64,000 nt of DNA. Source: Leeuwenhoekiella aequorea (GTDB taxonomy: Bacteria; Bacteroidota; Bacteroidia; Flavobacteriales; Flavobacteriaceae). The notes under the pieces are model-generated. The model ran no database searches and was not told where the DNA came from. It saw only the letters and a program-made list of their open reading frames with translations. The translations under genes were made by a program, and so were the position numbers. Of the stretch, positions 1 through 64,000 are shown one piece after another. Within the stretch, counting starts at the first letter, position 1, and each line of letters begins with the position of its first letter. The stretch spans positions 248,001 through 312,000 of the forward strand of contig NZ_QOVM01000001.1 in NCBI RefSeq assembly GCF_004104375.1, given 5' to 3'.

Positions 1-1
1 C

Positions 2-715
2 CTTCTACTTATAATTCCTTTCACTGCTCTTTTTATTAATTGCTCAAGTTCACGTGATGCAATCCAGCAATCAGAACCTGAAGCAAAATTCACCACATTT
101 AAGGACTCTGTGTCTTATGCGATGGGAGCATCGACTGCAAAACAATTTAAAGGGATGTTTGGAAATGCTCAAGATTCAATTTTTGATATTAATCAATATG
201 AAAACGGACTTAGAGAAGGTTTAAAAGATACTTTAGCTCTGTCTGAAGAGGAGATTAGAGGGATTATGGGACGCTTTCAAGTAGAACTACGAGAACTAAA
301 AGACAGAGAGCGCGAGGCTGCAGAGGTTAAAAATAAAGAAGAAGAGACTAGTTTTCTTGCAGCAAATAAGACTAAAGAGGGTATTACTGAAACCGAAAGT
401 GGATTACAGTATAAAATTTTAAAGAAAGGGAGTGGAGCTGTGCCTGAATCTTCAGATAAGGTAGAAGTACATTACGAAGGCCGCCTACTTGACGGTAAAA
501 TTTTTGATAGTTCGTACAAGCGCGGAGAACCTATCGTTTTAGGGGTAAGTCAGGTTATTTCTGGCTGGACCGAAGCTTTAAAATTAATGAATGTGGGTTC
601 TAAGTATCAATTATACATACCTGCAGAATTAGCCTATGGTGAAAACGGAGCTGGAGCAGATATTCCACCTTATGCGATGTTGATATTTGATGTAGAGTTA
701 TTAAGTATAAAATAA
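2..715 (+). CDS. FKBP-type peptidyl-prolyl isomerase lipoprotein (5' partial)
   Basis: This protein should catalyse cis/trans isomerisation of proline peptide bonds in periplasmic or outer-membrane proteins. The reading frame is open from base 2, so the gene begins outside the window. The GTG at 110 is an internal Val in the sequence VSYAMGAS and not the start. The visible N-terminus is a hydrophobic stretch ending LFINC (Cys codon at 41-43), which reads as a lipoprotein signal, so the protein is probably anchored in a membrane facing the periplasm. An FkpA-like N-terminal dimerisation region follows, then an FKBP domain from about base 455 to the stop, with VEVHYEGRL, FDSSY, GWTEAL and the closing IFDVELL strand. 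The family and the truncation are well supported; the substrate is unknown. Confidence 0.9.
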   Translation, partial: LLLIIPFTALFINCSSSRDAIQQSEPEAKFTTFKDSVSYAMGASTAKQFKGMFGNAQDSIFDINQYENGLREGLKDTLALSEEEIRGIMGRFQVELRELKDREREAAEVKNKEEETSFLAANKTKEGITETESGLQYKILKKGSGAVPESSDKVEVHYEGRLLDGKIFDSSYKRGEPIVLGVSQVISGWTEALKLMNVGSKYQLYIPAELAYGENGAGADIPPYAMLIFDVELLSIK

Positions 716-764
716 CCCATTCATTCAAAAATTAGCACAGCTGTTTTAAGATAAACCGAAGCTT

Positions 765-1463
765 ATGATGATGACCTTAATTGTAATCGCTGTAGTTTCC
801 GGAGCGCTTCTGCTTGGAGCTGTTTGGGGTATTTATGGTTCGTTATCAGAGAAAACAGAAGGCTTTTTGGTCGCATTGGCAGGTGGCGCCTTAATTGTTT
901 CTGCAGTGCTGGAGTTGATTAACCCGGCTATGGAAAAATCTTCTATAGGTATAGCATTGAGCATCGTTTTTGCCGGTGCACTGGTTTTTACAGGTCTTGA
1001 TTATCTCGTCAAACAAAAATGGGGTTCAAATAGTGGAGGAGGGCTTCTTGCAGCAATTACACTAGATGGTATTCCTGAAAACCTGGCGCTGGGTGTTGCC
1101 TTAATTGGTGCAGATCCATTAAGTATTGCAGCACTTTCGGGCTCAATATTTCTCTCAAATTTGCCCGAAGCAGCTGGCGGTGCTAAAGAAATGACTGAAA
1201 ACGGGGCTTCAAAAAAGAAAGTACTTACCCTTTGGGGAGCTACAGCCTTAATTCTATCTCTGGCTGCTTTTTTAGGAAATTTACTACTCGCTGATGTTTC
1301 TGACTCCTTACTGGCATACATACGTTGTTTTGCCGGTGGAGCTGTAGTAGCTTCTCTGTCTATTGAAGTCTTTCCTAAGGCTTATAAAGAAGACAGTTAT
1401 TGGGCAGGTATTGCAACTGCAATAGGTCTCATTCTGGCTTTTTATCTAAATAGCTTAGGATAG
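765..1463 (+). CDS. ZIP-family-like membrane protein with altered metal motifs
   Basis: This 232-residue, almost wholly hydrophobic protein has about seven or eight membrane segments and the layout of ZIP metal transporters. The two conserved ZIP helices are recognisable as DGIPENLALG (from residue 101) and SNLPEAAGG (from residue 131). In both, the usual metal-binding His before xxPE is replaced, by Asp and by Ser/Asn, and Gly after PE is replaced by Asn or Ala. The ZIP protein at 34969-35790 keeps the standard HNIPEG and QNFPEG motifs. It may carry a different cation or have lost transport. The start is one of three consecutive ATGs at 765. It lies 49 bp after the FKBP gene and may share its transcript. 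Confidence 0.75.
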   Translation: MMMTLIVIAVVSGALLLGAVWGIYGSLSEKTEGFLVALAGGALIVSAVLELINPAMEKSSIGIALSIVFAGALVFTGLDYLVKQKWGSNSGGGLLAAITLDGIPENLALGVALIGADPLSIAALSGSIFLSNLPEAAGGAKEMTENGASKKKVLTLWGATALILSLAAFLGNLLLADVSDSLLAYIRCFAGGAVVASLSIEVFPKAYKEDSYWAGIATAIGLILAFYLNSLG

Positions 1464-1643
1464 TTTTTGCTTCTGCGAAAGCGTAACTTACACAGTTATT
1501 AAAGACATGCTACTTAACTAAAATTTAGAATTATCTTATCGTGTCTTTACTATAAATCTCCTTAATTTTAATGTGATGTGTATTTTTTAAATCTTTGCTA
1601 TTGTATAAAAGACTTAAAAAAACACAACTTAAGTAACTTCTCG

Positions 1644-2537
1644 ATGGCATATATAGATTATTATAAAGTTTTAGGTATAGATAAAACGGCAACGGAAGCA
1701 GAAATCAAGAAAGCTTATCGTAAGCTTGCCCGCAAATACCATCCTGATGTTAACCCCGGGGATACTGAAGCTGAAGAAAAGTTTAAGCAATTAAATGAAG
1801 CAAATGAAGTTTTAGGGAACCCTGAAAATAGAAAGAAATACGATAAATATGGTAAAGACTGGCAGCATGCAGATGCCTATGAGAATGCAGAACGTCAACA
1901 GAGAGCGTATAGCAATCAGGGAGGTAGATCTCAATATAGCGGAGGATATAGTCAAAATGACTTTTCAGATTTTTTCGGATCGATGTTCGGCGGATCTGGA
2001 GGAGCAGGCAATCGCAGTCAATTTAGAGGGCAAGATTTTAATGCGACTTTACAATTAAATCTTGATGAGGTCTATAAAACTGAAAAGCGTACAATTACCA
2101 TAAACGGGAAAAATATACGGCTTACTATTCCTGCGGGAGTCGAAAATGGCCAGATTATAAAAATCAAGGGTTACGGCGGGGAAGGTATAAATGGAGGCCC
2201 TAAAGGTGATTTACTACTTCAATTTTCAATTGCAAATAACTCTGATTTTAAACGAGATAAAGCGAACTTATATAAAACAGTAGATCTTGATCTATATACA
2301 GCGATTTTAGGAGGCGAACTTATTGTTGAAACTTTTGATGGTAAGGTAAAATTAAAAGTTGCTGCAGGGACTCAAAGTGGAGCGCAAGTGAAACTTAAAG
2401 GAAAAGGATTTCCAGTTTATAAAAAGGAAAATCAATACGGAGATTTGTTTATTACGTACGCCGTGAAAGTACCTACAGATCTATCTGAAAGGGAAAAAGA
2501 ATTATTTGAAGAACTCTCAAAAATACATTCCTCATGA
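1644..2537 (+). CDS. cbpA: DnaJ-class co-chaperone, CbpA-like
   Basis: This is a J-domain co-chaperone that stimulates DnaK ATPase and delivers substrates. The J domain occupies residues 1-70 and carries HPD at residues 33-35. A Gly/Ser/Phe-rich linker follows (about residues 90-125), then the two beta-sandwich substrate-binding domains of the CbpA type, without the DnaJ zinc finger. An in-frame extension reaches back to 1578, but ATG 1644 was chosen because [11 protein letters not shown] is where J proteins of this class begin. Its stop codon overlaps the start of the CbpM-like gene by 4 bp (ATGA), which fits the known cbpA-cbpM pairing. The length of 297 residues is normal for CbpA. Confidence 0.92.
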
Positions 2538-2824
2538 ACTATGCAGAATACATACCGGTACCCAAACTCTGTGAACATTATAAAATACAAGAAACTTTTT
2601 TTAAAGAGTTACATGAGCAGGGAGTCTTGCAAATCGTAGTTGTAGAAGAAACCTATTGTTTGCATTATGAAAGCATACCTATTTTTGAGAAAATTGTACG
2701 CATATCTGAAGATTTGCATATTAATGTAGAAGGAATTGATGTTATACTCAACTTATTAAATACTGTTGAGAATCTTAAACAAGAATTAATCACCACTCAG
2801 AATAGGTTAAGATTGTATGAATAA
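2534..2824 (+). CDS. cbpM: CbpM-like chaperone modulator
   Basis: This 96-residue protein resembles the MerR-like CbpM modulators, which bind the J domain of CbpA and inhibit its co-chaperone and DNA-binding activity. The first half looks like a winged-helix fold ([20 protein letters not shown]) and the C-terminal third is a Leu-rich helix suited to coiled-coil contact. The start overlaps the cbpA stop (ATGA at 2534), implying translational coupling and roughly equal synthesis. A strong palindromic terminator begins at its stop codon. The assignment rests on size, helix pattern and the diagnostic position behind cbpA; sequence similarity to enterobacterial CbpM is modest. Confidence 0.8.
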
Positions 2825-2853
2825 AAAAACCAGATCTAGATCTGGTTTTTTTT
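2823..2853. terminator. Bidirectional intrinsic terminator
   Basis: A perfect 20-bp palindrome (AACCAGATCT and its mirror, 2828-2847) is flanked by A-runs on the left and T-runs on the right. It lies between the convergent cbpM and aldo/keto reductase genes, so it can end transcription from both sides. Confidence 0.9.
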
Positions 2854-2857
2854 ATTT

Positions 2858-3892
2858 CTATGGAGCTGGGTTAGGCATTTCCCGGTGCACAACATCAATT
2901 TCATCAAGTATTTCTTTTGATAATGTTATGCTTGCACTTCCTATATTTTCTTTAAGTTGATCTAAAGATGTAGCACCTATAATATTAGCAGTCATAAATG
3001 GTCTGTCTGTAACAAATGCTAAAGCTAGCTCAGTAATAGATAAGCCATATTTTTTTGCTATTTGCATATACTTTTTTGTAGCTGCTACAGCAATCTCATT
3101 TGAATATCTATTGTATTTCGGGAATTGATTAACACGAGAATCCTCTGTATCACTACCGTCAATATATTTGCCTGAAAGCGTCCCAAAACCTAAAGGAGAA
3201 TAAGCTAATAAACCTACTTCTTCACGGTGTAAGAGTTCTGTAAGTCCTACTTCATCTTTTCGGTTGAGTAAATTATAAGGATTTTGAACGGTAATCATTT
3301 TAGGTAATCCTTTTCGAGATTCTTCAAGATATCTCGATAAACCATAAGGAGTTTCATTACTTAACCCGATATGTCTTATTAAACCTTCTTTTATAAAACT
3401 GTTTAAGCCCTCAAGAATTTCAGCAAAATTATCTTGCCATTTTTCAGTATCATCGTGAGTATATCCCAGTTTTCCGAAATAATTTGTGTTGCGCTCCGGC
3501 CAGTGAAGCTGATACAAATCTATATAATCTGTTTGCAGCCTTTTTAAACTTTTTTGAATGGCATCTCTAAATTCTGATTTAGTAAAACCACCAGTGCGAA
3601 TATGCTGAGACATATCTGCCGGCCCTACAATTTTTGAAGCTATAACCAGATCATCGCGTTTTCCTCTTTTTGCAAGCCAAGACCCTATAATTCGTTCTGT
3701 ACTTCCATAGGTTTCTGCTTTTGCAGGAACACTGTACAATTCTGCCGTATCAATAAAATTTATTCCTTGATCTATGGCATAATCAAGTTGAGCATGACCC
3801 TCTGCCTCGGTATTTTGTTGACCATAAGTCATTGTACCCAAACATATTTTACTGACTTTGATTTCTGTATTGGGAAGGTTTGTGTAGCGCAT
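2858..3892 (-). CDS. Aldo/keto reductase (Tas family)
   Basis: This 344-residue NADPH-dependent oxidoreductase reduces carbonyl compounds. It is built as a TIM barrel. The catalytic tetrad is visible: Asp in FIDTAELY, Tyr in the same motif, Lys in VIASKIVG and His in YQLHWPER. The phosphate-binding C-terminal part includes IIGATSLDQLKENI. The insertion NTNYFGKLGYTHDD and the overall sequence place it with the E. coli Tas-type reductases. It is monocistronic, convergent with cbpAM. The physiological substrate cannot be read from sequence. Confidence 0.92.
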   Translation of the reverse strand: MRYTNLPNTEIKVSKICLGTMTYGQQNTEAEGHAQLDYAIDQGINFIDTAELYSVPAKAETYGSTERIIGSWLAKRGKRDDLVIASKIVGPADMSQHIRTGGFTKSEFRDAIQKSLKRLQTDYIDLYQLHWPERNTNYFGKLGYTHDDTEKWQDNFAEILEGLNSFIKEGLIRHIGLSNETPYGLSRYLEESRKGLPKMITVQNPYNLLNRKDEVGLTELLHREEVGLLAYSPLGFGTLSGKYIDGSDTEDSRVNQFPKYNRYSNEIAVAATKKYMQIAKKYGLSITELALAFVTDRPFMTANIIGATSLDQLKENIGSASITLSKEILDEIDVVHREMPNPAP

Positions 3893-4000
3893 AAATGGAG
3901 TTTCGTGTTTTTTGTAAAAGTAAAAACCGAAAGTTTAAGAGCCGCCTATTGGTACAAAAATTAATTAGTAAATTATGTAATCGGCGTAGCCACTATACTT

Positions 4001-4035
4001 AAAAAAAAATCGCCCGTCAGAAACGGGCGATTTTT
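4001..4035 (-). terminator. Intrinsic terminator of the OmpA-like gene
   Basis: The 13-bp stem AAAAATCGCCCGT/ACGGGCGATTTTT has a 5-nt loop and nine consecutive A on the plus strand (a U-tract on the minus transcript). It lies just downstream of the minus-strand gene ending at 4057. Confidence 0.9.
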
Positions 4036-4056
4036 AAAATTTATTAATTAGAACAG

Positions 4057-5016
4057 TTAAATGTCATTCAGCAATTTAGTTACTTCATCTAGTTGCGGCG
4101 TTAATATAACTTCTATTCTTCGGTTTTTTGCTTTTCCTTCGGCACTAGAATTAGATGCCACCGGAGCAAATTCTCCGCGACCTGCAGCAGTGAGATTTTG
4201 TGGATTTATTGCAGAATTCTGACTAAGTATCTCAACAATCGCTGTTGCTCTTTTTGTAGATAAATCCCAATTGTTTGATATTACACCATTGCCACCATAA
4301 GGTACATTATCTGTATGGCCTTCAATTAGAACTGCGATTTCAGAATTTTCTGCCAGCACAGATCCAAGTTGCTGTACTGCTTTACGACCATTAGATCCTA
4401 CCGTCCAGCTACCGCTGTCAAAAAGTAATTTATTTTCAAGAGAGATATATACTTTTCCGTTGCGCTGTTCTACAGTTAATCCCTTGCCTTCAAAATCCAC
4501 TAGTGCTTTTGAAATTGCGTCTTTAAGTGCGCGCATTTTTGCATCTTTAGCGGCAATCATAGATTCTAATTCATCTACACGCTGTGAACGCTCTGCCAGA
4601 TCACGCTGAAGCTTTTCTAATCGAGCTTGCTCTGTAGCAAGTGCAAGTTGCTTTTCATCAAGTTCGCTCAAAAGCTCTCTGTTTTTCTTAGAATTTTCAG
4701 CAAGACTTTTAGAGCTATTTGCTTCCAGAGCATCATATGATTTCTGAAGATTTTCGAGATTGCTTTTTGCAGCAGCATAAGCACTTGAAAGTTGATCGCG
4801 TTCTGCTTTAGTGGTTTCAAGTTCTTCACTCAATCGCGCGGATTCTGTTTCAAACTGCTTTTTAAGGCGGTTTGAAGTGGCAAGTTCTCTATCAAGATCT
4901 TGATTTTCAGATTTAAGACCGGCATAACGTGCCTCTAGATCTTTGTAAACTTTAGCAGAAACACAGGAGGTAAGTGTAGCAGCGCTAAATAGAATGAAGC
5001 AAAACTTTTTAAGCAT
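4057..5016 (-). CDS. OmpA-family lipoprotein with long coiled coil
   Basis: This 319-residue lipoprotein probably tethers the outer membrane to peptidoglycan. It has a lipoprotein signal with lipobox LTSC (Cys18), then a charged heptad-type coiled coil from about residue 25 to 170, then a C-terminal OmpA peptidoglycan-binding domain from about 185 to 310. The domain shows IEGHTDNVPYG, the NNWDLSTKRA segment with the Asp that contacts diaminopimelate, and KNRRIEVIL with the conserved Arg. There is no beta-barrel, so it resembles Pal or MotB-type proteins more than porin OmpA. It is a single gene followed by its own terminator. Confidence 0.88.
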   Translation of the reverse strand: MLKKFCFILFSAATLTSCVSAKVYKDLEARYAGLKSENQDLDRELATSNRLKKQFETESARLSEELETTKAERDQLSSAYAAAKSNLENLQKSYDALEANSSKSLAENSKKNRELLSELDEKQLALATEQARLEKLQRDLAERSQRVDELESMIAAKDAKMRALKDAISKALVDFEGKGLTVEQRNGKVYISLENKLLFDSGSWTVGSNGRKAVQQLGSVLAENSEIAVLIEGHTDNVPYGGNGVISNNWDLSTKRATAIVEILSQNSAINPQNLTAAGRGEFAPVASNSSAEGKAKNRRIEVILTPQLDEVTKLLNDI

Positions 5017-5089
5017 AATTATTTATTGAATTAGTTGTTTTTTGATTAACGCCGATGCCTTGAAAATATTGGTGTTATTTTATTAAAAT

Positions 5090-5860
5090 TTACAGGCCAT
5101 TATAATCCAGTTCTAGCAATGCAGGACAGTGGTCGCTGTGTTTTGCTTCTGGTAAAATAACCGCTCGGGAAATTGCATTTTTCAAGGGTTCACTAACCAT
5201 ATTGTAATCAAGTCGCCAGCCTTTATTATTAGCTCTGGCATTAGCGCGATAGCTCCACCAGCTGTACTGTTCTACTTCTGGATTTAAGTGTCTAAAACTG
5301 TCTGTAAAACCACTGGTTATAAGTTCGGTCATCCATTCGCGCTCAACAGGTAAAAAGCCGCTCACATTTTTAAGTCGTACAGGATCATGAATATCTATAG
5401 CTTCGTGACAAATATTATAATCGCCACCTACCACAAGATTGGGTCTTGTTTTACGCAATTCATCTGCATAAACCTGAAAGTCTGACATATACTTAAATTT
5501 ATGCTCCAGGCGATCTACATTTGTTCCGCTGGGTAAATACATGCTCATTATGCTGAGATCACCAAAATCGACACGTATGTTACGACCTTCAAAATCCATA
5601 TAATCAATACCAGTACCGTGTACTACATTATCGGGTTCTTTTTTTGTAAGAATAGCCACCCCGCTATATCCTTTTTTTTGAGCACTAAACCAGTAATCAT
5701 GATATCCTATTTCCTGAAGAAAATCGACATCTACCTGTTCTTTATGTGCCTTTGTTTCTTGTAGTAAAAGCACGTCTGGGTCGGCCTGCTTTATCCAATC
5801 TAAAAGTCCTTTTTTTAATGCTGCGCGAATTCCGTTGACGTTATATGTGATAATTTTCAT
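5090..5860 (-). CDS. xth: Exodeoxyribonuclease III
   Basis: This 256-residue protein of the exonuclease III/AP endonuclease family cleaves DNA at abasic sites and degrades 3' ends in base excision repair. It starts with KIITYNVNGIRAA, holding the active-site Asn. LLLQETK carries the metal-binding Glu, GGDYNICHEAIDIHDP the Asp/Asn pair, and the protein closes with WRLDYNMVS and KHSDHCPA, which hold the catalytic Asp and His. Length and motifs are complete. It is separated from the OmpA-like gene by 73 bp and could be read through into it. Confidence 0.95.
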   Translation of the reverse strand: MKIITYNVNGIRAALKKGLLDWIKQADPDVLLLQETKAHKEQVDVDFLQEIGYHDYWFSAQKKGYSGVAILTKKEPDNVVHGTGIDYMDFEGRNIRVDFGDLSIMSMYLPSGTNVDRLEHKFKYMSDFQVYADELRKTRPNLVVGGDYNICHEAIDIHDPVRLKNVSGFLPVEREWMTELITSGFTDSFRHLNPEVEQYSWWSYRANARANNKGWRLDYNMVSEPLKNAISRAVILPEAKHSDHCPALLELDYNGL

Positions 5861-6001
5861 GCGTTTGTTGTGAGTTTAGGGCGAAGTTAAATATTTCGGT
5901 TTGATCTGATTCAATTATAAGATTTGGATCTCTTTTTAATACATATCGGCTAGCAAATAGAATCTGCCAACTTTATTCTTTTTCATGTAGTTTTATACCC
6001 G

Positions 6002-9000
6002 ATGCGCAACCTTGCTTGTATATTTCTATTCTCATTGTGCTTAAGCGGTTTTGCTCAGGAACGCGAAACTGGTTTATCAAGAATTAAAAAGCTTGCTGTT
6101 AGAGATACTATTCTCATAGATTCGGTAAGTATAAATCCTTATTTATTTAAAGTTTCTACTCCAGACGGTATTGTAATAGATAGCTCTATGTATTCGGTAG
6201 ACTATGGTGTCTCTAAACTTGTGCTCAAGCAAATTGATAAGCTGCCAGATTCTCTTGTATTTAATTACCGTGTTTACCCACATTTTCTTACTCAACGTTA
6301 TTTTGAATTTGATCCAGACAAGACTGTAAATAGTTCGGGTAATCTTGAACGTGTTTATGCCTTAAAAGAGGAAAAGTATTTCAAAACGTTTGTGCCTTTT
6401 GAAGGCTTGGATGTTTCTGGAAGTTTAGTGCGGGGAATTACGAGTGGTAACAATCAAAATAGTACTCTTAATAGTGAATTAGACCTGCAGATTTCTGGAA
6501 AATTAAGTGAGCGTGTGTCTCTAAGGGCGTCGCTTCAGGATGCTAATATTCCGCAGCAAGACGGTGGTTATTCTCAGCGCTTAGATGAGTTTGATCAAAT
6601 TTTCATTGAGCTTTACAGTGATTACTGGAATATACGGGCGGGTGATATAAATCTTGAAAACACCACTTCCTACTTCGGTAGATTTAATAAAAAAGTGCAA
6701 GGTTTATCGCTACGTGGTACCTTAGATCATGACAATTCTGAAACTGATTTATTTGGTGCAGCTGCACTTGTAAGAGGTGTGTTTACGCAGAGTCGCTTTA
6801 ATGGACAAGAAGGAAACCAAGGGCCTTATAAACTCACAGGTCCTAATGGAGAATTGTATGTACTTATCGTAAGTGGTAGTGAACGCGTTTATGTAAATGG
6901 AGTTCTTTTGCAACGTGGCGAAACTGCTGATTATGTGATTGATTACAATGCAGGCGAACTGCGTTTTAATCCCACATTCCCCATTACCAGCGAAATGCGT
7001 ATTTCGGTAGAGTATCAGTACAGCGAACAAAATTTCACAAGATTGGTTGCTTATGCAGGTGGAGGTCACCAGACCGAAAATAATAAGCTGCACTTAAAAG
7101 CACATGTATATTTTGAAAGTGATGCTAAAAATCAGCCCTTATTGCAAAACTTGAATACAGATCAAGTAGATGTTTTACAGCAGGCAGGAGATAATCCCTC
7201 ATTGATGTTTGCACCTAGCGTTAATCCCGAAACCTACAACGAGAATAAAATATTATACCGCAAAGAGCTACGTGATGGAAAAGAGGTGTATGTTTTTTCA
7301 AATAATCCTGAAGACGAATTATATAATGTTCGTTTTAGTCAGGTAGGTCTTAATTTAGGTGACTATCGATTAAGTTCAAATACAGCGATAAGTCGTATTT
7401 ATGAATATGTAAGTCCTGTGAACGGAGTTGCGCAAGGAGATTACGCTCCAGTAATACGCTTATTTGCTCCTACTCAATTGCAAATGGCTGTTGTAGAAGG
7501 TCTTTTTGCTCCCACAGATAAAACTGCAATTGCTTTTGAAGGAGCAGGTAGTAAGAGAGATCTCAATTTATTCTCTGAGCTCGATGATAGTAATAATACT
7601 GGATTTGCCGGTAAATTTGATATACGACAGCGCATACTCAAAACAAAATCAAAGTATTTAGATGCCTATGCTACTATAGATTATATACAAGATGATTTTG
7701 AAAACATAGAACGTACTTATGCAATTGAATTTAACCGGGATTGGAATTTGCCATTTACTACGCTCGGAGATCAATCCTTAATTACTGGGCGATTACACTA
7801 TCAAGATTCTACACGTGCGTTTGTAGATTACCGGTTTGAAAATCTCAACTTCGGAAAAAACTATAACGGTGTAAGAAATAGCATTATTTCAAACTTTAAA
7901 ATTAATAAGCTTCAAACCTTTGTAAATTCAAGTTTTTTAAAAACTAGATCAGATACTTCAGAAACCTCATTTTTAAGACTAAACGCTACCAGTATTTATG
8001 GCTTTAAAAAATCTTGGATAGGCGCTAAGATAAGTACAGAAAGCAATATTTTAAAGCAAAAAACATCGGGAATATTAGATTCTTTGAGTCAGCGTTATCA
8101 ATCGTATGAAGGATTTATAGGACGTGGTGACAGTACGGAGGTTTTTGTAGAAGTAGGTTACAGATTTAGAATTAACGATAGTTTACGTAATACTTATCTA
8201 GAGCGTGTAAATAATAGTAATACTTATTATTTAAAATCTCAGTTGGTTAAAAATGAGCATACATCTTTAGGGCTTTTTATAAACTATAGGAAGTTGATTT
8301 ATGAAGAAAATAATAGGCAAAATGAACAATCGCTAAACTCCAGATTGTTGTTTGATCAACGTATTTTTAATTCTATTTTGCGGTTGAACACCTTATTTGA
8401 AACCAGTAGCGGCACCTTACCTCAACAAGAATTTACCTATGTAAAAGTTGATGAAGGACAAGGGGTTTATACATGGATAGATTATAATGGAGATGGCGTT
8501 CAACAGCTGCAAGAATTTGAGGTTGCACAATTTAATGATGAGGCAGATTTTATAAAAGTACTCTTACCTAATCAAATTTTTATTAAGACCCATCAAAACA
8601 GATTTAGTCAGTTGGTGACATTAGACTTTCAACAGTGGAGCGGAAAATTGGGTTTTAAAAAATTTGCTTCTCATTTTTATAATCAAACTAGTTATTTAAT
8701 TGATCAAAAAATCTTGAGAGCGGGTGATTCATTTGATTTAAATCTGTTTGATGAGCGTGAAGATGCATTGGGTTTAAATGTAAATTTTAGAAACACGCTA
8801 TACCTTAATCGCGGAAAGCAAAAATTTACGACCAGTTACACGTATTTAGCAAATACGACACGTAATCTAGTTTCTCTAGGATTACAAACCTCTACTTTAC
8901 GCAGCCACCAATTTAATTTTTTACACAAAGTGAAGCAGAGTTACCTCATTAATTTAAAGACAGATATTGGTACAAATGCCAGCACTTCTGAAAATTTTGA

Positions 9001-9418
9001 ACAGCGTAATTATGATTTAACCCGTGCAGAAGTAAGTCCGAAAATCTCCTATTTGATCAATGATAATTCTCGAGTAGAGGCATTTTACAGCCTTGCAAGT
9101 AAAGAAAATCTGCTTGGTGATTTTGAGTTTTTAAAAAAACAGGATTTCGGGATTTCTTTTTCATACAGCAATTCTGCTAAAATTTCTCTGAGCGCTGAAG
9201 CGAAATATATCAAAAACGAATTTGAGGGTAGTGCGTTTTCACCGGTTGCATATCAAATGCTTGAAGGACTACAACCTGGTTCTAACTTTACGTGGACGAC
9301 TCTGGCACAGAAGCGATTAACAAAATTTCTGGATCTCAACGTAGCCTACTTCGGTAGAAAAAGTGAAACTTCCCGTACAATACATACGGGGACTGTTCAA
9401 TTAAGAGCTTTTTTTTAG
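6002..9418 (+). CDS. Large conserved outer-membrane protein of unknown function
   Basis: This 1138-residue protein has a cleavable signal peptide (MRNLACIFLFSLCLSGFAQ). I do not recognise a named family with certainty. From about residue 135 it has a segment running SGSLVRGITSGNNQNST, then LDLQISGKLSERVSLRASLQDANIPQQDG, written here in pieces; this style recurs in large Bacteroidota outer-membrane proteins and is reminiscent of SprA-type secretion proteins. The second half is rich in alternating aromatic strands and ends RAFF, typical of an outer-membrane beta-barrel. DYNGDGVQQLQEFE at residues 827-840 looks like a calcium-binding loop. Its stop overlaps the stop of the convergent T9SS cargo gene by 4 bp. 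The outer-membrane location is likely; the role is unknown. Confidence 0.7.
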   Translation: MRNLACIFLFSLCLSGFAQERETGLSRIKKLAVRDTILIDSVSINPYLFKVSTPDGIVIDSSMYSVDYGVSKLVLKQIDKLPDSLVFNYRVYPHFLTQRYFEFDPDKTVNSSGNLERVYALKEEKYFKTFVPFEGLDVSGSLVRGITSGNNQNSTLNSELDLQISGKLSERVSLRASLQDANIPQQDGGYSQRLDEFDQIFIELYSDYWNIRAGDINLENTTSYFGRFNKKVQGLSLRGTLDHDNSETDLFGAAALVRGVFTQSRFNGQEGNQGPYKLTGPNGELYVLIVSGSERVYVNGVLLQRGETADYVIDYNAGELRFNPTFPITSEMRISVEYQYSEQNFTRLVAYAGGGHQTENNKLHLKAHVYFESDAKNQPLLQNLNTDQVDVLQQAGDNPSLMFAPSVNPETYNENKILYRKELRDGKEVYVFSNNPEDELYNVRFSQVGLNLGDYRLSSNTAISRIYEYVSPVNGVAQGDYAPVIRLFAPTQLQMAVVEGLFAPTDKTAIAFEGAGSKRDLNLFSELDDSNNTGFAGKFDIRQRILKTKSKYLDAYATIDYIQDDFENIERTYAIEFNRDWNLPFTTLGDQSLITGRLHYQDSTRAFVDYRFENLNFGKNYNGVRNSIISNFKINKLQTFVNSSFLKTRSDTSETSFLRLNATSIYGFKKSWIGAKISTESNILKQKTSGILDSLSQRYQSYEGFIGRGDSTEVFVEVGYRFRINDSLRNTYLERVNNSNTYYLKSQLVKNEHTSLGLFINYRKLIYEENNRQNEQSLNSRLLFDQRIFNSILRLNTLFETSSGTLPQQEFTYVKVDEGQGVYTWIDYNGDGVQQLQEFEVAQFNDEADFIKVLLPNQIFIKTHQNRFSQLVTLDFQQWSGKLGFKKFASHFYNQTSYLIDQKILRAGDSFDLNLFDEREDALGLNVNFRNTLYLNRGKQKFTTSYTYLANTTRNLVSLGLQTSTLRSHQFNFLHKVKQSYLINLKTDIGTNASTSENFEQRNYDLTRAEVSPKISYLINDNSRVEAFYSLASKENLLGDFEFLKKQDFGISFSYSNSAKISLSAEAKYIKNEFEGSAFSPVAYQMLEGLQPGSNFTWTTLAQKRLTKFLDLNVAYFGRKSETSRTIHTGTVQLRAFF

Positions 9419-12400
9419 CGCACTACAATCTTTTTCGATTGGCCTCCTTTGCTGTTTCCAATACGTACAATATAGACTCCGCTCGAAGCGTAAGACATAT
9501 CCAGATTATATTTAAAACTTCCGTATTCATTTTCAATCCAGTTTTCAGCAAGCTTTTGACCTGAAACTGAAAAAACAGTAAGCGCCATTTTATCCTGTAT
9601 TTCTGTAGTACTAAGTGAAATTTGAAACTGATTTTTTTCACGTTCAATTACAACCAGCTCCCCGTCAGGAAATATATTCTCTTCCACAGACAAACTATTG
9701 AAAATACGTACGCTCACATCTGTTATGCGACCATATGCGATATCATCACAAGGATCTATTAAATTGCCGCCAAACTCACTGTCTTTACTGCGTAAACGCA
9801 TTCTATAGGTGCCTAGATTAACCCCTTCAGGTAATTCAATTGTAAAAGGAGTGTCGCGATTTGAAAGCGCTATAATATCATTAGAAACCAGCTCTGAAGA
9901 TTCAAATGTGCCATTATCATTAAGGTCTATAAAAATGGCATATGATGTATTTTCAAAACCAGCCTGAAGTAAACCAGTATATGGGTTGCCTTGAATATCA
10001 AGATCAAAAACTGTGTCTGTATTGTTGCTATATCCTGAATCTGTACAGGTTGTATTGAAGATAGTCCCTTCTAAATTTATTTGAGTAATACCATCATCTG
10101 CCAGGGCGCAATTTGCAACAGGCATACAATACGAACTCGTAATTTGAGAAGAAATACTATTGTTTGAGTTGTCACTATCTGTAGCTAAATCAGTTCCGGT
10201 AACAACGGAGTACGTTCGCAATTCTGAAAAATCGATGGGAGTATTAAAAGTATAATTAGCAACCGATTCTGCAGCGATACTGGCACTAAATGTTTCTGTA
10301 ATACGCGAACCATTGTCCACCTCATAGTAAACAGGAAAATTTGTTTGTGCAGCAGAACCAAAGTTTGTGATTTGTACGGTTAAGTTTTCTTCAGCACTTA
10401 ATGGTGTTTGCGATTGCGGAGCTAATAAGGCAGTCACACCGAGATCATCCTGCCATAAATTTGTTACGGTTTGCTCTACCGAGTCGTTGCTGGGATCTTC
10501 ATCTGAACTTAACCCGGTTGATGCGCTCAATGTATAGGTTTGCCCCATAATTGATAAATCTGCTGTTTGTGCAAAAGTGTATGTAGCAGACTCATTAAAA
10601 GCAAGTGTTCCCGTAAAAGTTTCTGTAACTGTAGCAACATTAGCAACTGAATATGTAACCGGAAAATTAGATTGGCTTGCTATTCCTGCATTCCTAATTG
10701 TAATAGAAATTGATTGAGCAGATGTAAGTGCTCCATCTTCAGGACTATCTATTGATACCACTTGAACATCATTTGTAAAATCTGGTGCCAATTTAAAGAC
10801 ACCTATTATGTCTTTACGTTGGGTATTAAAATATTCAGAAATAAACCAAAAGGTATTACCATCAGCAGGATCTACCGTAAGATGCGTATAATCTGCATAA
10901 CGCTCAGAAGCACTCACGCCAGTGCTGGCGGCAATTAAGGCTTCTGGGACAGTCATCTCTCCTAATGGATCATTAGCATATCTTCCTGTATAATTTATAG
11001 TGACTGGGGTAGAGGCGCTTACCGTGGTGTATCCCATTCCTATAGTTCCTTGTGAATCTAAGGCCATACTCGCTGCAAATGCATTATTACCAGTGGGTGA
11101 AATATAGGTACCTTCCTGAAAAACCGACCAGGGTTGCCCATCTCCCGCCTGCCTTAATTCGTACCATCTAATTCCGGCTAGCTCTTGACCAGAGGGAGCT
11201 ACATTTACCGCAAAATTAAAAACAGCAGAATTGTAAGTATTAAATTTTCTAAACTGAGCTTGATTCATAATAGTTCCTTGCAACGCATCGATATCTGGAC
11301 CAGATGGTTGTGGAAGATTAGAAAATGAACCTCCGTCAAAAACACTATTAAAATCAGAAACTGTTAGAATATTGGGTTGTGAGATTGTAGAGCTTTGAGG
11401 AGTGGTCCAGTTTACATTTAAATCCCATAATTTAAGATGGTCATCAGCAACTCCAGACCACGAGTCATCTTGAAGATAAACCACTGTGGCAGGACCGGTA
11501 GTTGGAGCCTGAGGACTACTGATATTGAAAAATTGAGGACTAAAAAAACCATTTGTTTGAAGAGTAGGTAGCGGAAATCCTAAAAAGCCAACATTTGCTA
11601 AGCCCTGAAGCATTTTTTCCCGTTCCATAACAAAGATGGCATTGCTTTTATTTCCTGCGGTGTCTGTGTTTATTAGGATGTTAGATGTGATGTAATATCC
11701 ATCGTGCCATACAGAATATTTAGGATAATCCGGAAACTCCCCAGTTTCAAAACCAGCAGTATAAATATACCAGCCGTCATTTACCGGGTCAGAACCTTTA
11801 CAAATGGCAATATTTAAACCGTTAACACCACCACTTTGATTGTCTTTTTCAAATTCTGTTATAATAAAGCGATCTGCAGGAGCATCATATAAAACGATAG
11901 GATCCCCTTCAGTATTTCCTTCAAATAAAGTTCCTAAAGAAGCCTCATCTACCAATAAATTGCCCTGTTTATCAAAAATTTTAAACCCGGCATTCCACGC
12001 TGCGACATAGTGATTGAGACCTACCGCCCCGGTAGGATCTGAGGGTGTAAAACGCGAGGTGTTTGCTTCAAAAACCTGAAGTGGCTCTGATGTATATGAT
12101 TTTGTTATTTGTTTAGATTTTTCAGTCTTAACAAGCGGATCACCGTCTTTTGGGAATCCTTTTCCCGGTACAACTTGATTCGTAGTACGCCTTTTAGGAT
12201 TTACCTCTTGAATAACATTAGATTTTACAGGAGTTTGAAAAGTACCTTTTTCAAGCTGACTACTTAAACTAGGAACTTCTTTTACAAAATTAATCGCTCG
12301 TACCATCGACGGCCCTTCAATCTGTTGAGCTTTTAAAGAAGCCGAAAAAATTAAAAGAACACCAACTACAGCAATTATTGAATAAGAAGATTTTTTAACC

Positions 12401-12423
12401 AAAAATCTGTAAACCTGTATCAT
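9415..12423 (-). CDS. Secreted multidomain protein with T9SS type A sorting domain
   Basis: This 1002-residue protein is predicted to be exported by Sec and then carried across the outer membrane by the type IX system. A long signal peptide with a membrane segment (about residues 14-32, ending SLKAQ) is followed by a roughly 500-residue region of unknown fold. Two CARDB-like cell-adhesion modules follow (starting near DVQVVSIDSP and DDLGVTALLAP), then a GEVED-type domain (AIFIDLNDNGTFE to YGRITDVSVRI). The C-terminus has the type A sorting signature, with VFSVSGQKLAEN, ASSGVYIVRI and a final KKIVVR. The function is probably surface adhesion or binding; no catalytic motif is seen. It ends convergently with, and overlaps, the outer-membrane protein gene. 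Confidence 0.85.
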   Translation of the reverse strand: MIQVYRFLVKKSSYSIIAVVGVLLIFSASLKAQQIEGPSMVRAINFVKEVPSLSSQLEKGTFQTPVKSNVIQEVNPKRRTTNQVVPGKGFPKDGDPLVKTEKSKQITKSYTSEPLQVFEANTSRFTPSDPTGAVGLNHYVAAWNAGFKIFDKQGNLLVDEASLGTLFEGNTEGDPIVLYDAPADRFIITEFEKDNQSGGVNGLNIAICKGSDPVNDGWYIYTAGFETGEFPDYPKYSVWHDGYYITSNILINTDTAGNKSNAIFVMEREKMLQGLANVGFLGFPLPTLQTNGFFSPQFFNISSPQAPTTGPATVVYLQDDSWSGVADDHLKLWDLNVNWTTPQSSTISQPNILTVSDFNSVFDGGSFSNLPQPSGPDIDALQGTIMNQAQFRKFNTYNSAVFNFAVNVAPSGQELAGIRWYELRQAGDGQPWSVFQEGTYISPTGNNAFAASMALDSQGTIGMGYTTVSASTPVTINYTGRYANDPLGEMTVPEALIAASTGVSASERYADYTHLTVDPADGNTFWFISEYFNTQRKDIIGVFKLAPDFTNDVQVVSIDSPEDGALTSAQSISITIRNAGIASQSNFPVTYSVANVATVTETFTGTLAFNESATYTFAQTADLSIMGQTYTLSASTGLSSDEDPSNDSVEQTVTNLWQDDLGVTALLAPQSQTPLSAEENLTVQITNFGSAAQTNFPVYYEVDNGSRITETFSASIAAESVANYTFNTPIDFSELRTYSVVTGTDLATDSDNSNNSISSQITSSYCMPVANCALADDGITQINLEGTIFNTTCTDSGYSNNTDTVFDLDIQGNPYTGLLQAGFENTSYAIFIDLNDNGTFESSELVSNDIIALSNRDTPFTIELPEGVNLGTYRMRLRSKDSEFGGNLIDPCDDIAYGRITDVSVRIFNSLSVEENIFPDGELVVIEREKNQFQISLSTTEIQDKMALTVFSVSGQKLAENWIENEYGSFKYNLDMSYASSGVYIVRIGNSKGGQSKKIVVR

Positions 12424-12476
12424 ATCGTATAAAATAGGGTCTTTAAATGTACGAAAGTTAATAGTATACGGATTAA

Positions 12477-12501
12477 AAAAAGCCCCGTTTTGGGGCTTTT
12501 T
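12477..12501 (-). terminator. Intrinsic terminator of glycyl-tRNA synthetase gene
   Basis: The stem AAAAAGCCCC/GGGGCTTTTT with loop GTTTT lies 19 bp past the stop of the minus-strand gene ending at 12520. A-rich sequence on the plus strand gives the U-tract. Confidence 0.88.
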
Positions 12502-12519
12502 ATAAATGATGAATGATGT

Positions 12520-14058
12520 TTAAGACTTCATCCAATTTTTAAAATCAATTTTATCGTGAAGAATAGTATTCAATTCTGATATTTTTACTCTCTTCTGCTC
12601 CATTGTATCACGATCACGTATGGTTACGCTATCATCTTCCAGCGTGTCGTGATCTACTGTAATACAAAAAGGAGTTCCTGCAGCATCTTGACGACGATAT
12701 CTACGTCCTACAGCATCTTTCTCATCGTAAGTAACATTGAAATCCCATTTAAGGTCGTCTATAATCTTACGAGCTACTTCTGGCAATCCATCTTTTTTAA
12801 CTAACGGTAGAATAGCAGCTTTTACAGGAGCTAAGATAGCCGGTAATTTTAAAACTGTACGTGTAGAACCATTTTCTAACTCCTCTTCCTCAAGAGACTG
12901 AGAGAATACGGCGAGGAACATACGATCAAGTCCTATTGAAGTTTCAACAACATAAGGAACATAATTTTCATTCAACTCCGGATCAAAAAATTGAAGTTTT
13001 TTACCTGAATGCTCTTCGTGAGCTTTAAGGTCAAAATCTGTACGACTATGTATTCCTTCTAACTCTTTGAAACCAAAAGGGAAGTTAAACTCGATATCTG
13101 CGGCAGCATTTGCGTAATGAGCAAGTTTTTCATGATCGTGAAAACGGTAATTTTCTTTACCTAATCCTAATGATAAATGCCAGTTAAGACGTGTTTCTTT
13201 CCAGTGTTCATACCATTTTAATTCCTCTCCCGGACGTACAAAAAATTGCATTTCCATTTGCTCAAATTCACGCATTCTAAATATAAATTGTCTTGCAACA
13301 ATCTCATTTCTAAATGCTTTACCGGTTTGTGCAATCCCAAAAGGAATTTTCATCCTTCCGCTTTTTTGAACATTTAAGAAGTTTACAAATATTCCCTGAG
13401 CTGTTTCTGGTCTTAGATACAAATCTGTAGCTGTCTCTGCAGAAGCTCCTAGTTTTGTACCAAACATTAGATTGAATTGACGCACATCTGTCCAGTTTTT
13501 AGAACCGGTATCAGGATCTGCAATTCCTAATTCTTCAATAAGAGCTTTAACGTCTGCCAGATCTTCTGCCTCAAGAGAGCGAGCCATACGTTTAAGGATG
13601 GTGTCTTGCTCTTCCCGATATCTTAAAACTCTAGGATTTGTACTTACAAATTCGGCTTCATCAAAAGACTCTCCAAAACGTTTTTTTGCTTTAGCGATTT
13701 CTTTTTCAGCTTTCTGATTTATTTTTTCGGCATAGTCTTCTATAAGAACATCTGCACGGTATCTCTTTTTAGAATCTTTGTTGTCAATAAGAGGATCATT
13801 AAAAGCTTCAACGTGACCCGATGCTTTCCACGTGGTAGGATGCATAAAAATAGAGGCGTCAAGGCCTACAATATTTTCATTCATTTGCACCATGCTCTTC
13901 CACCAGTAATCTCTAATATTTTTTTTAAGTTCAGCTCCATTTTGACCATAGTCATAAACTGCGCTTAAACCGTCATATATTTCACTACTGCCAAAGATGT
14001 AACCGTATTCTTTAGCGTGAGATATTACTTTCTTAAAATGATCTTCCTGTTGTGCCAT
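12520..14058 (-). CDS. glyS: Glycine--tRNA ligase, dimeric type
   Basis: This class II aminoacyl-tRNA synthetase charges tRNA-Gly. At 512 residues it is the single-chain alpha2 type, not the two-subunit form. It begins with a helix and the motif 1 region (FGSSEIYDGLSAVYDYGQNG). Motif 2 is GKAFRNEIVARQFIFRMREF followed by EQMEMQFF. Motif 3 is ETSIGLDRMFLAVF. The anticodon-binding domain covers about the last 110 residues. The stretch DLYLRPETAQGIFVNF is diagnostic for the bacterial/eukaryotic-like GlyRS. It has its own terminator downstream and lies 49 bp after the GH65 gene on the same strand, so cotranscription is possible though functionally unexpected. Confidence 0.97.
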   Translation of the reverse strand: MAQQEDHFKKVISHAKEYGYIFGSSEIYDGLSAVYDYGQNGAELKKNIRDYWWKSMVQMNENIVGLDASIFMHPTTWKASGHVEAFNDPLIDNKDSKKRYRADVLIEDYAEKINQKAEKEIAKAKKRFGESFDEAEFVSTNPRVLRYREEQDTILKRMARSLEAEDLADVKALIEELGIADPDTGSKNWTDVRQFNLMFGTKLGASAETATDLYLRPETAQGIFVNFLNVQKSGRMKIPFGIAQTGKAFRNEIVARQFIFRMREFEQMEMQFFVRPGEELKWYEHWKETRLNWHLSLGLGKENYRFHDHEKLAHYANAAADIEFNFPFGFKELEGIHSRTDFDLKAHEEHSGKKLQFFDPELNENYVPYVVETSIGLDRMFLAVFSQSLEEEELENGSTRTVLKLPAILAPVKAAILPLVKKDGLPEVARKIIDDLKWDFNVTYDEKDAVGRRYRRQDAAGTPFCITVDHDTLEDDSVTIRDRDTMEQKRVKISELNTILHDKIDFKNWMKS

Positions 14059-14107
14059 TTACTTAATTCTCTATTTAAACGTTTTTATCTGCTTCTAATA
14101 ATTTTGT

Positions 14108-16144
14108 TTATCGATCTATGCGATATGTTTTCTTATCTGGGCCTACTCCTTTTATTGTCAACGATTTCCATTGTTTAGGTAGTACAGGGTTTTTCTGAAC
14201 GATTCCTTCTTCGGTAAAATCTAATCCTCCAAAACCAAACAATACTGTCTGTAACATACCACCGGCTCCGGTTGCAAAGTATGAAAAATTTGACGTTGCT
14301 ACTTCAGATAAAGCACCAAATGGCTTCTGTTGATTAGGCTCATAACTTTCCTTGTAAAGACTGTATGCTTTATCTACATCACCAGCTCGTGCATAGAGTA
14401 CTGCAAAGATAGATTTTCCCATTGCCGGACCTTTCTTGGATAATTTTGGTTCGTAATACTTTAAGTCTTTTAAGATGTCTTCTTTATCATTTACGATATT
14501 CAGTGGGAATGAAAGCAGATTAACATCTGCCTGTTTTATAATCGCCCCAGAGTACGTCTTATTCTCTTTTGTAGTCCCATCTTCAAATTTATGTATCACA
14601 ATATTGTTTGCAACATTTTCCCAAGCTGGATTAGGCTCTAAATTGAGCTTTGCGGCAGCAAGCCCTGCATATCTCAAGGCAGTAATTGCAGCCCCGTTTG
14701 TAAATGCATTATCATCAATATTTGCTGCATACTCATTTGCACCTACCACGTTGTTAATAGAATAACTGCCATCTGCATTTCTTTCAGATCTACTTACCCA
14801 AAAATCTGCTACCTCTTTAAGTAATGGATAACCTTTATCTGCAAGCCATTTTTCATTTTGAGTTACGCGGTAATAATTCCAGAATGCAATTGCTATGTCT
14901 GCAGTAATATGATGTTCAAAGGGTCCTGTAAGTGCAAATGGAGGAGTGGCTTCTTCACCGGTGTCATCACTTTCCCACGGAAACATTGCACCATCATAAC
15001 CATAATTTTTTGCTCGTTCCATTGCTGGTGTCAATCGGTCTGATCTATAATTTACTAATGATCTGGCGATATCCTGATTAAAAATGAGTAAAGGAGGGAA
15101 CATCCATAACTCTGTATCCCAGAAAATATGACCGTTATACGGAGTTTGTAATGATAATCCCATAGGGGCAATACTTAAATCTGAATCACCGCGTCCAAAT
15201 GCATACAAATGATACAATGCTAATCGCACATCTTGTTGCGATTTTAGATCCCCTTCAATCACAATATCTCCTTCCCACAACGAATCCCATAATTTTTGAT
15301 GTTGAGCAAGTAATACATCTTTAGTGTTTAGAAGATTGTAAATCACCATACGTTCTGACTCAGATTTAGGGTCATTAAAATCTTGAGTAGTACATTCTGC
15401 AGCCGTCCAGGCAAATGCTAACGGTTGGTCTGGAGTTACAGTTTTATTAAAAGTTAGTGTATTGGTGTAATCTGAAGCTACTTTTTCTATTAATTCTGGG
15501 CGTTCATTTTCTCTGGAAGAATTTATAGCATGCCATATAAAAGTAGCAGAGGTACTAACGGTATGTTTGCCAAAAGGAGTTTCTGCTACAGATTGTAAAA
15601 TAGGCATAGTTGTCTCCATATCTTTTAAAACCTCATATTTGTGAGTAGGTTTATTAAATTCCTTTGGAGTTTCAATTTTACCTGTAACCTTTACATCAAT
15701 TTTCTTTTTTGCATTAATGTTGATATCAATATATCCGGTGTAAGGCACATTTCTTAAAGCATAGATAGTATAGGATATTTCCGCTTTATTTTTGAAGCTA
15801 AATGAAGTGGTGAAAGCCGCCTCTTTCATATTCATATTTTGCTTCCAGTTTGAGATATTTTTAGCTGTAATCTGCTCCCCATCAATAAATACATCCAGAT
15901 TTCCAAAATTCATTCCGTGAACAATCTGGCTTACTTTCAGCTCTGGATCTACATCATAAACGTTGTTAAGAACCACATGTTGGATTTGAAATGGATCTGG
16001 TGATGTAAGCATCCCAATACGACCATTTGCGATTGCAATACCGGTATATTCATTATTTTCTGTAGTTGTAATATTCCAAGCCTCATTTTGCGCATTGGTT
16101 TTTAATATTGAGCAAAATGCTAAAAAGAAAAAAATGTACTTCAT
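14108..16144 (-). CDS. Secreted glycoside hydrolase family 65 enzyme, possibly kojibiose hydrolase
   Basis: This 678-residue enzyme has a signal peptide (cut near TNAQ, residue 19) and the GH65 architecture of an N-terminal beta-sandwich and an (alpha/alpha)6 barrel. The substrate-binding motif FWDTELWMFPP is at 341-351. The general-acid Glu of the family is E471 in VGANEYAANIDDNAFTN. E614 in GALSEVATSN is placed where GH65 hydrolases, as opposed to phosphorylases, have a general base. Secretion also argues against a phosphorylase, which would need cytoplasmic phosphate. Kojibiose (alpha-1,2-glucoside) hydrolases of this type are described in Flavobacterium, so alpha-glucoside hydrolysis is my best guess; trehalose or another linkage is possible. 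No SusC/D partner is nearby. Confidence 0.82.
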   Translation of the reverse strand: MKYIFFFLAFCSILKTNAQNEAWNITTTENNEYTGIAIANGRIGMLTSPDPFQIQHVVLNNVYDVDPELKVSQIVHGMNFGNLDVFIDGEQITAKNISNWKQNMNMKEAAFTTSFSFKNKAEISYTIYALRNVPYTGYIDININAKKKIDVKVTGKIETPKEFNKPTHKYEVLKDMETTMPILQSVAETPFGKHTVSTSATFIWHAINSSRENERPELIEKVASDYTNTLTFNKTVTPDQPLAFAWTAAECTTQDFNDPKSESERMVIYNLLNTKDVLLAQHQKLWDSLWEGDIVIEGDLKSQQDVRLALYHLYAFGRGDSDLSIAPMGLSLQTPYNGHIFWDTELWMFPPLLIFNQDIARSLVNYRSDRLTPAMERAKNYGYDGAMFPWESDDTGEEATPPFALTGPFEHHITADIAIAFWNYYRVTQNEKWLADKGYPLLKEVADFWVSRSERNADGSYSINNVVGANEYAANIDDNAFTNGAAITALRYAGLAAAKLNLEPNPAWENVANNIVIHKFEDGTTKENKTYSGAIIKQADVNLLSFPLNIVNDKEDILKDLKYYEPKLSKKGPAMGKSIFAVLYARAGDVDKAYSLYKESYEPNQQKPFGALSEVATSNFSYFATGAGGMLQTVLFGFGGLDFTEEGIVQKNPVLPKQWKSLTIKGVGPDKKTYRIDR

Positions 16145-16223
16145 AAGGGTTTATTTTAATGAAATGATTAACCGGTAAAAATAAATAAACCCAAACAATG
16201 AAGCGTAGTTTTAAATAATTGTT

Positions 16224-17105
16224 TTATTCTAATTCAAGTACGTCATTACTCAGTAAGCGATCATTTTCAAATAAATTTACACGGTATATCCCTGGAAGGA
16301 ATTCGTCGATAGGTGGGTTGATAAGTACACAGGAAACCACTTCTTCATTCTGGTAATCTATTTGTTGATAAGCACTATAGATTAAAATATTTTCACCAAA
16401 CGACAGCGATATGCGTTCTCCCATTACATTATTACGCGGATCGATAACCTGAATATAAAAATCGTGACTACCGGGTCTACCAAACTCATTTTCGTTTACG
16501 GTATAGCAAATTTCAATTTTATCTATACGACTTGCGCGATCGTTAGGCAGTCTTTTACCACTACGACGAAGGATTACACCCGCAGAATTAAATTTACTTA
16601 CTGTAAGTTGGGAGCCTTTTGCCAGGTCATCTTTCAAAGTATTATTCTGTGATTGTAAAGAGTCTAATTGTACCACACTTTGATCAAACGCCGCTTCTAC
16701 GGTAGATTTTTGAGAGACAAGTAGTGCGTTTGCAAGTAATAAACTATCGGTTTTTTTACGAAGAACATCCCGTTCATTGCGTAAAATACTAAGCTCTCGT
16801 CTATAGTTTTGAATAGTTGTTTGCGATGTGGTAGCATTTTCTAATCGCATCAATAAATTTTGAATGCGTGATCTGGCTTCGCGCAATTCTTTATTCATAA
16901 GCTTACTGCTTTCTATTTCAGAATTGTAGGTGGTAAGTAAATCACTCAATTCGTTTTGAAGCATTAATTTCTCTTCTGAAAGAGCAACTTTGTTTGCACT
17001 TAACTCCTGATAAAAAGAATAGGTATAAACCCCAAGGCCTACAAGCAGAAAAAAAAGAATACCTATTAGAACCTTTAAAGCATTGTTATTGCGATTAGCA
17101 CTCAT
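16224..17105 (-). CDS. Membrane-anchored coiled-coil protein of unknown function
   Basis: The product is about 293 residues from ATG 17105; a longer frame reaches 17150, but the MSANRNNN start places the membrane helix naturally. One transmembrane segment (KVLIGILFFLLVGLGVYTYS, about residues 10-29) is followed by a long, charged, heptad-like coiled coil to about residue 170. A beta-rich C-terminal domain ends at the protein end. It contains KIEICYTVNENEF and the segment IQVIDPRNNVMGER. The layout suggests a type II anchored periplasmic protein. I do not recognise a family. It is divergent from comF with about 54 bp between the starts. Confidence 0.72.
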   Translation of the reverse strand: MSANRNNNALKVLIGILFFLLVGLGVYTYSFYQELSANKVALSEEKLMLQNELSDLLTTYNSEIESSKLMNKELREARSRIQNLLMRLENATTSQTTIQNYRRELSILRNERDVLRKKTDSLLLANALLVSQKSTVEAAFDQSVVQLDSLQSQNNTLKDDLAKGSQLTVSKFNSAGVILRRSGKRLPNDRASRIDKIEICYTVNENEFGRPGSHDFYIQVIDPRNNVMGERISLSFGENILIYSAYQQIDYQNEEVVSCVLINPPIDEFLPGIYRVNLFENDRLLSNDVLELE

Positions 17106-17159
17106 GCAAACGATTTTATATCTTAGTGTGAAGTTATAATTTTTAATCAAAATGAGATA

Positions 17160-17834
17160 ATGTCGCTACTCAAACTCTTTTATCCCGATCAATGTAATGC
17201 GTGTGATAATTTGCTAAGTAGCGGTGAAAATCTCATTTGCACTACTTGCAGACACGCATTACCACTTGCTCACTTTCATACTACAACGTACAATCCTATT
17301 ATAAAATTATTGTACGGTAGAACTTCTCTAGAATTAGCCATAGCTCTTTTTTATTTTGATAAGAAAACCCGGGTACAGCAGTTAATTCATAATTTAAAAT
17401 ATAGAGGGCAAAAGAAATTAAGCGCCTACTTTGGAATTTGGCTCGCAGAACAAATTATTGATATAGAAGCTTATAAGAATATTGATTGTGTAATACCAGT
17501 ACCCTTACACAAGAAGCGATTAAAATCTAGAGGTTATAATCAGGTAGAAGGATTTGGTAAGGCTATTGCTAACGCTTTAAATAAACCCTATATAGATGAT
17601 GTTTTATACCGTACCAAAGCAACAAACACACAGGTTTTTCTCAATAGAAGATTTAGAAGTACAGAAGTCATTGAGTCTTTTTCTTTACGTAATGAGGAAG
17701 AACTAAAGGGCAAGCATATACTGCTGGTTGATGATTTAATAACAACAGGAGGTACTGTAGAAGGTTGCTTTTTAGCTTTGCAAAAAGCAACAGATATAAA
17801 ATTAAGTGTCGCAGTTATGGCAATAGCTGTTTAA
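17160..17834 (+). CDS. comF: ComF family protein (phosphoribosyltransferase-like)
   Basis: This 224-residue protein resembles ComF/GntX, whose Gram-positive member helps DNA uptake across the inner membrane. A zinc-ribbon with two CxxC pairs (CNAC and CTTC) occupies the first 35 residues. It is followed by a phosphoribosyltransferase-type fold with the PRPP-binding loop ILLVDDLITTGGT near residue 185. The segment PVPLHKKRLKSRGYNQ is a family signature. The exact biochemical role in Bacteroidota is not established; natural transformation is the usual inference. Confidence 0.9.
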   Translation: MSLLKLFYPDQCNACDNLLSSGENLICTTCRHALPLAHFHTTTYNPIIKLLYGRTSLELAIALFYFDKKTRVQQLIHNLKYRGQKKLSAYFGIWLAEQIIDIEAYKNIDCVIPVPLHKKRLKSRGYNQVEGFGKAIANALNKPYIDDVLYRTKATNTQVFLNRRFRSTEVIESFSLRNEEELKGKHILLVDDLITTGGTVEGCFLALQKATDIKLSVAVMAIAV

Positions 17835-17936
17835 AAAATATCGTTTAACGTATTAAGCAGATCAAATAGATTTACAGTCTCCTCGCATGAGGTTTCTATA
17901 ACTTGTCATTAAAAATAATTGTTACTTTGCGCTGTT

Positions 17937-19553
17937 ATGTTTAGAAAAGGTTTACAACTAGTTATCGTGTCACTACTCTTATTAGTAGTTGTCAATTGTG
18001 CAAAGAGAGGAACACCTACCGGTGGACCTAAAGATGTTACTCCTCCTGTTTTAGTAAGTGCAGATCCACCTAATTATTCAACAAACTTTGAGGGAGATGA
18101 GGTGCGTATTTATTTTGATGAGTATATCAAATTGAAGGACCTCAACAAAAATCTTATTGTATCGCCACCTATGGATCCCAAGGCATCTATAACACCTATG
18201 GGAAGTGCTTCTCGTTTTATAGACATAAAACTTGTCGATACCTTATTAGAAAACACTACGTATGTATTTAATTTTGGTGAGAGCGTAACCGATAATAATG
18301 AAGGTAATCCTTTTTCTTTTTTTAAATATGTTTTCTCTACGGGAGACTACATAGATTCGTTAAAGGTAGTAGGTGTTATACGTGATGCTTTGTTACAAAA
18401 GGCAGATAATTATGTGACTGTTATGCTTTATGAAGCAGATTCTACTTACAGTGATTCTATTATTTATAAAGAAGTTCCCAGATATATTACTAATACCCTG
18501 GACAGTTCTAATGTCTTTGAAATCACAAATGTAAAAGCTGGTCGCTACAAACTGGCAGCATTAAAAGACGCAGATAATAACTACACCTTTCAGCCGGCAA
18601 AAGATAAAATCGCTTTTTACGATACATTTATCGAAGTTCCATCAGATTCAGTTTACGTATTAAATCTTTTTACTGAAATATTAGATGCTGAGGTGAGCAG
18701 ACCTAAACAAGCATCAGCTCAACGAATAACTTTTCCGTATAAAGGAAATCCAGACAGTGTAAAAATCGATTTGCTAAGTACTCGCCCCGAGGGTTTTAAA
18801 AGTCTTATCACCTACAAAAGAGGTCAAGACTCCTTGCAATACTGGTTTGCACCAAAAATCGAAACAGATTCTCTAGTATTTAAGACGTTAGCAAATAAGA
18901 AAGTAGATACTACCTTTTTGCGTTTACGAAACCTGAAAAGAGATACTTTGCAGGTGAGCGCTGTATCAACTAGTCTAGTTCTAGAAGAAGATTTTATGTT
19001 GAATAGTACTATTCCTATAGTCGCTGCAGATTCTTCAAAAATTAAAATACAACGTAGCGATTCAACCTATATAACAGATTTTAAAACCCAATTGTTTCCA
19101 GAAAAACTTCAGTTAAGTTTGAAGTTCGACACAGAGGAAAAACAATCTTATGAAATTGTAATGCTACCTGATGCATTAACCGATTTCTACGGAAACAAAA
19201 GCGATACGCTGATTTTTAGAGCTACTACTAAAGAATACTCAGATTATGGAGAATTTGATATCACCCTAAAAGGTGCTGCCGAAGTACAACATATCGTACA
19301 ATTAGTAACAGAAAAAGGCGATGTTAAGCGAGAGCAGATAGGAGTGGTGGGACAAAAAGAATTTAAATTTGATCGTATTGAACCGGGAACTTACTTTGCG
19401 CGTATAATCGTAGATCTAAATGCAAACGGGAAATTTGACACAGGAAGTTATTTAAAGCAACGACAACCCGAAGAGGTACTATATTATCCCAGTAAATTAG
19501 ATATACGATCGGGCTGGTATCCTAAAGAGACCTTTATTCTTAACCAGGAGTAA
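17937..19553 (+). CDS. Ig-like domain lipoprotein
   Basis: This is a 538-residue lipoprotein with a hydrophobic signal and Cys21 in VVVNCAKRG. It starts at ATG 17937; an upstream in-frame TTG is not favoured. The first module after the Cys is the bacterial Ig-like (Big_5 type) fold, recognisable by PTGGPKDVTPPVLVSADPPN and VRIYFDEYIKLKDLN. The rest alternates beta-rich segments and ends with a prealbumin-like module (PGTYFARIIVDLNANGKFDTG). Such proteins are common and conserved in Flavobacteriaceae, with no established function; surface or periplasmic scaffolding is plausible. A -7-like TTACTTTG lies only 7 nt before the ATG, so the message may have almost no leader. Confidence 0.83.
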   Translation: MFRKGLQLVIVSLLLLVVVNCAKRGTPTGGPKDVTPPVLVSADPPNYSTNFEGDEVRIYFDEYIKLKDLNKNLIVSPPMDPKASITPMGSASRFIDIKLVDTLLENTTYVFNFGESVTDNNEGNPFSFFKYVFSTGDYIDSLKVVGVIRDALLQKADNYVTVMLYEADSTYSDSIIYKEVPRYITNTLDSSNVFEITNVKAGRYKLAALKDADNNYTFQPAKDKIAFYDTFIEVPSDSVYVLNLFTEILDAEVSRPKQASAQRITFPYKGNPDSVKIDLLSTRPEGFKSLITYKRGQDSLQYWFAPKIETDSLVFKTLANKKVDTTFLRLRNLKRDTLQVSAVSTSLVLEEDFMLNSTIPIVAADSSKIKIQRSDSTYITDFKTQLFPEKLQLSLKFDTEEKQSYEIVMLPDALTDFYGNKSDTLIFRATTKEYSDYGEFDITLKGAAEVQHIVQLVTEKGDVKREQIGVVGQKEFKFDRIEPGTYFARIIVDLNANGKFDTGSYLKQRQPEEVLYYPSKLDIRSGWYPKETFILNQE

Positions 19554-19566
19554 CCGAATAGATCTG

Positions 19567-20337
19567 TTATTTTAATTCAAAAGCATCCTGATCTGCCAGA
19601 AAATTAAGATGATTACGTGTTTTACTAAGATGTAACTTTGATAAAGTGGCGAAGATTGTTTTTTCTTCATCTTGAGCAAAAGCTAAAGTGGCTCCTAAGC
19701 TATCATAAATACCGCTATAGCCATTGTACTCGTAGTTATTACCATCAAATCCCACCCGATTTAAACCTATGCAATAGCACATATTTTCTATTGCTCGTGC
19801 TTTAAGTAAGGTGTCCCAGGCAAAAATGCGCTTCTTCGGCCAGTTTGCTACATAGAGGACTACATCATAATTAGAAGTGTTACGAGAAAATACAGGAAAC
19901 CTTAGATCATAACAGACTTGCGGGAGTATATTCCACCCTTTAAAGTTTACGATTACTTGTTTATCGCCGCGTTCATAGACATGATGTTCACCAGCCAGAG
20001 TAAAGCGATGTCTTTTATTGTAAGTATGAAACGTGCCGTTAGGTTCTACAAAGTAAAATCGATTAAAGAATAGAGCATTTTCAGCCACCATTAAACTCCC
20101 GGCTATGGCGCTGTTTGTTGTTGCAGCTTTTGATTGCATCCAGCTAAGCATCTTGCCCTCATCTGCAATATGCTGAGGTTTCATACTGAAACCGGTTGAG
20201 AACATTTCAGGAAGCACAATAAGATCAATATCTGATTCGAGGGCATTTATTTTGTCATCAAAATACAATCGGTTTGCCTCAGGATTTTCCCATTTAAGAT
20301 CGGCTTGAATTGCTGCTATATTAAGTTTTTGCGACAT
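19567..20337 (-). CDS. Nitrilase-superfamily amidase, YafV/omega-amidase-like
   Basis: This 256-residue carbon-nitrogen hydrolase has the Glu-Lys-Cys triad in LPEMFSTGF, YNKRHRF and LPQVCYDLRFPVF. The family hydrolyses short omega-amides such as 2-oxoglutaramate or 2-oxosuccinamate, clearing by-products of glutamine transaminases. FSTGF after the catalytic Glu and CYDLRFP around the Cys are typical of YafV/Nit2-type omega-amidases. It is monocistronic and convergent with the Ig-like lipoprotein gene, with only 13 bp between the stops. Confidence 0.9.
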   Translation of the reverse strand: MSQKLNIAAIQADLKWENPEANRLYFDDKINALESDIDLIVLPEMFSTGFSMKPQHIADEGKMLSWMQSKAATTNSAIAGSLMVAENALFFNRFYFVEPNGTFHTYNKRHRFTLAGEHHVYERGDKQVIVNFKGWNILPQVCYDLRFPVFSRNTSNYDVVLYVANWPKKRIFAWDTLLKARAIENMCYCIGLNRVGFDGNNYEYNGYSGIYDSLGATLAFAQDEEKTIFATLSKLHLSKTRNHLNFLADQDAFELK

Positions 20338-20447
20338 AATTAATGATTATAAATCCAACAGTAAATTTAATGATTAGAATATCTATTGGTAATATTAGTA
20401 AGTGAGATAATGCGTCATAAACTTAAAAATACGGAATTAGTATAACC

Positions 20448-20480
20448 AAAAAACCTCACTTAATTTAATAAGTGAGGTTT
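20448..20480 (-). terminator. Intrinsic terminator of the cold-shock gene
   Basis: The 12-bp perfect stem AAACCTCACTTA/TAAGTGAGGTTT (20451-20462 and 20469-20480) has a 6-nt loop. Additional A on the left gives a U-tract on the minus transcript. Confidence 0.88.
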
Positions 20481-20507
20481 GGAATCTTAAATATACTTAT
20501 ATATATC

Positions 20508-20705
20508 TTAGTCGTTTAGCACGCGTACTTGCGCTGCTACCTTACCTTTTCTTCCTTCTTCTTCGATGTACTCTACTTGGTCACCTTCTTCTAACACTTC
20601 ACCGTTTAAGCCGGTAGCGTGTACAAAGATGTCTTTTCCTGTCTCATCATCAGTAATGAATCCGTAACCTTTTGATTCATTAAAAAATTTAACTGTACCT
20701 TTCAT
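20508..20705 (-). CDS. Cold-shock domain protein
   Basis: This 65-residue CspA-type single OB-fold protein binds single-stranded RNA and DNA and acts as an RNA chaperone. RNP1 (KGYGFI) and RNP2 (DIFVH) are intact and the length is standard. A perfect TAnnTTTG element (TAGCTTTG on the minus strand, 20735-20742) lies about 30 bp before the start, implying a short leader of roughly 20-25 nt, unlike the long thermosensor leader of E. coli cspA. It has its own terminator, so it is transcribed alone. Confidence 0.96.
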   Translation of the reverse strand: MKGTVKFFNESKGYGFITDDETGKDIFVHATGLNGEVLEEGDQVEYIEEEGRKGKVAAQVRVLND

Positions 20706-20734
20706 TGTAAAATTGTAAAAAATTAATATTGGTA

Positions 20735-20742
20735 CAAAGCTA
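20735..20742 (-). promoter_or_regulatory. Candidate -7 element of cold-shock gene
   Basis: TAGCTTTG on the minus strand matches the Bacteroidota -7 consensus TAnnTTTG exactly. No TTG sits at the expected -33 distance, so support is partial. Confidence 0.45.
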
Positions 20743-20792
20743 AGAGATTATACAACACATAGGTTAACTTAATGTAAATAAATTTCTTAAAA

Positions 20793-21065
20793 TTATTGAT
20801 TTTCAGGTTTTTTACGAGATTCTTTGCTGTCATTAAACTCTCTCATTCTCCTTATGTTATCTTCATCTAGCATATAATCTTTTACTTTTCGATCTTTCCA
20901 TCGGTGATATAAAAATAAAGGCATAACTATAAATGAAACTGCAAGAATTGTAAGTCCTAAAAACCGATCCCCGGCAACGAGGTCTTCCGTAAAATAGCGC
21001 AAATAAAATCCGTAAGCTAATGTGAGACAACAAATACAAAAAAGGGTGATTATGAGATTACGCAT
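20793..21065 (-). CDS. Small membrane protein of unknown function
   Basis: This 90-residue protein has two hydrophobic segments (about residues 4-22 and 36-56) and a charged C-terminal tail rich in Arg, Lys, Glu and Asp. I do not recognise a family. A -7-like TAATTTTG (minus strand, 21089-21096) lies 24 bp before the start. It stands alone between the cold-shock gene and the next minus-strand gene. Confidence 0.65.
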   Translation of the reverse strand: MRNLIITLFCICCLTLAYGFYLRYFTEDLVAGDRFLGLTILAVSFIVMPLFLYHRWKDRKVKDYMLDEDNIRRMREFNDSKESRKKPENQ

Positions 21066-21088
21066 ATATTATTCTAAATTTTAGACTT

Positions 21089-21096
21089 CAAAATTA
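21089..21096 (-). promoter_or_regulatory. Candidate -7 element of the small membrane protein gene
   Basis: TAATTTTG on the minus strand is an exact TAnnTTTG match 24 bp upstream of the start. No -33 TTG is seen. Confidence 0.35.
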
Positions 21097-21146
21097 ATAC
21101 TTGAAATTTCATTATTCGATCATTTTTGATTTTAATAGGTTCTGTT

Positions 21147-21809
21147 TCAATCCTGATTTTTTTTACAGAAACAATACTCAATACTAACGCCTAGACCTAT
21201 AGTGCTGTTATTTTTTGAGGGTGGTCTTTTAGTTGTGTTTTCAAAAGAAAGCTTTTCAAACCCAAACCCTAAATCCAGTAGCGTATATGTCAAATAGACT
21301 GAAGTTAGAAAACGCTCGTTATTATCAAAATAAAATTCGACCCCTGTAGACAAGTCAAACCAAGAGTTATAGTTCTTAGAATTTATACGCTCCTGAAGTG
21401 CTAAGCGGGTGATATCATCTTCTGTTTTGTAATAAGAACTCTCAAATTTTACATCTCCAAAACTATACTCCGGCCAGATAAATAACCAGGCATCTTCGGG
21501 TTTTGTAAGACGTATTTTTGCTCCAACAGTAAACACATTGCCTTTATACTTGCTGCTTATAAGTTCTTGATTAGTTTCATTAAAAAAAGACACATCATTG
21601 GGATTACCAAATATTCTTTTAAAACCAATCTTTGGAGAAATCCAGTAGGTTGAAAATAAACTTACTCCAAATGCTCCATCTGCAAATATATTATCTTCAA
21701 AACCTGTATGTCTAAATGTATTAACCTTTGCAAAGACAGCTGGTTCTAGATTTTGAGAAAAGCTTATAGTAGCATTTAAAAAGAGATATAAAATAAATAG
21801 TTTTTGCAT
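21147..21809 (-). CDS. Predicted outer-membrane beta-barrel protein
   Basis: This 220-residue protein has a signal peptide (cut near ATISFSQ, residue 19). The remainder alternates hydrophobic and polar residues in strand-length blocks with many aromatics, as in small outer-membrane barrels. No known family is recognised. It starts 1 bp after the stop of the ClC channel gene on the same strand, so the two are almost certainly cotranscribed. Whether it works with chloride transport is unknown. Confidence 0.68.
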   Translation of the reverse strand: MQKLFILYLFLNATISFSQNLEPAVFAKVNTFRHTGFEDNIFADGAFGVSLFSTYWISPKIGFKRIFGNPNDVSFFNETNQELISSKYKGNVFTVGAKIRLTKPEDAWLFIWPEYSFGDVKFESSYYKTEDDITRLALQERINSKNYNSWFDLSTGVEFYFDNNERFLTSVYLTYTLLDLGFGFEKLSFENTTKRPPSKNNSTIGLGVSIEYCFCKKNQD

Positions 21810-21810
21810 A

Positions 21811-23601
21811 TTATTTACGAGAAAAACTCACCAGCATACGACGATATGCAGTTAGAAGTTTAGATTTTGAGATGAAACCGTGGTATTTTCCGTCCTTAAT
21901 AACAGGTAAATTCCACGCGCCACTTTCCTGAAATTTACGCATTACCACTTTTGCAGGATCAGATTCTAGGTAAATATATTCTGGAGCAGCGTGCATTAAA
22001 CTTCCTATTCTGGTGGTGTCATACAATGTGGCGTCAAACATAATTTCTCGTATGTCGTCAAGAGTTATTACGCCTACTAATTCATCATCTTCATTAACAA
22101 CAGGAAAGAGGTTACGCGCAGATTTAGCAACAGCGTTTTTAACCATTTCTCCTAAGGTCATTTCGGGTCTCACCCGTATAAAATTTGATTCTATAACGTC
22201 ATTTACATTAAGCAGTGTAAGTACAGCTTGATCTTTATCGTGTGTGATGAGTTCGCCTTTAAGCCCCAGCTCCATACCATAAACCGAATGCGGTAAGAAG
22301 TATTTATTAATACCGTATGCGATTGCGGCTGTAACCATCAAAGGAATAAAAAGCCCGTAACCGCCGGTGATTTCGGCAATCAAGAAGATAGCAGTTAAGG
22401 GCGCGTGTAAAACGCCTGCCATTAAGCCTGTCATACCCACAAGCGTAAAGTTTGTTTCAGAAATATACACCCCATTGAGGCCGAGATTGTTTATGATCTT
22501 TGCTAGGCAATTACCCATAACACTACCCATAAACAAAACCGGAGCAAAAATACCACCTATACCGCCGCCGGCGAATGTAATGGCAGATGCGATTACTTTA
22601 AAAAACACGAGTCCTGCAAGAAGAGCAATTACTACCCAAACATTATCGAGATAATCATTAAAAAAAGTTTCTCCGAGGGCATTTACAGCTTTACCATCTA
22701 ATAATTCATTAATCATATCAAAACCTTCACCATACAGAGGAGGAATTAAAAAGAGTAAAATACCGAGAGAGCCTCCGGCAACCAATAGTCTCACTAATGC
22801 AGAATCCCATCTTTTATACAGCTTACTTGTTTTAAAATAAGCTTTACTAAAGTAAACAGATACCAATCCTGCTACTACCCCTAGAATCATATAGTACGGG
22901 AAATCTCCTATAGTAAATGCATCTTTAAGTTCAAAAGGCAAAATAGTATCTGAACCAAAGAAAAAATAGGAGGTAAGTATAGCAGAAAGTGATGCCAGTA
23001 AAAGTGGCATTAAGGATAATAGGGTGAGGTCTAGGCTAAATACTTCTACAGCAAAAATAATTGCTGCTATAGGCGCTTTAAAAATACACGACATAGCTCC
23101 TGCAGCCGCACAGCCCAAAAGTAACGTTCGGTTAGCCTGATCCATATGGAAAATTCGGGATAAATACGAGCTTATTGCCGCCCCGGTAACTACCGTAGGA
23201 CTTTCTAAACCTACCGAACCTCCAAAACCAACTGTAATAGGAGCAGTAAGCAGTGAACCGAATATCTGGTAATTTTTAAGCAAACCCTTACGCTTAGATA
23301 TAGCTCTTAAGGTCATAGGAACCCCGTGGCTCAACGGATTTCTAATCACATATTTTACGATAAGCACGGTTATAGCAAGACCTATAATAGGAAATAAAAA
23401 GTAGAAACCATACCTGTAGTTTTCTACAAGTTTACCCTCTAATAGAAGTTGTATGATGTGTGTGATATTCTTTATTAAAACGGCGCCAAGACCAGCAAGT
23501 AATCCTGTAAGTACAGCCAAAAAATAAATGAATGTTGTTTTTGAAATATGCTTGTAACGCCACGCGTGAAAGCGGTGTAATAAAGGTTTTTTACCAGGCA
23601 T
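21811..23601 (-). CDS. ClC-family chloride channel with CBS domains
   Basis: This 596-residue inner-membrane protein of the ClC family has about residues 20-440 as the transport domain and two CBS domains to about residue 590. The ion pathway motifs are SHGVP (91-95), GLESP (131-135, with gating Glu133) and GGIFAP. Aligned with the E. coli exchanger, Glu133 matches E148, Glu186 matches E202, and Val187 falls where the exchanger has proton-path E203. Val at that site is usual in true chloride channels, so passive conduction is more likely than H+/Cl- exchange. The CBS pair suggests gating by adenine nucleotides. A TACTTTTG -7 element lies 23 bp upstream. Confidence 0.93.
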   Translation of the reverse strand: MPGKKPLLHRFHAWRYKHISKTTFIYFLAVLTGLLAGLGAVLIKNITHIIQLLLEGKLVENYRYGFYFLFPIIGLAITVLIVKYVIRNPLSHGVPMTLRAISKRKGLLKNYQIFGSLLTAPITVGFGGSVGLESPTVVTGAAISSYLSRIFHMDQANRTLLLGCAAAGAMSCIFKAPIAAIIFAVEVFSLDLTLLSLMPLLLASLSAILTSYFFFGSDTILPFELKDAFTIGDFPYYMILGVVAGLVSVYFSKAYFKTSKLYKRWDSALVRLLVAGGSLGILLFLIPPLYGEGFDMINELLDGKAVNALGETFFNDYLDNVWVVIALLAGLVFFKVIASAITFAGGGIGGIFAPVLFMGSVMGNCLAKIINNLGLNGVYISETNFTLVGMTGLMAGVLHAPLTAIFLIAEITGGYGLFIPLMVTAAIAYGINKYFLPHSVYGMELGLKGELITHDKDQAVLTLLNVNDVIESNFIRVRPEMTLGEMVKNAVAKSARNLFPVVNEDDELVGVITLDDIREIMFDATLYDTTRIGSLMHAAPEYIYLESDPAKVVMRKFQESGAWNLPVIKDGKYHGFISKSKLLTAYRRMLVSFSRK

Positions 23602-23623
23602 AGCATTTATAATTTTAGCGATT

Positions 23624-23631
23624 CAAAAGTA
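23624..23631 (-). promoter_or_regulatory. Candidate -7 element of the ClC operon
   Basis: TACTTTTG on the minus strand is an exact TAnnTTTG match, 23 bp upstream of the start. No clear -33 TTG is present. Confidence 0.4.
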
Positions 23632-23681
23632 AGAGGAACTAATGAAACTTTTATAAAAATCGCCGTTAATTATAAACAGGC

Positions 23682-23718
23682 AAAAAAAATCCCTGCCGAA
23701 TGGCAGGGATTTTTTTTT
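23682..23718 (-). terminator. Intrinsic terminator of the bacilliredoxin gene
   Basis: The 16-bp stem AAAAAAAATCCCTGCC/GGCAGGGATTTTTTTT has a GAAT loop and lies 17 bp after the minus-strand stop at 23735. It could work in either direction. Confidence 0.92.
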
Positions 23719-23734
23719 GAACATCAAAAGCTAA

Positions 23735-24145
23735 TTAACAATATTCGTTAAAAGCATCAATAAGATTTTCTGCAATAAGATTTGCTGGACGTCCTTCAAT
23801 ATGGTGACGCTCTAACATGTGTACTAATTCACCATCTTTAAAAACGGCCATAGATGGAGATGAAGGAGGAAAAGGTACCATAAAGCTTCGTGCAAGATCT
23901 GTAGCTTCACGATCTACACCTGCAAATACAGTATATAAATTGTCTGGAGTTTTAGCATTTTGAAGTGCCATACGGGCTCCCGGTCTAGCATTAGCTGCCG
24001 CGCAACCACATACCGAATTCACTACAACTAGTGTAGTTCCTTCTTTTTTCATAGCTGCCTGTACATCTTCTGTTGTATGTAATTCTGTGAAACCTACAGA
24101 AGTAAGGTCTTCACGCATAGGTTTTACTAATTCTGCTGGATACAT
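23735..24145 (-). CDS. Bacilliredoxin, BrxA/BrxB (YphP) family
   Basis: This 136-residue thioredoxin-fold protein carries the CGC motif at residues 46-48 (NSVCGCAAANARPG), diagnostic of the family. In Firmicutes these proteins remove bacillithiol from S-bacillithiolated proteins; some Bacteroidota make bacillithiol, so the same role is reasonable here. The cis-proline region PFPPSSPS and the C-terminal Cys (NEYC) are also visible. It is a single gene with a -7-like TATCTTTG at 24170-24177 and a strong terminator. Confidence 0.93.
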   Translation of the reverse strand: MYPAELVKPMREDLTSVGFTELHTTEDVQAAMKKEGTTLVVVNSVCGCAAANARPGARMALQNAKTPDNLYTVFAGVDREATDLARSFMVPFPPSSPSMAVFKDGELVHMLERHHIEGRPANLIAENLIDAFNEYC

Positions 24146-24169
24146 AAGTTCTTTTTTAATTTAAGGTTA

Positions 24170-24177
24170 CAAAGATA
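24170..24177 (-). promoter_or_regulatory. Candidate -7 element of the bacilliredoxin gene
   Basis: TATCTTTG on the minus strand exactly fits TAnnTTTG, 25 bp before the start. No -33 TTG at the usual distance. Confidence 0.4.
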
Positions 24178-24235
24178 CAAAATAATAGTCGGGCACTTTT
24201 TCTAAACCCTACATAGCACAACTTGTTTTTTTAAA

Positions 24236-24332
24236 CTTGTGGCGCATCCCTGCGGGTCAGGCTTTCAGCCGTCGCTGAATCATCTACTTCTGGCAGATGA
24301 AACGAGCTCCACAAGGCTTCAATCCTTTGCGC
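24236..24332. repeat. Structured GC-rich intergenic element, candidate dispersed repeat
   Basis: This roughly 97-bp stretch is visibly more GC-rich than its surroundings and has no open frame. It holds several inverted repeats: CTTGTGG (24236-24242) with CCACAAG (24309-24315); TTCAGC/GCTGAA around a CGTC loop (24264-24279); TCATCT/AGATGA around a 9-nt loop (24280-24300); and GCGCA (24242-24246) with TGCGC (24328-24332). The first three nest into a branched structure. From memory, comparable GC-rich palindromic repeats are scattered in Flavobacteriaceae genomes; only one copy is present here, so repeat status is inference. Confidence 0.5.
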
Positions 24333-24388
24333 ATGTCTAAAACAGTAACATTTTGTCATATTTACAGACTCACATCTTGCAAAGGCTT

Positions 24389-24396
24389 TATTTTTG
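24389..24396 (+). promoter_or_regulatory. Candidate -7 element of the DjlA-like gene
   Basis: TATTTTTG exactly fits TAnnTTTG and lies 55 bp before ATG 24451. No -33 TTG at the standard spacing. Confidence 0.4.
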
Positions 24397-24450
24397 CAGC
24401 GCAAATAAGTATTCCTTATTATGGAATACTCAAGTACTAAAGAAATTTTA

Positions 24451-25197
24451 ATGATTAAATATATAGGAGCTGTAATAGGCTTTGCATACAGGGGAATAAT
24501 AGGAGCAATAGCAGGTTATCTTATAGGTTCACTTTTAGATAGTCTATTTTTTAAAAATAATAAAACTACAACCAGTAGGAGCAGATCACCATTTAGCTCA
24601 TCAGAACAATCGGTAACTCCGGGTGATTTTGAACTCAATTTGCTTTCGCTTTGCTCAATAGTTATAAAAGCAGATGGGCAGGTAAGTCAGCGGGAGATGG
24701 ATTATGTGCGGCAGTATTTTGTACAGGCTTACGGCAAAGAGCGTGCTAATGCAACATTTAGAACATTTAATGAGGTAATTAAAAAACGGGAAATAAGCGC
24801 GCAACGTATATGTGCTTACTTAACACCGCGTACGCGCAGAGAAGTACGTCTGCAAATTGTACATTTTCTATTTGGTATAGCGCAGGCAGATGGTTCTGTA
24901 TCGGTATCAGAAGTAGATCAGATTTCGCTAATAGCAGGATATCTTCAATTGAGCAGAGGTGAGTTTGAAAGCATAAAAGCTATGTTTTTCAAAAATGCAG
25001 AAAGCGCTTATAAAATTCTTGAAATTGAAAAGTCTGCTACAGATGCAGAAGTGAAAAAAGCTTACCGGAATATGGCAAAAAAATACCATCCAGATAAATT
25101 GCAACATATGGATGAAGCTTATAGACAAGGAGCAGAGGAGAAGTTTACTAAAGTTCAGGAAGCATACGAGACAATTCAAAAAGAACGCGGTATATAA
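24451..25197 (+). CDS. DjlA-like membrane-anchored J-domain protein
   Basis: About 248 residues from ATG 24451; an in-frame ATG at 24421 would add ten residues. The later start matches DjlA proteins, whose membrane helix begins almost at once (MIKYIGAVIGFAYRG). The Gly-rich helix is followed by a TerB-like helical domain (about residues 60-170, with ADGQVSQREMDYV and ADGSVSVSEVD) and a C-terminal J domain carrying HPD. This is the DjlA order: membrane anchor, TerB, J. It should recruit DnaK to the inner membrane. It is transcribed alone. Confidence 0.87.
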   Translation: MIKYIGAVIGFAYRGIIGAIAGYLIGSLLDSLFFKNNKTTTSRSRSPFSSSEQSVTPGDFELNLLSLCSIVIKADGQVSQREMDYVRQYFVQAYGKERANATFRTFNEVIKKREISAQRICAYLTPRTRREVRLQIVHFLFGIAQADGSVSVSEVDQISLIAGYLQLSRGEFESIKAMFFKNAESAYKILEIEKSATDAEVKKAYRNMAKKYHPDKLQHMDEAYRQGAEEKFTKVQEAYETIQKERGI

Positions 25198-25350
25198 TAG
25201 TGCTTTTTTTTAGCTTTCTTATTAGCTATCAGTTGCCTAAACATTAACAGAATGTTATGTGTTAATATTCAAGCAATTATACTTTAAAAAATACGTTAAG
25301 GTCTAACTTTAAGACTCTAGTATTTTTTAGACTTTAAGAAGCTCCCTATA

Positions 25351-28300
25351 ATGTTTAGAATATTCTTTCTTTTTTTTGCACTTCTCTTTAGTACCGCAAA
25401 TGCGCAACAAGTAACTGTAAGCAATCCGCGACCGGCCGATGAACTCGTAGATTTGTTATTTGATGATTCGTGTGCTGCTATTTCAAATGTTTCTGTATCT
25501 TCAGTACAAGCAGCCGGTTCTTTTACAAATAACGGAGGTGCATTTCCTTTAGCTAACGGTGTTATATTACGTACTGGTGAAGCTAGACTTACCGGCGGTG
25601 GATATACCGGAAATCTTTCCGAATTAAATTCAGAATTAAATACAAATTCAGACTCTTATCTTCAAAATTTAAATGATGCTGTTGGAAACGGAGCTCAAAT
25701 TTTTGAAACCTCTTTTTTAGAATTTGATTTTATTCCGTTATCGAGTAATTTTAGTTTTGATTTTATTTTTGCATCTAATGAATATGGGAAGTGGCAATGT
25801 ACTTCGCAAGATATTGTAGCTTTTATATTAACCGATCTAGCTACTGGAAACTCTCAAAATCTTGCTGTAACTGCTGCCGGGGAGTCGGTTTCTGTACGTA
25901 ATATTAGAGATCAGCAATTTAACCCCACGTGCAATTCGGTAAATGCAGATTTGTTTGACTCATACGAAGTTTCAAACGCCCAGAGCACAATTAATATGCG
26001 TGGATACACACAAGTACTCAATGCTTCATCTACACTTACTCCAGGGGCCTCTTATAATGTGAGAATCGTTATTGGGGATTCTAATGATACAAATTATGAC
26101 TCTGCAATTTTTCTTTCTGGGGGGAGTTTTAATACAAGTGTAGATTTAGGTCCAGATTTAACGCTTTGCAATGGTGAACAAGCACGATTAGATACCGGTT
26201 TAGATGCCTCGATCTATACGCATCTCTGGTATTTTAACGGGAATTTAATTTCTGGACAAACTGGAAATAGTCTTCCTGTAAATCGTAGTGGTACTTATTC
26301 GGTAATCGTTAGAAATAATGGTTGCGAAATTACTGATGAAGTAGTTGTAAGTGACCTGTCTATATTATCGCTGGCAGATCTGGAATCTTGTGCAAATGGC
26401 TCGCAGCCTTCAATCTTTGACCTTACTCAAAATGATGCGGCGGTGCTGGGTGTAAATCCTTCACAATTTGAGGTGCTTTATTTTGCTTCTGTTTCAGATT
26501 TGAATGCAAATAGATCTATTCCTGCTTCAGAAGTTGTTACTTATTCCAGTACTGGCAATCAAACTATTTATATACGACTAAGAAATAGAAATACGGGTGT
26601 AGTCTGTGGAATAGCAGAGGATTTTCAGCTTAATACCTTACCGGAAATACAAATTACGCAACCTGCCCCTTTAAGTTTTTGTGCAGTTCCGGGTAATGAT
26701 ATAACATTTGATTTGACATCGGTAAACAGGCAAATTTTAGGAGGGCAAAATCCTGCACTTTTCTTAATTACCTATTTTGAATCGCAATCAGATGCATCTA
26801 CTGCAAGTAATGAGGTTTCAAGTCCATATACTATTGCTGCGGGAAGTAGCGGTCAAGCGCTTTGGGCTAGAGTGGCTTACATAGATTATCCAGATTGTTT
26901 TAAAGTGGTAAATTTTAATATTGAAATTAATGATTTACCATTGGTAGATCAATTAAGCGATGTAATTACGTGTGATGCGTATGAATTAGAACCTCTTTCT
27001 AATGGGAATTATTACACCGGTTCTAATGGTACTGGAATACGCTTGAATGCTGGAGATATAATTACTGAAGATATTGATCTTTTTATTTTTAACGGTCCAG
27101 ATGAAAATGGTTGTAGAAGTGAGTCTTCATTTACTATTACATTTATTGCAGAATTTGAATTAAACGAATTAGATGCTTGTGGCGAATTTATTATTCCTCC
27201 TACTCCGGCAGGAGCCTTTTATACACAACCCGATGGTCCAGATGGTACTGGAAGGCGACTTGGAACTGGTGATCGTTTGACCTCAAGTCAAACCATATAC
27301 TTCTATTTTAATGATAATGGAATCATTTGTCGCAATGATGCTTTTGATATTATAGTGCATCCGCTTCCTCCAGTCGATACCCCTGCAAATGTGGTGGCGT
27401 GCAACTCTTATACATTACCTCCTTTAACTAATGGAGCTTATTTTACAGAACCAGAAGGAGCAGGCACACCTCTTTCTCCTGGTGATGTTATAAATACTAC
27501 ACAAAGCGTTTACATATTTAACGATGATTCTCAATGTACTAATACGTACGAGTGGCGCATTTTTATAGTGACATTATTCTCTAATCAACAAGTGTGCGGG
27601 AGTTATGAAGTGCCTACGGTGGAAGCTGGGGAGTTTTACACGCAACCTTTGGGAGGTGGAGCACGTATTCCACAAGGAACAATACTCACTACTTCGCAGC
27701 GAATTTATTATTATGTAAGTACAACAGACGGACTCAACTGCACAAATAATTCGTTTTTTGATATAGACATCATTACTATTCCTCAGGTAGATTCTTTGCC
27801 CAATCAGTTACTATGTGAAGGAGATTCCTATATTTTGCCCGCACTAATAAATGGGGAATATTTTGAACAACCTGGTAGAGGGGGTCGTCAATATAATGCT
27901 GGAGATGCAATAACTACTACACAAACCATTTACATAAATAATCAAGTTCTCATCTGTCAAAGTGAAACTGAATTTACGGTTGAGGTAAGGCCATCGCTGC
28001 CGGTAGATAATCTAACTTTTGTATTTTCTTGTGAAGCCTACAGTCTTCCGGAGTTAAATAATGGACGTTATTTTACGCAAACACAAGGGCAAGGAACCGA
28101 GTTGTTTGCAGGGGATCAAATAACAACCACGCAAACCATTTTTGTATATAATGCTTATGCTGATTTTCCATCGTGTTATTCAGAAAATAGATTTACAATT
28201 AATATTCTTGGTGTTGAGGTACCGTCTTTTGATGATGTTGCAGCTTGTGATTCTTATATTTTACCTCCGTTATCTGCTGGGAATTATTATACTCAAACCG

Positions 28301-29409
28301 GTGGAGGGGGAACTTTACTCAATGTCGGAGATCAAATTACAGCAACGCAAGAACTATTTATCTATGCACGTAACGGAACCCGCTTCTTTTGTGAAGATGA
28401 AAGTAGTTTTACGATAACAATTTCAGAAACACCCGTGTTACCAACACAACCGGATATTGAATCTTGCGGAAGTTATGTGCTTCCAGATTTACCTCAGGAT
28501 GTCTACTCGCAAGCTTATTATTTGAGACCAAATAAGCAAAATCCAATTGACTCTTCAGATTACGAATTACTTCCAGGATCTTACACGATATATAAATATG
28601 CTGAAGCTTTAAATAATGCTACTTGCTTTGCAGAAACTTCATTTGAGGTAACCGTATACCCATTATTAGATCTTGTGGTTGAAGGCGGCACAATTTGTAG
28701 AAATGCAACTACGGGAGATGTGGAGCGTGCGGTATTTTTAGATACGGGTCTCGATCCTGCAGCATTTCTGGTAAGCTGGACGCTCAATGGAGAATTAGTA
28801 AATCAAGGGGCGGCCTATACAGCAGAAGAAGCAGGTGTATATACAATTACTACTCAAAAATTGACTCCGGATACGGGAGCGGCTTGTAATTACAATGCAA
28901 CAACAGTTACGGTTTCAGAATCTGCAATTCCTGTTATAGAAGCTACTGTAACCCGTCCTTTTGAAGACACCTCTGGAATACGTGTCGAGATCCTCGAAGG
29001 TTTTGGTGAATATGAATATCAATTAGATGATCAGGCATTTCAAAACACCCCAGAATTTATAAATGTATTACCCGGTCCTCACTCCGTAACCGTGCGCGGT
29101 AAAAATGGATCCTGCGGCAGTACCACAATACAAGTTCAGGTAATAGATTACCCAAGATATTTTACACCTAATAATGATGGTTATCACGATACGTGGAATA
29201 TTACCTCATTGTCTGATTATCCCGAGGCTCAAATATTCATATTTGACCGGTTTGGAAAACTTATCAAAAACATTTCTCCTTCAGGAATAGGATGGGATGG
29301 TACCTATAGGGGTATAAATATGCCTTCAGATGATTATTGGTTTAGAGTAGAATATACTTTTGATAATACGCCATTCGTTTTTAAATCACATTTTACACTC
29401 AAACGCTAG
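25351..29409 (+). CDS. Giant secreted protein with T9SS type B sorting domain and eight repeats
   Basis: This 1352-residue protein has a signal peptide (ending TANAQQ). The N-terminal 270 residues form a choice-of-anchor L type domain (GVILRTGEARLTGGGY and FDFIFASNEYGKWQC). A PKD/Ig-like region follows. From residue 541 to about 1110 come eight related modules, each opening with Cys and a CxxYxLPxLxNGxYFT-like line; the opening Cys residues are at 541, 610, 684, 749, 822, 894, 966 and 1039. The C-terminus is the type B (gliding-motility-associated) sorting domain, with RYFTPNNDGYHDTWNI, IFDRFGKLI and GWDGTYRG. It is probably a large cell-surface or released adhesin. Confidence 0.9.
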   Translation: MFRIFFLFFALLFSTANAQQVTVSNPRPADELVDLLFDDSCAAISNVSVSSVQAAGSFTNNGGAFPLANGVILRTGEARLTGGGYTGNLSELNSELNTNSDSYLQNLNDAVGNGAQIFETSFLEFDFIPLSSNFSFDFIFASNEYGKWQCTSQDIVAFILTDLATGNSQNLAVTAAGESVSVRNIRDQQFNPTCNSVNADLFDSYEVSNAQSTINMRGYTQVLNASSTLTPGASYNVRIVIGDSNDTNYDSAIFLSGGSFNTSVDLGPDLTLCNGEQARLDTGLDASIYTHLWYFNGNLISGQTGNSLPVNRSGTYSVIVRNNGCEITDEVVVSDLSILSLADLESCANGSQPSIFDLTQNDAAVLGVNPSQFEVLYFASVSDLNANRSIPASEVVTYSSTGNQTIYIRLRNRNTGVVCGIAEDFQLNTLPEIQITQPAPLSFCAVPGNDITFDLTSVNRQILGGQNPALFLITYFESQSDASTASNEVSSPYTIAAGSSGQALWARVAYIDYPDCFKVVNFNIEINDLPLVDQLSDVITCDAYELEPLSNGNYYTGSNGTGIRLNAGDIITEDIDLFIFNGPDENGCRSESSFTITFIAEFELNELDACGEFIIPPTPAGAFYTQPDGPDGTGRRLGTGDRLTSSQTIYFYFNDNGIICRNDAFDIIVHPLPPVDTPANVVACNSYTLPPLTNGAYFTEPEGAGTPLSPGDVINTTQSVYIFNDDSQCTNTYEWRIFIVTLFSNQQVCGSYEVPTVEAGEFYTQPLGGGARIPQGTILTTSQRIYYYVSTTDGLNCTNNSFFDIDIITIPQVDSLPNQLLCEGDSYILPALINGEYFEQPGRGGRQYNAGDAITTTQTIYINNQVLICQSETEFTVEVRPSLPVDNLTFVFSCEAYSLPELNNGRYFTQTQGQGTELFAGDQITTTQTIFVYNAYADFPSCYSENRFTINILGVEVPSFDDVAACDSYILPPLSAGNYYTQTGGGGTLLNVGDQITATQELFIYARNGTRFFCEDESSFTITISETPVLPTQPDIESCGSYVLPDLPQDVYSQAYYLRPNKQNPIDSSDYELLPGSYTIYKYAEALNNATCFAETSFEVTVYPLLDLVVEGGTICRNATTGDVERAVFLDTGLDPAAFLVSWTLNGELVNQGAAYTAEEAGVYTITTQKLTPDTGAACNYNATTVTVSESAIPVIEATVTRPFEDTSGIRVEILEGFGEYEYQLDDQAFQNTPEFINVLPGPHSVTVRGKNGSCGSTTIQVQVIDYPRYFTPNNDGYHDTWNITSLSDYPEAQIFIFDRFGKLIKNISPSGIGWDGTYRGINMPSDDYWFRVEYTFDNTPFVFKSHFTLKR
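26971..28690 (+). repeat. Eight tandem Cys-led protein modules
   Basis: Modules begin at codons 26971, 27178, 27400, 27595, 27814, 28030, 28246 and 28465, a spacing of 65-74 codons. Each has an N-terminal Cys, a Tyr/Leu-Pro line, NGxYFTQ or similar, a Gly-rich turn, a GDxIxxTQxIYIY-like strand and a second Cys. The DNA is diverged, so this is an old duplication array. Confidence 0.85.
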
Positions 29410-29550
29410 CTTTCAATCAATACTTATTATAATAGATTGAAGTGTTATTTAAACAAATTATGAGAACCAAAGGAGTGATTTAATTGGATAATCTTGGTGG
29501 CTCTGCAGGTATAGTTTATTTTTCCGCCTTCGACACCTTCAAATAGAGAG

Positions 29551-30138
29551 ATGAAAAAAGTACTTATTGTATTATTTATTACAGCAACCTGCATATCTGC
29601 ACAGGCTCAGGAATATAAAGAAACTATAAAAACCACCTTTACCGAATATCTGGATGCACTTGTAAATTCTGATTTTGATAAAGCAATGGATTATATGTTA
29701 CCAGAATTTTTTGAGATAATTCCCCGAGCAGAATTAATTACGGTGATGGAGAAAACATTCAACAATCCGCAGATGTCTTTTAAAATTAGTAACCCTAAGG
29801 TGTTACAGGTTGATGATGCTCAGGTAATTGAAGGGAAATCATATGCATCCTTAATATATTCTAATGATATGCAAATCAAAATTAAGGGTGAAGAAGATGA
29901 GACTGAAGAGCGAAAAGCAATGCGCGTAGGCTTAACTCAGGGAGCTTTTATACAATCTTTTGGCAAGGATAATGTAACTTATGATGAAGCAACAGATAGC
30001 TTTAAAGTACATGCAGAAAAAAGTGTTTATGCAATTTCTAAAGACGGTAAAAAAGACTGGAAGTTTATTGTTCTTGAACAACGACATCGTGAAATGCTAG
30101 AGAAATTATTGCCTGAAGCACTATTGGAGCAGAACTAA
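29551..30138 (+). CDS. Small secreted protein of unknown function
   Basis: This 195-residue protein has a signal peptide cut near ISAQAQ. The mature part starts with helices (EYLDALVNSDFDKAMDYMLPEFF) and continues with curved-sheet-like strands, a pattern suggestive of an NTF2-like fold; no catalytic residues are evident. I do not recognise a family. It is convergent with the lycopene cyclase gene with only 7 bp between the stops and no clear terminator. Confidence 0.72.
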   Translation: MKKVLIVLFITATCISAQAQEYKETIKTTFTEYLDALVNSDFDKAMDYMLPEFFEIIPRAELITVMEKTFNNPQMSFKISNPKVLQVDDAQVIEGKSYASLIYSNDMQIKIKGEEDETEERKAMRVGLTQGAFIQSFGKDNVTYDEATDSFKVHAEKSVYAISKDGKKDWKFIVLEQRHREMLEKLLPEALLEQN

Positions 30139-30145
30139 ATACTTA

Positions 30146-31294
30146 TTATTTTAGGCCAAAAAAAGATTTTATAAATTCTTTTTTAGGTAAACTCCATATT
30201 ATTTCAATGTCTTCTTTTACAGAACTCGTACCATCTAGAAACTTAAAAATTTTAGAGATATCATTCTTTTGAAACATCTGAGTAAAAAGCGCTGCACCCT
30301 GCTCATTGTGACGGTATAGAACATCTAAAAACAGTTTGTCATACCAGCGAAATCGATCTTTAATTTTAAAAGTATTTAAACTAGTATTAGATTTTAGAAA
30401 ATAGATAAGCGCCGCTGTTTTATTTACTGTATTTGTAAATGTATATCCGGTGCTACCACGGGTCCACCCTCCTGCAGTTCCTATAAGCATTACATTTTGC
30501 GAATTATGTTTTTCAAATGGGTAGGCAGTCATTGGGATGCACCCTTTTTCTATTGCGGTTACCTCGTATTGAGAAGCTCCCAGAGACTCCATATAATCTT
30601 CAATGGCAGTTTCATATTCAGAATTTGGTAATAAATCCTGAGAAAATAATGTGTACTCTACGAGAGCAGTTTTTGTTGAAGTAGGTAAAACATACATAAA
30701 TCGTGTATTGCCTTTTTGCTCGATGGAAAAATCCATTAACGTGGCAATTTCGGGATTAAAAACCGGCTCTTGTGTCTTTACTTCCCAGCCTATGAAATGT
30801 TGTTGTAATACAGGAAATGATTTTTGATTTTTTAAACGCTCTGGCGGAAGAATGCTGTTAAACACTTTATTAGCAAAATAAACATTTTGATCTGTAACCA
30901 CTTTAACGCCTATTTCTGTTTCAGTAAGTTCTTTAAAATTTTCAGTTTTAAAACTAACCTGTTCAGAAGCCTGAAGTAATGCAAGAGATTCTTTGTAAAA
31001 GTCGATGCCTTCAACTTTATTATAGCTATAATTTTTTAGCGGAATATTTTTATCATAGGATGCGCTTTTGAATTTTACAAGGTTCCATTTTTTAGAAATT
31101 ATAGAATCCCAAGGGATGGTGTTCTCACTCCAAAAGCACCAGGTTCTATCATTTTTAGTTTTATCTGAATTATCTATGATTAAAATTCGCTTGTCTGAAA
31201 AATAAGAATCGCTCACTAGCGATTTAGCAAGCAATAAGCCAGATAAACCTGCTCCTAAAATTAAATAGTCAAATTGAGGTGTTTGTGCTTGCAT
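30146..31294 (-). CDS. crtY: Lycopene beta-cyclase
   Basis: This 382-residue flavoprotein of the CrtY type converts lycopene to beta-carotene, a step toward zeaxanthin-type yellow pigments of Flavobacteriaceae. The dinucleotide-binding motif LGAGLSGLLLA is at residues 13-23. The cyclase motifs NDRTWCFW, QHFIGWEV, MDF, FMYVLP and GTAGGWTRGSTGYTF are all present, and the length is normal. No crtB, crtI or crtZ is nearby, so the pathway is split. It is the third gene behind the TonB receptor and thioredoxin-like genes (46 bp gap), which may link its expression to metal supply. Confidence 0.95.
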   Translation of the reverse strand: MQAQTPQFDYLILGAGLSGLLLAKSLVSDSYFSDKRILIIDNSDKTKNDRTWCFWSENTIPWDSIISKKWNLVKFKSASYDKNIPLKNYSYNKVEGIDFYKESLALLQASEQVSFKTENFKELTETEIGVKVVTDQNVYFANKVFNSILPPERLKNQKSFPVLQQHFIGWEVKTQEPVFNPEIATLMDFSIEQKGNTRFMYVLPTSTKTALVEYTLFSQDLLPNSEYETAIEDYMESLGASQYEVTAIEKGCIPMTAYPFEKHNSQNVMLIGTAGGWTRGSTGYTFTNTVNKTAALIYFLKSNTSLNTFKIKDRFRWYDKLFLDVLYRHNEQGAALFTQMFQKNDISKIFKFLDGTSSVKEDIEIIWSLPKKEFIKSFFGLK

Positions 31295-31340
31295 CTAGAT
31301 CTATATCTGAAATTTGAAAATTTAATGATACAAAAGCAAG

Positions 31341-31820
31341 TTAGTCTTCGAGATAATTAAGTAACGATGCAGAAGTATAATATTCAAAAATACGTTTATT
31401 TACTTCAAATTTTTCAGTAAAGAGCAGGGTAACGGGCAGTGAGAATGCTTTGCCGGTTCTACTGGCTATCAACAAAGCCAATTCATGAACCCCATTTCGT
31501 TTTGTAAGAGCTTGGGTGTTCACAAATCTATTATTGTCAAAATAGATAGTGTCTGTGGTTTCTACATTCATTCGAACAGCATAATAATCTGCGTTGATTT
31601 TGTTGATTACTTCTGGCTTAGTAAATACAACGCGATCAATTTTTTTACAATATGCACACCAGTCTGCGTGAAAAAAAATCAGTGTTTTCTTAGGGTCTTT
31701 CTCTAGCTTAACGTCTAATTCTTCCCAGCTAATCCAATTTATTGGTGGCGCTTTTGTTTGAGAATGAAGGTTTCCGAAATAAAGGAAAAAGCTAATGGCA
31801 AGTAGTTTTAAATAATCCAT
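31341..31820 (-). CDS. Periplasmic thioredoxin-like protein
   Basis: This 159-residue thioredoxin-fold protein has an N-terminal signal or membrane segment (about residues 3-20) and the redox motif WCAYC, with Cys55 and Cys58, within LIFFHADWCAYCKK. It resembles secreted DUF255/thioredoxin_7-like proteins. It should exchange disulfides or reduce a partner in the periplasm. It lies 18 bp after the TonB receptor gene, whose plug domain has an unusual CxxC, so the receptor may be its partner; that link is inference. Confidence 0.85.
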   Translation of the reverse strand: MDYLKLLAISFFLYFGNLHSQTKAPPINWISWEELDVKLEKDPKKTLIFFHADWCAYCKKIDRVVFTKPEVINKINADYYAVRMNVETTDTIYFDNNRFVNTQALTKRNGVHELALLIASRTGKAFSLPVTLLFTEKFEVNKRIFEYYTSASLLNYLED

Positions 31821-31838
31821 TATTAGAATTTATAAAGT

Positions 31839-34199
31839 CTAAAAATCACCAAATCGTATTCCGAAGTATAGCGTACGTGGACGGTTAGGTCCATAGATAT
31901 AATTTGAGTCGCGTAATGGACCCTGGTCAAAATCTTTTTGATAATTATTAAAAATATTTTGTACGCCACCGCTTAACTCTATATGTAGGTTTTCGGCAAG
32001 ATCAAAATGATACGTTGCTTTAGTGCTTATATCCATAAAGGACCGAGTTTTATCTAGAGTTAGAAATCCACTGTCGCTAATTACGTGTGGGGTAAGCATA
32101 CTACCAGTAAAGCTTCCTGTTAAATCCAGGTTTACAGCTTCGCTTACAGTCCAGTTTGTATTAAAAAAACCATACACATTAGGCGACCGCAAAAATTCGT
32201 TAGTTGAAACATCTGCTTCCAGTGCATTACGACCATCTGCTTCAAATAAAATTTGATCTTCATTGTAGATTGATTTTTGGTAGGTAATACCTGCTTGAAA
32301 TAAAAGTGCTTTACTGGGAGATAGGTGAAATTCGATATTTGTACCGGCAACATACGCACCACTTCCGTTACGAGATTCTTCAAGAATTGATCCATTAGGT
32401 AATGATGCACCTGTACTAACTAGGGTAAACGGATTTTCTAAGGTTGTATAAAATCCTTCAATAAGCAAACTGGTTTGCACCTTATTAAACACTTTTGTGA
32501 AATTTAGAGAACCCGTAAATGCATTTGAAAATTCACTTTCTAAATCGTTAGACAAAATTACAAAGCGTTGTTCACCACCCACCGAACTTATGTGTAAATC
32601 TTCATTAAAAGCTTGAGGGGCTCTAAAACCACGAGCATAACCACCTCTAAATTGTAAATTATCGGTAAAATTATAAAGTAGCGTTAAACGCGGACTTATA
32701 ACGGTTTGTGATACGTTTGCGTTTCTAGTGATATTCTCTATTTGATAGAATCCATCTACGTTAATATGATCTAAGCGCGCTCCTAACAAGGCTGTAAAAT
32801 TTGCTAATGGCTTCCATTCATATTGACTGTACAAACCATAATTATTTACTTTTTGATCAACGATACGAGTATAACCTGCAATGGCATCTTCAGTTTCATT
32901 AAGCTGATATTCTATTCCTGAAGTAAGAACATCCTCATTTTTGAAAGTATGTGTGAATTTTAGTCCGGATACAAATGCAAGATCGGTGGTTTTTCCAAAA
33001 GCATTATTAGCTGCGATAGAATCTGCTCGTGTTCTGCCACCACCCAGACCACCATAATAACTGTCTCGATCTGTATGCTGTATTGATGCATAGGTTGTTA
33101 AGTTGTTTGTATGATCATCATTAAATAAATCGTAATCTACACCAGCAAATATGGTATTGTGATCAAGCTCTTCGGTAATATCTGTGAACTGCGGAGCAAG
33201 ATTAAGTTGATCTCCACCACGCCGATATTCTCTAATTGCCGTAAAATCGAGCCCTATCTTACTCGTATTGTTAGGTCTGTAAAAGGCCTTTGCGCCCAGC
33301 GAATTATTAGTGAGTTTTGTGATTTCACTAAAACCATCCTCATTAGCGTCAAATGAATCGCGATTACGGTAAATCCCATACAAAGTGACACCACTTGACA
33401 AATCCTCACTTACTAGTGAGGTGTTTAGGTTTAAGCTACGGTCTGGTGTTTTACCAGCTATTAGACCAATATTACTGGTTATTTCCCAGCTGCTATTGAC
33501 CGGTTCTTTTGTAATAATGTTTATTGTTCCTGCAATGGCACTGGAACCAAATAAAGCAGAACCCCCACTACGTACAACTTCTACCCGATCAATAATGCTT
33601 ACCGGTATTTGTTCTAATCCATAAACGCCATTAAGTGCACTAAAAACTGGCCTGCTATTAAGCAGAACCTGTGTATATTGTCCACCTAATCCATTAAGTC
33701 GTACTTGTGTAAATCCGCAATTTTGACAATTTGTCTCGACACGTACCCCCGGCTGATAATTTAGGCCGTCTGCCAGAGAAATTGATTGTGTAGCTTTAAA
33801 GAGTTTCGAACTTAGCACATTTACTATTACCGCCGCCTTTTTTTTACTAATTCTATTGCGTGTGGCGCTAACTACAATTTCCTCTAAGCCAAGTAGATCT
33901 TCTATAAGAACAAAGTTTAAGGCGGTACTGCTGTAGTTTGCAGGGATAATTTTTTTTCTTAAGGTTTTGAAACCTACAGCTTGTATAATAAGCGTAACTG
34001 GCTCGTTAGGTAAATTTATTTTGTAAGCTCCATTGCTATCTGCGGCAGTACCTGTGTTGTGATTTTCTACAGATACAGTAGCAAATGGTAATTCTTGATC
34101 ATTAGCACTAATATTTCCTGAAACTGTCAACTCATTTTGACCTAAGCAGATGTTAAAAATATTTAGAATAAGTAGAGTAATAATATATTTTGCAGCCAT
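31839..34199 (-). CDS. TonB-dependent outer-membrane receptor, metal or siderophore uptake
   Basis: This 786-residue TonB-dependent receptor has a signal peptide and an N-terminal carboxypeptidase-like beta-sandwich (residues 23-100). The plug (about 105-235) has LGLEEIVVSATRNR and ends in ALFGSSAIAGTINIITKEP; a 22-strand barrel follows. The plug carries CQNC (Cys158, Cys161) in a stretch also seen in Bacteroidota iron/heme receptors of the HmuR/CirA type. It is divergent from a DtxR-family repressor, and the predicted operator overlaps its promoter, so the substrate is probably an iron, manganese or zinc complex. It starts an operon with the thioredoxin-like and crtY genes. Confidence 0.92.
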   Translation of the reverse strand: MAAKYIITLLILNIFNICLGQNELTVSGNISANDQELPFATVSVENHNTGTAADSNGAYKINLPNEPVTLIIQAVGFKTLRKKIIPANYSSTALNFVLIEDLLGLEEIVVSATRNRISKKKAAVIVNVLSSKLFKATQSISLADGLNYQPGVRVETNCQNCGFTQVRLNGLGGQYTQVLLNSRPVFSALNGVYGLEQIPVSIIDRVEVVRSGGSALFGSSAIAGTINIITKEPVNSSWEITSNIGLIAGKTPDRSLNLNTSLVSEDLSSGVTLYGIYRNRDSFDANEDGFSEITKLTNNSLGAKAFYRPNNTSKIGLDFTAIREYRRGGDQLNLAPQFTDITEELDHNTIFAGVDYDLFNDDHTNNLTTYASIQHTDRDSYYGGLGGGRTRADSIAANNAFGKTTDLAFVSGLKFTHTFKNEDVLTSGIEYQLNETEDAIAGYTRIVDQKVNNYGLYSQYEWKPLANFTALLGARLDHINVDGFYQIENITRNANVSQTVISPRLTLLYNFTDNLQFRGGYARGFRAPQAFNEDLHISSVGGEQRFVILSNDLESEFSNAFTGSLNFTKVFNKVQTSLLIEGFYTTLENPFTLVSTGASLPNGSILEESRNGSGAYVAGTNIEFHLSPSKALLFQAGITYQKSIYNEDQILFEADGRNALEADVSTNEFLRSPNVYGFFNTNWTVSEAVNLDLTGSFTGSMLTPHVISDSGFLTLDKTRSFMDISTKATYHFDLAENLHIELSGGVQNIFNNYQKDFDQGPLRDSNYIYGPNRPRTLYFGIRFGDF

Positions 34200-34221
34200 T
34201 TAAGTGTGTCTTAAAATAAAA

Positions 34222-34237
34222 TTTAGGCAAACCTAAA
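34222..34237. promoter_or_regulatory. Predicted DtxR-family operator
   Basis: TTTAGGCAAACCTAAA is a perfect inverted repeat (TTTAGG, 4 nt, CCTAAA) in the divergent region between the TonB receptor and the DtxR-type regulator. The TTAGG/CCTAA arms are like those of DtxR/SirR-type metal boxes. The site contains the receptor's -7 element and lies 4 bp from the regulator's own -7 element. Confidence 0.75.
34228..34235 (-). promoter_or_regulatory. Candidate -7 element of the TonB receptor operon
   Basis: TAGGTTTG on the minus strand exactly fits TAnnTTTG and lies inside the predicted operator, 29 bp before the receptor start. A -33 TTG is not apparent. Confidence 0.55.
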
Positions 34238-34240
34238 AAA

Positions 34241-34248
34241 TATATTTG
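34241..34248 (+). promoter_or_regulatory. Candidate -7 element of the dtxR-like gene
   Basis: TATATTTG exactly fits TAnnTTTG and lies 41 bp before ATG 34289. It sits next to the predicted operator, which suggests autoregulation. Confidence 0.5.
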
Positions 34249-34288
34249 ATTTTTTTGGCGTATTATTGCGGTATAATTAAAAATAACA

Positions 34289-34939
34289 ATGACATTTTCT
34301 GAGGAAAACTATTTAAAGTCTATTTATACCTTGCAAAAGGATAGTCCTAAAGGGGTAAGTACTAATGTGTTGTCTCAATACTTAGTAACTAAACCAGCTT
34401 CAGCTACAGAAATGATTAAAAAGCTGAATGATAAGGATTTAGTGGTATATCAACCTTATCAAGGAGTGTTATTAAATAAAAATGGCGAAGAGATAGCATT
34501 ACGTGTGATTCGGAAACACCGCTTGTGGGAAACATTTTTGGCTCAAAAGTTAGATTTTAGTTGGGATGAAATACATGATGTGGCTGAACAACTTGAGCAT
34601 ATTCAATCTGAGAAACTCATACGTGAATTGGATCGTTTCTTAGGATTTCCAAAGCATGATCCTCACGGAGATCCTATTCCTGATGCAGATGGCAATGTCG
34701 TTAAAATGGAAAAAAAGAGGGTTTCTCAACTAGTACCCGGTGATGTAGGTACTTGTATAGGTGTTAACGATACCTCCTCATCTTTTCTTCAATTTTTAGA
34801 TCAACAAAAAATTAAATTGGGTACTGTGTTAGAAATACTCAGCCTACAGGAGTTTGATAAAAGTATGCTTGTACGCATAGACGACAGGGAGCTGTCCTTA
34901 TCACAAATTGCTACAGAGCATATATATGTACGTATTTAA
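34289..34939 (+). CDS. DtxR-family metal-dependent repressor
   Basis: This 216-residue regulator has the DtxR/MntR layout. A winged helix-turn-helix covers residues 1-62 (SEENYLKSIYTLQ and SATEMIKKLNDKDLV). The metal-binding and dimerisation domain (about 65-140) contains RKHRLWETFL, HDVAEQLEHI and FPKHDPHGDPIPD. A FeoA-like SH3 domain ends the protein. With metal bound, such proteins repress uptake genes. The neighbours, a TonB receptor and a ZIP transporter, fit control of iron, manganese or zinc import. Which metal it senses cannot be told from sequence. The ZIP gene follows after 29 bp. Confidence 0.93.
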   Translation: MTFSEENYLKSIYTLQKDSPKGVSTNVLSQYLVTKPASATEMIKKLNDKDLVVYQPYQGVLLNKNGEEIALRVIRKHRLWETFLAQKLDFSWDEIHDVAEQLEHIQSEKLIRELDRFLGFPKHDPHGDPIPDADGNVVKMEKKRVSQLVPGDVGTCIGVNDTSSSFLQFLDQQKIKLGTVLEILSLQEFDKSMLVRIDDRELSLSQIATEHIYVRI

Positions 34940-34968
34940 AAAGAACGTTTTGATAATTCTACTTTAAC

Positions 34969-35790
34969 ATGAATGAATTAATTGATTATTTTGAAACTTT
35001 AAGCCCTGTTAGAGGAGCTTTTTATGCAACACTTTTTACGTGGGGAGTTACTGCATTAGGTGCATCGTTAGTGTTCTTTTTTAAAGGGATGAACCGTAAA
35101 GTGTTTGATGCAATGCTTGGTTTTACGGGAGGAGTAATGGTCGCGGCAAGTTTCTGGAGTTTATTAGCTCCCGGGATTGAAATGAGTCCGGGTGAAGGTT
35201 TTGTAAAAGTTATACCTGCTGCGGTAGGCTTTGCACTGGGTGCTGCCTTTCTATTTGGCCTTGACAAAGTGTTACCACATTTACACGTCAATTTTAAAAT
35301 GGAAGACAAAGAAGGAATAAAAACGCCTTGGCATAAATCGGTTTTGCTCACATTGGCAATTACATTACATAATATCCCAGAAGGTTTAGCTGTAGGTGTT
35401 CTATTTGGAGGTGTTGCTGCAGGTTTTGAAGGAGCAAGTATAGGTGGAGCAGTAGCTTTAGCGATAGGGATAGGCTTGCAAAATTTTCCCGAAGGTTTTG
35501 CTGTCGCTATGCCATTACGAAGACAAGGCTTTAGTAGATGGAAAAGCTTTAATTATGGCCAACTATCTGCAATAGTTGAGCCAATGGCGGCAGTTTTAGG
35601 AGCTTATGCAGTGATGACTTTCAAGCCTATTTTACCGTATGCTTTAGCTTTTGCCGCGGGAGCAATGATTTTTGTAGTAGTAGAAGAAGTTGTCCCAGAA
35701 TCACAACAAGATAACAATACAGATATTGCTACTTTAGGATTTATAGGCGGTTTTATACTTATGATGACACTGGATGTCGGCCTGGGTTAA
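34969..35790 (+). CDS. ZIP-family divalent metal transporter
   Basis: This 273-residue inner-membrane importer of the GufA/ZupT branch has about eight membrane helices. The metal-site motifs are intact: HNIPEGLAVG (His134) and QNFPEGFAVA (Gln171). A His-containing loop (LPHLHVNFKMEDKE) lies between helices 3 and 4. It is 29 bp behind the DtxR-like gene and probably in the same transcript, so the repressor likely controls its own transporter. Iron, zinc or manganese is the probable cargo. It should take up metal delivered to the periplasm by the divergent TonB receptor. Confidence 0.94.
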   Translation: MNELIDYFETLSPVRGAFYATLFTWGVTALGASLVFFFKGMNRKVFDAMLGFTGGVMVAASFWSLLAPGIEMSPGEGFVKVIPAAVGFALGAAFLFGLDKVLPHLHVNFKMEDKEGIKTPWHKSVLLTLAITLHNIPEGLAVGVLFGGVAAGFEGASIGGAVALAIGIGLQNFPEGFAVAMPLRRQGFSRWKSFNYGQLSAIVEPMAAVLGAYAVMTFKPILPYALAFAAGAMIFVVVEEVVPESQQDNNTDIATLGFIGGFILMMTLDVGLG

Positions 35791-35807
35791 TAAATTAAAA
35801 TATGTAA

Positions 35808-36530
35808 TTATAACTTAGAAAGTCCAATATTAAAAAATGCAGCAGTTCTTGATGATGCAACTGGTCCTTTCAAATAATAATTAACTATAAGTACATCATT
35901 AGCCTGAAGAAGAAGAACATTATTACCACTGGTTCCCCAATAATCTGAGCTAGGTAGACTTACTGCCCCATTAGTAATTATTACCGCATTAGAATTATTT
36001 AATAAAGCTTCAATTTTGTAATTATGATTGCCCGTGGGTAGACCCGTTGTAGAAAAGCCAGCTGAGAGTATATATGTTCCACTTCTTAGAACTTTAATTT
36101 CACCTGCCTTATCAGTCAATTCAAAAATTCCATTCGCTTCGCTTATAATATTTTGTTTATTTAACGGAAACGCTGTAGGTAAGTTATCTGTTCTGATTTT
36201 AACACCATTGCTTGTCTCTCCTTTATTTAATACAACTGAAGGTGTTTCTGGTTTTACAAATGTTCGCCAACTCGAATTCTTAAATATAAACCAGTTATTT
36301 TCTGTTGTATTAAACACTAAAGCTCCATCAAGTGGAGTAGGAATGGCTTCCATTTGAGCGGTAGTCATCCTGGGTTGTACCATACCACCCGTAGTACTTT
36401 CGATCTGTAGCGCAGATCCCGGAGCAATATCGGTTGTATTAATGCCAACACCAATGTTGTTTGTGGTATTTTGAGAAAACACAGTTGTAATACTTAGTAA
36501 TGCAATGGTTAAAAAACTCTGTTTAAACAT
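35808..36530 (-). CDS. Secreted protein with TNF/C1q-like C-terminal domain, paralogue 2
   Basis: This 240-residue protein has a signal peptide cut near TTVFSQ. The N-terminal half has the GIGINTTD, ALQIESTTGGMVQPRMT and PLDGALVFNTTE pattern found in Flavobacteriaceae surface proteins that resemble phage tail-fibre attachments. The C-terminal half (from about residue 140) has TYILSAGFSTTGLPTG and ends in AFFNIGLSKL, a beta-jelly-roll pattern like C1q/TNF domains. It is 5 bp behind its paralogue and clearly a tandem duplicate. A trimeric surface binding role is plausible but unproven. Confidence 0.75.
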   Translation of the reverse strand: MFKQSFLTIALLSITTVFSQNTTNNIGVGINTTDIAPGSALQIESTTGGMVQPRMTTAQMEAIPTPLDGALVFNTTENNWFIFKNSSWRTFVKPETPSVVLNKGETSNGVKIRTDNLPTAFPLNKQNIISEANGIFELTDKAGEIKVLRSGTYILSAGFSTTGLPTGNHNYKIEALLNNSNAVIITNGAVSLPSSDYWGTSGNNVLLLQANDVLIVNYYLKGPVASSRTAAFFNIGLSKL

Positions 36531-36535
36531 ATCTG

Positions 36536-37243
36536 TTACAGTTTAATAACCCCAATATTAAAAAACTTAGCTGCAAGCTTATTTCCATTGTTATTAAGCA
36601 CATACCTTAAATCTAATACATCTCCAGCATTAAGTTTAAATACAAGTACACCACTCGTTCCCCATTCATTTGTACCTGATGGAAAATTTACATTGCCCCT
36701 AACTAAGTAGCCTACTAAAGTATTGTTACGATAAACTCCAATAATGTATTTTTTATCCCCAGAAGGCAAATTAGTTACTGAAAAACCGGCGCTAATCATA
36801 TAGTTACCTCCCTGTAAGATTTTAAATGTTCCGTCAGAAACTATATTAAAATAGAGTTTATCTTGATTTTCAATGTCTCCAGAATTTAGAGGAAACTTAG
36901 CATAAGTATTGGTTTGAGTCTGTACAACCGTGTTGGTGGTATCAGTAAAAACTTTGCGTAATACTAGCGAAGGCAAGTCATTTCTATCAAGATCATTCCA
37001 GTTGCCCGAAGAAAATAGAAATAGGGATGATATATCTTTATTATAGACAATCGATCCGTCTAGAGGAGAAGAAATAGCTCGCATTTGAGCATCTGTCATT
37101 CTGGGAGGAACTAAAGCTCCTACTGTACTATCTATTTGTAATGCACTTCCATCATCAGGATTAGTAGTACCTATAGCAACTTGAGCAGCTACAGTATGAT
37201 TGAATAGGAGGACTAAACAAACAAAAAGAAAAGAATTTTTCAA
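36536..37243 (-). CDS. Secreted protein with TNF/C1q-like C-terminal domain, paralogue 1
   Basis: This 235-residue protein has a signal peptide ending AAQ and the same two-part layout as its neighbour: AIGTTNPDDGSALQIDS, VPPRMTDAQMRAISSPLDGS and NYMISAGFSVTNLPSG, ending AAKFFNIGVIKL. It is transcribed first and its stop is 5 bp before the next gene's start, so the pair is cotranscribed. The paralogues match in blocks across their full length but are well diverged. Function is unknown; a jelly-roll carbohydrate- or protein-binding module is likely. Confidence 0.75.
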   Translation of the reverse strand: MKNSFLFVCLVLLFNHTVAAQVAIGTTNPDDGSALQIDSTVGALVPPRMTDAQMRAISSPLDGSIVYNKDISSLFLFSSGNWNDLDRNDLPSLVLRKVFTDTTNTVVQTQTNTYAKFPLNSGDIENQDKLYFNIVSDGTFKILQGGNYMISAGFSVTNLPSGDKKYIIGVYRNNTLVGYLVRGNVNFPSGTNEWGTSGVLVFKLNAGDVLDLRYVLNNNGNKLAAKFFNIGVIKL

Positions 37244-37327
37244 GGTATATTTTTAACAAGTATAAAACGCTCGCAAAATAACTGAAAATTTCTGAATTAT
37301 TAGTGTTAATTATTTAAATTACAGATG

Positions 37328-37468
37328 CTAATTGCATCCGCAGTTGTCGCTTCCGCAAGATTTACCAGAGTCTTTTCCGCTTAAAAAAGCAGGTTTCCAA
37401 ATATATTTTGTTACCAGATATCCTACAGCAACTAAAAAAATAAGTAGTACTAAAATGTTCTGTATCAT
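37328..37468 (-). CDS. FeoB-associated Cys-rich membrane protein
   Basis: This 46-residue protein starts at ATG 37468 and ends TAG at 37328. One membrane helix (about residues 4-20, ILVLLIFLVAVGYLV) is followed by a short cytosolic or periplasmic tail ending SCGSDNCGCN, with three Cys. It lies 37 bp downstream of feoB on the same strand. Small Cys-rich proteins in this position are known as FeoB-associated proteins (PF12669 type), thought to replace FeoC. The tail may bind iron or an iron-sulfur cluster. The reading was made directly from the sequence and the frame is uninterrupted. Confidence 0.88.
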   Translation of the reverse strand: MIQNILVLLIFLVAVGYLVTKYIWKPAFLSGKDSGKSCGSDNCGCN

Positions 37469-37505
37469 AATATCTTTTTTAAAGATTCCTCTTTTCAGAG
37501 GGTTT

Positions 37506-39608
37506 TTAAATAATTAATTGATAAGCAATCAAAGCTACAACATAAGCAAAACCACTCATAATTACAAGTTGTAACAGAGGCCATTTCCAAGTATTCGTTT
37601 CGCGTTTCACTATAGCCAATGTACTCATACACTGCATTGCAAAAGCATAAAAAAGAAGTAGCGATATACCACTGGCTAAGTTAAATAAAGGACCACCTAA
37701 AATAGGATTCACCTCACCGGCCATTCGGTTTTTTATGGTTTCTTCTTCATCGCTACCTACGCTATAAATTGTAGCTAATGTTCCCACAAATACCTCACGT
37801 GCAGCAAATGAACTTACTATAGCAATTCCTATTTTCCAGTCATAACCTAATGGTCTAACAACTGGCTCAATTGCTTTACCCATATACCCAATATAGCTGT
37901 ATTCAAGTTTTTCTGAAGCTATTTGCTTATCTAATTCGCTCTCCGGAAAGTCTCCAGCTTGCATGCGTTCAACAGCATTTACCTCTGCATTATTAAAAGC
38001 ATCTCCAGGGCCATTTGATGCTAAAACCCACAATACAATAGAAATGGCAAGAATGATTTTACCGGCACCTACTATAAATGACTTTGTTTTTTCAATAACA
38101 TTATAAGCTACATTTTTAAATAAAGGCAGTTTATAATTAGGCATTTCTATAACAAAAAAGGTTCGGCTTTTAATTTTTAATATTCGGTCTAATAGCCATG
38201 CAGACAGGATTGCTGTACCAAAACCGATAAGGTAAAGTCCCATGAGCACAAGGCTCTGTAAGTTAAATATGTATAGTACATCTCGGTCTGGAATTACCAA
38301 AGCGATGATAATTAAATAAACCGGTAATCGCGCGCTACACGTTGTAAACGGAGTAACTAATATAGTTATTAAACGTTCTTTCCAGTTCTCTATATTACGA
38401 GTTGCCATTATTGCCGGAATTGCACAGGCTGTACCTGAAACCAGTGGCACTACACTTTTTCCGCTTAACCCAAAACGCCGCATAATACGATCCATTAAGA
38501 ATACGACACGACTCATGTATCCACTTTCTTCAAGGATAGATATAAAAAGAAACAGGAATGCAATCTGGGGTATAAAAATCACTATTCCGCCCAGTCCGGG
38601 TAAAATACCTTCGGCAATTAAGTTTGTAAAAGCACCTGGAGGCATCGTGTTGCGCACCCATTCGCCCATAGCTGCAAAAGTCTCATCGATTAAATCCATA
38701 GGATAGGACGACCAGTCATAGATAGCTTGAAATATGAGCATTAAGATGGCAAAAAAGATAATGTAACCCCAAAATTTATGAGTCAAAACACGATCCAGTC
38801 TACTTCTTAAATCCTTAGCAGCAAGGTGATCTATACTTAGTGTTTCTTTAAGAACCCCATTTATAAATTGATACCTTACTATAGTTTCTTTTTGTTGAAG
38901 ACGCTTTAAATTTGACTTGCTTTCTGTCTGAAAGGTGGTAATACTCTGCATCTCATTACGGTCTAGCTTACCAAAATTTACATCTTGAGTAATTACTAAC
39001 CATAGTTTATACAAATCTTGTTTAGGAAATGCTTTACGCAGTCGATCAAAATATTCTGGAGCAATTACCGAAGCATTTACACAAGGCTCTATGGAGAGTT
39101 CTTTATAGTTAGTAATTAACTCTTTTAGATTTTCGAAGCCGGTGTTTTTGCGAGAGCTTACGAGAGCAATTTTAGTTTGTAAGCGATCTTCAAGTTTTTC
39201 TATATCAAGCGTTATAGCTTTACGCTTCATACGATCTGCCATATTAATGACAAGAATCGTAGGTATTTTTAAATCTTTTATTTGCGTAAATAAAAGAAGA
39301 TTACGTTTTAAATTTTCTACATCAGAAACAACAACAGCTACGTCTGGATAATCTTTATCATTTTTATTGAGTAGTAATTCAATTACAACGTTCTCATCAA
39401 GAGAGCTGGCATTAAGACTATAGGTTCCTGGCAAGTCAAGAATGTGTGCCTTAACTCCACGTGGAAGTTTGCAAATTCCTTCTTTTTTTTCGACAGTAAT
39501 ACCCGGATAATTTCCTACTTGCTGTTTAAGACCCGTAAGTTGATTAAAAACAGAGGTTTTACCAGTATTGGGATTGCCTATAAGGGCTACGTTTAACTGT
39601 TTACTCAT
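37506..39608 (-). CDS. feoB: Ferrous iron transport protein B
   Basis: This 700-residue inner-membrane Fe(II) transporter has an N-terminal GTPase. G1 is GNPNTGKTS (residues 11-19), G3 is DLPG (58-61), and G4 is NMAD near residue 123. A helical guanine-dissociation-inhibitor region follows (to about 270), then the two Gate domains and membrane helices. The pore motifs SGTACAIPAIMATR and FTTCSARLPVY hold the conserved Cys residues. Length and motifs are complete. Its start overlaps the feoA stop by 4 bp, so the two are translationally coupled, and the small Cys-rich gene follows. Confidence 0.97.
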   Translation of the reverse strand: MSKQLNVALIGNPNTGKTSVFNQLTGLKQQVGNYPGITVEKKEGICKLPRGVKAHILDLPGTYSLNASSLDENVVIELLLNKNDKDYPDVAVVVSDVENLKRNLLLFTQIKDLKIPTILVINMADRMKRKAITLDIEKLEDRLQTKIALVSSRKNTGFENLKELITNYKELSIEPCVNASVIAPEYFDRLRKAFPKQDLYKLWLVITQDVNFGKLDRNEMQSITTFQTESKSNLKRLQQKETIVRYQFINGVLKETLSIDHLAAKDLRSRLDRVLTHKFWGYIIFFAILMLIFQAIYDWSSYPMDLIDETFAAMGEWVRNTMPPGAFTNLIAEGILPGLGGIVIFIPQIAFLFLFISILEESGYMSRVVFLMDRIMRRFGLSGKSVVPLVSGTACAIPAIMATRNIENWKERLITILVTPFTTCSARLPVYLIIIALVIPDRDVLYIFNLQSLVLMGLYLIGFGTAILSAWLLDRILKIKSRTFFVIEMPNYKLPLFKNVAYNVIEKTKSFIVGAGKIILAISIVLWVLASNGPGDAFNNAEVNAVERMQAGDFPESELDKQIASEKLEYSYIGYMGKAIEPVVRPLGYDWKIGIAIVSSFAAREVFVGTLATIYSVGSDEEETIKNRMAGEVNPILGGPLFNLASGISLLLFYAFAMQCMSTLAIVKRETNTWKWPLLQLVIMSGFAYVVALIAYQLII

Positions 39609-39838
39609 TGAGAGTGCTTTTCTACAAGAATATGACTGGCAGTTTCTTTTCGTATCGCTAAGTGACTACCATTAATGTTTAAATACATAGGATCCTTAAA
39701 AGGAGCAATTTGTACTAACTCTACTTCATTGCCTGGAAGGCAGCCCATTTCTAAAAGCTTAAGAGGCACCATGTCTAAGGTGAATTCTTTTATTATAGCT
39801 TTTTCGCCACGTTTCAGAAGATCTAATGAAATAATCAA
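39605..39838 (-). CDS. feoA: Ferrous iron transport protein A
   Basis: This 77-residue SH3-like cytosolic protein supports FeoB activity. The family pattern is visible: LDLLKRGEKAIIKEF, LKLLEMGCLPGNEVELVQIAPFKDP (given as parts of one run) and LAIRKETASHILV. It is the first gene of feoA-feoB-Cys-rich protein. A -7-like TACTTTTG (minus strand, 39867-39874) is 29 bp upstream. A weak resemblance to the DtxR box at 39845-39860 is not strong enough to call. Confidence 0.95.
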   Translation of the reverse strand: MIISLDLLKRGEKAIIKEFTLDMVPLKLLEMGCLPGNEVELVQIAPFKDPMYLNINGSHLAIRKETASHILVEKHSQ

Positions 39839-39866
39839 AATTTATTTAGATTGAATTTAAACAAGG

Positions 39867-39874
39867 CAAAAGTA
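39867..39874 (-). promoter_or_regulatory. Candidate -7 element of the feo operon
   Basis: TACTTTTG on the minus strand exactly fits TAnnTTTG, 29 bp before the feoA start. A -33 TTG is not seen at the usual distance. Confidence 0.4.
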
Positions 39875-39934
39875 ATAGAAAAGCCACAGACTCGAAAAGA
39901 TTTAAGGTATAAAGTATGTTTTAAAAGAACCTAA

Positions 39935-40615
39935 TTAATTATAATCACGGCTTTCGATTTTTTTTAGCGTTTCAATATCCTCAAGAAGTTGCTCAATAGC
40001 TTCAGAATCTGTACCATCATAAAATCCTCTAATGCGCTTTTCTGAGTCGATAAGCATAAAGTTTTCTGTATGAATCATATCATATTGATCTCCGTTGCCA
40101 GAGGTTTTTACCGCTAGATAACTTTTTCGCGCTAGCTCATAAATTTCTTTTTTTGATCCGGTTACCAGATTCCATTTTGCATCATCTACACCTTTTTCAA
40201 CCGCGTATCTTTTGAGTTGGGCTACAGTATCTGTTGCAGGTATTACTGTGTGAGAAAGTAGTTTAACCCGATCATCATGTTTTAGTTTTTCTTGTATCTG
40301 CAACATATGATCTGTCATAATTGGACATATTGTCTGGCAAGTAGTAAAGAAAAAATCTGCAACGTAAATACCCTCGTAATCATCTTGAGTGATAGTATCC
40401 CCGTTTTGATTTACAAGTTTAAAGTCGGCAATTTTATGGTACTTTTTTACAAATTGAACGGTACTATCCACTAGAGTATTATCTACCATTGTAGGTTGGT
40501 AAACCGGTAAACTGGGTTCTGGTTTTAATAAGGTGTAAAATATATAAAGAATAACTGCGGAAAGTATTACCATAACGATGGCAAACTTTTTGTATTTAGC
40601 AAAGAACTGAAGCAT
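39935..40615 (-). CDS. SCO1/SenC-family copper chaperone
   Basis: This 226-residue protein has one membrane anchor (about residues 10-30) and a periplasmic thioredoxin-like domain. The copper-binding set is present: CQTIC (Cys93, Cys97) and His182 in MIHTENFMLID. SCO proteins deliver copper to the CuA site of cytochrome oxidase or act as thiol reductases. FFFTTCQTICPIM and the C-terminal GFYDGTD are typical. No oxidase genes are in the window. Its promoter (40635-40664) has both -33 and -7 elements and is divergent from rseP. Confidence 0.93.
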   Translation of the reverse strand: MLQFFAKYKKFAIVMVILSAVILYIFYTLLKPEPSLPVYQPTMVDNTLVDSTVQFVKKYHKIADFKLVNQNGDTITQDDYEGIYVADFFFTTCQTICPIMTDHMLQIQEKLKHDDRVKLLSHTVIPATDTVAQLKRYAVEKGVDDAKWNLVTGSKKEIYELARKSYLAVKTSGNGDQYDMIHTENFMLIDSEKRIRGFYDGTDSEAIEQLLEDIETLKKIESRDYN

Positions 40616-40634
40616 AATCTGCGTTTTGAGAATG

Positions 40635-40664
40635 CAAAATTACAACCCGAATCGCGCCTGGCAA
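40635..40664 (-). promoter_or_regulatory. Promoter of the SCO-family gene
   Basis: On the minus strand, TTG (40664-40662) is followed after 19 bp by TAATTTTG (40642-40635). Both elements and the spacing match the Bacteroidota consensus; the start codon is 20 bp further on. Confidence 0.65.
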
Positions 40665-40718
40665 AAGTATTCTGAGGCTATCTTTTTAAATGCCCGCTGC
40701 AGCACACTGTAAATACTT

Positions 40719-40747
40719 TTGTATGCGGATGTAAAAGGTTACTTTTG
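40719..40747 (+). promoter_or_regulatory. Promoter upstream of rseP
   Basis: TTG (40719-40721), 18 bp, then TACTTTTG (40740-40747). A second TACTTTTG at 40714-40721 overlaps the TTG, so a tandem weaker promoter is possible. The predicted leader to ATG 40861 is about 105 nt. Confidence 0.6.
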
Positions 40748-40860
40748 TGCACTTTTTAAGGCTCCTTGCCTTTTAATTAATATAGTATTTTTAGTTTTTG
40801 AGGTTTCTTTTATTCCCTGTAATATGTGATTAGATAGACACCTTTAGTTATATAAAATTT

Positions 40861-42195
40861 ATGGATCCATTTTTTGTAAAAGGTGCTCAGCTTTTTCTGA
40901 GTCTTTCAATATTAATCGTACTTCACGAGTTTGGTCATTTTATACCGGCCCGTCTATTTAAAATACGTGTAGAGAAATTCTTCCTGTTTTTTGATGTCAA
41001 ATTTGCTCTGTTTAAAAAACAAATAGGGGAAACAGTTTATGGTATAGGTTGGTTGCCGTTAGGAGGTTATGTAAAAATTTCTGGAATGATCGATGAGAGT
41101 ATGGACAAAGAGGCCATGGCTCAGGAGCCCAAAGAATGGGAATTTAGATCAAAACCGGCTTGGCAGCGACTTATTGTAATGATAGGTGGGGTTACCGTGA
41201 ATATAATTCTAGGATTCTTTATCTATATTATGATTATCGCTACATATGGAGATGAGTATTCTACTCCAGATGATCTAAAATATGGTTTTGGTTTCACACC
41301 TACGATGGAGCAATATGGTTTTGAGCAGGGAGATAAAATTCTAGCTGTAAATGGTGAAGAATTAGAAGATCAATTAGAGTTTCCTCAAATGCTAATGATG
41401 CGTGATGTATCTACAGTAACTGTACTTCATGAAAATGGAAGTCAGGAAGAGTTGAGTCTTCCAGATGATATAGGGATGCAGTTGTTTAAATCTGGAGAGA
41501 TGTTTGGGGTTAATTTTCCACGTACTCCGGTATATTTAGATTCGGTTTTTGGTGGAGCAAAAGAGGCTGGTGTATTAGGAACAGATGAATTAATAAGCAT
41601 CAATGATTATCCTATTAAATATAAAAGTGATGCGAGCTACGCGCTTCAATCTAGAAAAGATAGTGTTGCGACAATATCGGTATCCCGAGATGGAGTTGCG
41701 CGTACATTTGATATCCCTATGGGAGAACAGAAGATGGTAGGTGTAGGATTTGGGTTTGCAGATAAGGAATATTTAATGCCCGAGCGTCATAAGCGGGAGT
41801 ATGGAATAGGAGAGAGTATAGGTAAGGGTATAGGCTACGGTGTAGATAAATTGAGTGATTATGTAACTCAGTTTAAATATGTATTTACTGCTAAAGGAGC
41901 TTCTCAAGTAGGAGGTTTTGGTGCTATTGCAGGTTTATTTCCAGATTCATGGAACTGGTTATCCTTCTGGGAGACAACAGCTTTTATATCAATAATTTTA
42001 GCGTTTATGAATATTCTCCCTATTCCTGCATTAGATGGTGGGCACGTGATGTTTTTATTGTATGAAATTGTTACAGGAAGAAAGCCAAGCGATAAATTTT
42101 TAGAATATGCGCAAATGATAGGGTTCTTCTTGCTAATTGCCTTAGTATTATACGCTAACGGAAATGATGTGTACCGCTGGATAACGGGATCCTAG
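40861..42195 (+). CDS. rseP: RIP site-2 metalloprotease RseP
   Basis: This 444-residue intramembrane zinc protease cuts transmembrane substrates, including anti-sigma factors after a first periplasmic cut and remnant signal peptides. The HEFGH motif is at 22-26 in the first helix and the third zinc ligand is Asp392 in ALDGGHV. Two PDZ-like domains fill the periplasmic segment (about 120-300). Four membrane segments are visible. The usual neighbours of the E. coli gene (dxr, bamA, cdsA) are absent. It has its own promoter with a 105-nt leader. Confidence 0.94.
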   Translation: MDPFFVKGAQLFLSLSILIVLHEFGHFIPARLFKIRVEKFFLFFDVKFALFKKQIGETVYGIGWLPLGGYVKISGMIDESMDKEAMAQEPKEWEFRSKPAWQRLIVMIGGVTVNIILGFFIYIMIIATYGDEYSTPDDLKYGFGFTPTMEQYGFEQGDKILAVNGEELEDQLEFPQMLMMRDVSTVTVLHENGSQEELSLPDDIGMQLFKSGEMFGVNFPRTPVYLDSVFGGAKEAGVLGTDELISINDYPIKYKSDASYALQSRKDSVATISVSRDGVARTFDIPMGEQKMVGVGFGFADKEYLMPERHKREYGIGESIGKGIGYGVDKLSDYVTQFKYVFTAKGASQVGGFGAIAGLFPDSWNWLSFWETTAFISIILAFMNILPIPALDGGHVMFLLYEIVTGRKPSDKFLEYAQMIGFFLLIALVLYANGNDVYRWITGS

Positions 42196-42246
42196 CTTGT
42201 TTTTAAAAAATTTTGAAACTCTTTAAAAAGAATTTTCAAAATTGTT

Positions 42247-42275
42247 TTGTGGGTTCAAATAGTTGTGTATATTTG
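42247..42275 (+). promoter_or_regulatory. Promoter of tRNA-Asn
   Basis: TTG (42247-42249), 18 bp, TATATTTG (42268-42275): both elements and spacing match the Bacteroidota consensus. Transcription would begin near 42281, about 90 nt before the tRNA. Confidence 0.7.
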
Positions 42276-42371
42276 CATCCGCTTTCAGCAAATAAGCGAA
42301 ACGTTCTTTAAGACATACCAGAAGTCAGCATTGCGATGTTGATAAATGATCTTAAAAATATAAAGATAAAT

Positions 42372-42445
42372 TCCTCCTTAGCTCAGTTGGTTAGAGCATT
42401 TGACTGTTAATCAAAGGGTCCTTGGTTCGAGCCCAAGAGGGGGAG
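42372..42445 (+). tRNA. tRNA-Asn (anticodon GTT)
   Basis: The 74-nt cloverleaf has a 7-bp acceptor stem (TCCTCCT with AGGGGGA), a D arm beginning AGCTC, an anticodon stem-loop with CTGTTAA giving GTT, and a T arm CTTGG-TTCGAGC-CCAAG. The discriminator base is G and the 3' CCA is not encoded. It has its own promoter and a terminator 8 nt downstream. Confidence 0.97.
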
Positions 42446-42452
42446 CAAAATT

Positions 42453-42485
42453 AAGCCTTAACTACTAGTAGTTGAGGCTTTTTTG
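42453..42485 (+). terminator. Intrinsic terminator after tRNA-Asn
   Basis: The 13-bp stem AAGCCTTAACTAC/GTAGTTGAGGCTT (one T-G wobble) is followed by a T-run. Confidence 0.88.
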
Positions 42486-42569
42486 TTTTATACCTTTTGT
42501 TTTCATCTCCACCTTCAAATTCCGCTATCAATACTTTACTCGAAAATTCGATTTTCATAAATTTCTCAA

Positions 42570-42587
42570 TGTAAAGCTTGCTTTACA
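42570..42587. promoter_or_regulatory. Distal operator of the XRE locus
   Basis: TGTAAAGC-TT-GCTTTACA is an inverted repeat with 8-bp arms; the promoter's -33 TTG (42578-42580) lies inside it. It shares TGTAAAG/CTTTACA arms with the site at 42608-42625. Confidence 0.75.
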
Positions 42588-42609
42588 TTTGAAAATAGGT
42601 TTATATTTG
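42578..42609 (+). promoter_or_regulatory. Promoter of the membrane protein/XRE genes
   Basis: TTG (42578-42580), 21 bp, TATATTTG (42602-42609). Both elements fit the consensus and each touches one of the two palindromes, so repressor binding would block the polymerase at both. Confidence 0.7.
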
Positions 42610-42625
42610 TAAAGTATACTTTACA
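42608..42625. promoter_or_regulatory. Proximal operator of the XRE locus
   Basis: TGTAAAGTATACTTTACA is a perfect 18-bp palindrome that overlaps the last two bases of the -7 element. Its centre is 38 bp from the centre of the distal palindrome. Confidence 0.8.
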
Positions 42626-42646
42626 TTAATCCAAAAACAATCAATT

Positions 42647-43036
42647 ATGAAATCAAAACAGAAATTTTCAAAAAAGTATCTACTAATGTGGGCATTAGCC
42701 TGGGTGTGTACCACGGCTCTGGTAACTTTTGGCTCTATGTATTTATGGGAGTCATCACTTCTTACGGGTATTGCTATTGTATTAAGTCTGGCTGTGGGAG
42801 TAGGTATGGTACTTGCTAATAGAAAATTTGTAAATGCAGCAGATGAGCTGCAGCGTAAAATTCAATTAGAGTCTATGGCACTTACTTTAGGACTTACCGT
42901 TGTTGTGGGTCTTGCATACTCCCAGTTAGATACTACTAACTTAATAAATGCTGATGCTGAAATTAGCACCTTGGTGTTGTTTATGGGGGTGACTTATATA
43001 GTTTGTACAGCCATTAATAACCGAAAGTACTCATGA
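42647..43036 (+). CDS. Four-helix membrane protein next to XRE regulator
   Basis: This 129-residue protein has four predicted membrane segments (about residues 13-31, 36-54, 76-93 and 104-122) and a charged loop ADELQRKIQLESMAL between the second and third. I do not know its function. Small membrane proteins coupled to short XRE regulators are a common bacterial arrangement. Its stop overlaps the regulator's start by 4 bp (ATGA), so the two are translated together. The region upstream has twin operators. Confidence 0.78.
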   Translation: MKSKQKFSKKYLLMWALAWVCTTALVTFGSMYLWESSLLTGIAIVLSLAVGVGMVLANRKFVNAADELQRKIQLESMALTLGLTVVVGLAYSQLDTTNLINADAEISTLVLFMGVTYIVCTAINNRKYS

Positions 43037-43227
43037 AAAATAATATCAAAAATTTAAGAGCCACGTTTAATCTCACTCAGGGAGATTTGGCAAACCGCAT
43101 AGAAGTCTCGCGGCAGACAATTAATGCTATAGAAAAAGGTAAATTTGACCCAAGTTTACCTACCGCTTTTAGACTGGCAGCTGTGTTTAGATGTACCATA
43201 GAAGAGCTGTTTGTCTATGAGCCCTAG
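43033..43227 (+). CDS. Short XRE-family HTH regulator
   Basis: This 64-residue protein is a single Cro/C1-type helix-turn-helix domain (LRATFNLTQGDLANRIEVSR, then QTINAIEKGKFDPSLP) ending in FRCTIEELFVYEP, the typical form of minimal XRE repressors. It has no sensor domain, so control may depend on protein level or on its membrane partner. It most likely binds the two TGTAAAG/CTTTACA palindromes upstream of the operon and represses it. It is translationally coupled with the membrane protein. Confidence 0.93.
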   Translation: MKNNIKNLRATFNLTQGDLANRIEVSRQTINAIEKGKFDPSLPTAFRLAAVFRCTIEELFVYEP

Positions 43228-43933
43228 TCTAAAAGTTATCATGCAGAAATTTATCTCAAATAATCTACCTAAACTGGTTTCGGTCTTGCTATTTGTAAGT
43301 CTGGTACTGGCCTACTTTTTTATCCCAGATGTACAAACCTTTTTTAATAAGGCCTGGGAGATTTTAACCAGTGGCGATGAGCAGCGTATTGAGAAGTGGG
43401 TGTCTTCCTTTGGTTGGGTAGGACCTGTTGTGTTAATTGTAGCGATGATCGCCCAGATGTTTTTAATTATAATTCCCTCTGTAGTACTTATGGCTGTCTG
43501 TATTCTTGCCTACGGGCCCGTCTGGGGAAGTCTACTCGTATTTGTGGCTATAGGGTGTGCTTCTAGCGTGGGGTATCTTTTAGGTAAAAAATTAGGATCT
43601 GGATTAATAAATAGTTTAATAGGCGCTGCTACCGAAGCTAAGCTCGAAGATTTTATTAAGGATTATGGCTTTTGGGCAATTGCAATAACACGCTTAAATC
43701 CGTTTTTATCTAATGATGCTATTAGTTTTGTAGGCGGAATATTAAAAATGAATTATCTGCGATTTATAAGCGCCACACTTCTTGGGGTAGCACCATTAAC
43801 ACTCTTTATTGCAATAATGGGAGAGCGCTCTGAAGGTATGAAAACCGGACTATTATGGGGTTCTGTATTAAGTCTTGTGATATTTGGCCTGTACGTGTAT
43901 TGGAGTAAACGCCGTAAGAAAAAAACTCAATAA
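43217..43933 (+). CDS. TVP38/TMEM64 (DedA-like) membrane protein
   Basis: About 238 residues from ATG 43217, which overlaps the XRE gene by 11 bp; ATG 43241 is an alternative. The protein has about five or six membrane segments and the VTT-domain pattern: VLIVAMIAQMFLIIIPSVVL, AYGPVWGSLLVFVAIG, and the re-entrant ITRLNPFLSNDAISFVGGIL. TVP38/DedA proteins are linked to lipid scrambling or flipping and membrane homeostasis. It may be cotranscribed with the XRE pair. Confidence 0.9.
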   Translation: MSPSLKVIMQKFISNNLPKLVSVLLFVSLVLAYFFIPDVQTFFNKAWEILTSGDEQRIEKWVSSFGWVGPVVLIVAMIAQMFLIIIPSVVLMAVCILAYGPVWGSLLVFVAIGCASSVGYLLGKKLGSGLINSLIGAATEAKLEDFIKDYGFWAIAITRLNPFLSNDAISFVGGILKMNYLRFISATLLGVAPLTLFIAIMGERSEGMKTGLLWGSVLSLVIFGLYVYWSKRRKKKTQ

Positions 43934-43934
43934 T

Positions 43935-44297
43935 TCACCAGAGTTTTAGAAATAACAAAGTGCCCAGAAGCAGACCATTATAAAAGATAAATTCAAAAAA
44001 ATCAAAGCCGGCAAAAAACCCTCTAAACCTTCCGGTATAATCTGTTTCGCTTGTTGAAGTGTTTATATAAAAAGCTTCAAAAGGCCAGAAGCCATCAGGC
44101 GTTTGCGCTAAAGGCCCAACTTCTTGCAAATTGGATTTTAAGCCGATCTCTGAGTCTGTAAATAAGTATATTTCTAATTTTTGATTCGCTGTTGTGGCTT
44201 CTATTTTTGGAGATATTCCAAAGTAATTTACGCATAAGGCAATTGCATTAAATAATGCGATGCTTACAGCTAATTTTATTTTAAGTGATTGATTCAT
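43935..44297 (-). CDS. Membrane protein of unknown function
   Basis: This 120-residue protein has hydrophobic ends: one segment near residues 8-26 and another at about 100-119. The intervening 70 residues are polar and probably face the periplasm, with the stretch TGRFRGFFAGFDFFEFIF before the second helix. I do not recognise a family. It is convergent with the TVP38 gene; their stops are 1 bp apart and no terminator is visible between them. Confidence 0.62.
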   Translation of the reverse strand: MNQSLKIKLAVSIALFNAIALCVNYFGISPKIEATTANQKLEIYLFTDSEIGLKSNLQEVGPLAQTPDGFWPFEAFYINTSTSETDYTGRFRGFFAGFDFFEFIFYNGLLLGTLLFLKLW

Positions 44298-44420
44298 TCA
44301 ATTAAGTTGAGGCTAATTTAAGAGAGTTTGTTTTCTGAGATAAGGGGCTTTTCCCCCAGATTAAAACTTTCTTTCCTATTTAGCTTAGGAGTAAGCCGTA
44401 TTTTAAACAATCATTATACT

Positions 44421-44428
44421 TAAATTTG
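44421..44428 (+). promoter_or_regulatory. Candidate -7 element of the acyltransferase operon
   Basis: TAAATTTG exactly fits TAnnTTTG, 43 bp upstream of the start. A TTG is missing at the -33 position. Confidence 0.4.
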
Positions 44429-44470
44429 TGGGTTAATGACAGACCAGAATGTTGTCATCAATGTTAGTCT

Positions 44471-45223
44471 ATGAGAAAACTAGTTGCGTATCCACTAAGT
44501 ATTATATTTTATCTGGCTTTTGGCTTGGTTATAGTAATTTTTCATCCCGTTCAATGGCTATGTTATAACCTCTTTGGATATCAAGCTCATAAAAAAAGCG
44601 TTGATTATCTTAACTTCATGATCATGCGCACGCTTAATCTTTTAGGAACAAGATTTACTTTTAAAAATGATTATAAGCTCAGTAGAGATCAGCCCATTAT
44701 TATAGTGGCAAATCACCAGGGGCAGTGGGATATACCACCCATCATCTGGTATTTAAGACGTATACATCCTAAATTTATTAGCAAAGTTGAGCTGGGTAAG
44801 GGCATCCCCAGTATTTCATATAATTTACGCAAAGGAGGTTCTGCATTAATTAATCGTAAAGACAAACGTCAATCAATTGTTGCTATTAGAGATCTTACTA
44901 AAACAATGAATTCTACAAACAGATCGGTGGTAATTTTTCCTGAAGGTACACGTAGTAAAACAGGGATTCCTAAAGAGTTTGCAAAGGGAGGATTGGTAAC
45001 GTTATTTAAATCGATGCCTACAGCACTTGTATTGCCGGTTACCATTCAAAACTCCTGGAAGTTGATGCGCTGGGGAGGGTTTCCTCAGGATATAGGAGTT
45101 CATGTTACACATACGGTGCACAAACCACTACCTGTATCTTCATACGACCCGGAAGAGCTTGTAAAAGTCGTGCAGGAGATAGTACTCGGAGATTTTTCAG
45201 AAATTAGAGTACACAAATCATAA
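44471..45223 (+). CDS. plsC: 1-acyl-sn-glycerol-3-phosphate acyltransferase (PlsC family)
   Basis: This 250-residue membrane acyltransferase converts lysophosphatidate to phosphatidate in phospholipid synthesis. The catalytic HX4D is NHQGQWD (His82, Asp87) and the glycerophosphate-binding motif is FPEGTRSKTG (from residue 156). An N-terminal membrane helix lies at about residues 8-30. Other family members acylate different lipids, so the acceptor is inferred. The HD-domain gene starts 17 bp downstream. Confidence 0.93.
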   Translation: MRKLVAYPLSIIFYLAFGLVIVIFHPVQWLCYNLFGYQAHKKSVDYLNFMIMRTLNLLGTRFTFKNDYKLSRDQPIIIVANHQGQWDIPPIIWYLRRIHPKFISKVELGKGIPSISYNLRKGGSALINRKDKRQSIVAIRDLTKTMNSTNRSVVIFPEGTRSKTGIPKEFAKGGLVTLFKSMPTALVLPVTIQNSWKLMRWGGFPQDIGVHVTHTVHKPLPVSSYDPEELVKVVQEIVLGDFSEIRVHKS

Positions 45224-45240
45224 AAGTAAAAAAGAGACTT

Positions 45241-45918
45241 GTGAACGCACTTATACATTTACACAAATCAGACCTTGATCTTATTGAGAAAACCAGCGTT
45301 TTTGTTAAACAGACCTTAGCTGATTCTGAGGGTGGTCACGATTGGTTTCACACGCTTCGTGTTTATAAAAATGCATTGCATATAGCTCAAGGCGAAAAGT
45401 CTAATGTTATGGTTGTTGCTCTGGGTGCTCTACTTCATGATATCGCAGATTCAAAATTTCACGACGGGGACGAGTCTGTTGGACCTACACTCGCACGTGA
45501 ATTTTTAGAACGAGAAGGCGCTGAAAAAGAGCTAATTGAAGCGGTTATTCTTATTATTGGAAATATATCATTTAAAGGCGGAAATAAAATTTCTCAATAT
45601 ACTAGTCCAGAATTGCAAATAGTACAAGATGCAGACCGCCTAGATGCATTAGGGGCAATAGGTATTGCGCGAACCTTTAATTATGGAGGATTTAAAAACC
45701 GAAAGTTATACGATCCTGCCGTTCCACCGCGGCTCGACATGACTCCTGAAGAATATAAAAAATCGGAAGCACCAACTATTAATCATTTTTACGAGAAGCT
45801 GTTACTGCTCAAAGATAGATTGCATACCCAAACAGCAAAAGATATAGCTGCTAAGCGTCACGCATTCATGGAGGATTTCTTAATCCAGTTTTATGCAGAA
45901 TGGGAGGGAAGTTTATAG
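45241..45918 (+). CDS. HD-domain phosphohydrolase
   Basis: This 225-residue protein starts at GTG 45241; no ATG is available upstream, and the N-terminus precedes the first HD helix normally. The metal-binding residues are His33, His37 (GGHDWFHTLRV) and His66-Asp67 (GALLHDIAD), with a later Asp in QDADRLDALGAIG. These match small HD hydrolases of the YedJ type, which act on nucleotides or related phosphates. The substrate is unknown. It follows plsC by 17 bp and should be cotranscribed. Confidence 0.9.
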   Translation: MNALIHLHKSDLDLIEKTSVFVKQTLADSEGGHDWFHTLRVYKNALHIAQGEKSNVMVVALGALLHDIADSKFHDGDESVGPTLAREFLEREGAEKELIEAVILIIGNISFKGGNKISQYTSPELQIVQDADRLDALGAIGIARTFNYGGFKNRKLYDPAVPPRLDMTPEEYKKSEAPTINHFYEKLLLLKDRLHTQTAKDIAAKRHAFMEDFLIQFYAEWEGSL

Positions 45919-46364
45919 TTCCCAGTACTTTTTTCTCCTTCTGATAAATTTGAAAATAGAATTTTCTGAAATTAAAAATACTGATGTGTATTTTCGGTAT
46001 TTTACTTCCTTATTGTGTTAAAGTTTGCGCGGGATTGTGATAAAAATTCATTGCATTTCATAACTTTTTGGGGATGAAAAAGGGCTTCCTAATAACTCTT
46101 TTTAAAGCGTGTCAAACCTCTTAACTAGAGGGTTTCAGGGTATAAATAGATCGGTATTTCTTCAGATATCTTAAACTTATAAAATATTGAAATTTAGCTG
46201 GTTAAGTACATGTCGATCATGGTCGTTATAAATTCTCTATAATAGATGGTGTTGAAAACTTTGTTGAAAACGTCGAGTCATTTTTTGGCTTAAAACCCTC
46301 TTTTTTTTTGATCTTTGTTAGTCCCTAGTTATCGGTACTTAATCACTTAAAAAAACAGACGGAC
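45919..46364 (+). other. Long untranslated region upstream of nrdB
   Basis: No convincing gene was found in this 446-bp gap. It holds a small hairpin (AAACCTCT with AGAGGGTTT, 46114-46135), a direct repeat TGTTGAAAAC at 46250-46259 and 46262-46271 (12-bp period), and a promoter-like pair just before nrdB. No NrdR box of the usual ACACTATAT form was seen. Confidence 0.55.
46285..46317 (+). promoter_or_regulatory. Probable nrdB promoter
   Basis: TTG (46285-46287), 22 bp, GATCTTTG (46310-46317), which matches TAnnTTTG at five of six fixed bases. ATG 46365 is about 42 nt from the expected transcript start. Confidence 0.5.
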
Positions 46365-47351
46365 ATGAGTAATGCAGTAGAGCCAATTTTACAGGAAAAC
46401 AAAAATCGATTTGTGATTTTTCCCATCCAGCACCCAGATATTTGGGAGTGGTATAAAAAATCGGAAGCGAGTTTTTGGACTGCAGAGGAGATCGATTTAC
46501 ATCAAGATCTTTCAGACTGGACTACAAAGCTTAATGATGATGAGCGTTACTTTATAAAGCATATTCTTGCATTTTTTGCAGCTTCTGACGGGATTGTTAA
46601 TGAAAACCTGGCAGAAAACTTCGTTAATGAAGTTCAATATTCTGAAGCAAAATTTTTCTACGGCTTTCAGATTATGATGGAAAACATTCACTCTGAAACT
46701 TATTCTTTACTTATTGATACATATGTAAAGGATGAAAAAGAGAAAGACCAGCTTTTTAATGCTATTGAAACCTTTCCTGCAATAAAGAAAAAAGCAGATT
46801 GGGCTTTAAAATGGATTGAAAGTCCATCATTTGCAGAGCGTCTTATCGCATTTGCTGCTGTTGAAGGTATTTTCTTTTCAGGTGCTTTTTGTTCTATTTT
46901 CTGGTTGAAGAAAAGAGGCTTAATGCCAGGCCTTACGTTTTCAAATGAATTAATCTCGAGAGATGAGGGAGTTCATTGTGATTTTGCGGTGCATTTACAC
47001 AACAAGCACTTAGTGAATAAAGTTTCTAAAGAGCGCATAAGAGAGATCATCGTTGACGCATTAAATATAGAAAGAGAGTTTATTACAGAATCGCTTCCTG
47101 CGAGTTTGATAGGTATGAATTCTAAGTTGATGACTCAATATCTTGAGTTTGTAACAGATCGCTTATTAGTCGAGTTGGAATGTGAGAAAGAATACAATAC
47201 AACAAATCCTTTTGACTTTATGGATATGATTTCCCTACAAGGAAAAACTAATTTCTTTGAGAAAAGAGTAGGTGAATATCAAAAAGCTGGTGTTGCTTCC
47301 GGAAGTGGAGGAACAGAAGGTCAGAAAATTAGTTTTGATGCTGATTTTTAA
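46365..47351 (+). CDS. nrdB: Ribonucleotide reductase class Ia beta subunit
   Basis: This 328-residue subunit carries the di-iron centre and tyrosyl radical that start ribonucleotide reduction. Iron ligands are visible as Asp44 ([10 protein letters not shown]), Glu106 and His109 (MMENIHSE), the Glu in AVEGIFFSG, and Glu and His in [10 protein letters not shown]. The radical Tyr is Tyr113 ([10 protein letters not shown]). The C-terminus ISFDADF is the tail that docks on the alpha subunit. The sequence resembles eukaryotic R2 more than E. coli NrdB. The gene precedes nrdA by 146 bp. Confidence 0.97.
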
Positions 47352-47443
47352 ATTATAATTTCATTTTTGACTTCGGTCAAATACACAATACCCATATTTA
47401 TTTAATCAGGTTGGAGTGTTTCTCATTTTGACCCTTAAACCAC

Positions 47444-47478
47444 TTTTCTCAAATTTTAGCCAAAATAATTTGAGAAAA
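47444..47478 (+). promoter_or_regulatory. Perfect 12-bp stem-loop between nrdB and nrdA
   Basis: TTTTCTCAAATT (47444-47455) and AATTTGAGAAAA (47467-47478) are perfect complements around an 11-nt loop. The stem ends 19 nt before the nrdA start and is followed by no T-run, so it is not a classical terminator. It could be an operator or an RNA stability/translation element. Confidence 0.6.
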
Positions 47479-47497
47479 TCTAAAAAACTGAAGCCTT

Positions 47498-50035
47498 ATG
47501 TATGTAGTTAAAAGGGATGGCCGCAAAGAGCCGGTAATGTTTGATAAGATCACAGCGCGTATAAAAAAGTTATGCTATGGTTTAAATCCGTTAGTAGATC
47601 CGGTTAAAATATCGCTTCGTGTTATTGAGGGTTTATATGATGGTGTTACCACTAGTGAGTTAGATAATCTGGCTGCAGAAGTTGCCGCTACAATGACGAC
47701 TTCACACCCAGATTATGCAAAATTAGCAGCTCGTGTTTCGGTTTCAAACTTGCATAAGAATACAAAAAAGACCTTTAGTGACGTAGTTACAGATTTGTAC
47801 GAGTACGTAAATCCACGCACAGGTAAAAAGGCACCGTTAATTGCAGAGGATGTTTATGCTGTAATTACAAAGCATAAAGAAGAATTAGATTCTTCTATAA
47901 TTTATAGCAGAGACTTTGGTTACGATTATTTTGGCTTTAAAACTTTAGAACGTTCTTACCTTTTAAAAATAAACGGTAAAATAGCAGAGCGACCACAACA
48001 CATGCTTATGCGTGTAGCTGTAGGTATTCACTTAGATGATCTAGCTTCAGTTAAAGAAACGTATGAATTGATGTCTAAGAAGTTCTTTACTCATGCTACT
48101 CCTACTTTATTCAATTCAGGAACTCCAAAACCACAAATGTCATCTTGCTTTTTACTTACTATGCAAGACGATAGTATAGACGGTATTTATGATACACTAA
48201 AGCAAACCGCGAAGATTTCGCAAAGTGCAGGAGGTATCGGTTTATCTATTCATAATGTGAGAGCTACAGGTTCTTACATAGGTGGTACAAATGGTACTTC
48301 TAATGGTATTGTGCCTATGTTACGCGTTTACAATGATACTGCTAGATATGTAGATCAAGGTGGAGGGAAGCGTAAAGGTTCTTTTGCTATGTATATTGAG
48401 CCTTGGCATGCAGATATCTTTGACTTCTTAGATTTGAAGAAAAACCACGGTAAAGAAGAGATGCGTGCACGTGATTTGTTCTATGCTATGTGGATTCCAG
48501 ATTTGTTTATGGAGCGTGTACAGAATAATGATACCTGGACCTTAATGTGTCCTAATGAGTGTCCAAATTTATTCAATGTACATAGCGAGGAATTTGAGCA
48601 GTTATATCTGAAATATGAGTCTGAAGGAAAAGGACGTAAAACGATCAAAGCACGTGAGCTTTGGGAGAAAATATTAGAATCTCAAATTGAGACAGGTACA
48701 CCTTATATGCTGTATAAAGATGCGGCTAACCGTAAATCAAATCAGCAGAATTTAGGAACAATACGTTCTTCTAATTTGTGTACTGAAATTATGGAGTACA
48801 CAAGTCCAGATGAAGTAGCGGTTTGTAACCTTGCTTCTATAGGATTGCCTATGTTTATTAAAGACGGGCAGTTTGACCATAAAGAATTATTTAGAATAAC
48901 AAAACGCGTAACCCGTAATCTTAATAAGGTTATTGATCGTAATTATTATCCGGTTAAGGAGGCAGAAAACAGTAATATGCGCCACCGTCCAATAGGTCTA
49001 GGTGTTCAAGGTCTTGCAGATACATTTATAAAATTACGTTTACCGTTTACTTCTGATGAAGCTAAAAAACTAAACCAGGAAATTTTTGAGACTCTTTACT
49101 TTGCAGCGGTTACTGCATCAAAAGAAATGGCTCAAGAAGAGGGACCTTATTCTACCTTTGAAGGTTCTCCTATTTCTAAAGGAGATTTTCAACATAACTT
49201 ATGGGGCATAAAGGATGAGGAATTAAGCGGCCGTTGGGATTGGGGTAAATTACGTAAAGAAGTTATGGAGCACGGTGTGCGTAACTCTTTATTAGTAGCA
49301 CCTATGCCTACAGCTTCAACTTCTCAAATTTTAGGAAATAATGAAGCCTTTGAGCCTTATACTTCAAATATCTATACAAGACGTGTACTTTCTGGGGAGT
49401 TTATTGTTGTAAATAAACACCTTCTTGAAGATCTAGTTGAATTAGGTTTATGGGATGAAGAGCTAAAACAAGCAATTATGCGTGCTAATGGATCAATACA
49501 GCACATAGATGGCATTCCTGAAGATTTAAAAGAGCTTTACAAAACCGTTTGGGAGCTGAGCATGAAAGATATTATTGACATGTCACGTCACCGTGGTTAT
49601 TTTATCGATCAGTCACAATCTCTTAACTTATTTATGGAGAATGCTAACTTCTCGAAGCTTACGTCAATGCATTTCTATGCATGGAAAAGCGGTCTTAAAA
49701 CAGGAATGTATTATTTAAGAACGAAATCTGCTGTAGATGCAATTAAGTTCACACTTAATAAAGAGGCTAAGCAAGCGCCAGTGCAGGAAAAACATGTTGC
49801 AGAGCGTGCGGCTGATACTTTAAAAGCAACATCGGCTCCGGTTCACAGACCAGACTCTGTAGAAGAGCGCGCTACACCTTACGAAGCTAAGGAGCCGCAA
49901 GCAGTAGAGGTTGCAATAGAAACGGAAAAAGCACAAGTAAATACAGCACCAATGAGCGCTGCAGAAATGAAAGCAATTATCGCGCAGGCAAAGGCAGCCG
50001 AAGGTGATGATGATTGTTTAATGTGCGGTTCATAA
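47498..50035 (+). CDS. nrdA: Ribonucleotide reductase class Ia alpha subunit
   Basis: This 845-residue catalytic subunit reduces ribonucleoside diphosphates to deoxy forms. An ATP-cone for overall activity control occupies the first 90 residues. Active-site Cys217 (MSSCFLL) and Cys443 (VAVCNLAS) form the redox pair and Cys428 in SNLCTEI is the thiyl-radical site; these positions are one residue off the mammalian numbering. The C-terminus CLMCGS holds the shuttle cysteines. A low-complexity Glu/Ala-rich linker precedes it (about residues 760-835). A strong terminator follows. Confidence 0.97.
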
Positions 50036-50055
50036 ATATTTTTAAGTAGTTAATT

Positions 50056-50092
50056 AAAAAGCCCGCTCTATTAATTTAGAGCGGGCTTTTTT
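50056..50092 (+). terminator. Intrinsic terminator of nrdBA
   Basis: The 15-bp stem AAAAAGCCCGCTCTA/TAGAGCGGGCTTTTT has a 6-nt loop and a T-run, 20 bp past the nrdA stop. Confidence 0.92.
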
Positions 50093-50365
50093 AGTTCGGT
50101 AAATGAGATTACAAGAAAGTTGTTTATTTATAGAGAAAAAGCGGAAAGAAGGATGGATTCTAGAACTTCTAACCCGCTCCTGATATTACCTGTAGAAAAC
50201 TCTTTGAATGTCGGTTTAGGAGCTTGTGCTAAATAACCTAGAGCATATTGACTTAGTTAGTAAGAACTCTATATTTTAGCTGAAAACTGTTATTATACAA
50301 AATGGAAGTGGTTGCTTTCTTTGCTGAATAAGATGATTCTGATTGTATGAATAAGTCGGAAATAG
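50093..50365. other. Intergenic stretch between two terminators
   Basis: This 273-bp stretch lies between the nrdA terminator and the terminator of the phosphate transporter gene. I see no open frame of useful length, promoter motif or notable repeat in it. Confidence 0.5.
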
Positions 50366-50398
50366 AAAAGCCGAGAACGCAGTACGTTTTCGGCTTTT
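50366..50398 (-). terminator. Intrinsic terminator of the PiT gene
   Basis: The 14-bp stem AAAAGCCGAGAACG/CGTTTTCGGCTTTT (one G-T wobble) has a 5-nt loop and lies 20 bp past the minus-strand stop at 50418. Confidence 0.85.
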
Positions 50399-50417
50399 GA
50401 TTTAAGTAGTATGAGAA

Positions 50418-52661
50418 TTACATATGTTTCTTATACTCTATATAGTAATGTTCTAGGATATTCATCGTTGCAACAATAAGATCCTGTGTCTCCTGAAGTA
50501 AGCTTATATAAAGCATGGTATTCTTAGGGCTAGAATCACTACTTCTGGTACGTTGTACTTGTTTTTCCATTTTAATAGAAAGACTATCCAGTAGATTTTG
50601 CTTTTCTTCAAGAATAGGTAAGAGCGCATCAAAATTTTTGGCTTTAAAAGCGTCTTCTATCTGGCTAAATAATACGTCTAATCGCTCTTCAATTTCCTTA
50701 AGATCTTTTAGCTGCGTAAATTTTAAGCCCTTATGATTGTTGTTTAAGTGATTGTAGCTAGATGTTACAACAAAGTCTATTGATTGTGTTACATCTTGTA
50801 AATAGCCTAAAACATCTATGTAAAATCGGCTGGCCTGTACGTGAGATTCATCAAGATTTTTAATGAAATAGTATAAGTTATTACGTAACTCTTCAACCTC
50901 TGCATTAAGTTTGGTAATTCCTTTTTTACTCTTACGTAATTTACCAAGATCAACTTTAGCAAGACCTTCTATAGCGCCTACATACACTTTACTTCCTCTT
51001 TTAAATGAGGAGGCTACGTTAGTTGTGCTTTCGTTTATAATTCCTTGGATAGAGCTACTTACCGCACGCATAAGACGACCTTCTTCAGCTTCTGCTTCAG
51101 AACGTTTTTTGTGATTCATGTAATTGCGTACAAGTATTGCTATAGCAATTGCAAATAATAAGAAGAGTGCAATGCTTCCACCTTTATAAAGTATAAACGC
51201 CATTATCGCAGCAGCAGTAAATGCACTTATAGCGGTCATAAACCAACCTCCGATTACATTTAAAACACCAGCCACACGATATACTGCGCTTTCACTGCCC
51301 CAGGCACGATCTGCAAGAGAGGTACCCATTGCAACCATAAATGTTACATAAGTTGTAGAAAGCGGAAGTTTTAATGAGGTTGCTACAGATATGAGAACAC
51401 TGGCAATCATTAAGTTTACTGCAGCGCGCACAAGGTCAAAAGCTGGAGTGTCTATTGCAGCAACACGAATAGTTGATTTTGGTTTAGAAAATCTTACTTC
51501 AATATATTTAAGAATCGGTTTAGGTAGTATAGCTACAAAACCCGTATTTAACTTCATTGTGCCGCGTACTAAGGAGCGTGAAAACGCATTAGATTTAAAG
51601 CGTTCCTGACCTTCATCTTGTCTGGATAAATCCACAGATGTTTTAACAACTCTTCTGGCTTTCTTTGAGAACCAGAGTGTTAAAATCATAATTAAACCAG
51701 CAAAAAGTAATAATAGCGGCTGTGTAGGTACCTTTTGAGCGAGAGATTCCATTGTAAATGTATTTGCAGGTTCTCCACTTGCCAGCCAAATCTCATATGA
51801 ATTATAAGCTGCCATAGGCACGCCAATAAAGTTTACAAGGTCGTTACCCGCAAATGCCATTGCTAATGCAAATGTACCTACGATAATTACCAGTACATAT
51901 ACATTTAATTTTACAAGCTTAATGAGGGCGTAACTAATTATAAAATAGACAATAAAGCTATAACCTATAAATTCCCAAACATTTGAATTTGCCCAGTCTA
52001 TAAAGGCTCCTTGAACAAAATCTGCGCTTTTTAAACCTTTAATAATTATAAAATAACTTATAGAGGCAATAGCAATACCACTAAAAGCAGCAGCATTCCA
52101 TACGGGTCGTTTTTTGAAATCGAAGGTTAGTAATAGCCTTGTAAAAAACTGTACGAGCGCCCCCACCGTAAAAGCAATGACGACCGAGAGCAGTATCCCG
52201 GTTATAATCTCAATTGCTTTTTCAGAATTGATATACTCCCCTAAATGTAATAGTGTATCTGGTGTACCTGCTAATTTTATAAAGGTCATACAAAATGCAG
52301 CTCCCAGTAATTCAAACACGATTGAAACTGTTGTAGATGTGGGAAGTCCTAGTGTATTAAAAAAATCGAGAAGTAAAATATCGGTAAGCATCACAGCCAT
52401 AAAAATGATCATGATCTCATCAAAGTAGAATTTTTCTGGCACAAAAATACCTTTACGGGCTACTTCCATCATACCACTTGATGATAGCGCTCCAAAAGCT
52501 ATCCCAACACTAGCTACTATTATAATCGTTCTAAAAGAAACTGCCTTAGATCCTATGGCAGAATTTAAAAAGTTGACGGCGTCATTACTTACTCCAACAA
52601 CAAGGTCTGCAATAGCCAGGATAGCTAATGCAATAAGCATAATTAGGTAAATGTTATCCAT
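50418..52661 (-). CDS. PiT-family phosphate transporter fused to PhoU-like domain
   Basis: About 747 residues from ATG 52661; an upstream TTG at 52688 is less likely because MDNIYLIML begins a membrane helix. The N-terminal 520 residues form two PiT repeats, with GVSNDAVNFLNSAIGSKA and AGNDLVNFIGVPMAAY as the signature motifs and about twelve membrane helices. The C-terminal 200 residues are a soluble helical bundle (LRNNLYYFIKNLDESH and onward) resembling PhoU/DUF47. In bacteria PhoU-like proteins regulate phosphate uptake, so this fusion probably controls its own flux. Low-affinity phosphate:cation symport is the likely activity. Confidence 0.92.
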   Translation of the reverse strand: MDNIYLIMLIALAILAIADLVVGVSNDAVNFLNSAIGSKAVSFRTIIIVASVGIAFGALSSSGMMEVARKGIFVPEKFYFDEIMIIFMAVMLTDILLLDFFNTLGLPTSTTVSIVFELLGAAFCMTFIKLAGTPDTLLHLGEYINSEKAIEIITGILLSVVIAFTVGALVQFFTRLLLTFDFKKRPVWNAAAFSGIAIASISYFIIIKGLKSADFVQGAFIDWANSNVWEFIGYSFIVYFIISYALIKLVKLNVYVLVIIVGTFALAMAFAGNDLVNFIGVPMAAYNSYEIWLASGEPANTFTMESLAQKVPTQPLLLLFAGLIMILTLWFSKKARRVVKTSVDLSRQDEGQERFKSNAFSRSLVRGTMKLNTGFVAILPKPILKYIEVRFSKPKSTIRVAAIDTPAFDLVRAAVNLMIASVLISVATSLKLPLSTTYVTFMVAMGTSLADRAWGSESAVYRVAGVLNVIGGWFMTAISAFTAAAIMAFILYKGGSIALFLLFAIAIAILVRNYMNHKKRSEAEAEEGRLMRAVSSSIQGIINESTTNVASSFKRGSKVYVGAIEGLAKVDLGKLRKSKKGITKLNAEVEELRNNLYYFIKNLDESHVQASRFYIDVLGYLQDVTQSIDFVVTSSYNHLNNNHKGLKFTQLKDLKEIEERLDVLFSQIEDAFKAKNFDALLPILEEKQNLLDSLSIKMEKQVQRTRSSDSSPKNTMLYISLLQETQDLIVATMNILEHYYIEYKKHM

Positions 52662-52874
52662 ATTTAGATGAATCAGTTCAGGCTGCAAATTTGATACTTA
52701 TTTTTAGGCTGAATGTTACGACAATGTTATAAGTAGGGCATATTATAGGCTATAATTTAATTAAAAATGTACTGTAAAGCCAAGTAGAGCAAAGGATTTA
52801 ATAAACGAAAGAAACATAGATAACTGAATAACAGTAAATTAACACTTTAATGTTAATTTAACGTTATCTAAACA

Positions 52875-52905
52875 TTGCTTTATGTTTAATTATTTGTTAG
52901 ATTTG
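52875..52905 (+). promoter_or_regulatory. Promoter of the MORN-repeat protein gene
   Basis: TTG (52875-52877), 20 bp, TAGATTTG (52898-52905). Both elements and the spacing match consensus; ATG 52937 is 31 bp downstream. Confidence 0.7.
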
Positions 52906-52936
52906 TAAAGTAAAGTTTAACCCAAATACTATTATT

Positions 52937-53299
52937 ATGAAAAAGTTACTAGTTGTTATTGCCTTGATGGGTGTTGTAAGTTTTGCGTCTGCACAAGAGA
53001 AGCAAAAAAACGTTTATGTGAAAGACGGTAATTTGATAAAAGCAACTTTGTTTCATGACAATGGAGAGGTTAGTCAAAAAGGTTTTTATACTGAAGATGG
53101 TAAGTTAACAGGAGAATGGGTAAGTTTTGATAAAAACGGATCTAAAACTGCTGTAGCTAATTATATAAATGGCGAAAAGACCGGTAAGTGGTTTTTCTGG
53201 AATGAAGATACCTTACGCGAAGTTGATTATAATGACTCTAGAATATCTGCAGTAAATACTTGGAAACTTTCTGGAGATCGTGTAGTAAGTAATGAATAA
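52937..53299 (+). CDS. Secreted MORN-repeat-like protein
   Basis: This 120-residue protein has a signal peptide cut at FASAQ. The mature part contains MORN-like units (DNGEVSQKGFYTEDGKLTGE, then WVSFDKNGSKTAVANYINGE and KTGKWFFWNED) of the YwqK style. Such proteins form small beta-sheets, and their function in Bacteroidota is unknown; the antitoxin label sometimes attached to the family is not supported here. It has a well-formed promoter and a terminator, so it is a single transcription unit. Confidence 0.83.
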   Translation: MKKLLVVIALMGVVSFASAQEKQKNVYVKDGNLIKATLFHDNGEVSQKGFYTEDGKLTGEWVSFDKNGSKTAVANYINGEKTGKWFFWNEDTLREVDYNDSRISAVNTWKLSGDRVVSNE

Positions 53300-53343
53300 T
53301 ACTAAGTTCTCTATATGAGACAAAGTTATACTTTCAAAAAAAC

Positions 53344-53375
53344 AAAAGTCGTTAATCTACATTAACGGCTTTTTT
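53344..53375. terminator. Intrinsic terminator between convergent genes
   Basis: The 13-bp stem AAAAGTCGTTAAT/ATTAACGGCTTTT (one T-G wobble) with a CTAC loop and T-run follows the MORN gene. The A-run on the left allows it to serve the minus-strand gene too. Confidence 0.85.
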
Positions 53376-53386
53376 GATTTAAAAAA

Positions 53387-53680
53387 TTAGCGTTTACTAA
53401 TTTTATTATGGGTAATTTGCTTTTGTCTGGTACTTTTAAAAGTGCCTTTCTCGAAGTTTCGCTTAGCAGCATGTTTAGTTGCTCTTCCTTGTACGCGTTC
53501 CCGCCACATTCTAAAACTTGAAGGTTTCATTTGCCTCCGCATCAATTCAATAACTTCTTGTTCTTTAAGACCAAATTGGAATTCTATAGCGTCAAAGGTA
53601 GTTCGATCTTCCCAAGCCATTTCGATAATTCGATCAAGTTCGCGATCACTAAAATTTTCTGTATCTTTTGTAATACTCAT
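53387..53680 (-). CDS. TIGR03643/DUF2805 family protein
   Basis: This 97-residue basic protein belongs to a small family that starts FSDRELDRIIEMAWEDRTTFDAIEFQFGL and continues EVIELMRRQMKPSSFRMWRERV (both given in part). The middle looks like a helix-turn-helix and the tail (TKHAAKRNFEKGT, then Arg/Lys-rich) would suit nucleic-acid binding. No function is known for the family. It is a single gene, convergent with the MORN-repeat gene. Confidence 0.85.
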   Translation of the reverse strand: MSITKDTENFSDRELDRIIEMAWEDRTTFDAIEFQFGLKEQEVIELMRRQMKPSSFRMWRERVQGRATKHAAKRNFEKGTFKSTRQKQITHNKISKR

Positions 53681-53869
53681 ACTTATTCAATTTTTCATAG
53701 CTCGATAAAGATATGATTTAGCAATTCACTATTTTTTAAAATTGAGTTAACCTTATAGGATTTCAGTCTTTTGTATGGTTTGAAAGACCGAAAAAGTTAA
53801 AATTCTTATTAAAGTTTAAGTATTTTTTATCTAATCAAAAACAAAAGTTATACGTATCTCTTTTAATTT

Positions 53870-53877
53870 TACTTTTG
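53870..53877 (+). promoter_or_regulatory. Candidate -7 element of lipoprotein A gene
   Basis: TACTTTTG exactly fits TAnnTTTG, 22 bp upstream of the start. TTA rather than TTG is found near -33. Confidence 0.45.
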
Positions 53878-53899
53878 ATAAAAATTAAAAAATCACATT

Positions 53900-54505
53900 A
53901 TGAAATATATGAGTGTTGTTGCTACGGGTGTGTTGATGACAGTGGCCCTGGTAAGCTGTAAAAATGATGCAGAAAAAGAAGCACAGGTAAATGAAACTAC
54001 AGAAGAAGTTCAAAATGTAGGGGATAGTACGGTATCAGAAAAAGAACGTTATGCAGATGCTGCGATTGATGGTTCTTTAGAGAAGCCAGCTTTGCCAGAC
54101 GATTATTCTATTAATTGGGAAAATGTTGAAGTTGATACAAAGCTTAAAGCAGATGTTGATGGCTGGAAGAATCTAAAGTCATTTTCAAATTCTGTTAAGG
54201 CATTAGATCTTAAAGAAGTTCCTGAGGCTGAAATTACAGATTTTGTATCTCAACTTGTTGTTGATGCTAACAATCTAGAATCTTCAATTCCTAAATCTCT
54301 TCTTACTGAGGAAGTTCAGGAAGATATTAAAGATATAAAAGAAGAAGTTGCAGATTTGAAAATGGTTATTGCAAAATCAGGTAACGATCAGAAAAAGATA
54401 GGAAATCAAGTAGAAGAACTTCTAGAAGCGTTTGATGATTTAAATGAAGAAATCAAAGAAACAGTTTCAAAAAGCGGTAAGTCTCTAGTAGATGATAATC
54501 AATAG
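53900..54505 (+). CDS. Tandem lipoprotein family member A
   Basis: This 201-residue lipoprotein has lipobox LVSC (Cys20) and an acidic, helical mature part. It shares a pattern with the next two genes: a Trp-led helix (DGWKNLKSFSNSVKALDLKEV), a middle SSIPKSLL segment and an ending EAFDDLNEEI. No known domain is recognised. It has its own -7 element and terminator, so it is transcribed separately. An envelope role, for example as a helical periplasmic protein, is likely but unproven. Confidence 0.8.
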   Translation: MKYMSVVATGVLMTVALVSCKNDAEKEAQVNETTEEVQNVGDSTVSEKERYADAAIDGSLEKPALPDDYSINWENVEVDTKLKADVDGWKNLKSFSNSVKALDLKEVPEAEITDFVSQLVVDANNLESSIPKSLLTEEVQEDIKDIKEEVADLKMVIAKSGNDQKKIGNQVEELLEAFDDLNEEIKETVSKSGKSLVDDNQ

Positions 54506-54525
54506 GAAATAAAAATAAGTTTATC

Positions 54526-54556
54526 AAAACGCCTGCAATTTTTTGCAGGCGTTTTT
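54526..54556 (+). terminator. Intrinsic terminator of lipoprotein A gene
   Basis: The 13-bp perfect stem AAAACGCCTGCAA/TTGCAGGCGTTTT has a TTTT loop and a T-run. Confidence 0.92.
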
Positions 54557-54686
54557 GTTTTAACACTATTTAATAATAAGTGGGAGTATTAGAGGATTTT
54601 CAATAGATTTTTAGGAATACTTTATTATCAGAAAATTCTAAGGGCGTGTTAGTTACCTTAATTTTACATGCTTAAACCCCCAAATA

Positions 54687-55130
54687 ATGAAAACCAATTT
54701 TGTAATCTTAATTATTGCCTTGACAACACTTTTGTCTTGTAAGAATAAAGGTGCAAGCGATTCTCAAGATTTAGTTTTGAGAGCAAATGTTGAGCAATTA
54801 GAACCTAATGCTAAAGAGGCTGTTAAAATGTGGGATGGTTATCTCGCGTTAGAAAAAACGATTATTCTTATCTCAAACACAAATGCCCTGAATGCTGTAG
54901 ACTTGCGTTCAAATCTCGCAATAAGTTGTAATTCAATGTCACAAAATATCCCCGAAAACTTAGAACTACCTGAAATAAAAAGTCAGGTTGATAAAGTAAA
55001 TGAGGAAGTGAAGGAATTTTATATAGAAGTAAACCGCGATGAAACGCGAGAGGCAGTAGTTCAGAATCATTTGAAAACGATTTATAGAGCTTTTGATACG
55101 CTCAATAAAGAGATTAATCACATTATGTAA
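54687..55130 (+). CDS. Tandem lipoprotein family member B
   Basis: This 147-residue lipoprotein has lipobox LLSC (Cys18). The mature part repeats the family pattern: VKMWDGYLALEKTIILIS, SQNIPENLELPEIKSQVDKV and YRAFDTLNKEINHIM. It is the shortest of the three and lacks the linker present in A and the tail of C. A TAATTTTA element (one mismatch to TAnnTTTG) lies at 54659-54666 and a terminator follows. Function is unknown. Confidence 0.78.
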   Translation: MKTNFVILIIALTTLLSCKNKGASDSQDLVLRANVEQLEPNAKEAVKMWDGYLALEKTIILISNTNALNAVDLRSNLAISCNSMSQNIPENLELPEIKSQVDKVNEEVKEFYIEVNRDETREAVVQNHLKTIYRAFDTLNKEINHIM

Positions 55131-55149
55131 TCCACTTTTAAACGATTAT

Positions 55150-55176
55150 AAGCTCCTTGTAAAAGGGGCTTTTTTT
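55150..55176 (+). terminator. Intrinsic terminator of lipoprotein B gene
   Basis: The 9-bp stem AAGCTCCTT/AAGGGGCTT (one T-G wobble) has a GTAA loop and a T-run. Confidence 0.85.
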
Positions 55177-55191
55177 ATGGAAACCTTTGTG

Positions 55192-55199
55192 TATTTTTG
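55192..55199 (+). promoter_or_regulatory. Candidate -7 element of lipoprotein C gene
   Basis: TATTTTTG exactly fits TAnnTTTG and ends 5 nt before ATG 55205. If used, the transcript would start at or next to the start codon. No -33 TTG is at the right distance. Confidence 0.4.
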
Positions 55200-55204
55200 A
55201 GGCT

Positions 55205-55789
55205 ATGAGATTTATAATAATTCCCTTTCTTATAGTGCTGCTTACATCGTGCGAGGATAAAAAAGAAGTTGCTGTTGATCCACGCTTAGCGACAGATACG
55301 CTAACGATCAAAATGCAGCCTCAGTTAAAACAGGAAATTGTATTGACGCCCGTTGCCCAACAGCGTATTGAAGTCTGGGAAGACTTCAAAGCATTAACAG
55401 ACTATATAAAGGCTTTAGATACAATAAAACTTATAAACCTTCGGAAACAGGGTCAAGAATGGATTAAAGTCGCTGGGAATGCTCAGAAAGATCCTAATGA
55501 TAGTATTGTTAATAGTGCCATTCAATCTCGATTAACAGTTTTCTTTTCAAAAACAAACACACTTGTTCAAGAAGCATCAAAAATTAATGTTGACACAGCT
55601 TTAGTCAATAAAGAGGCAACGGAATATTATAATGCTTTTCAAAATTTAAAACTGCAGATCAATTTAAAGTATCAGGAGTCTATTGAAGAATTACTTGAAA
55701 AATACCAGATAAAAGCAGATTCATTATCTACAAAACGTGATACGACAACAACTGTGCAATTGTCATCAAACCCTCCTCGCAAAAACTAA
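55205..55789 (+). CDS. Tandem lipoprotein family member C
   Basis: This 194-residue lipoprotein starts at ATG 55205 and has lipobox LTSC (Cys16); the in-frame codons before it are not needed. The mature part follows the family pattern: QQRIEVWEDFKALTDYIKAL, a helical middle and YYNAFQNLKLQIN, then a Ser/Thr-rich tail. The NTF2-like gene starts 12 bp downstream and may be cotranscribed with it. Function is unknown. Confidence 0.78.
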   Translation: MRFIIIPFLIVLLTSCEDKKEVAVDPRLATDTLTIKMQPQLKQEIVLTPVAQQRIEVWEDFKALTDYIKALDTIKLINLRKQGQEWIKVAGNAQKDPNDSIVNSAIQSRLTVFFSKTNTLVQEASKINVDTALVNKEATEYYNAFQNLKLQINLKYQESIEELLEKYQIKADSLSTKRDTTTTVQLSSNPPRKN

Positions 55790-55801
55790 ATATATTCAAG
55801 T

Positions 55802-56299
55802 ATGAAACTACGAATCCTACTTTTATTTTTACCGTTGATTTCAGCAATAACTTTTGGGCAAGATCAAACCGAAATGGCAATTAATAGTCAGTTAGAAAGT
55901 TGGCACCGGGCTGCAGCAGAAGCAAACTTTGATGCGTACTTTGGAAATATGACAAGTGATGCCGTATTTATAGGAACAGATGCTGAAGAAAACTGGCAAA
56001 TAGAAGAATTTAAGTCTTATGCAAGACCTTATTTTGAATCAGGAAAAGCGTGGAGTTTTAAAACATTAGAACGTACTATTTATCATCTTAAGAAATCTAA
56101 GGTTGCCTGGTTTGATGAGCTTTTAGAAACACAAATGGGTATATGTAGAGGTTCTGGCGTGATGCGTTTAGAAAATAAAATCTGGAAAGTACAGCATTAT
56201 GTGCTTTCTATAGCTGTGCCTAATGAGGATGTAAGTCAACTTACAGATCTCAAGAAGGAGCACGATCAAGTGCTTATCACGAAACTAAGGGCTAACTAA
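55802..56299 (+). CDS. Secreted NTF2/SnoaL-like protein
   Basis: This 165-residue protein has a signal peptide cut near ITFGQD. The rest matches the SnoaL/DUF4440-like cone fold: the helix INSQLESWHRAAAEANFDAY, the strand TSDAVFIGTDAEENW, and the closing WKVQHYVLSIAVPNED. Fold members bind small hydrophobic ligands or act as hydratases; no catalytic pair is certain. It lies 12 bp after lipoprotein C and 32 bp before the M13 peptidase, suggesting one operon. Confidence 0.83.
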   Translation: MKLRILLLFLPLISAITFGQDQTEMAINSQLESWHRAAAEANFDAYFGNMTSDAVFIGTDAEENWQIEEFKSYARPYFESGKAWSFKTLERTIYHLKKSKVAWFDELLETQMGICRGSGVMRLENKIWKVQHYVLSIAVPNEDVSQLTDLKKEHDQVLITKLRAN

Positions 56300-56331
56300 A
56301 TTAAAATAACCACAAATTTTTTAAATTATAT

Positions 56332-58395
56332 ATGAATAAAATTGCACGAATGATACTCCCTGTTTCACTGGGAATATTGAGTTTAACATCCTGTAAGGAT
56401 GAAGCTAAAAAGCAAGATACTGCAGAATTAAAAATACCTGCTTTAGATCTTGCAAATATGGATACTTTGGTAAAACCGCAAGACAACTTTTACGATTTTG
56501 TAAATGGAAATTGGATGCGTAATACAGAAATTCCGGAAGAAGAATCTACTTGGGGAGGTTTTAGCGTACTGCGTAAAAAAACCAGAGAAGATGTTCTAGC
56601 GATTATTGCAGACGCTCAAAAAGAAAAAAGTTATGGTCCCAAAACAGATCAAGCAAAGGCATTAGCTCTTTATGAAGGACAGTTAGATACTGTTGCTCGT
56701 AATGCTGCTGGTTTAAAGCCGCTTCAGCCTGCATTAGAAAGTATTGCAGCAATCACATCTGTACAAGATATTCAAAAGGTAGGCCAGCAGCGTAATGGTG
56801 TGGTTTCTCCTTTTGTAAACTTCAGTGTATTTTCAGATTTTTCTAACAGTAAAATGAACTCAGGGTATATTGCTCCGGGAAGATTAGGTTTACCAGATCG
56901 CGATTACTATGTAGAGCAAGATGCAAAATCAAAAGAAATACGTGAGCAGTACAAAGATTATATTAGCTGGGTGTTGCAATATGCCGGAGATGACGAAGCG
57001 ACTTCAAAAGCAGCGGCCGATCGCATTTTAGCACTTGAAACTAAATTAGCAGAACCTAGGCTGGACAAAGTTGCTCGCAGAGATGCTCGCAATATGAATA
57101 ATCCACGTAGCGTTGCGCAACTTCAAAAAATGACTTCAGCAATTAACTGGAAAGCCTATTTTGAAAATCAAGGTTTATCAAAAGAAGTTGATACGGTAAT
57201 TGTGTTACAACCTAAATATATGCAGTCATTACAAACTGTTTTAGCAAAAACAGCTGTTGATGACCTAAAATTACTTATGAGATGGGCAACTCTTAACTCG
57301 TGGTCAGATGCTTTAACTACAGAGCTAGAATATGCAAACTGGGAGTTTTACAGTAAAACGCTTAACGGAACGCCAAAACAGAAACCTGCAGATGAGCGTG
57401 CATTAGAAACTGTAGATAATACTTTAGGAGAGGCTCTAGGTAAATTATACGTAGATAAAGTATTTCCTCCGGAAGCAAAGGCAAAAGCCGAGGCGATGAT
57501 TGACAATATCAAAGATGCGTTTAGAGATCGTATTAACAACCTGGAGTGGATGACAGATTCTACTAAACTTCAGGCAATAGATAAATTAGACAAGTTTACA
57601 GTAAAAATAGGCTATCCTGATAAGTGGGAAGATTATTCAAAATTAGAAATCAGCGCAGATAAAACGTATTTTGAAAATCTATTAGCAGCAGGTTCCTGGG
57701 CAGAAGATAAAAATAATGCAGATTACAAAGAGCCGGTAGATAAGACTAGATGGGGAATGTCTCCTCAAACCGTAAACGCCTATTTTAATCCATCATTTAA
57801 TGAGATTGTTTTTCCAGCGGCTATTTTACAACCTCCATTTTACAATTATCAGGCCGATGAAGCAGTAAACTATGGTGGGATTGGAGCTGTAATTGGTCAC
57901 GAAATTTCACATGCTTTTGATGACAGTGGTTCACGATTTGACGGTGATGGTAATTTAAAAAATTGGTGGACAGATGAAGATTTATCTGCGTTTTCTGAGC
58001 GTAGTGGAGCTTTAGCAGAACAATACAGCGCTATAGAAGTAGCAGACAGTCTTTATATTAATGGTAAATTCACATTGGGTGAAAATATCGGTGATTTAGG
58101 TGGATTGCTTGCTGCATACACAGGATTGCAAAAATTCTATGAGAAAAATGAAAAACCAGGCCCTATAGACGGTTTTACTGCAGAGCAGCGTTTTTTCATT
58201 AGCTGGGCAACTATCTGGCGTACAAAAATGCGTGATGATGCTTTAAGAACGCGTATTAAGACAGACCCACATTCTCCAGGTATGTATCGTGCTTATGTAC
58301 CACTTCAAAACATAGATGCTTTTTACGAAGCTTTTAATATTAAAGAAGGGGATGCAATGTTTGTACCGGTAGAAAAACGAGTACGAATCTGGTAA
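56332..58395 (+). CDS. M13-family metallopeptidase lipoprotein (neprilysin-like)
   Basis: This 687-residue zinc endopeptidase has lipobox LTSC (Cys21), so it is anchored on the periplasmic side or at the cell surface. The zinc site is HEISH (His523, Glu524, His527) with the third ligand Glu584 in ENIGDLGG and Asp588. NAYFNPSFNEIVFPAAIL just before it is typical of PepO/neprilysin. The M13_N helical domain fills the first 380 residues. It should cut small peptides up to about 40 residues. Length is normal. Confidence 0.95.
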   Translation: MNKIARMILPVSLGILSLTSCKDEAKKQDTAELKIPALDLANMDTLVKPQDNFYDFVNGNWMRNTEIPEEESTWGGFSVLRKKTREDVLAIIADAQKEKSYGPKTDQAKALALYEGQLDTVARNAAGLKPLQPALESIAAITSVQDIQKVGQQRNGVVSPFVNFSVFSDFSNSKMNSGYIAPGRLGLPDRDYYVEQDAKSKEIREQYKDYISWVLQYAGDDEATSKAAADRILALETKLAEPRLDKVARRDARNMNNPRSVAQLQKMTSAINWKAYFENQGLSKEVDTVIVLQPKYMQSLQTVLAKTAVDDLKLLMRWATLNSWSDALTTELEYANWEFYSKTLNGTPKQKPADERALETVDNTLGEALGKLYVDKVFPPEAKAKAEAMIDNIKDAFRDRINNLEWMTDSTKLQAIDKLDKFTVKIGYPDKWEDYSKLEISADKTYFENLLAAGSWAEDKNNADYKEPVDKTRWGMSPQTVNAYFNPSFNEIVFPAAILQPPFYNYQADEAVNYGGIGAVIGHEISHAFDDSGSRFDGDGNLKNWWTDEDLSAFSERSGALAEQYSAIEVADSLYINGKFTLGENIGDLGGLLAAYTGLQKFYEKNEKPGPIDGFTAEQRFFISWATIWRTKMRDDALRTRIKTDPHSPGMYRAYVPLQNIDAFYEAFNIKEGDAMFVPVEKRVRIW

Positions 58396-58412
58396 TTATA
58401 TTATAATTATTT

Positions 58413-58447
58413 AAAAAACCCGAAAGCATCGCTTTCGGGTTTTTTTT
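58413..58447. terminator. Bidirectional terminator, M13 peptidase/ACT protein
   Basis: The perfect 15-bp stem AAAAAACCCGAAAGC/GCTTTCGGGTTTTTT with an ATC loop lies between convergent genes. It reaches to the stop codon of the minus-strand gene (58446). Confidence 0.92.
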
Positions 58448-59087
58448 ACCCTTTAATTTCATTTATAAGTGCAAATGCCTGATTAACGTATTCTTTCTCG
58501 AGGAATAAGGTAAAATAATTTGATGTTGAAATGGCTTCAAAAATTGGTATTCCCTCATAAGCCAGCAACTTAAAAATATAAAAATAGAGACCTACTGTTT
58601 TTGAGTTATTAACAGGCAACGCTATAGATAAGGAAGACAAATCGTGTTTTACCATCACGCAGGTTTCATTTGCAAAACAATCTTCGACAAGTTTAGTGAG
58701 ATCATTAGACACCAGAATGTTACTTTCATGAAATGTGCTGGAGTATGTTAAATAGGCCTTCGGAATATTTTTTGTTTGCTCAAGTAGTTTAGACTGACTC
58801 TCTAAAATTGTATTCGAATTTAAAAAGGTGAAGTCTGTTATACCACTACGTACGACAATATCTCCTAGATCTCGCATCACCCGTTCATCTAGTCTTTTTT
58901 GTGGGTAATATCGTCGTAATGCCATTACGATAGATCCAACATTAACCTTTTTACCAAGCTCTTTTTCAATTCTAGGCTGAAAATCTTCGGCTAGAGCGCT
59001 ATAGTTTATAATTTTACGCATAAGAGCGTCTTCAGTATAAGGCTGGTGTTTTATAAGCTGCTCAACTACAGAGGTGATTGTTTTCAA
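58446..59087 (-). CDS. HTH- and ACT-domain protein divergent from aspartate kinase
   Basis: This 213-residue protein has no name I recognise. The N-terminal 95 residues look like a helical DNA-binding unit (DALMRKIINYSALAEDFQPR, then KVNVGSIVMALRRYYPQK). The C-terminus has the ACT-domain order: VGLYFYIFKLLAYEGIPIFE, AISTSNYFTLFLEKEYVNQA, then FALINEI. ACT domains bind amino acids. Lying head to head with lysC, it is a good candidate for an amino-acid-responsive regulator of aspartate-family synthesis. Archaeal ACT regulators have a comparable layout. The palindromes at its promoter fit autoregulation. Confidence 0.75.
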   Translation of the reverse strand: MKTITSVVEQLIKHQPYTEDALMRKIINYSALAEDFQPRIEKELGKKVNVGSIVMALRRYYPQKRLDERVMRDLGDIVVRSGITDFTFLNSNTILESQSKLLEQTKNIPKAYLTYSSTFHESNILVSNDLTKLVEDCFANETCVMVKHDLSSLSIALPVNNSKTVGLYFYIFKLLAYEGIPIFEAISTSNYFTLFLEKEYVNQAFALINEIKG

Positions 59088-59102
59088 TGTTATATATTTA
59101 AC

Positions 59103-59116
59103 AATTTGTACAAATT
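59103..59116. promoter_or_regulatory. Palindrome in the lysC divergent region
   Basis: AATTTGTACAAATT is a perfect 14-bp palindrome. It overlaps the minus-strand -7 element at 59111-59118 and is enclosed by AACAATTT (59100-59107) and AAATTGTT (59123-59130). It is a candidate operator for the ACT-domain protein, though AT-rich palindromes also arise by chance. Confidence 0.5.
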
Positions 59117-59118
59117 TA
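59111..59118 (-). promoter_or_regulatory. Candidate -7 element of the ACT-domain gene
   Basis: TAAATTTG on the minus strand exactly fits TAnnTTTG, 24 bp before the start. It overlaps the palindrome. Confidence 0.45.
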
Positions 59119-59181
59119 TATAAAATTGTTGAATTTTTTTCAGTCTTCTTTTTTTCGGTTTAACTATGCACTACTAAATTA

Positions 59182-60513
59182 ATGAAGATGAATGTTTTAA
59201 AATTTGGCGGAACTTCTGTAGGAAGTGCCCAAAATATTAGAAAAGTTGTAGAGATACTTGCGGTAACAGAAAGCCCTAAGATTGTAGTGTTATCTGCAAT
59301 GTCTGGAGTTACTAATTTACTTGTGAGTCTTAATCAGGCAAGCATAGATAAAAATACTGCACGTATTGATGAGGTGATCGAGCAATTACGCGCAAAACAC
59401 AATGAGGCTATAGATGATTTATTTACAGCAGAAAATCAAGCATCAGCTCGGGCGCAAATTGATGAGTTTCTTATAAATATAGATAATGTAGCGCGAGCCG
59501 GTCGTACTTTAACTACCTATGCGGAATTAGTAACCTACGGGGAAACAATGCTTACTTCTTTGTTTTCTAGGTTTCTAACACAAGAAAATGTGGTTAATGT
59601 ATTGCTTGATGCAAGTACATTTATGAACGTTGGCTCTGTAGAAAATCCTAATATTGAGGCAGTATCACAAGCGTTGTTACCGCAATTAGAGCAAAATCCG
59701 TCTCAATTATATATTACGCAAGGTTTTGTATGTCGTGATGAGCGAGGTTCTTTGGCAACGCTAAAACGTGGAGGAAGTGATTTTAGTGCGACTATCATAG
59801 CCGCAGCTGTATCTGCAGAAGGAGTGCAGATTTGGACCGATATTGATGGACTACATAATAACGATCCTAGATATGTTGAGGGTACAAATCCTATAGAGCA
59901 TTTGACGTATAATGAAGCTGCAGAGCTAGCTTATTTTGGAGCAAAAATCCTGCACCCGCAAACGGTGGCACCTGTTATTGACAGAGATATTCCCGTATGG
60001 TTAAAAAATACATTTGAGCCTTCTGCTCCAGGAACAAAAATATCAAATGAATATCATAACCGCGGACTTAAAGCTATCTCGGCTAAAGATGGTATTACTG
60101 CAATAAAAATAAAATCTAACCGAATGCTAGGAGCTCACGGTTTTCTACGAACCATATTTGAGGTGTTCGACCGCCACGAGACTTCTATAGATATGATTAC
60201 AACTTCTGAAGTTGCTATTTCATTAACTATTGATGATTCCAGTCATTTAAAAGCGATTATTACAGAACTATCTGTAATTGCAGAAGTGACTGTTGAAGAA
60301 GATCATAGTATCATTTGTATTGTAGGAGAAAACCTTATAGCAGATCAAGAATCTTATAAAGCTTTCGGAATTCTAAACTCTATTCCGGTGCGTATGATTG
60401 CCTACGGAGGAAGCAATAATAATATTTCACTTCTCGTTCCTACTCGTGAAAAAATAAATGCCCTACAATTTTTAAATGCGCAATTGTTTCAGTTGCAAGA
60501 AACAGTAGCTTAA
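59182..60513 (+). CDS. lysC: Aspartate kinase (monofunctional)
   Basis: This 443-residue enzyme phosphorylates aspartate, the first step to lysine, threonine, methionine and diaminopimelate. The catalytic domain starts KFGGTSVGSA and contains KRGGSDFSATIIAAA with EGVQIWTDIDG. Two ACT domains occupy the last 140 residues (for example FDRHETSIDMITTSEVAISL), the site of feedback inhibition by lysine or threonine. It is a single-function kinase, unlike the ThrA/MetL fusions often found in Bacteroidota. The ACT-domain regulator-like gene is divergent, with 94 bp between the starts. A terminator follows. Confidence 0.96.
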   Translation: MKMNVLKFGGTSVGSAQNIRKVVEILAVTESPKIVVLSAMSGVTNLLVSLNQASIDKNTARIDEVIEQLRAKHNEAIDDLFTAENQASARAQIDEFLINIDNVARAGRTLTTYAELVTYGETMLTSLFSRFLTQENVVNVLLDASTFMNVGSVENPNIEAVSQALLPQLEQNPSQLYITQGFVCRDERGSLATLKRGGSDFSATIIAAAVSAEGVQIWTDIDGLHNNDPRYVEGTNPIEHLTYNEAAELAYFGAKILHPQTVAPVIDRDIPVWLKNTFEPSAPGTKISNEYHNRGLKAISAKDGITAIKIKSNRMLGAHGFLRTIFEVFDRHETSIDMITTSEVAISLTIDDSSHLKAIITELSVIAEVTVEEDHSIICIVGENLIADQESYKAFGILNSIPVRMIAYGGSNNNISLLVPTREKINALQFLNAQLFQLQETVA

Positions 60514-60566
60514 AACGCTGTTAGTTAGTGTTAGCCTTTCTTCTGACCAACCAGAAGAATTCCTTG

Positions 60567-60598
60567 AAAACCCGGTATGTGCTTGCCGGGTTTTTTTT
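60567..60598. terminator. Terminator between lysC and the epimerase-like gene
   Basis: AAAACCCGG/CCGGGTTTT (9 bp) encloses a 10-nt loop and is followed by a T-run. A second hairpin TTCTTCTG/CAGAAGAA lies just upstream at 60538-60559. It can act on both convergent genes. Confidence 0.88.
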
Positions 60599-61397
60599 AT
60601 AGATTTTTCTGAAAAGAATATCCGAGTACAGACTTAATATTTATTGAATCTACCTGCTTGTACACATGTTCTTCCTCTGAGTTGTAATGAGGTGGTTCTA
60701 AGCCTAATTGCTCAGCTTGTGTCGTATAATATTCTTTCTTAGATGGGTGTTCTGGATTCACGGCATTAAAGATATGCCCATAAGCATTTTTATAGATAAC
60801 AGCTAAAATAATACCTATACAGTCCTGACGATGAATCATATTCACAGGTGCATCTCCATTTGTTAAGTCGGTTCTTCCTGAGAGATATTTTACCGGATTT
60901 CTACTTCCGCCATACAGCCCTCCAAAGCGTATTACCGTATTGTCACTTGTAGATGACTTAAAAAACAGCTGTTCTACTTCTAGAAGTTGGTTTCCTTTAA
61001 CGTCTTGCGGTTTAGGTACATCTGCCTCGGTCACTACACCTTGGGAGTCATCATAAACACCAGTACTACTAATCAAGATAACCTTTTTAACTAATGCATT
61101 TTGAATGGCGTCGAGTAATTGAGCCATTCGAAGTGCGTGATTATGACCTGTGTTACGACGTAATCCTGGCGGAATAAGAACAACTAAAATATCTACGTTA
61201 GCTAAAAAATTAGTTATCTCACCGCGTATTTCATCTTCTGCAATTTCTACTTGATATACATCAACTCCATAAGAAGCTAATTGTGCTTTTTTTTCTTTAG
61301 AGGTTACAGAACCTTTTACAGTATGACCTAATTCTTGTAATTGAACAGCTAGGGGCAAACCTAACCATCCTAAACCCGCTATTGCAATCGTACTCAT
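60597..61397 (-). CDS. NAD(P)-binding epimerase-like protein (YeeZ-like)
   Basis: This 266-residue Rossmann-fold protein has the nucleotide motif AGLGWLGLPLA at residues 7-17. It contains ILISSTGVYDDSQGVVTEAD and VIRFGGLYGGSRNP, as in extended short-chain dehydrogenase/epimerase proteins of the YeeZ type. The Tyr-x3-Lys catalytic pair of typical SDRs is not obvious, so activity may differ. The substrate is unknown. It follows the M28 peptidase gene by 22 bp on the same strand, so the two are probably cotranscribed. Confidence 0.87.
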   Translation of the reverse strand: MSTIAIAGLGWLGLPLAVQLQELGHTVKGSVTSKEKKAQLASYGVDVYQVEIAEDEIRGEITNFLANVDILVVLIPPGLRRNTGHNHALRMAQLLDAIQNALVKKVILISSTGVYDDSQGVVTEADVPKPQDVKGNQLLEVEQLFFKSSTSDNTVIRFGGLYGGSRNPVKYLSGRTDLTNGDAPVNMIHRQDCIGIILAVIYKNAYGHIFNAVNPEHPSKKEYYTTQAEQLGLEPPHYNSEEEHVYKQVDSINIKSVLGYSFQKNL

Positions 61398-61419
61398 AAT
61401 CTAAAGTGTATAAAGCCGT

Positions 61420-63726
61420 TTAATAATTAAAATGCTGAATTGTAATGAGCGCATCTGTATTAACAAAAGGCATTGGCATTGTATTTATAGGCCGCGAAGG
61501 TAAGTCAAAGTCTGTGTTCTCTAAAAGATCATAACTATAATCAAATAGGGTAAAGTCGAGGGCAGCTTTAGATTCTGTTACCAGTTCTACTTCTAATGGC
61601 TCTCTATTTGTGAGTCTATAACTTAATAGGTAATCAGAATTTCTATTATTGAGAACGCTGGTTTCATCATTTTCAAGTTGAACTTCCTGTCCATTAAAAC
61701 GTGCTGTATTTAGAACTACGTTTTTTGATAAAAATAAAACTATATCGTTCACATTGCGTTGTGGGAATACACTAAAATTTAGAAATCGCTTTCCATCTAT
61801 AACGGTGTCACGAGATGTATAGATTTGTGATGGTGCAATAAATTTTTTAGGAGCTTTCTTGGCAAAAGTGAATTTACTGCCATATTTTCCCGATCCCGCA
61901 GTGTTAAAAATTTCTGAGGCAACTTCTGGGTTTTCTCCTAGTGTTAGTTTTAACCAGTCATCTAGATGTGTATTATAGGTTGCGTAAAAGGTGTTTCCAC
62001 TATCTACATCATATATATAATTCAAACTTGTTGGAAACGGGCGATCTTCAGTAAAATCTGACTTGGCGTACGCCGAAATAAAAGCACCAATACTTACAAG
62101 CGCAAATGCGATGGCAAGTTTAGCTTTCATTCTATAATACCCAATTACCGGAAGCAATAAGCCAAAAAGCAGAACAGTTAACATTAAGGCTGCAACCAGC
62201 ATTTTTAAACCTAACCCTACCGGAAATTCTTTAATGTAGTGCGCTACAATAAATATAGCTGGAGCACAGAGAAGTGTTAGAATAAATAAGTTGGGTTTGC
62301 CGCTTTGCAAAATCACAAAAACAGCTAGTAATCCAAAATAAACTGGAATTACAAAAAAGGAAGCGCCTTCTAAATAAATACCTACACCAGTGGCAATTAA
62401 TAACCAAAAAAACAACGGTGCAAAACTTAACGATGCAGCATCATTGGGTTTATAAAAGAAATAATAAACAGCAAAGGTTATAGCGATCATTAGCGCCACA
62501 AAACCGGTTAATAATTCATAACCATTATAAGGAAAACCTTGTAAAATATCTGCCTGTGCAGGGTCTATAGCTAGGATTAAATTCCATCCAAGACTTAGAA
62601 TGTAGCCTACAATTAATGATATTATTAAAGGTAAGAAGCCGCGACCAATAGTAATAAGTTTAAGTTCTTTTTTCTTTACTGCATATATTAGTAGAGCTAT
62701 AAATAGAATCCACGCACCCACTAACATAGGTAATATCCAGCTAAATGGATAATACATCATTTTTAGTAGGGGCATATTCAAGTAAACATAATCCTCTTCT
62801 GCTTTTAAATTTAGATTTGCGTCTTGAAAGTAGTCGAGTAGTGCTGTCAAATATCTTCCTTGATGTTCTAATGAAGCAGGATCTAACCGTGAAGGAATAT
62901 CATTGGCCGTATGGTAATCAAAATGATCACCAATAAATGCAAAAAAGAAACCATCGATATCTCCATCTTCACGTAACACTGTAGAATCTGTATCATTTGG
63001 TAGAAGCTTGTAAACGCTATACATTAACGAGTTTGCAAAAGGATGAGAAGGATTAGCTTTTGCAAATGCTTTGATAAGAGCTCCGTTTCCGCCATTTGTT
63101 TCAACAATCATGTTAGAGGGGCCGCCGCTGCCTCGAGCTTCAAAATTGAGGGCTAGGTCAATATCTTTTGCCCATTTATGCTTATTTACAAAAATAGAAG
63201 CCCCATTGAGACCTAATTCTTCAGCATCTGTAAAGAGAATAATTATATCATTTTTTGCCTTTTTACCTTTAGCTTTAAAGGAACGCACAGTTTCTAAAAT
63301 TGCAGCAACTCCGCTTCCGGCATCACTCGCGCCACGTGATTGCGTATGTGGAGCACTATCATAGTGGGACATTAATAATAATGTTTGTCCAGAACCATCG
63401 CCGGGAATTTTTGCAATAATATTTTCAGCTCTGCTTAAAGCTCCCCATCCCGGCTTATACGCAAAATCACTTTGAAGTTCTACCTTGAGACCCATAGCAG
63501 TCAATTGTTGAACAATATAATCCTGAACTTTTTTATGGGCAGGCACCCCTACACTGTGAGGATGCTGAGCAAGAGAGTCTACATAACTCATAGCTCGGGT
63601 AGTTGAGAATTGTGTTAATGGCGTTTCAGCTCCAGAAATAGATTGTGGTTTATGAGTAGAAAAACTATAATAGAAAAGGCCTAACAGAAGTAAAAACGAG
63701 AGAATTGCAGCGTAATTAATTTTCAT
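61420..63726 (-). CDS. Membrane M28 metallopeptidase
   Basis: About 768 residues from ATG 63726; a longer frame to 63774 is not preferred because MKINYAAILSFLLLLGLF is the natural signal anchor. The peptidase domain (about residues 40-320) carries two-zinc ligands: His121 (MSHYDSAP), Asp135 (GASDAGSG), Glu169/170 (TDAEELGL), Glu196 (NFEARG) and His272 (FDYHTAND). About nine membrane segments follow (about residues 330-560), then a periplasmic beta-rich domain. This layout resembles ER metallopeptidase Fxna/ERMP1. An aminopeptidase role is likely; the substrate is unknown. Confidence 0.9.
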   Translation of the reverse strand: MKINYAAILSFLLLLGLFYYSFSTHKPQSISGAETPLTQFSTTRAMSYVDSLAQHPHSVGVPAHKKVQDYIVQQLTAMGLKVELQSDFAYKPGWGALSRAENIIAKIPGDGSGQTLLLMSHYDSAPHTQSRGASDAGSGVAAILETVRSFKAKGKKAKNDIIILFTDAEELGLNGASIFVNKHKWAKDIDLALNFEARGSGGPSNMIVETNGGNGALIKAFAKANPSHPFANSLMYSVYKLLPNDTDSTVLREDGDIDGFFFAFIGDHFDYHTANDIPSRLDPASLEHQGRYLTALLDYFQDANLNLKAEEDYVYLNMPLLKMMYYPFSWILPMLVGAWILFIALLIYAVKKKELKLITIGRGFLPLIISLIVGYILSLGWNLILAIDPAQADILQGFPYNGYELLTGFVALMIAITFAVYYFFYKPNDAASLSFAPLFFWLLIATGVGIYLEGASFFVIPVYFGLLAVFVILQSGKPNLFILTLLCAPAIFIVAHYIKEFPVGLGLKMLVAALMLTVLLFGLLLPVIGYYRMKAKLAIAFALVSIGAFISAYAKSDFTEDRPFPTSLNYIYDVDSGNTFYATYNTHLDDWLKLTLGENPEVASEIFNTAGSGKYGSKFTFAKKAPKKFIAPSQIYTSRDTVIDGKRFLNFSVFPQRNVNDIVLFLSKNVVLNTARFNGQEVQLENDETSVLNNRNSDYLLSYRLTNREPLEVELVTESKAALDFTLFDYSYDLLENTDFDLPSRPINTMPMPFVNTDALITIQHFNY

Positions 63727-63861
63727 ATATCTAAAATGAAGGATAAAGGTAGTTGGATTAGGCATTATGCACAATATCTAAAATTAGCTTATAGAGCTCA
63801 AAAAAGGAGCTCGTGATTTCCAAAAAAAATAGGTAACTTAAGGAATCTAAAATCTAATCAT

Positions 63862-64000
63862 ATGGGAATCAAGAGTTTTATGGGCAAGCGCTCAAAGGTC
63901 ATTGCAGATGAAGTAAATATTACGGTAGCAGATTATATGACTCGGAAATTAATAACATTTACTCCAGATCAATCTATTATGGAGGTTATGGAAAAACTTA
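63862..64000 (+). CDS. CBS-domain protein (3' partial)
   Basis: An open frame from ATG 63862 runs to the window edge (46 complete codons). It begins MGIKSFMGKRSKVIADEVN and continues with VADYMTRKLITFTPDQSIME, the start of a CBS domain. CBS pairs bind adenosine nucleotides and regulate attached or partner proteins. The rest of the protein lies outside, so its length and any other domain are unknown. It is divergent from the M28 peptidase gene. Confidence 0.82.
   Translation, partial: MGIKSFMGKRSKVIADEVNITVADYMTRKLITFTPDQSIMEVMEKL

Follow-up and report, generated by a model that had tools for sequence, protein, structure and literature searches.

The published half operator bound by a single dimer of IdeR or DtxR has the consensus TTAGGNNNNCCTAA (PMC8464063). 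In the Bacteroidota, PgMntR (PG1044) of Porphyromonas gingivalis is described as binding both manganese and iron, as well as the promoter of its own operon (PMC4805248), and a listing of the iron stimulon of the same species includes this operon (PMC10434189). In Stenotrophomonas maltophilia, a TonB-dependent receptor with a CQNC motif and a periplasmic thioredoxin-fold gene are placed under MntR in a 2026 paper, which reports that the module is induced under joint manganese and iron limitation (PMC13217887). Among the matches listed from the open-access literature, no operator was described for a DtxR/MntR regulator of Flavobacteriaceae, PgMntR being the nearest case, and the family-wide form, the single-site use and the -7 overlap of the box considered below were not found in those matches.

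The window, which is the whole stretch of 64,000 nucleotides from Leeuwenhoekiella aequorea, contains a locus in which a receptor arm and a regulator arm diverge from a short shared region. Its features are as follows.

Between 34199 and 34289: divergent gap of 89 bp, from the receptor start at 34199 (minus strand) to the dtxR start at 34289 (plus strand).
34222-34237, no strand: putative operator TTTAGGCAAACCTAAA, an inverted repeat TTTAGG-N4-CCTAAA, from the window motif search and conservation.
34223-34230, minus strand: predicted receptor -7 element TAGGTTTG (TAnnTTTG) within the operator, from the fixed CAAA spacer.
34261-34268, plus strand: favoured dtxR -7 element TATTATTG, one letter from TAnnTTTG, from its position in the family.
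34240-34247, plus strand: TATATTTG, alternative candidate for the dtxR -7 element (the choice of the preliminary description), matching the consensus exactly in 9 of the 13 members of the genus.
34289-34939, plus strand: dtxR/mntR-like repressor of 216 aa with HTH, metal/dimer and FeoA domains (PF01325, PF02742, PF04023).
34969-35790, plus strand: ZIP metal transporter (PF02535), starting 29 bp 3' of dtxR.
31839-34199, minus strand: TonB-dependent receptor with CQNC in the plug at residues 158-161 (PF00593, PF07715).
31341-31820, minus strand: thioredoxin-like protein with WCAYC (PF13899/PF13098), 18 bp past the receptor gene.
30146-31294, minus strand: lycopene cyclase crtY (PF05834), 46 bp past the thioredoxin gene.

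The main reading, to which we assign a probability of about 0.8, is that the box at 34222-34237 is the operator of the adjacent regulator and that a metal-loaded dimer at this site, most likely of the manganese type, would repress both arms.

The perfect form TTTAGGNNNNCCTAAA occurs once in the window as compared with a mean of 0.02 expected, and only 2 of 100 shuffled sequences held a copy; the repeat, noted in the preliminary description as the only perfect one in the 89-bp gap, is the sole copy even in 64 kb. When up to two mismatches are allowed, the window gives 7 matches against 5.7 expected, so that its weak copies carry no meaning. The genome scan proposed in the preliminary description gave four copies with perfect arms, and the three besides that of the window lie within ORFs (pgk-, rimK- and SCO1-like, as judged by eye). 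The relaxed form TTTAG-N6-CTAAA occurs at 30 places in the genome, against 25 for the reversed-pattern control. Twenty-five of these 30 places are in ORFs of at least 80 aa and five are intergenic, the one in the window alone having perfect arms; another of the five (C2:161146) is directly 5' of a response-regulator-like ORF, with an Nramp gene some 4 kb away. Because of this ratio of 30 to 25, box counts within the genome were discarded as evidence, and the case for an operator rests on position and conservation, not on abundance. Since the other genomic copies lie in ORFs or lack perfect arms, the box seems to serve as a switch for a single locus in this Leeuwenhoekiella genome. A global regulon was also considered by searching 199 family genomes with TTTAGRCAAAYCTAAA, which gave 54 places in 48 genomes (11 for the reversed control), and was rejected: context was examined for 30 of the 54 places, and among the 29 other than that of the window, 12 fall within genes, and the intergenic ones comprise 16 at dtxR and/or a receptor and one elsewhere.

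In the divergent regions of 13 Leeuwenhoekiella members, the mean top-letter frequency is 0.99 over the 16-bp box, 0.69 over the 25 bp to its left and 0.83 over the 54 bp to its right; TTTAG-N6-CTAAA is present in all 13, with perfect TTTAGG/CCTAAA arms in 12. At the level of the family, a search for the regulator over 159 genomes gave a match in 149. Every listed match outside the genus with at least 37% identity was fetched, together with three weaker ones (G068:C20, G185 and G160, from among the homologues at 33-36% identity), as 120 stretches with flanks of about 4 kb on the upstream and 3 kb on the downstream side of the regulator, where the contig was long enough. With genus members included and duplicates dropped, this gave 133 loci, 126 of which have a regulator of at least 42% identity (13 from the genus and 113 others); the 126 exclude L023-L025, on the same contigs as L051-L053, and seven regulators below 42% identity (L264-L268, L270 and L271), and L029-L045 received a preliminary look only. 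The 126 loci are not independent genera, because a few genomes give two loci each.

At 111 of the 126 loci, the exact TTTAG-N6-CTAAA is found no more than 250 bp upstream of dtxR, as compared with 0.08 expected from shuffles, and over 136 loci 124 boxes were counted against 3 reversed-pattern controls. Six of the 15 loci without an exact box (L153, L155, L182, L213, L248 and L269) carry a copy with one mismatch in the usual position, and four (L260-L263) have the paired variant GTTAG-N6-CTAAC, which is also found at L264 and L267, loci of more diverged regulators. Such a paired change from T..A to G..C is the behaviour that would be expected of a palindrome read by a protein. At L156, the box precedes an Nramp gene that lies upstream of dtxR as an Nramp-dtxR pair, and at L229 a copy lies at -461 relative to dtxR; at L208, L226 and L241 (3 of the 126 loci) no recognisable box was seen. 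The preliminary description had named a lack of conservation in related divergent regions as the outcome that counts against an operator, and the scan of relatives that it proposed gives the opposite result, with the box at 111 loci and variant or differently placed copies at 12 more. A chance palindrome in AT-rich DNA would be in line with the mismatched copies of the window, hardly above shuffles, and with the slight genome-wide enrichment of the exact form; however, the rarity expected of the perfect match and, above all, the conservation at 111 of 126 loci already refute this explanation, whose probability is vanishingly small. Judged from sequence comparison, 34222-34237 is a conserved operator, most likely that of the adjacent DtxR-family regulator. 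In a distant DtxR subfamily (about 35% identity; L268, L270 and L271), the box is absent and another palindrome, TTTAAG-N4-CTTAAA, is found at -39, -37 and -37 relative to dtxR, respectively; the next gene at these loci has the TDRPD motif of PF13557-type proteins.

The box accompanies each arm on its own, because it is kept without a receptor and, in loci of the Flavobacterium type, precedes Nramp genes or distant receptors. No receptor was recognised beside dtxR at 42 of the 111 box loci, some of which may hide a diverged receptor because 13 of them have an unclassified minus-strand ORF at the receptor place. In the 72 loci taken from named records (L054-L125), nearly all of which are from Flavobacterium and are here called Flavobacterium-type, Nramp lies upstream of dtxR in 70, and all 70 Nramp genes have a box ahead of them. 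A further 53 boxes lie ahead of receptors, nearly all of them kilobases from dtxR, and of the remainder four are in ORFs and one is elsewhere. The reversed control GATTT-N6-AAATC occurs 55 times in these loci against 128 boxes, perhaps as one conserved coding site. If the box controlled only the dtxR operon and the receptor were a mere neighbour, the 42 loci without a recognised receptor would be readily explained; however, the 53 Flavobacterium-type receptors, mostly far from dtxR, each have a box of their own with the -7 letters embedded in it, and this explanation is very unlikely.

The -7 consensus of Bacteroidota promoters, TAnnTTTG, spans positions -12 to -5 relative to the start (PMC9723704). 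The minus strand through the box reads TAGnTTTG whenever the spacer is CAAA, and 12 of 13 genus members and all 53 Flavobacterium receptor boxes have this spacer, as compared with 2 of 70 Nramp boxes. Among receptor loci outside the genus, a minus-strand TAnnTTTG within 35 bp to the left of the box was found in only 3 of the 26 with CAAA; in the 30 without CAAA, an outside TAnnTTTG was found in 28, and in all 28 it lies 7-9 bp from the box. Such a split would arise from a promoter that is either embedded in the box or kept at a constant position next to it. For the promoter shift, the Fisher value (2e-10, kinship ignored) is too strong a figure, because the loci are related and the tree shows no more than 4 to 6 changes of the traits; a tree-aware test gave 3 to 0 over three informative pairs (p 0.25), after which the Fisher statistic was downgraded as proof. 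The leader lengths of the two receptor classes were dropped as support since they differ (median 29 versus 17 bases).

It might be argued that the receptor uses a different promoter and that TAGGTTTG arises in the box simply through the spacer letters, considering that no clear -33 element is evident for the receptor promoter, that the tree-aware test is not significant, and that in other genera the -7 element lies outside the box. The constancy of CAAA in the genus and in the Flavobacterium receptor boxes, where the Nramp boxes vary, and the 23 of 26 CAAA loci that have no outside -7 element speak against this possibility, which is unlikely. The placement of the receptor -7 element within the operator, as in the preliminary description, is supported as a predicted promoter by the fixed spacer letters, within the limit that the tree-aware comparison has no more than three informative pairs. 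On the dtxR side, 98 loci outside the genus were compared: 80 of them have TAnnTTTG at a distance of 40-47 bases from the start of the box, and one has it at the TATATTTG offset. Among the 13 genus members, 11 show TAnn(A/T)TTG at +39, and 9 show TAnnTTTG in its exact form at +19. With somewhat better than even odds, TATTATTG would be the dtxR -7 element. The TATATTTG named for this role in the preliminary description is indeed present at 34240-34247, but its function is doubtful in view of the single locus outside the genus that has it at this offset.

The gene 3' of dtxR in the 126 loci encodes a ZIP transporter in 53, Nramp in 11, a ZnuA-type binding protein in 10 and a PF13557-type protein in 14, the latter two labels being given to loci grouped by a shared motif with one representative each scanned; in 15 the next gene is again DtxR-like and is accompanied by feoB pieces, 4 have other genes and 19 have none. 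In the window, dtxR and the ZIP gene, whose best NCBIfam match is ZupT, below its cut-off, are likely in the same operon. On the opposite side, the thioredoxin-like protein has a signal peptide, as judged by eye, and crtY may belong to the receptor/thioredoxin operon, as the gene order suggests; crtY is found upstream of dtxR on the opposite strand in 30 of the 126 loci. In L181, L205, L219, L231 and L245, crtY is the nearest recognised divergent neighbour. In the 15 loci with feoB pieces (L159, 4585-5607 oriented, and 14 others), a DtxR-like protein is encoded between dtxR and these pieces; that of L159, the one scanned with Pfam, has metal and FeoA domains, no HTH match and, by eye, an N-terminal hydrophobic stretch, and is possibly a membrane-tethered metal sensor.

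The regulator matches PF01325, PF02742 and PF04023 above their gathering scores. Its best solved relatives are 5zr4, 8pvt, SloR, ScaR and 6o5c (1e-41 to 2e-26), of which we take 8pvt to be DR2539 and 6o5c to be MtsR. SloR (6e-31) and ScaR (1e-27) are closer than the IdeR, DtxR and MntR entries (2e-14 or weaker), and the E-value of Bacillus subtilis MntR is no better than that of DtxR. The DtxR-type regulator of the preliminary description is thus borne out in its family domains, but its sequence is nearer to ScaR and SloR than to DtxR and IdeR. Every cut-off of the NCBIfam MntR and DtxR models is missed, the best score being that of the MntR model NF047407 (154.6 bits against a cut-off of 350; DtxR, 62.3 against 290). 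Metal ligands were mapped through the printed alignments and ligand lists in PMC4805248, which place the primary site at N7, E100, E103 and H104 and a ScaR-type second site at E81, D124, H126 and D161. The mapped ligands are nearly invariant among 126 homologues except for N7 and D161: E100 is kept in 125, and E103, H104, H77, E81, H96, D124 and H126 in all 126, whereas the N7 column has Asn in 104, Asp in 15 and a gap in 7. The E99/C102 position is Glu, not Cys, in 125 of 126. Because neither site contains Met or Cys, the ligands are closer to those of MntR and ScaR than to those of DtxR, although Asn as first ligand in place of the Asp of MntR is unusual.

A C-x-x-C motif at the plug position is present in 66 of 73 linked receptors longer than 500 aa (CNVC in 34, CQNC in 19, CQTC in 7 and others in 6), and WCxxC in all 22 thioredoxin homologues found, that of the window included. 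The two hallmarks of the CQNC-type module, the CQNC plug and an adjacent thioredoxin-fold gene, are both present at the window locus. Taken from the ligands, the linked importers and the CQNC receptor with its thioredoxin partner, the sensed metal is probably manganese. Alternatively, the same operator and repressor may respond to Fe(II), as in DtxR and IdeR, with the receptor importing an iron chelate. In favour of iron, the core of the operator matches the IdeR half-site, feoB is found close to dtxR in the window and in many relatives, the NCBIfam matches of the receptor are mostly siderophore, heme and B12 receptors (all below cut-off), and PgMntR binds both metals and has its operon in an iron stimulon. 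However, the N/E/E/H primary ligands and a second site without Cys, the closer relation to SloR and ScaR, the box ahead of every Nramp gene in the Flavobacterium-type loci and the lack of a box at the feoB of this window make iron sensing rather unlikely, though it keeps a substantial share of the probability.

Comparison among relatives brings out the predicted operator, its link to dtxR and the receptor, and the fixed letters of the -7 element; from these we infer binding and repression as follows. In cells with enough Mn(II), or possibly Fe(II), the probably ScaR/MntR-like repressor would occupy the single site as a dimer loaded with metal. The bound dimer would cover the receptor -7 element, so that RNA polymerase would be unable to open the receptor promoter, and would lie against the upstream side of the promoter of the regulator, by which dtxR-ZIP would be damped. 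When metal is scarce, the dimer would be released and both arms would be turned on, one supplying the outer-membrane receptor and periplasmic thioredoxin (with crtY) and the other the regulator and an inner-membrane ZIP importer. Control of the thioredoxin gene, crtY and the ZIP gene by the box, and with it the reach of the operons to crtY and ZIP, is suggested by gene order, and the identity of the metal by the comparisons given above.

More broadly, and with less than even confidence, the locus might represent a self-contained manganese-uptake island that is widespread in Flavobacteriaceae. Such an island would combine a receptor with a CxxC plug (CQNC, CNVC or CQTC) for Mn(II) or a manganese chelate, a thioredoxin that keeps the receptor cysteines reduced in many lineages, an exchangeable importer (ZIP, Nramp, ZnuA-type ABC or FeoB-like) and one MntR-type operator either fused with the -7 element or 7-9 bp from it, crtY being co-opted in some lineages. 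A box with a known consensus is a ready probe for metal regulation across Flavobacteriaceae, a candidate outer-membrane manganese receptor can be named in many genera, and a natural comparison is offered by one operator that has the unusual Bacteroidota -7 element either within it or at its side.

Several features of the locus recur in the described systems. PgMntR is likewise a DtxR-family regulator of the Bacteroidota, its operon includes the manganese importer FB2 and its binding is raised by manganese; it differs in having two FeoA domains and Asp19/Cys108, and, in the accessible text, a 385-bp fragment was tested and the operator was not defined (PMC4805248). The S. maltophilia module, which is compared by description only, shares the CQNC receptor plug, the neighbouring thioredoxin-fold partner and a nearby mntR, and differs in its phylum, its 25-bp box, CAPC where CAYC is found here, and MntH as importer in place of ZIP (PMC13217887). 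TroR of Treponema is a manganese- and iron-responsive repressor of the DtxR family whose single operator in T. pallidum, a dyad, overlaps the promoter; however, this operator is 18 bp long and of other sequence, its target is an ABC transporter, and no receptor is involved, as far as the accessible text goes (PMC2628430). ScaR, SloR and related manganese regulators have in common with the window regulator three domains, the E/E/H primary ligands and the His sites, whereas the first-ligand Asp is mostly Asn in the family of the window regulator and the position of ScaR Cys123 is Asp124. Finally, the window core TTAGGCAAACCTAA fits the IdeR/DtxR half-operator consensus letter for letter, and the regulator superfamily is shared; the operator type is therefore already known. 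In contrast to that half operator, the box of the Flavobacteriaceae relaxes family-wide to TTTAG-N6-CTAAA, overlaps the Bacteroidota TAnnTTTG and is accompanied by a regulator whose ligands are nearer to those of ScaR and MntR.
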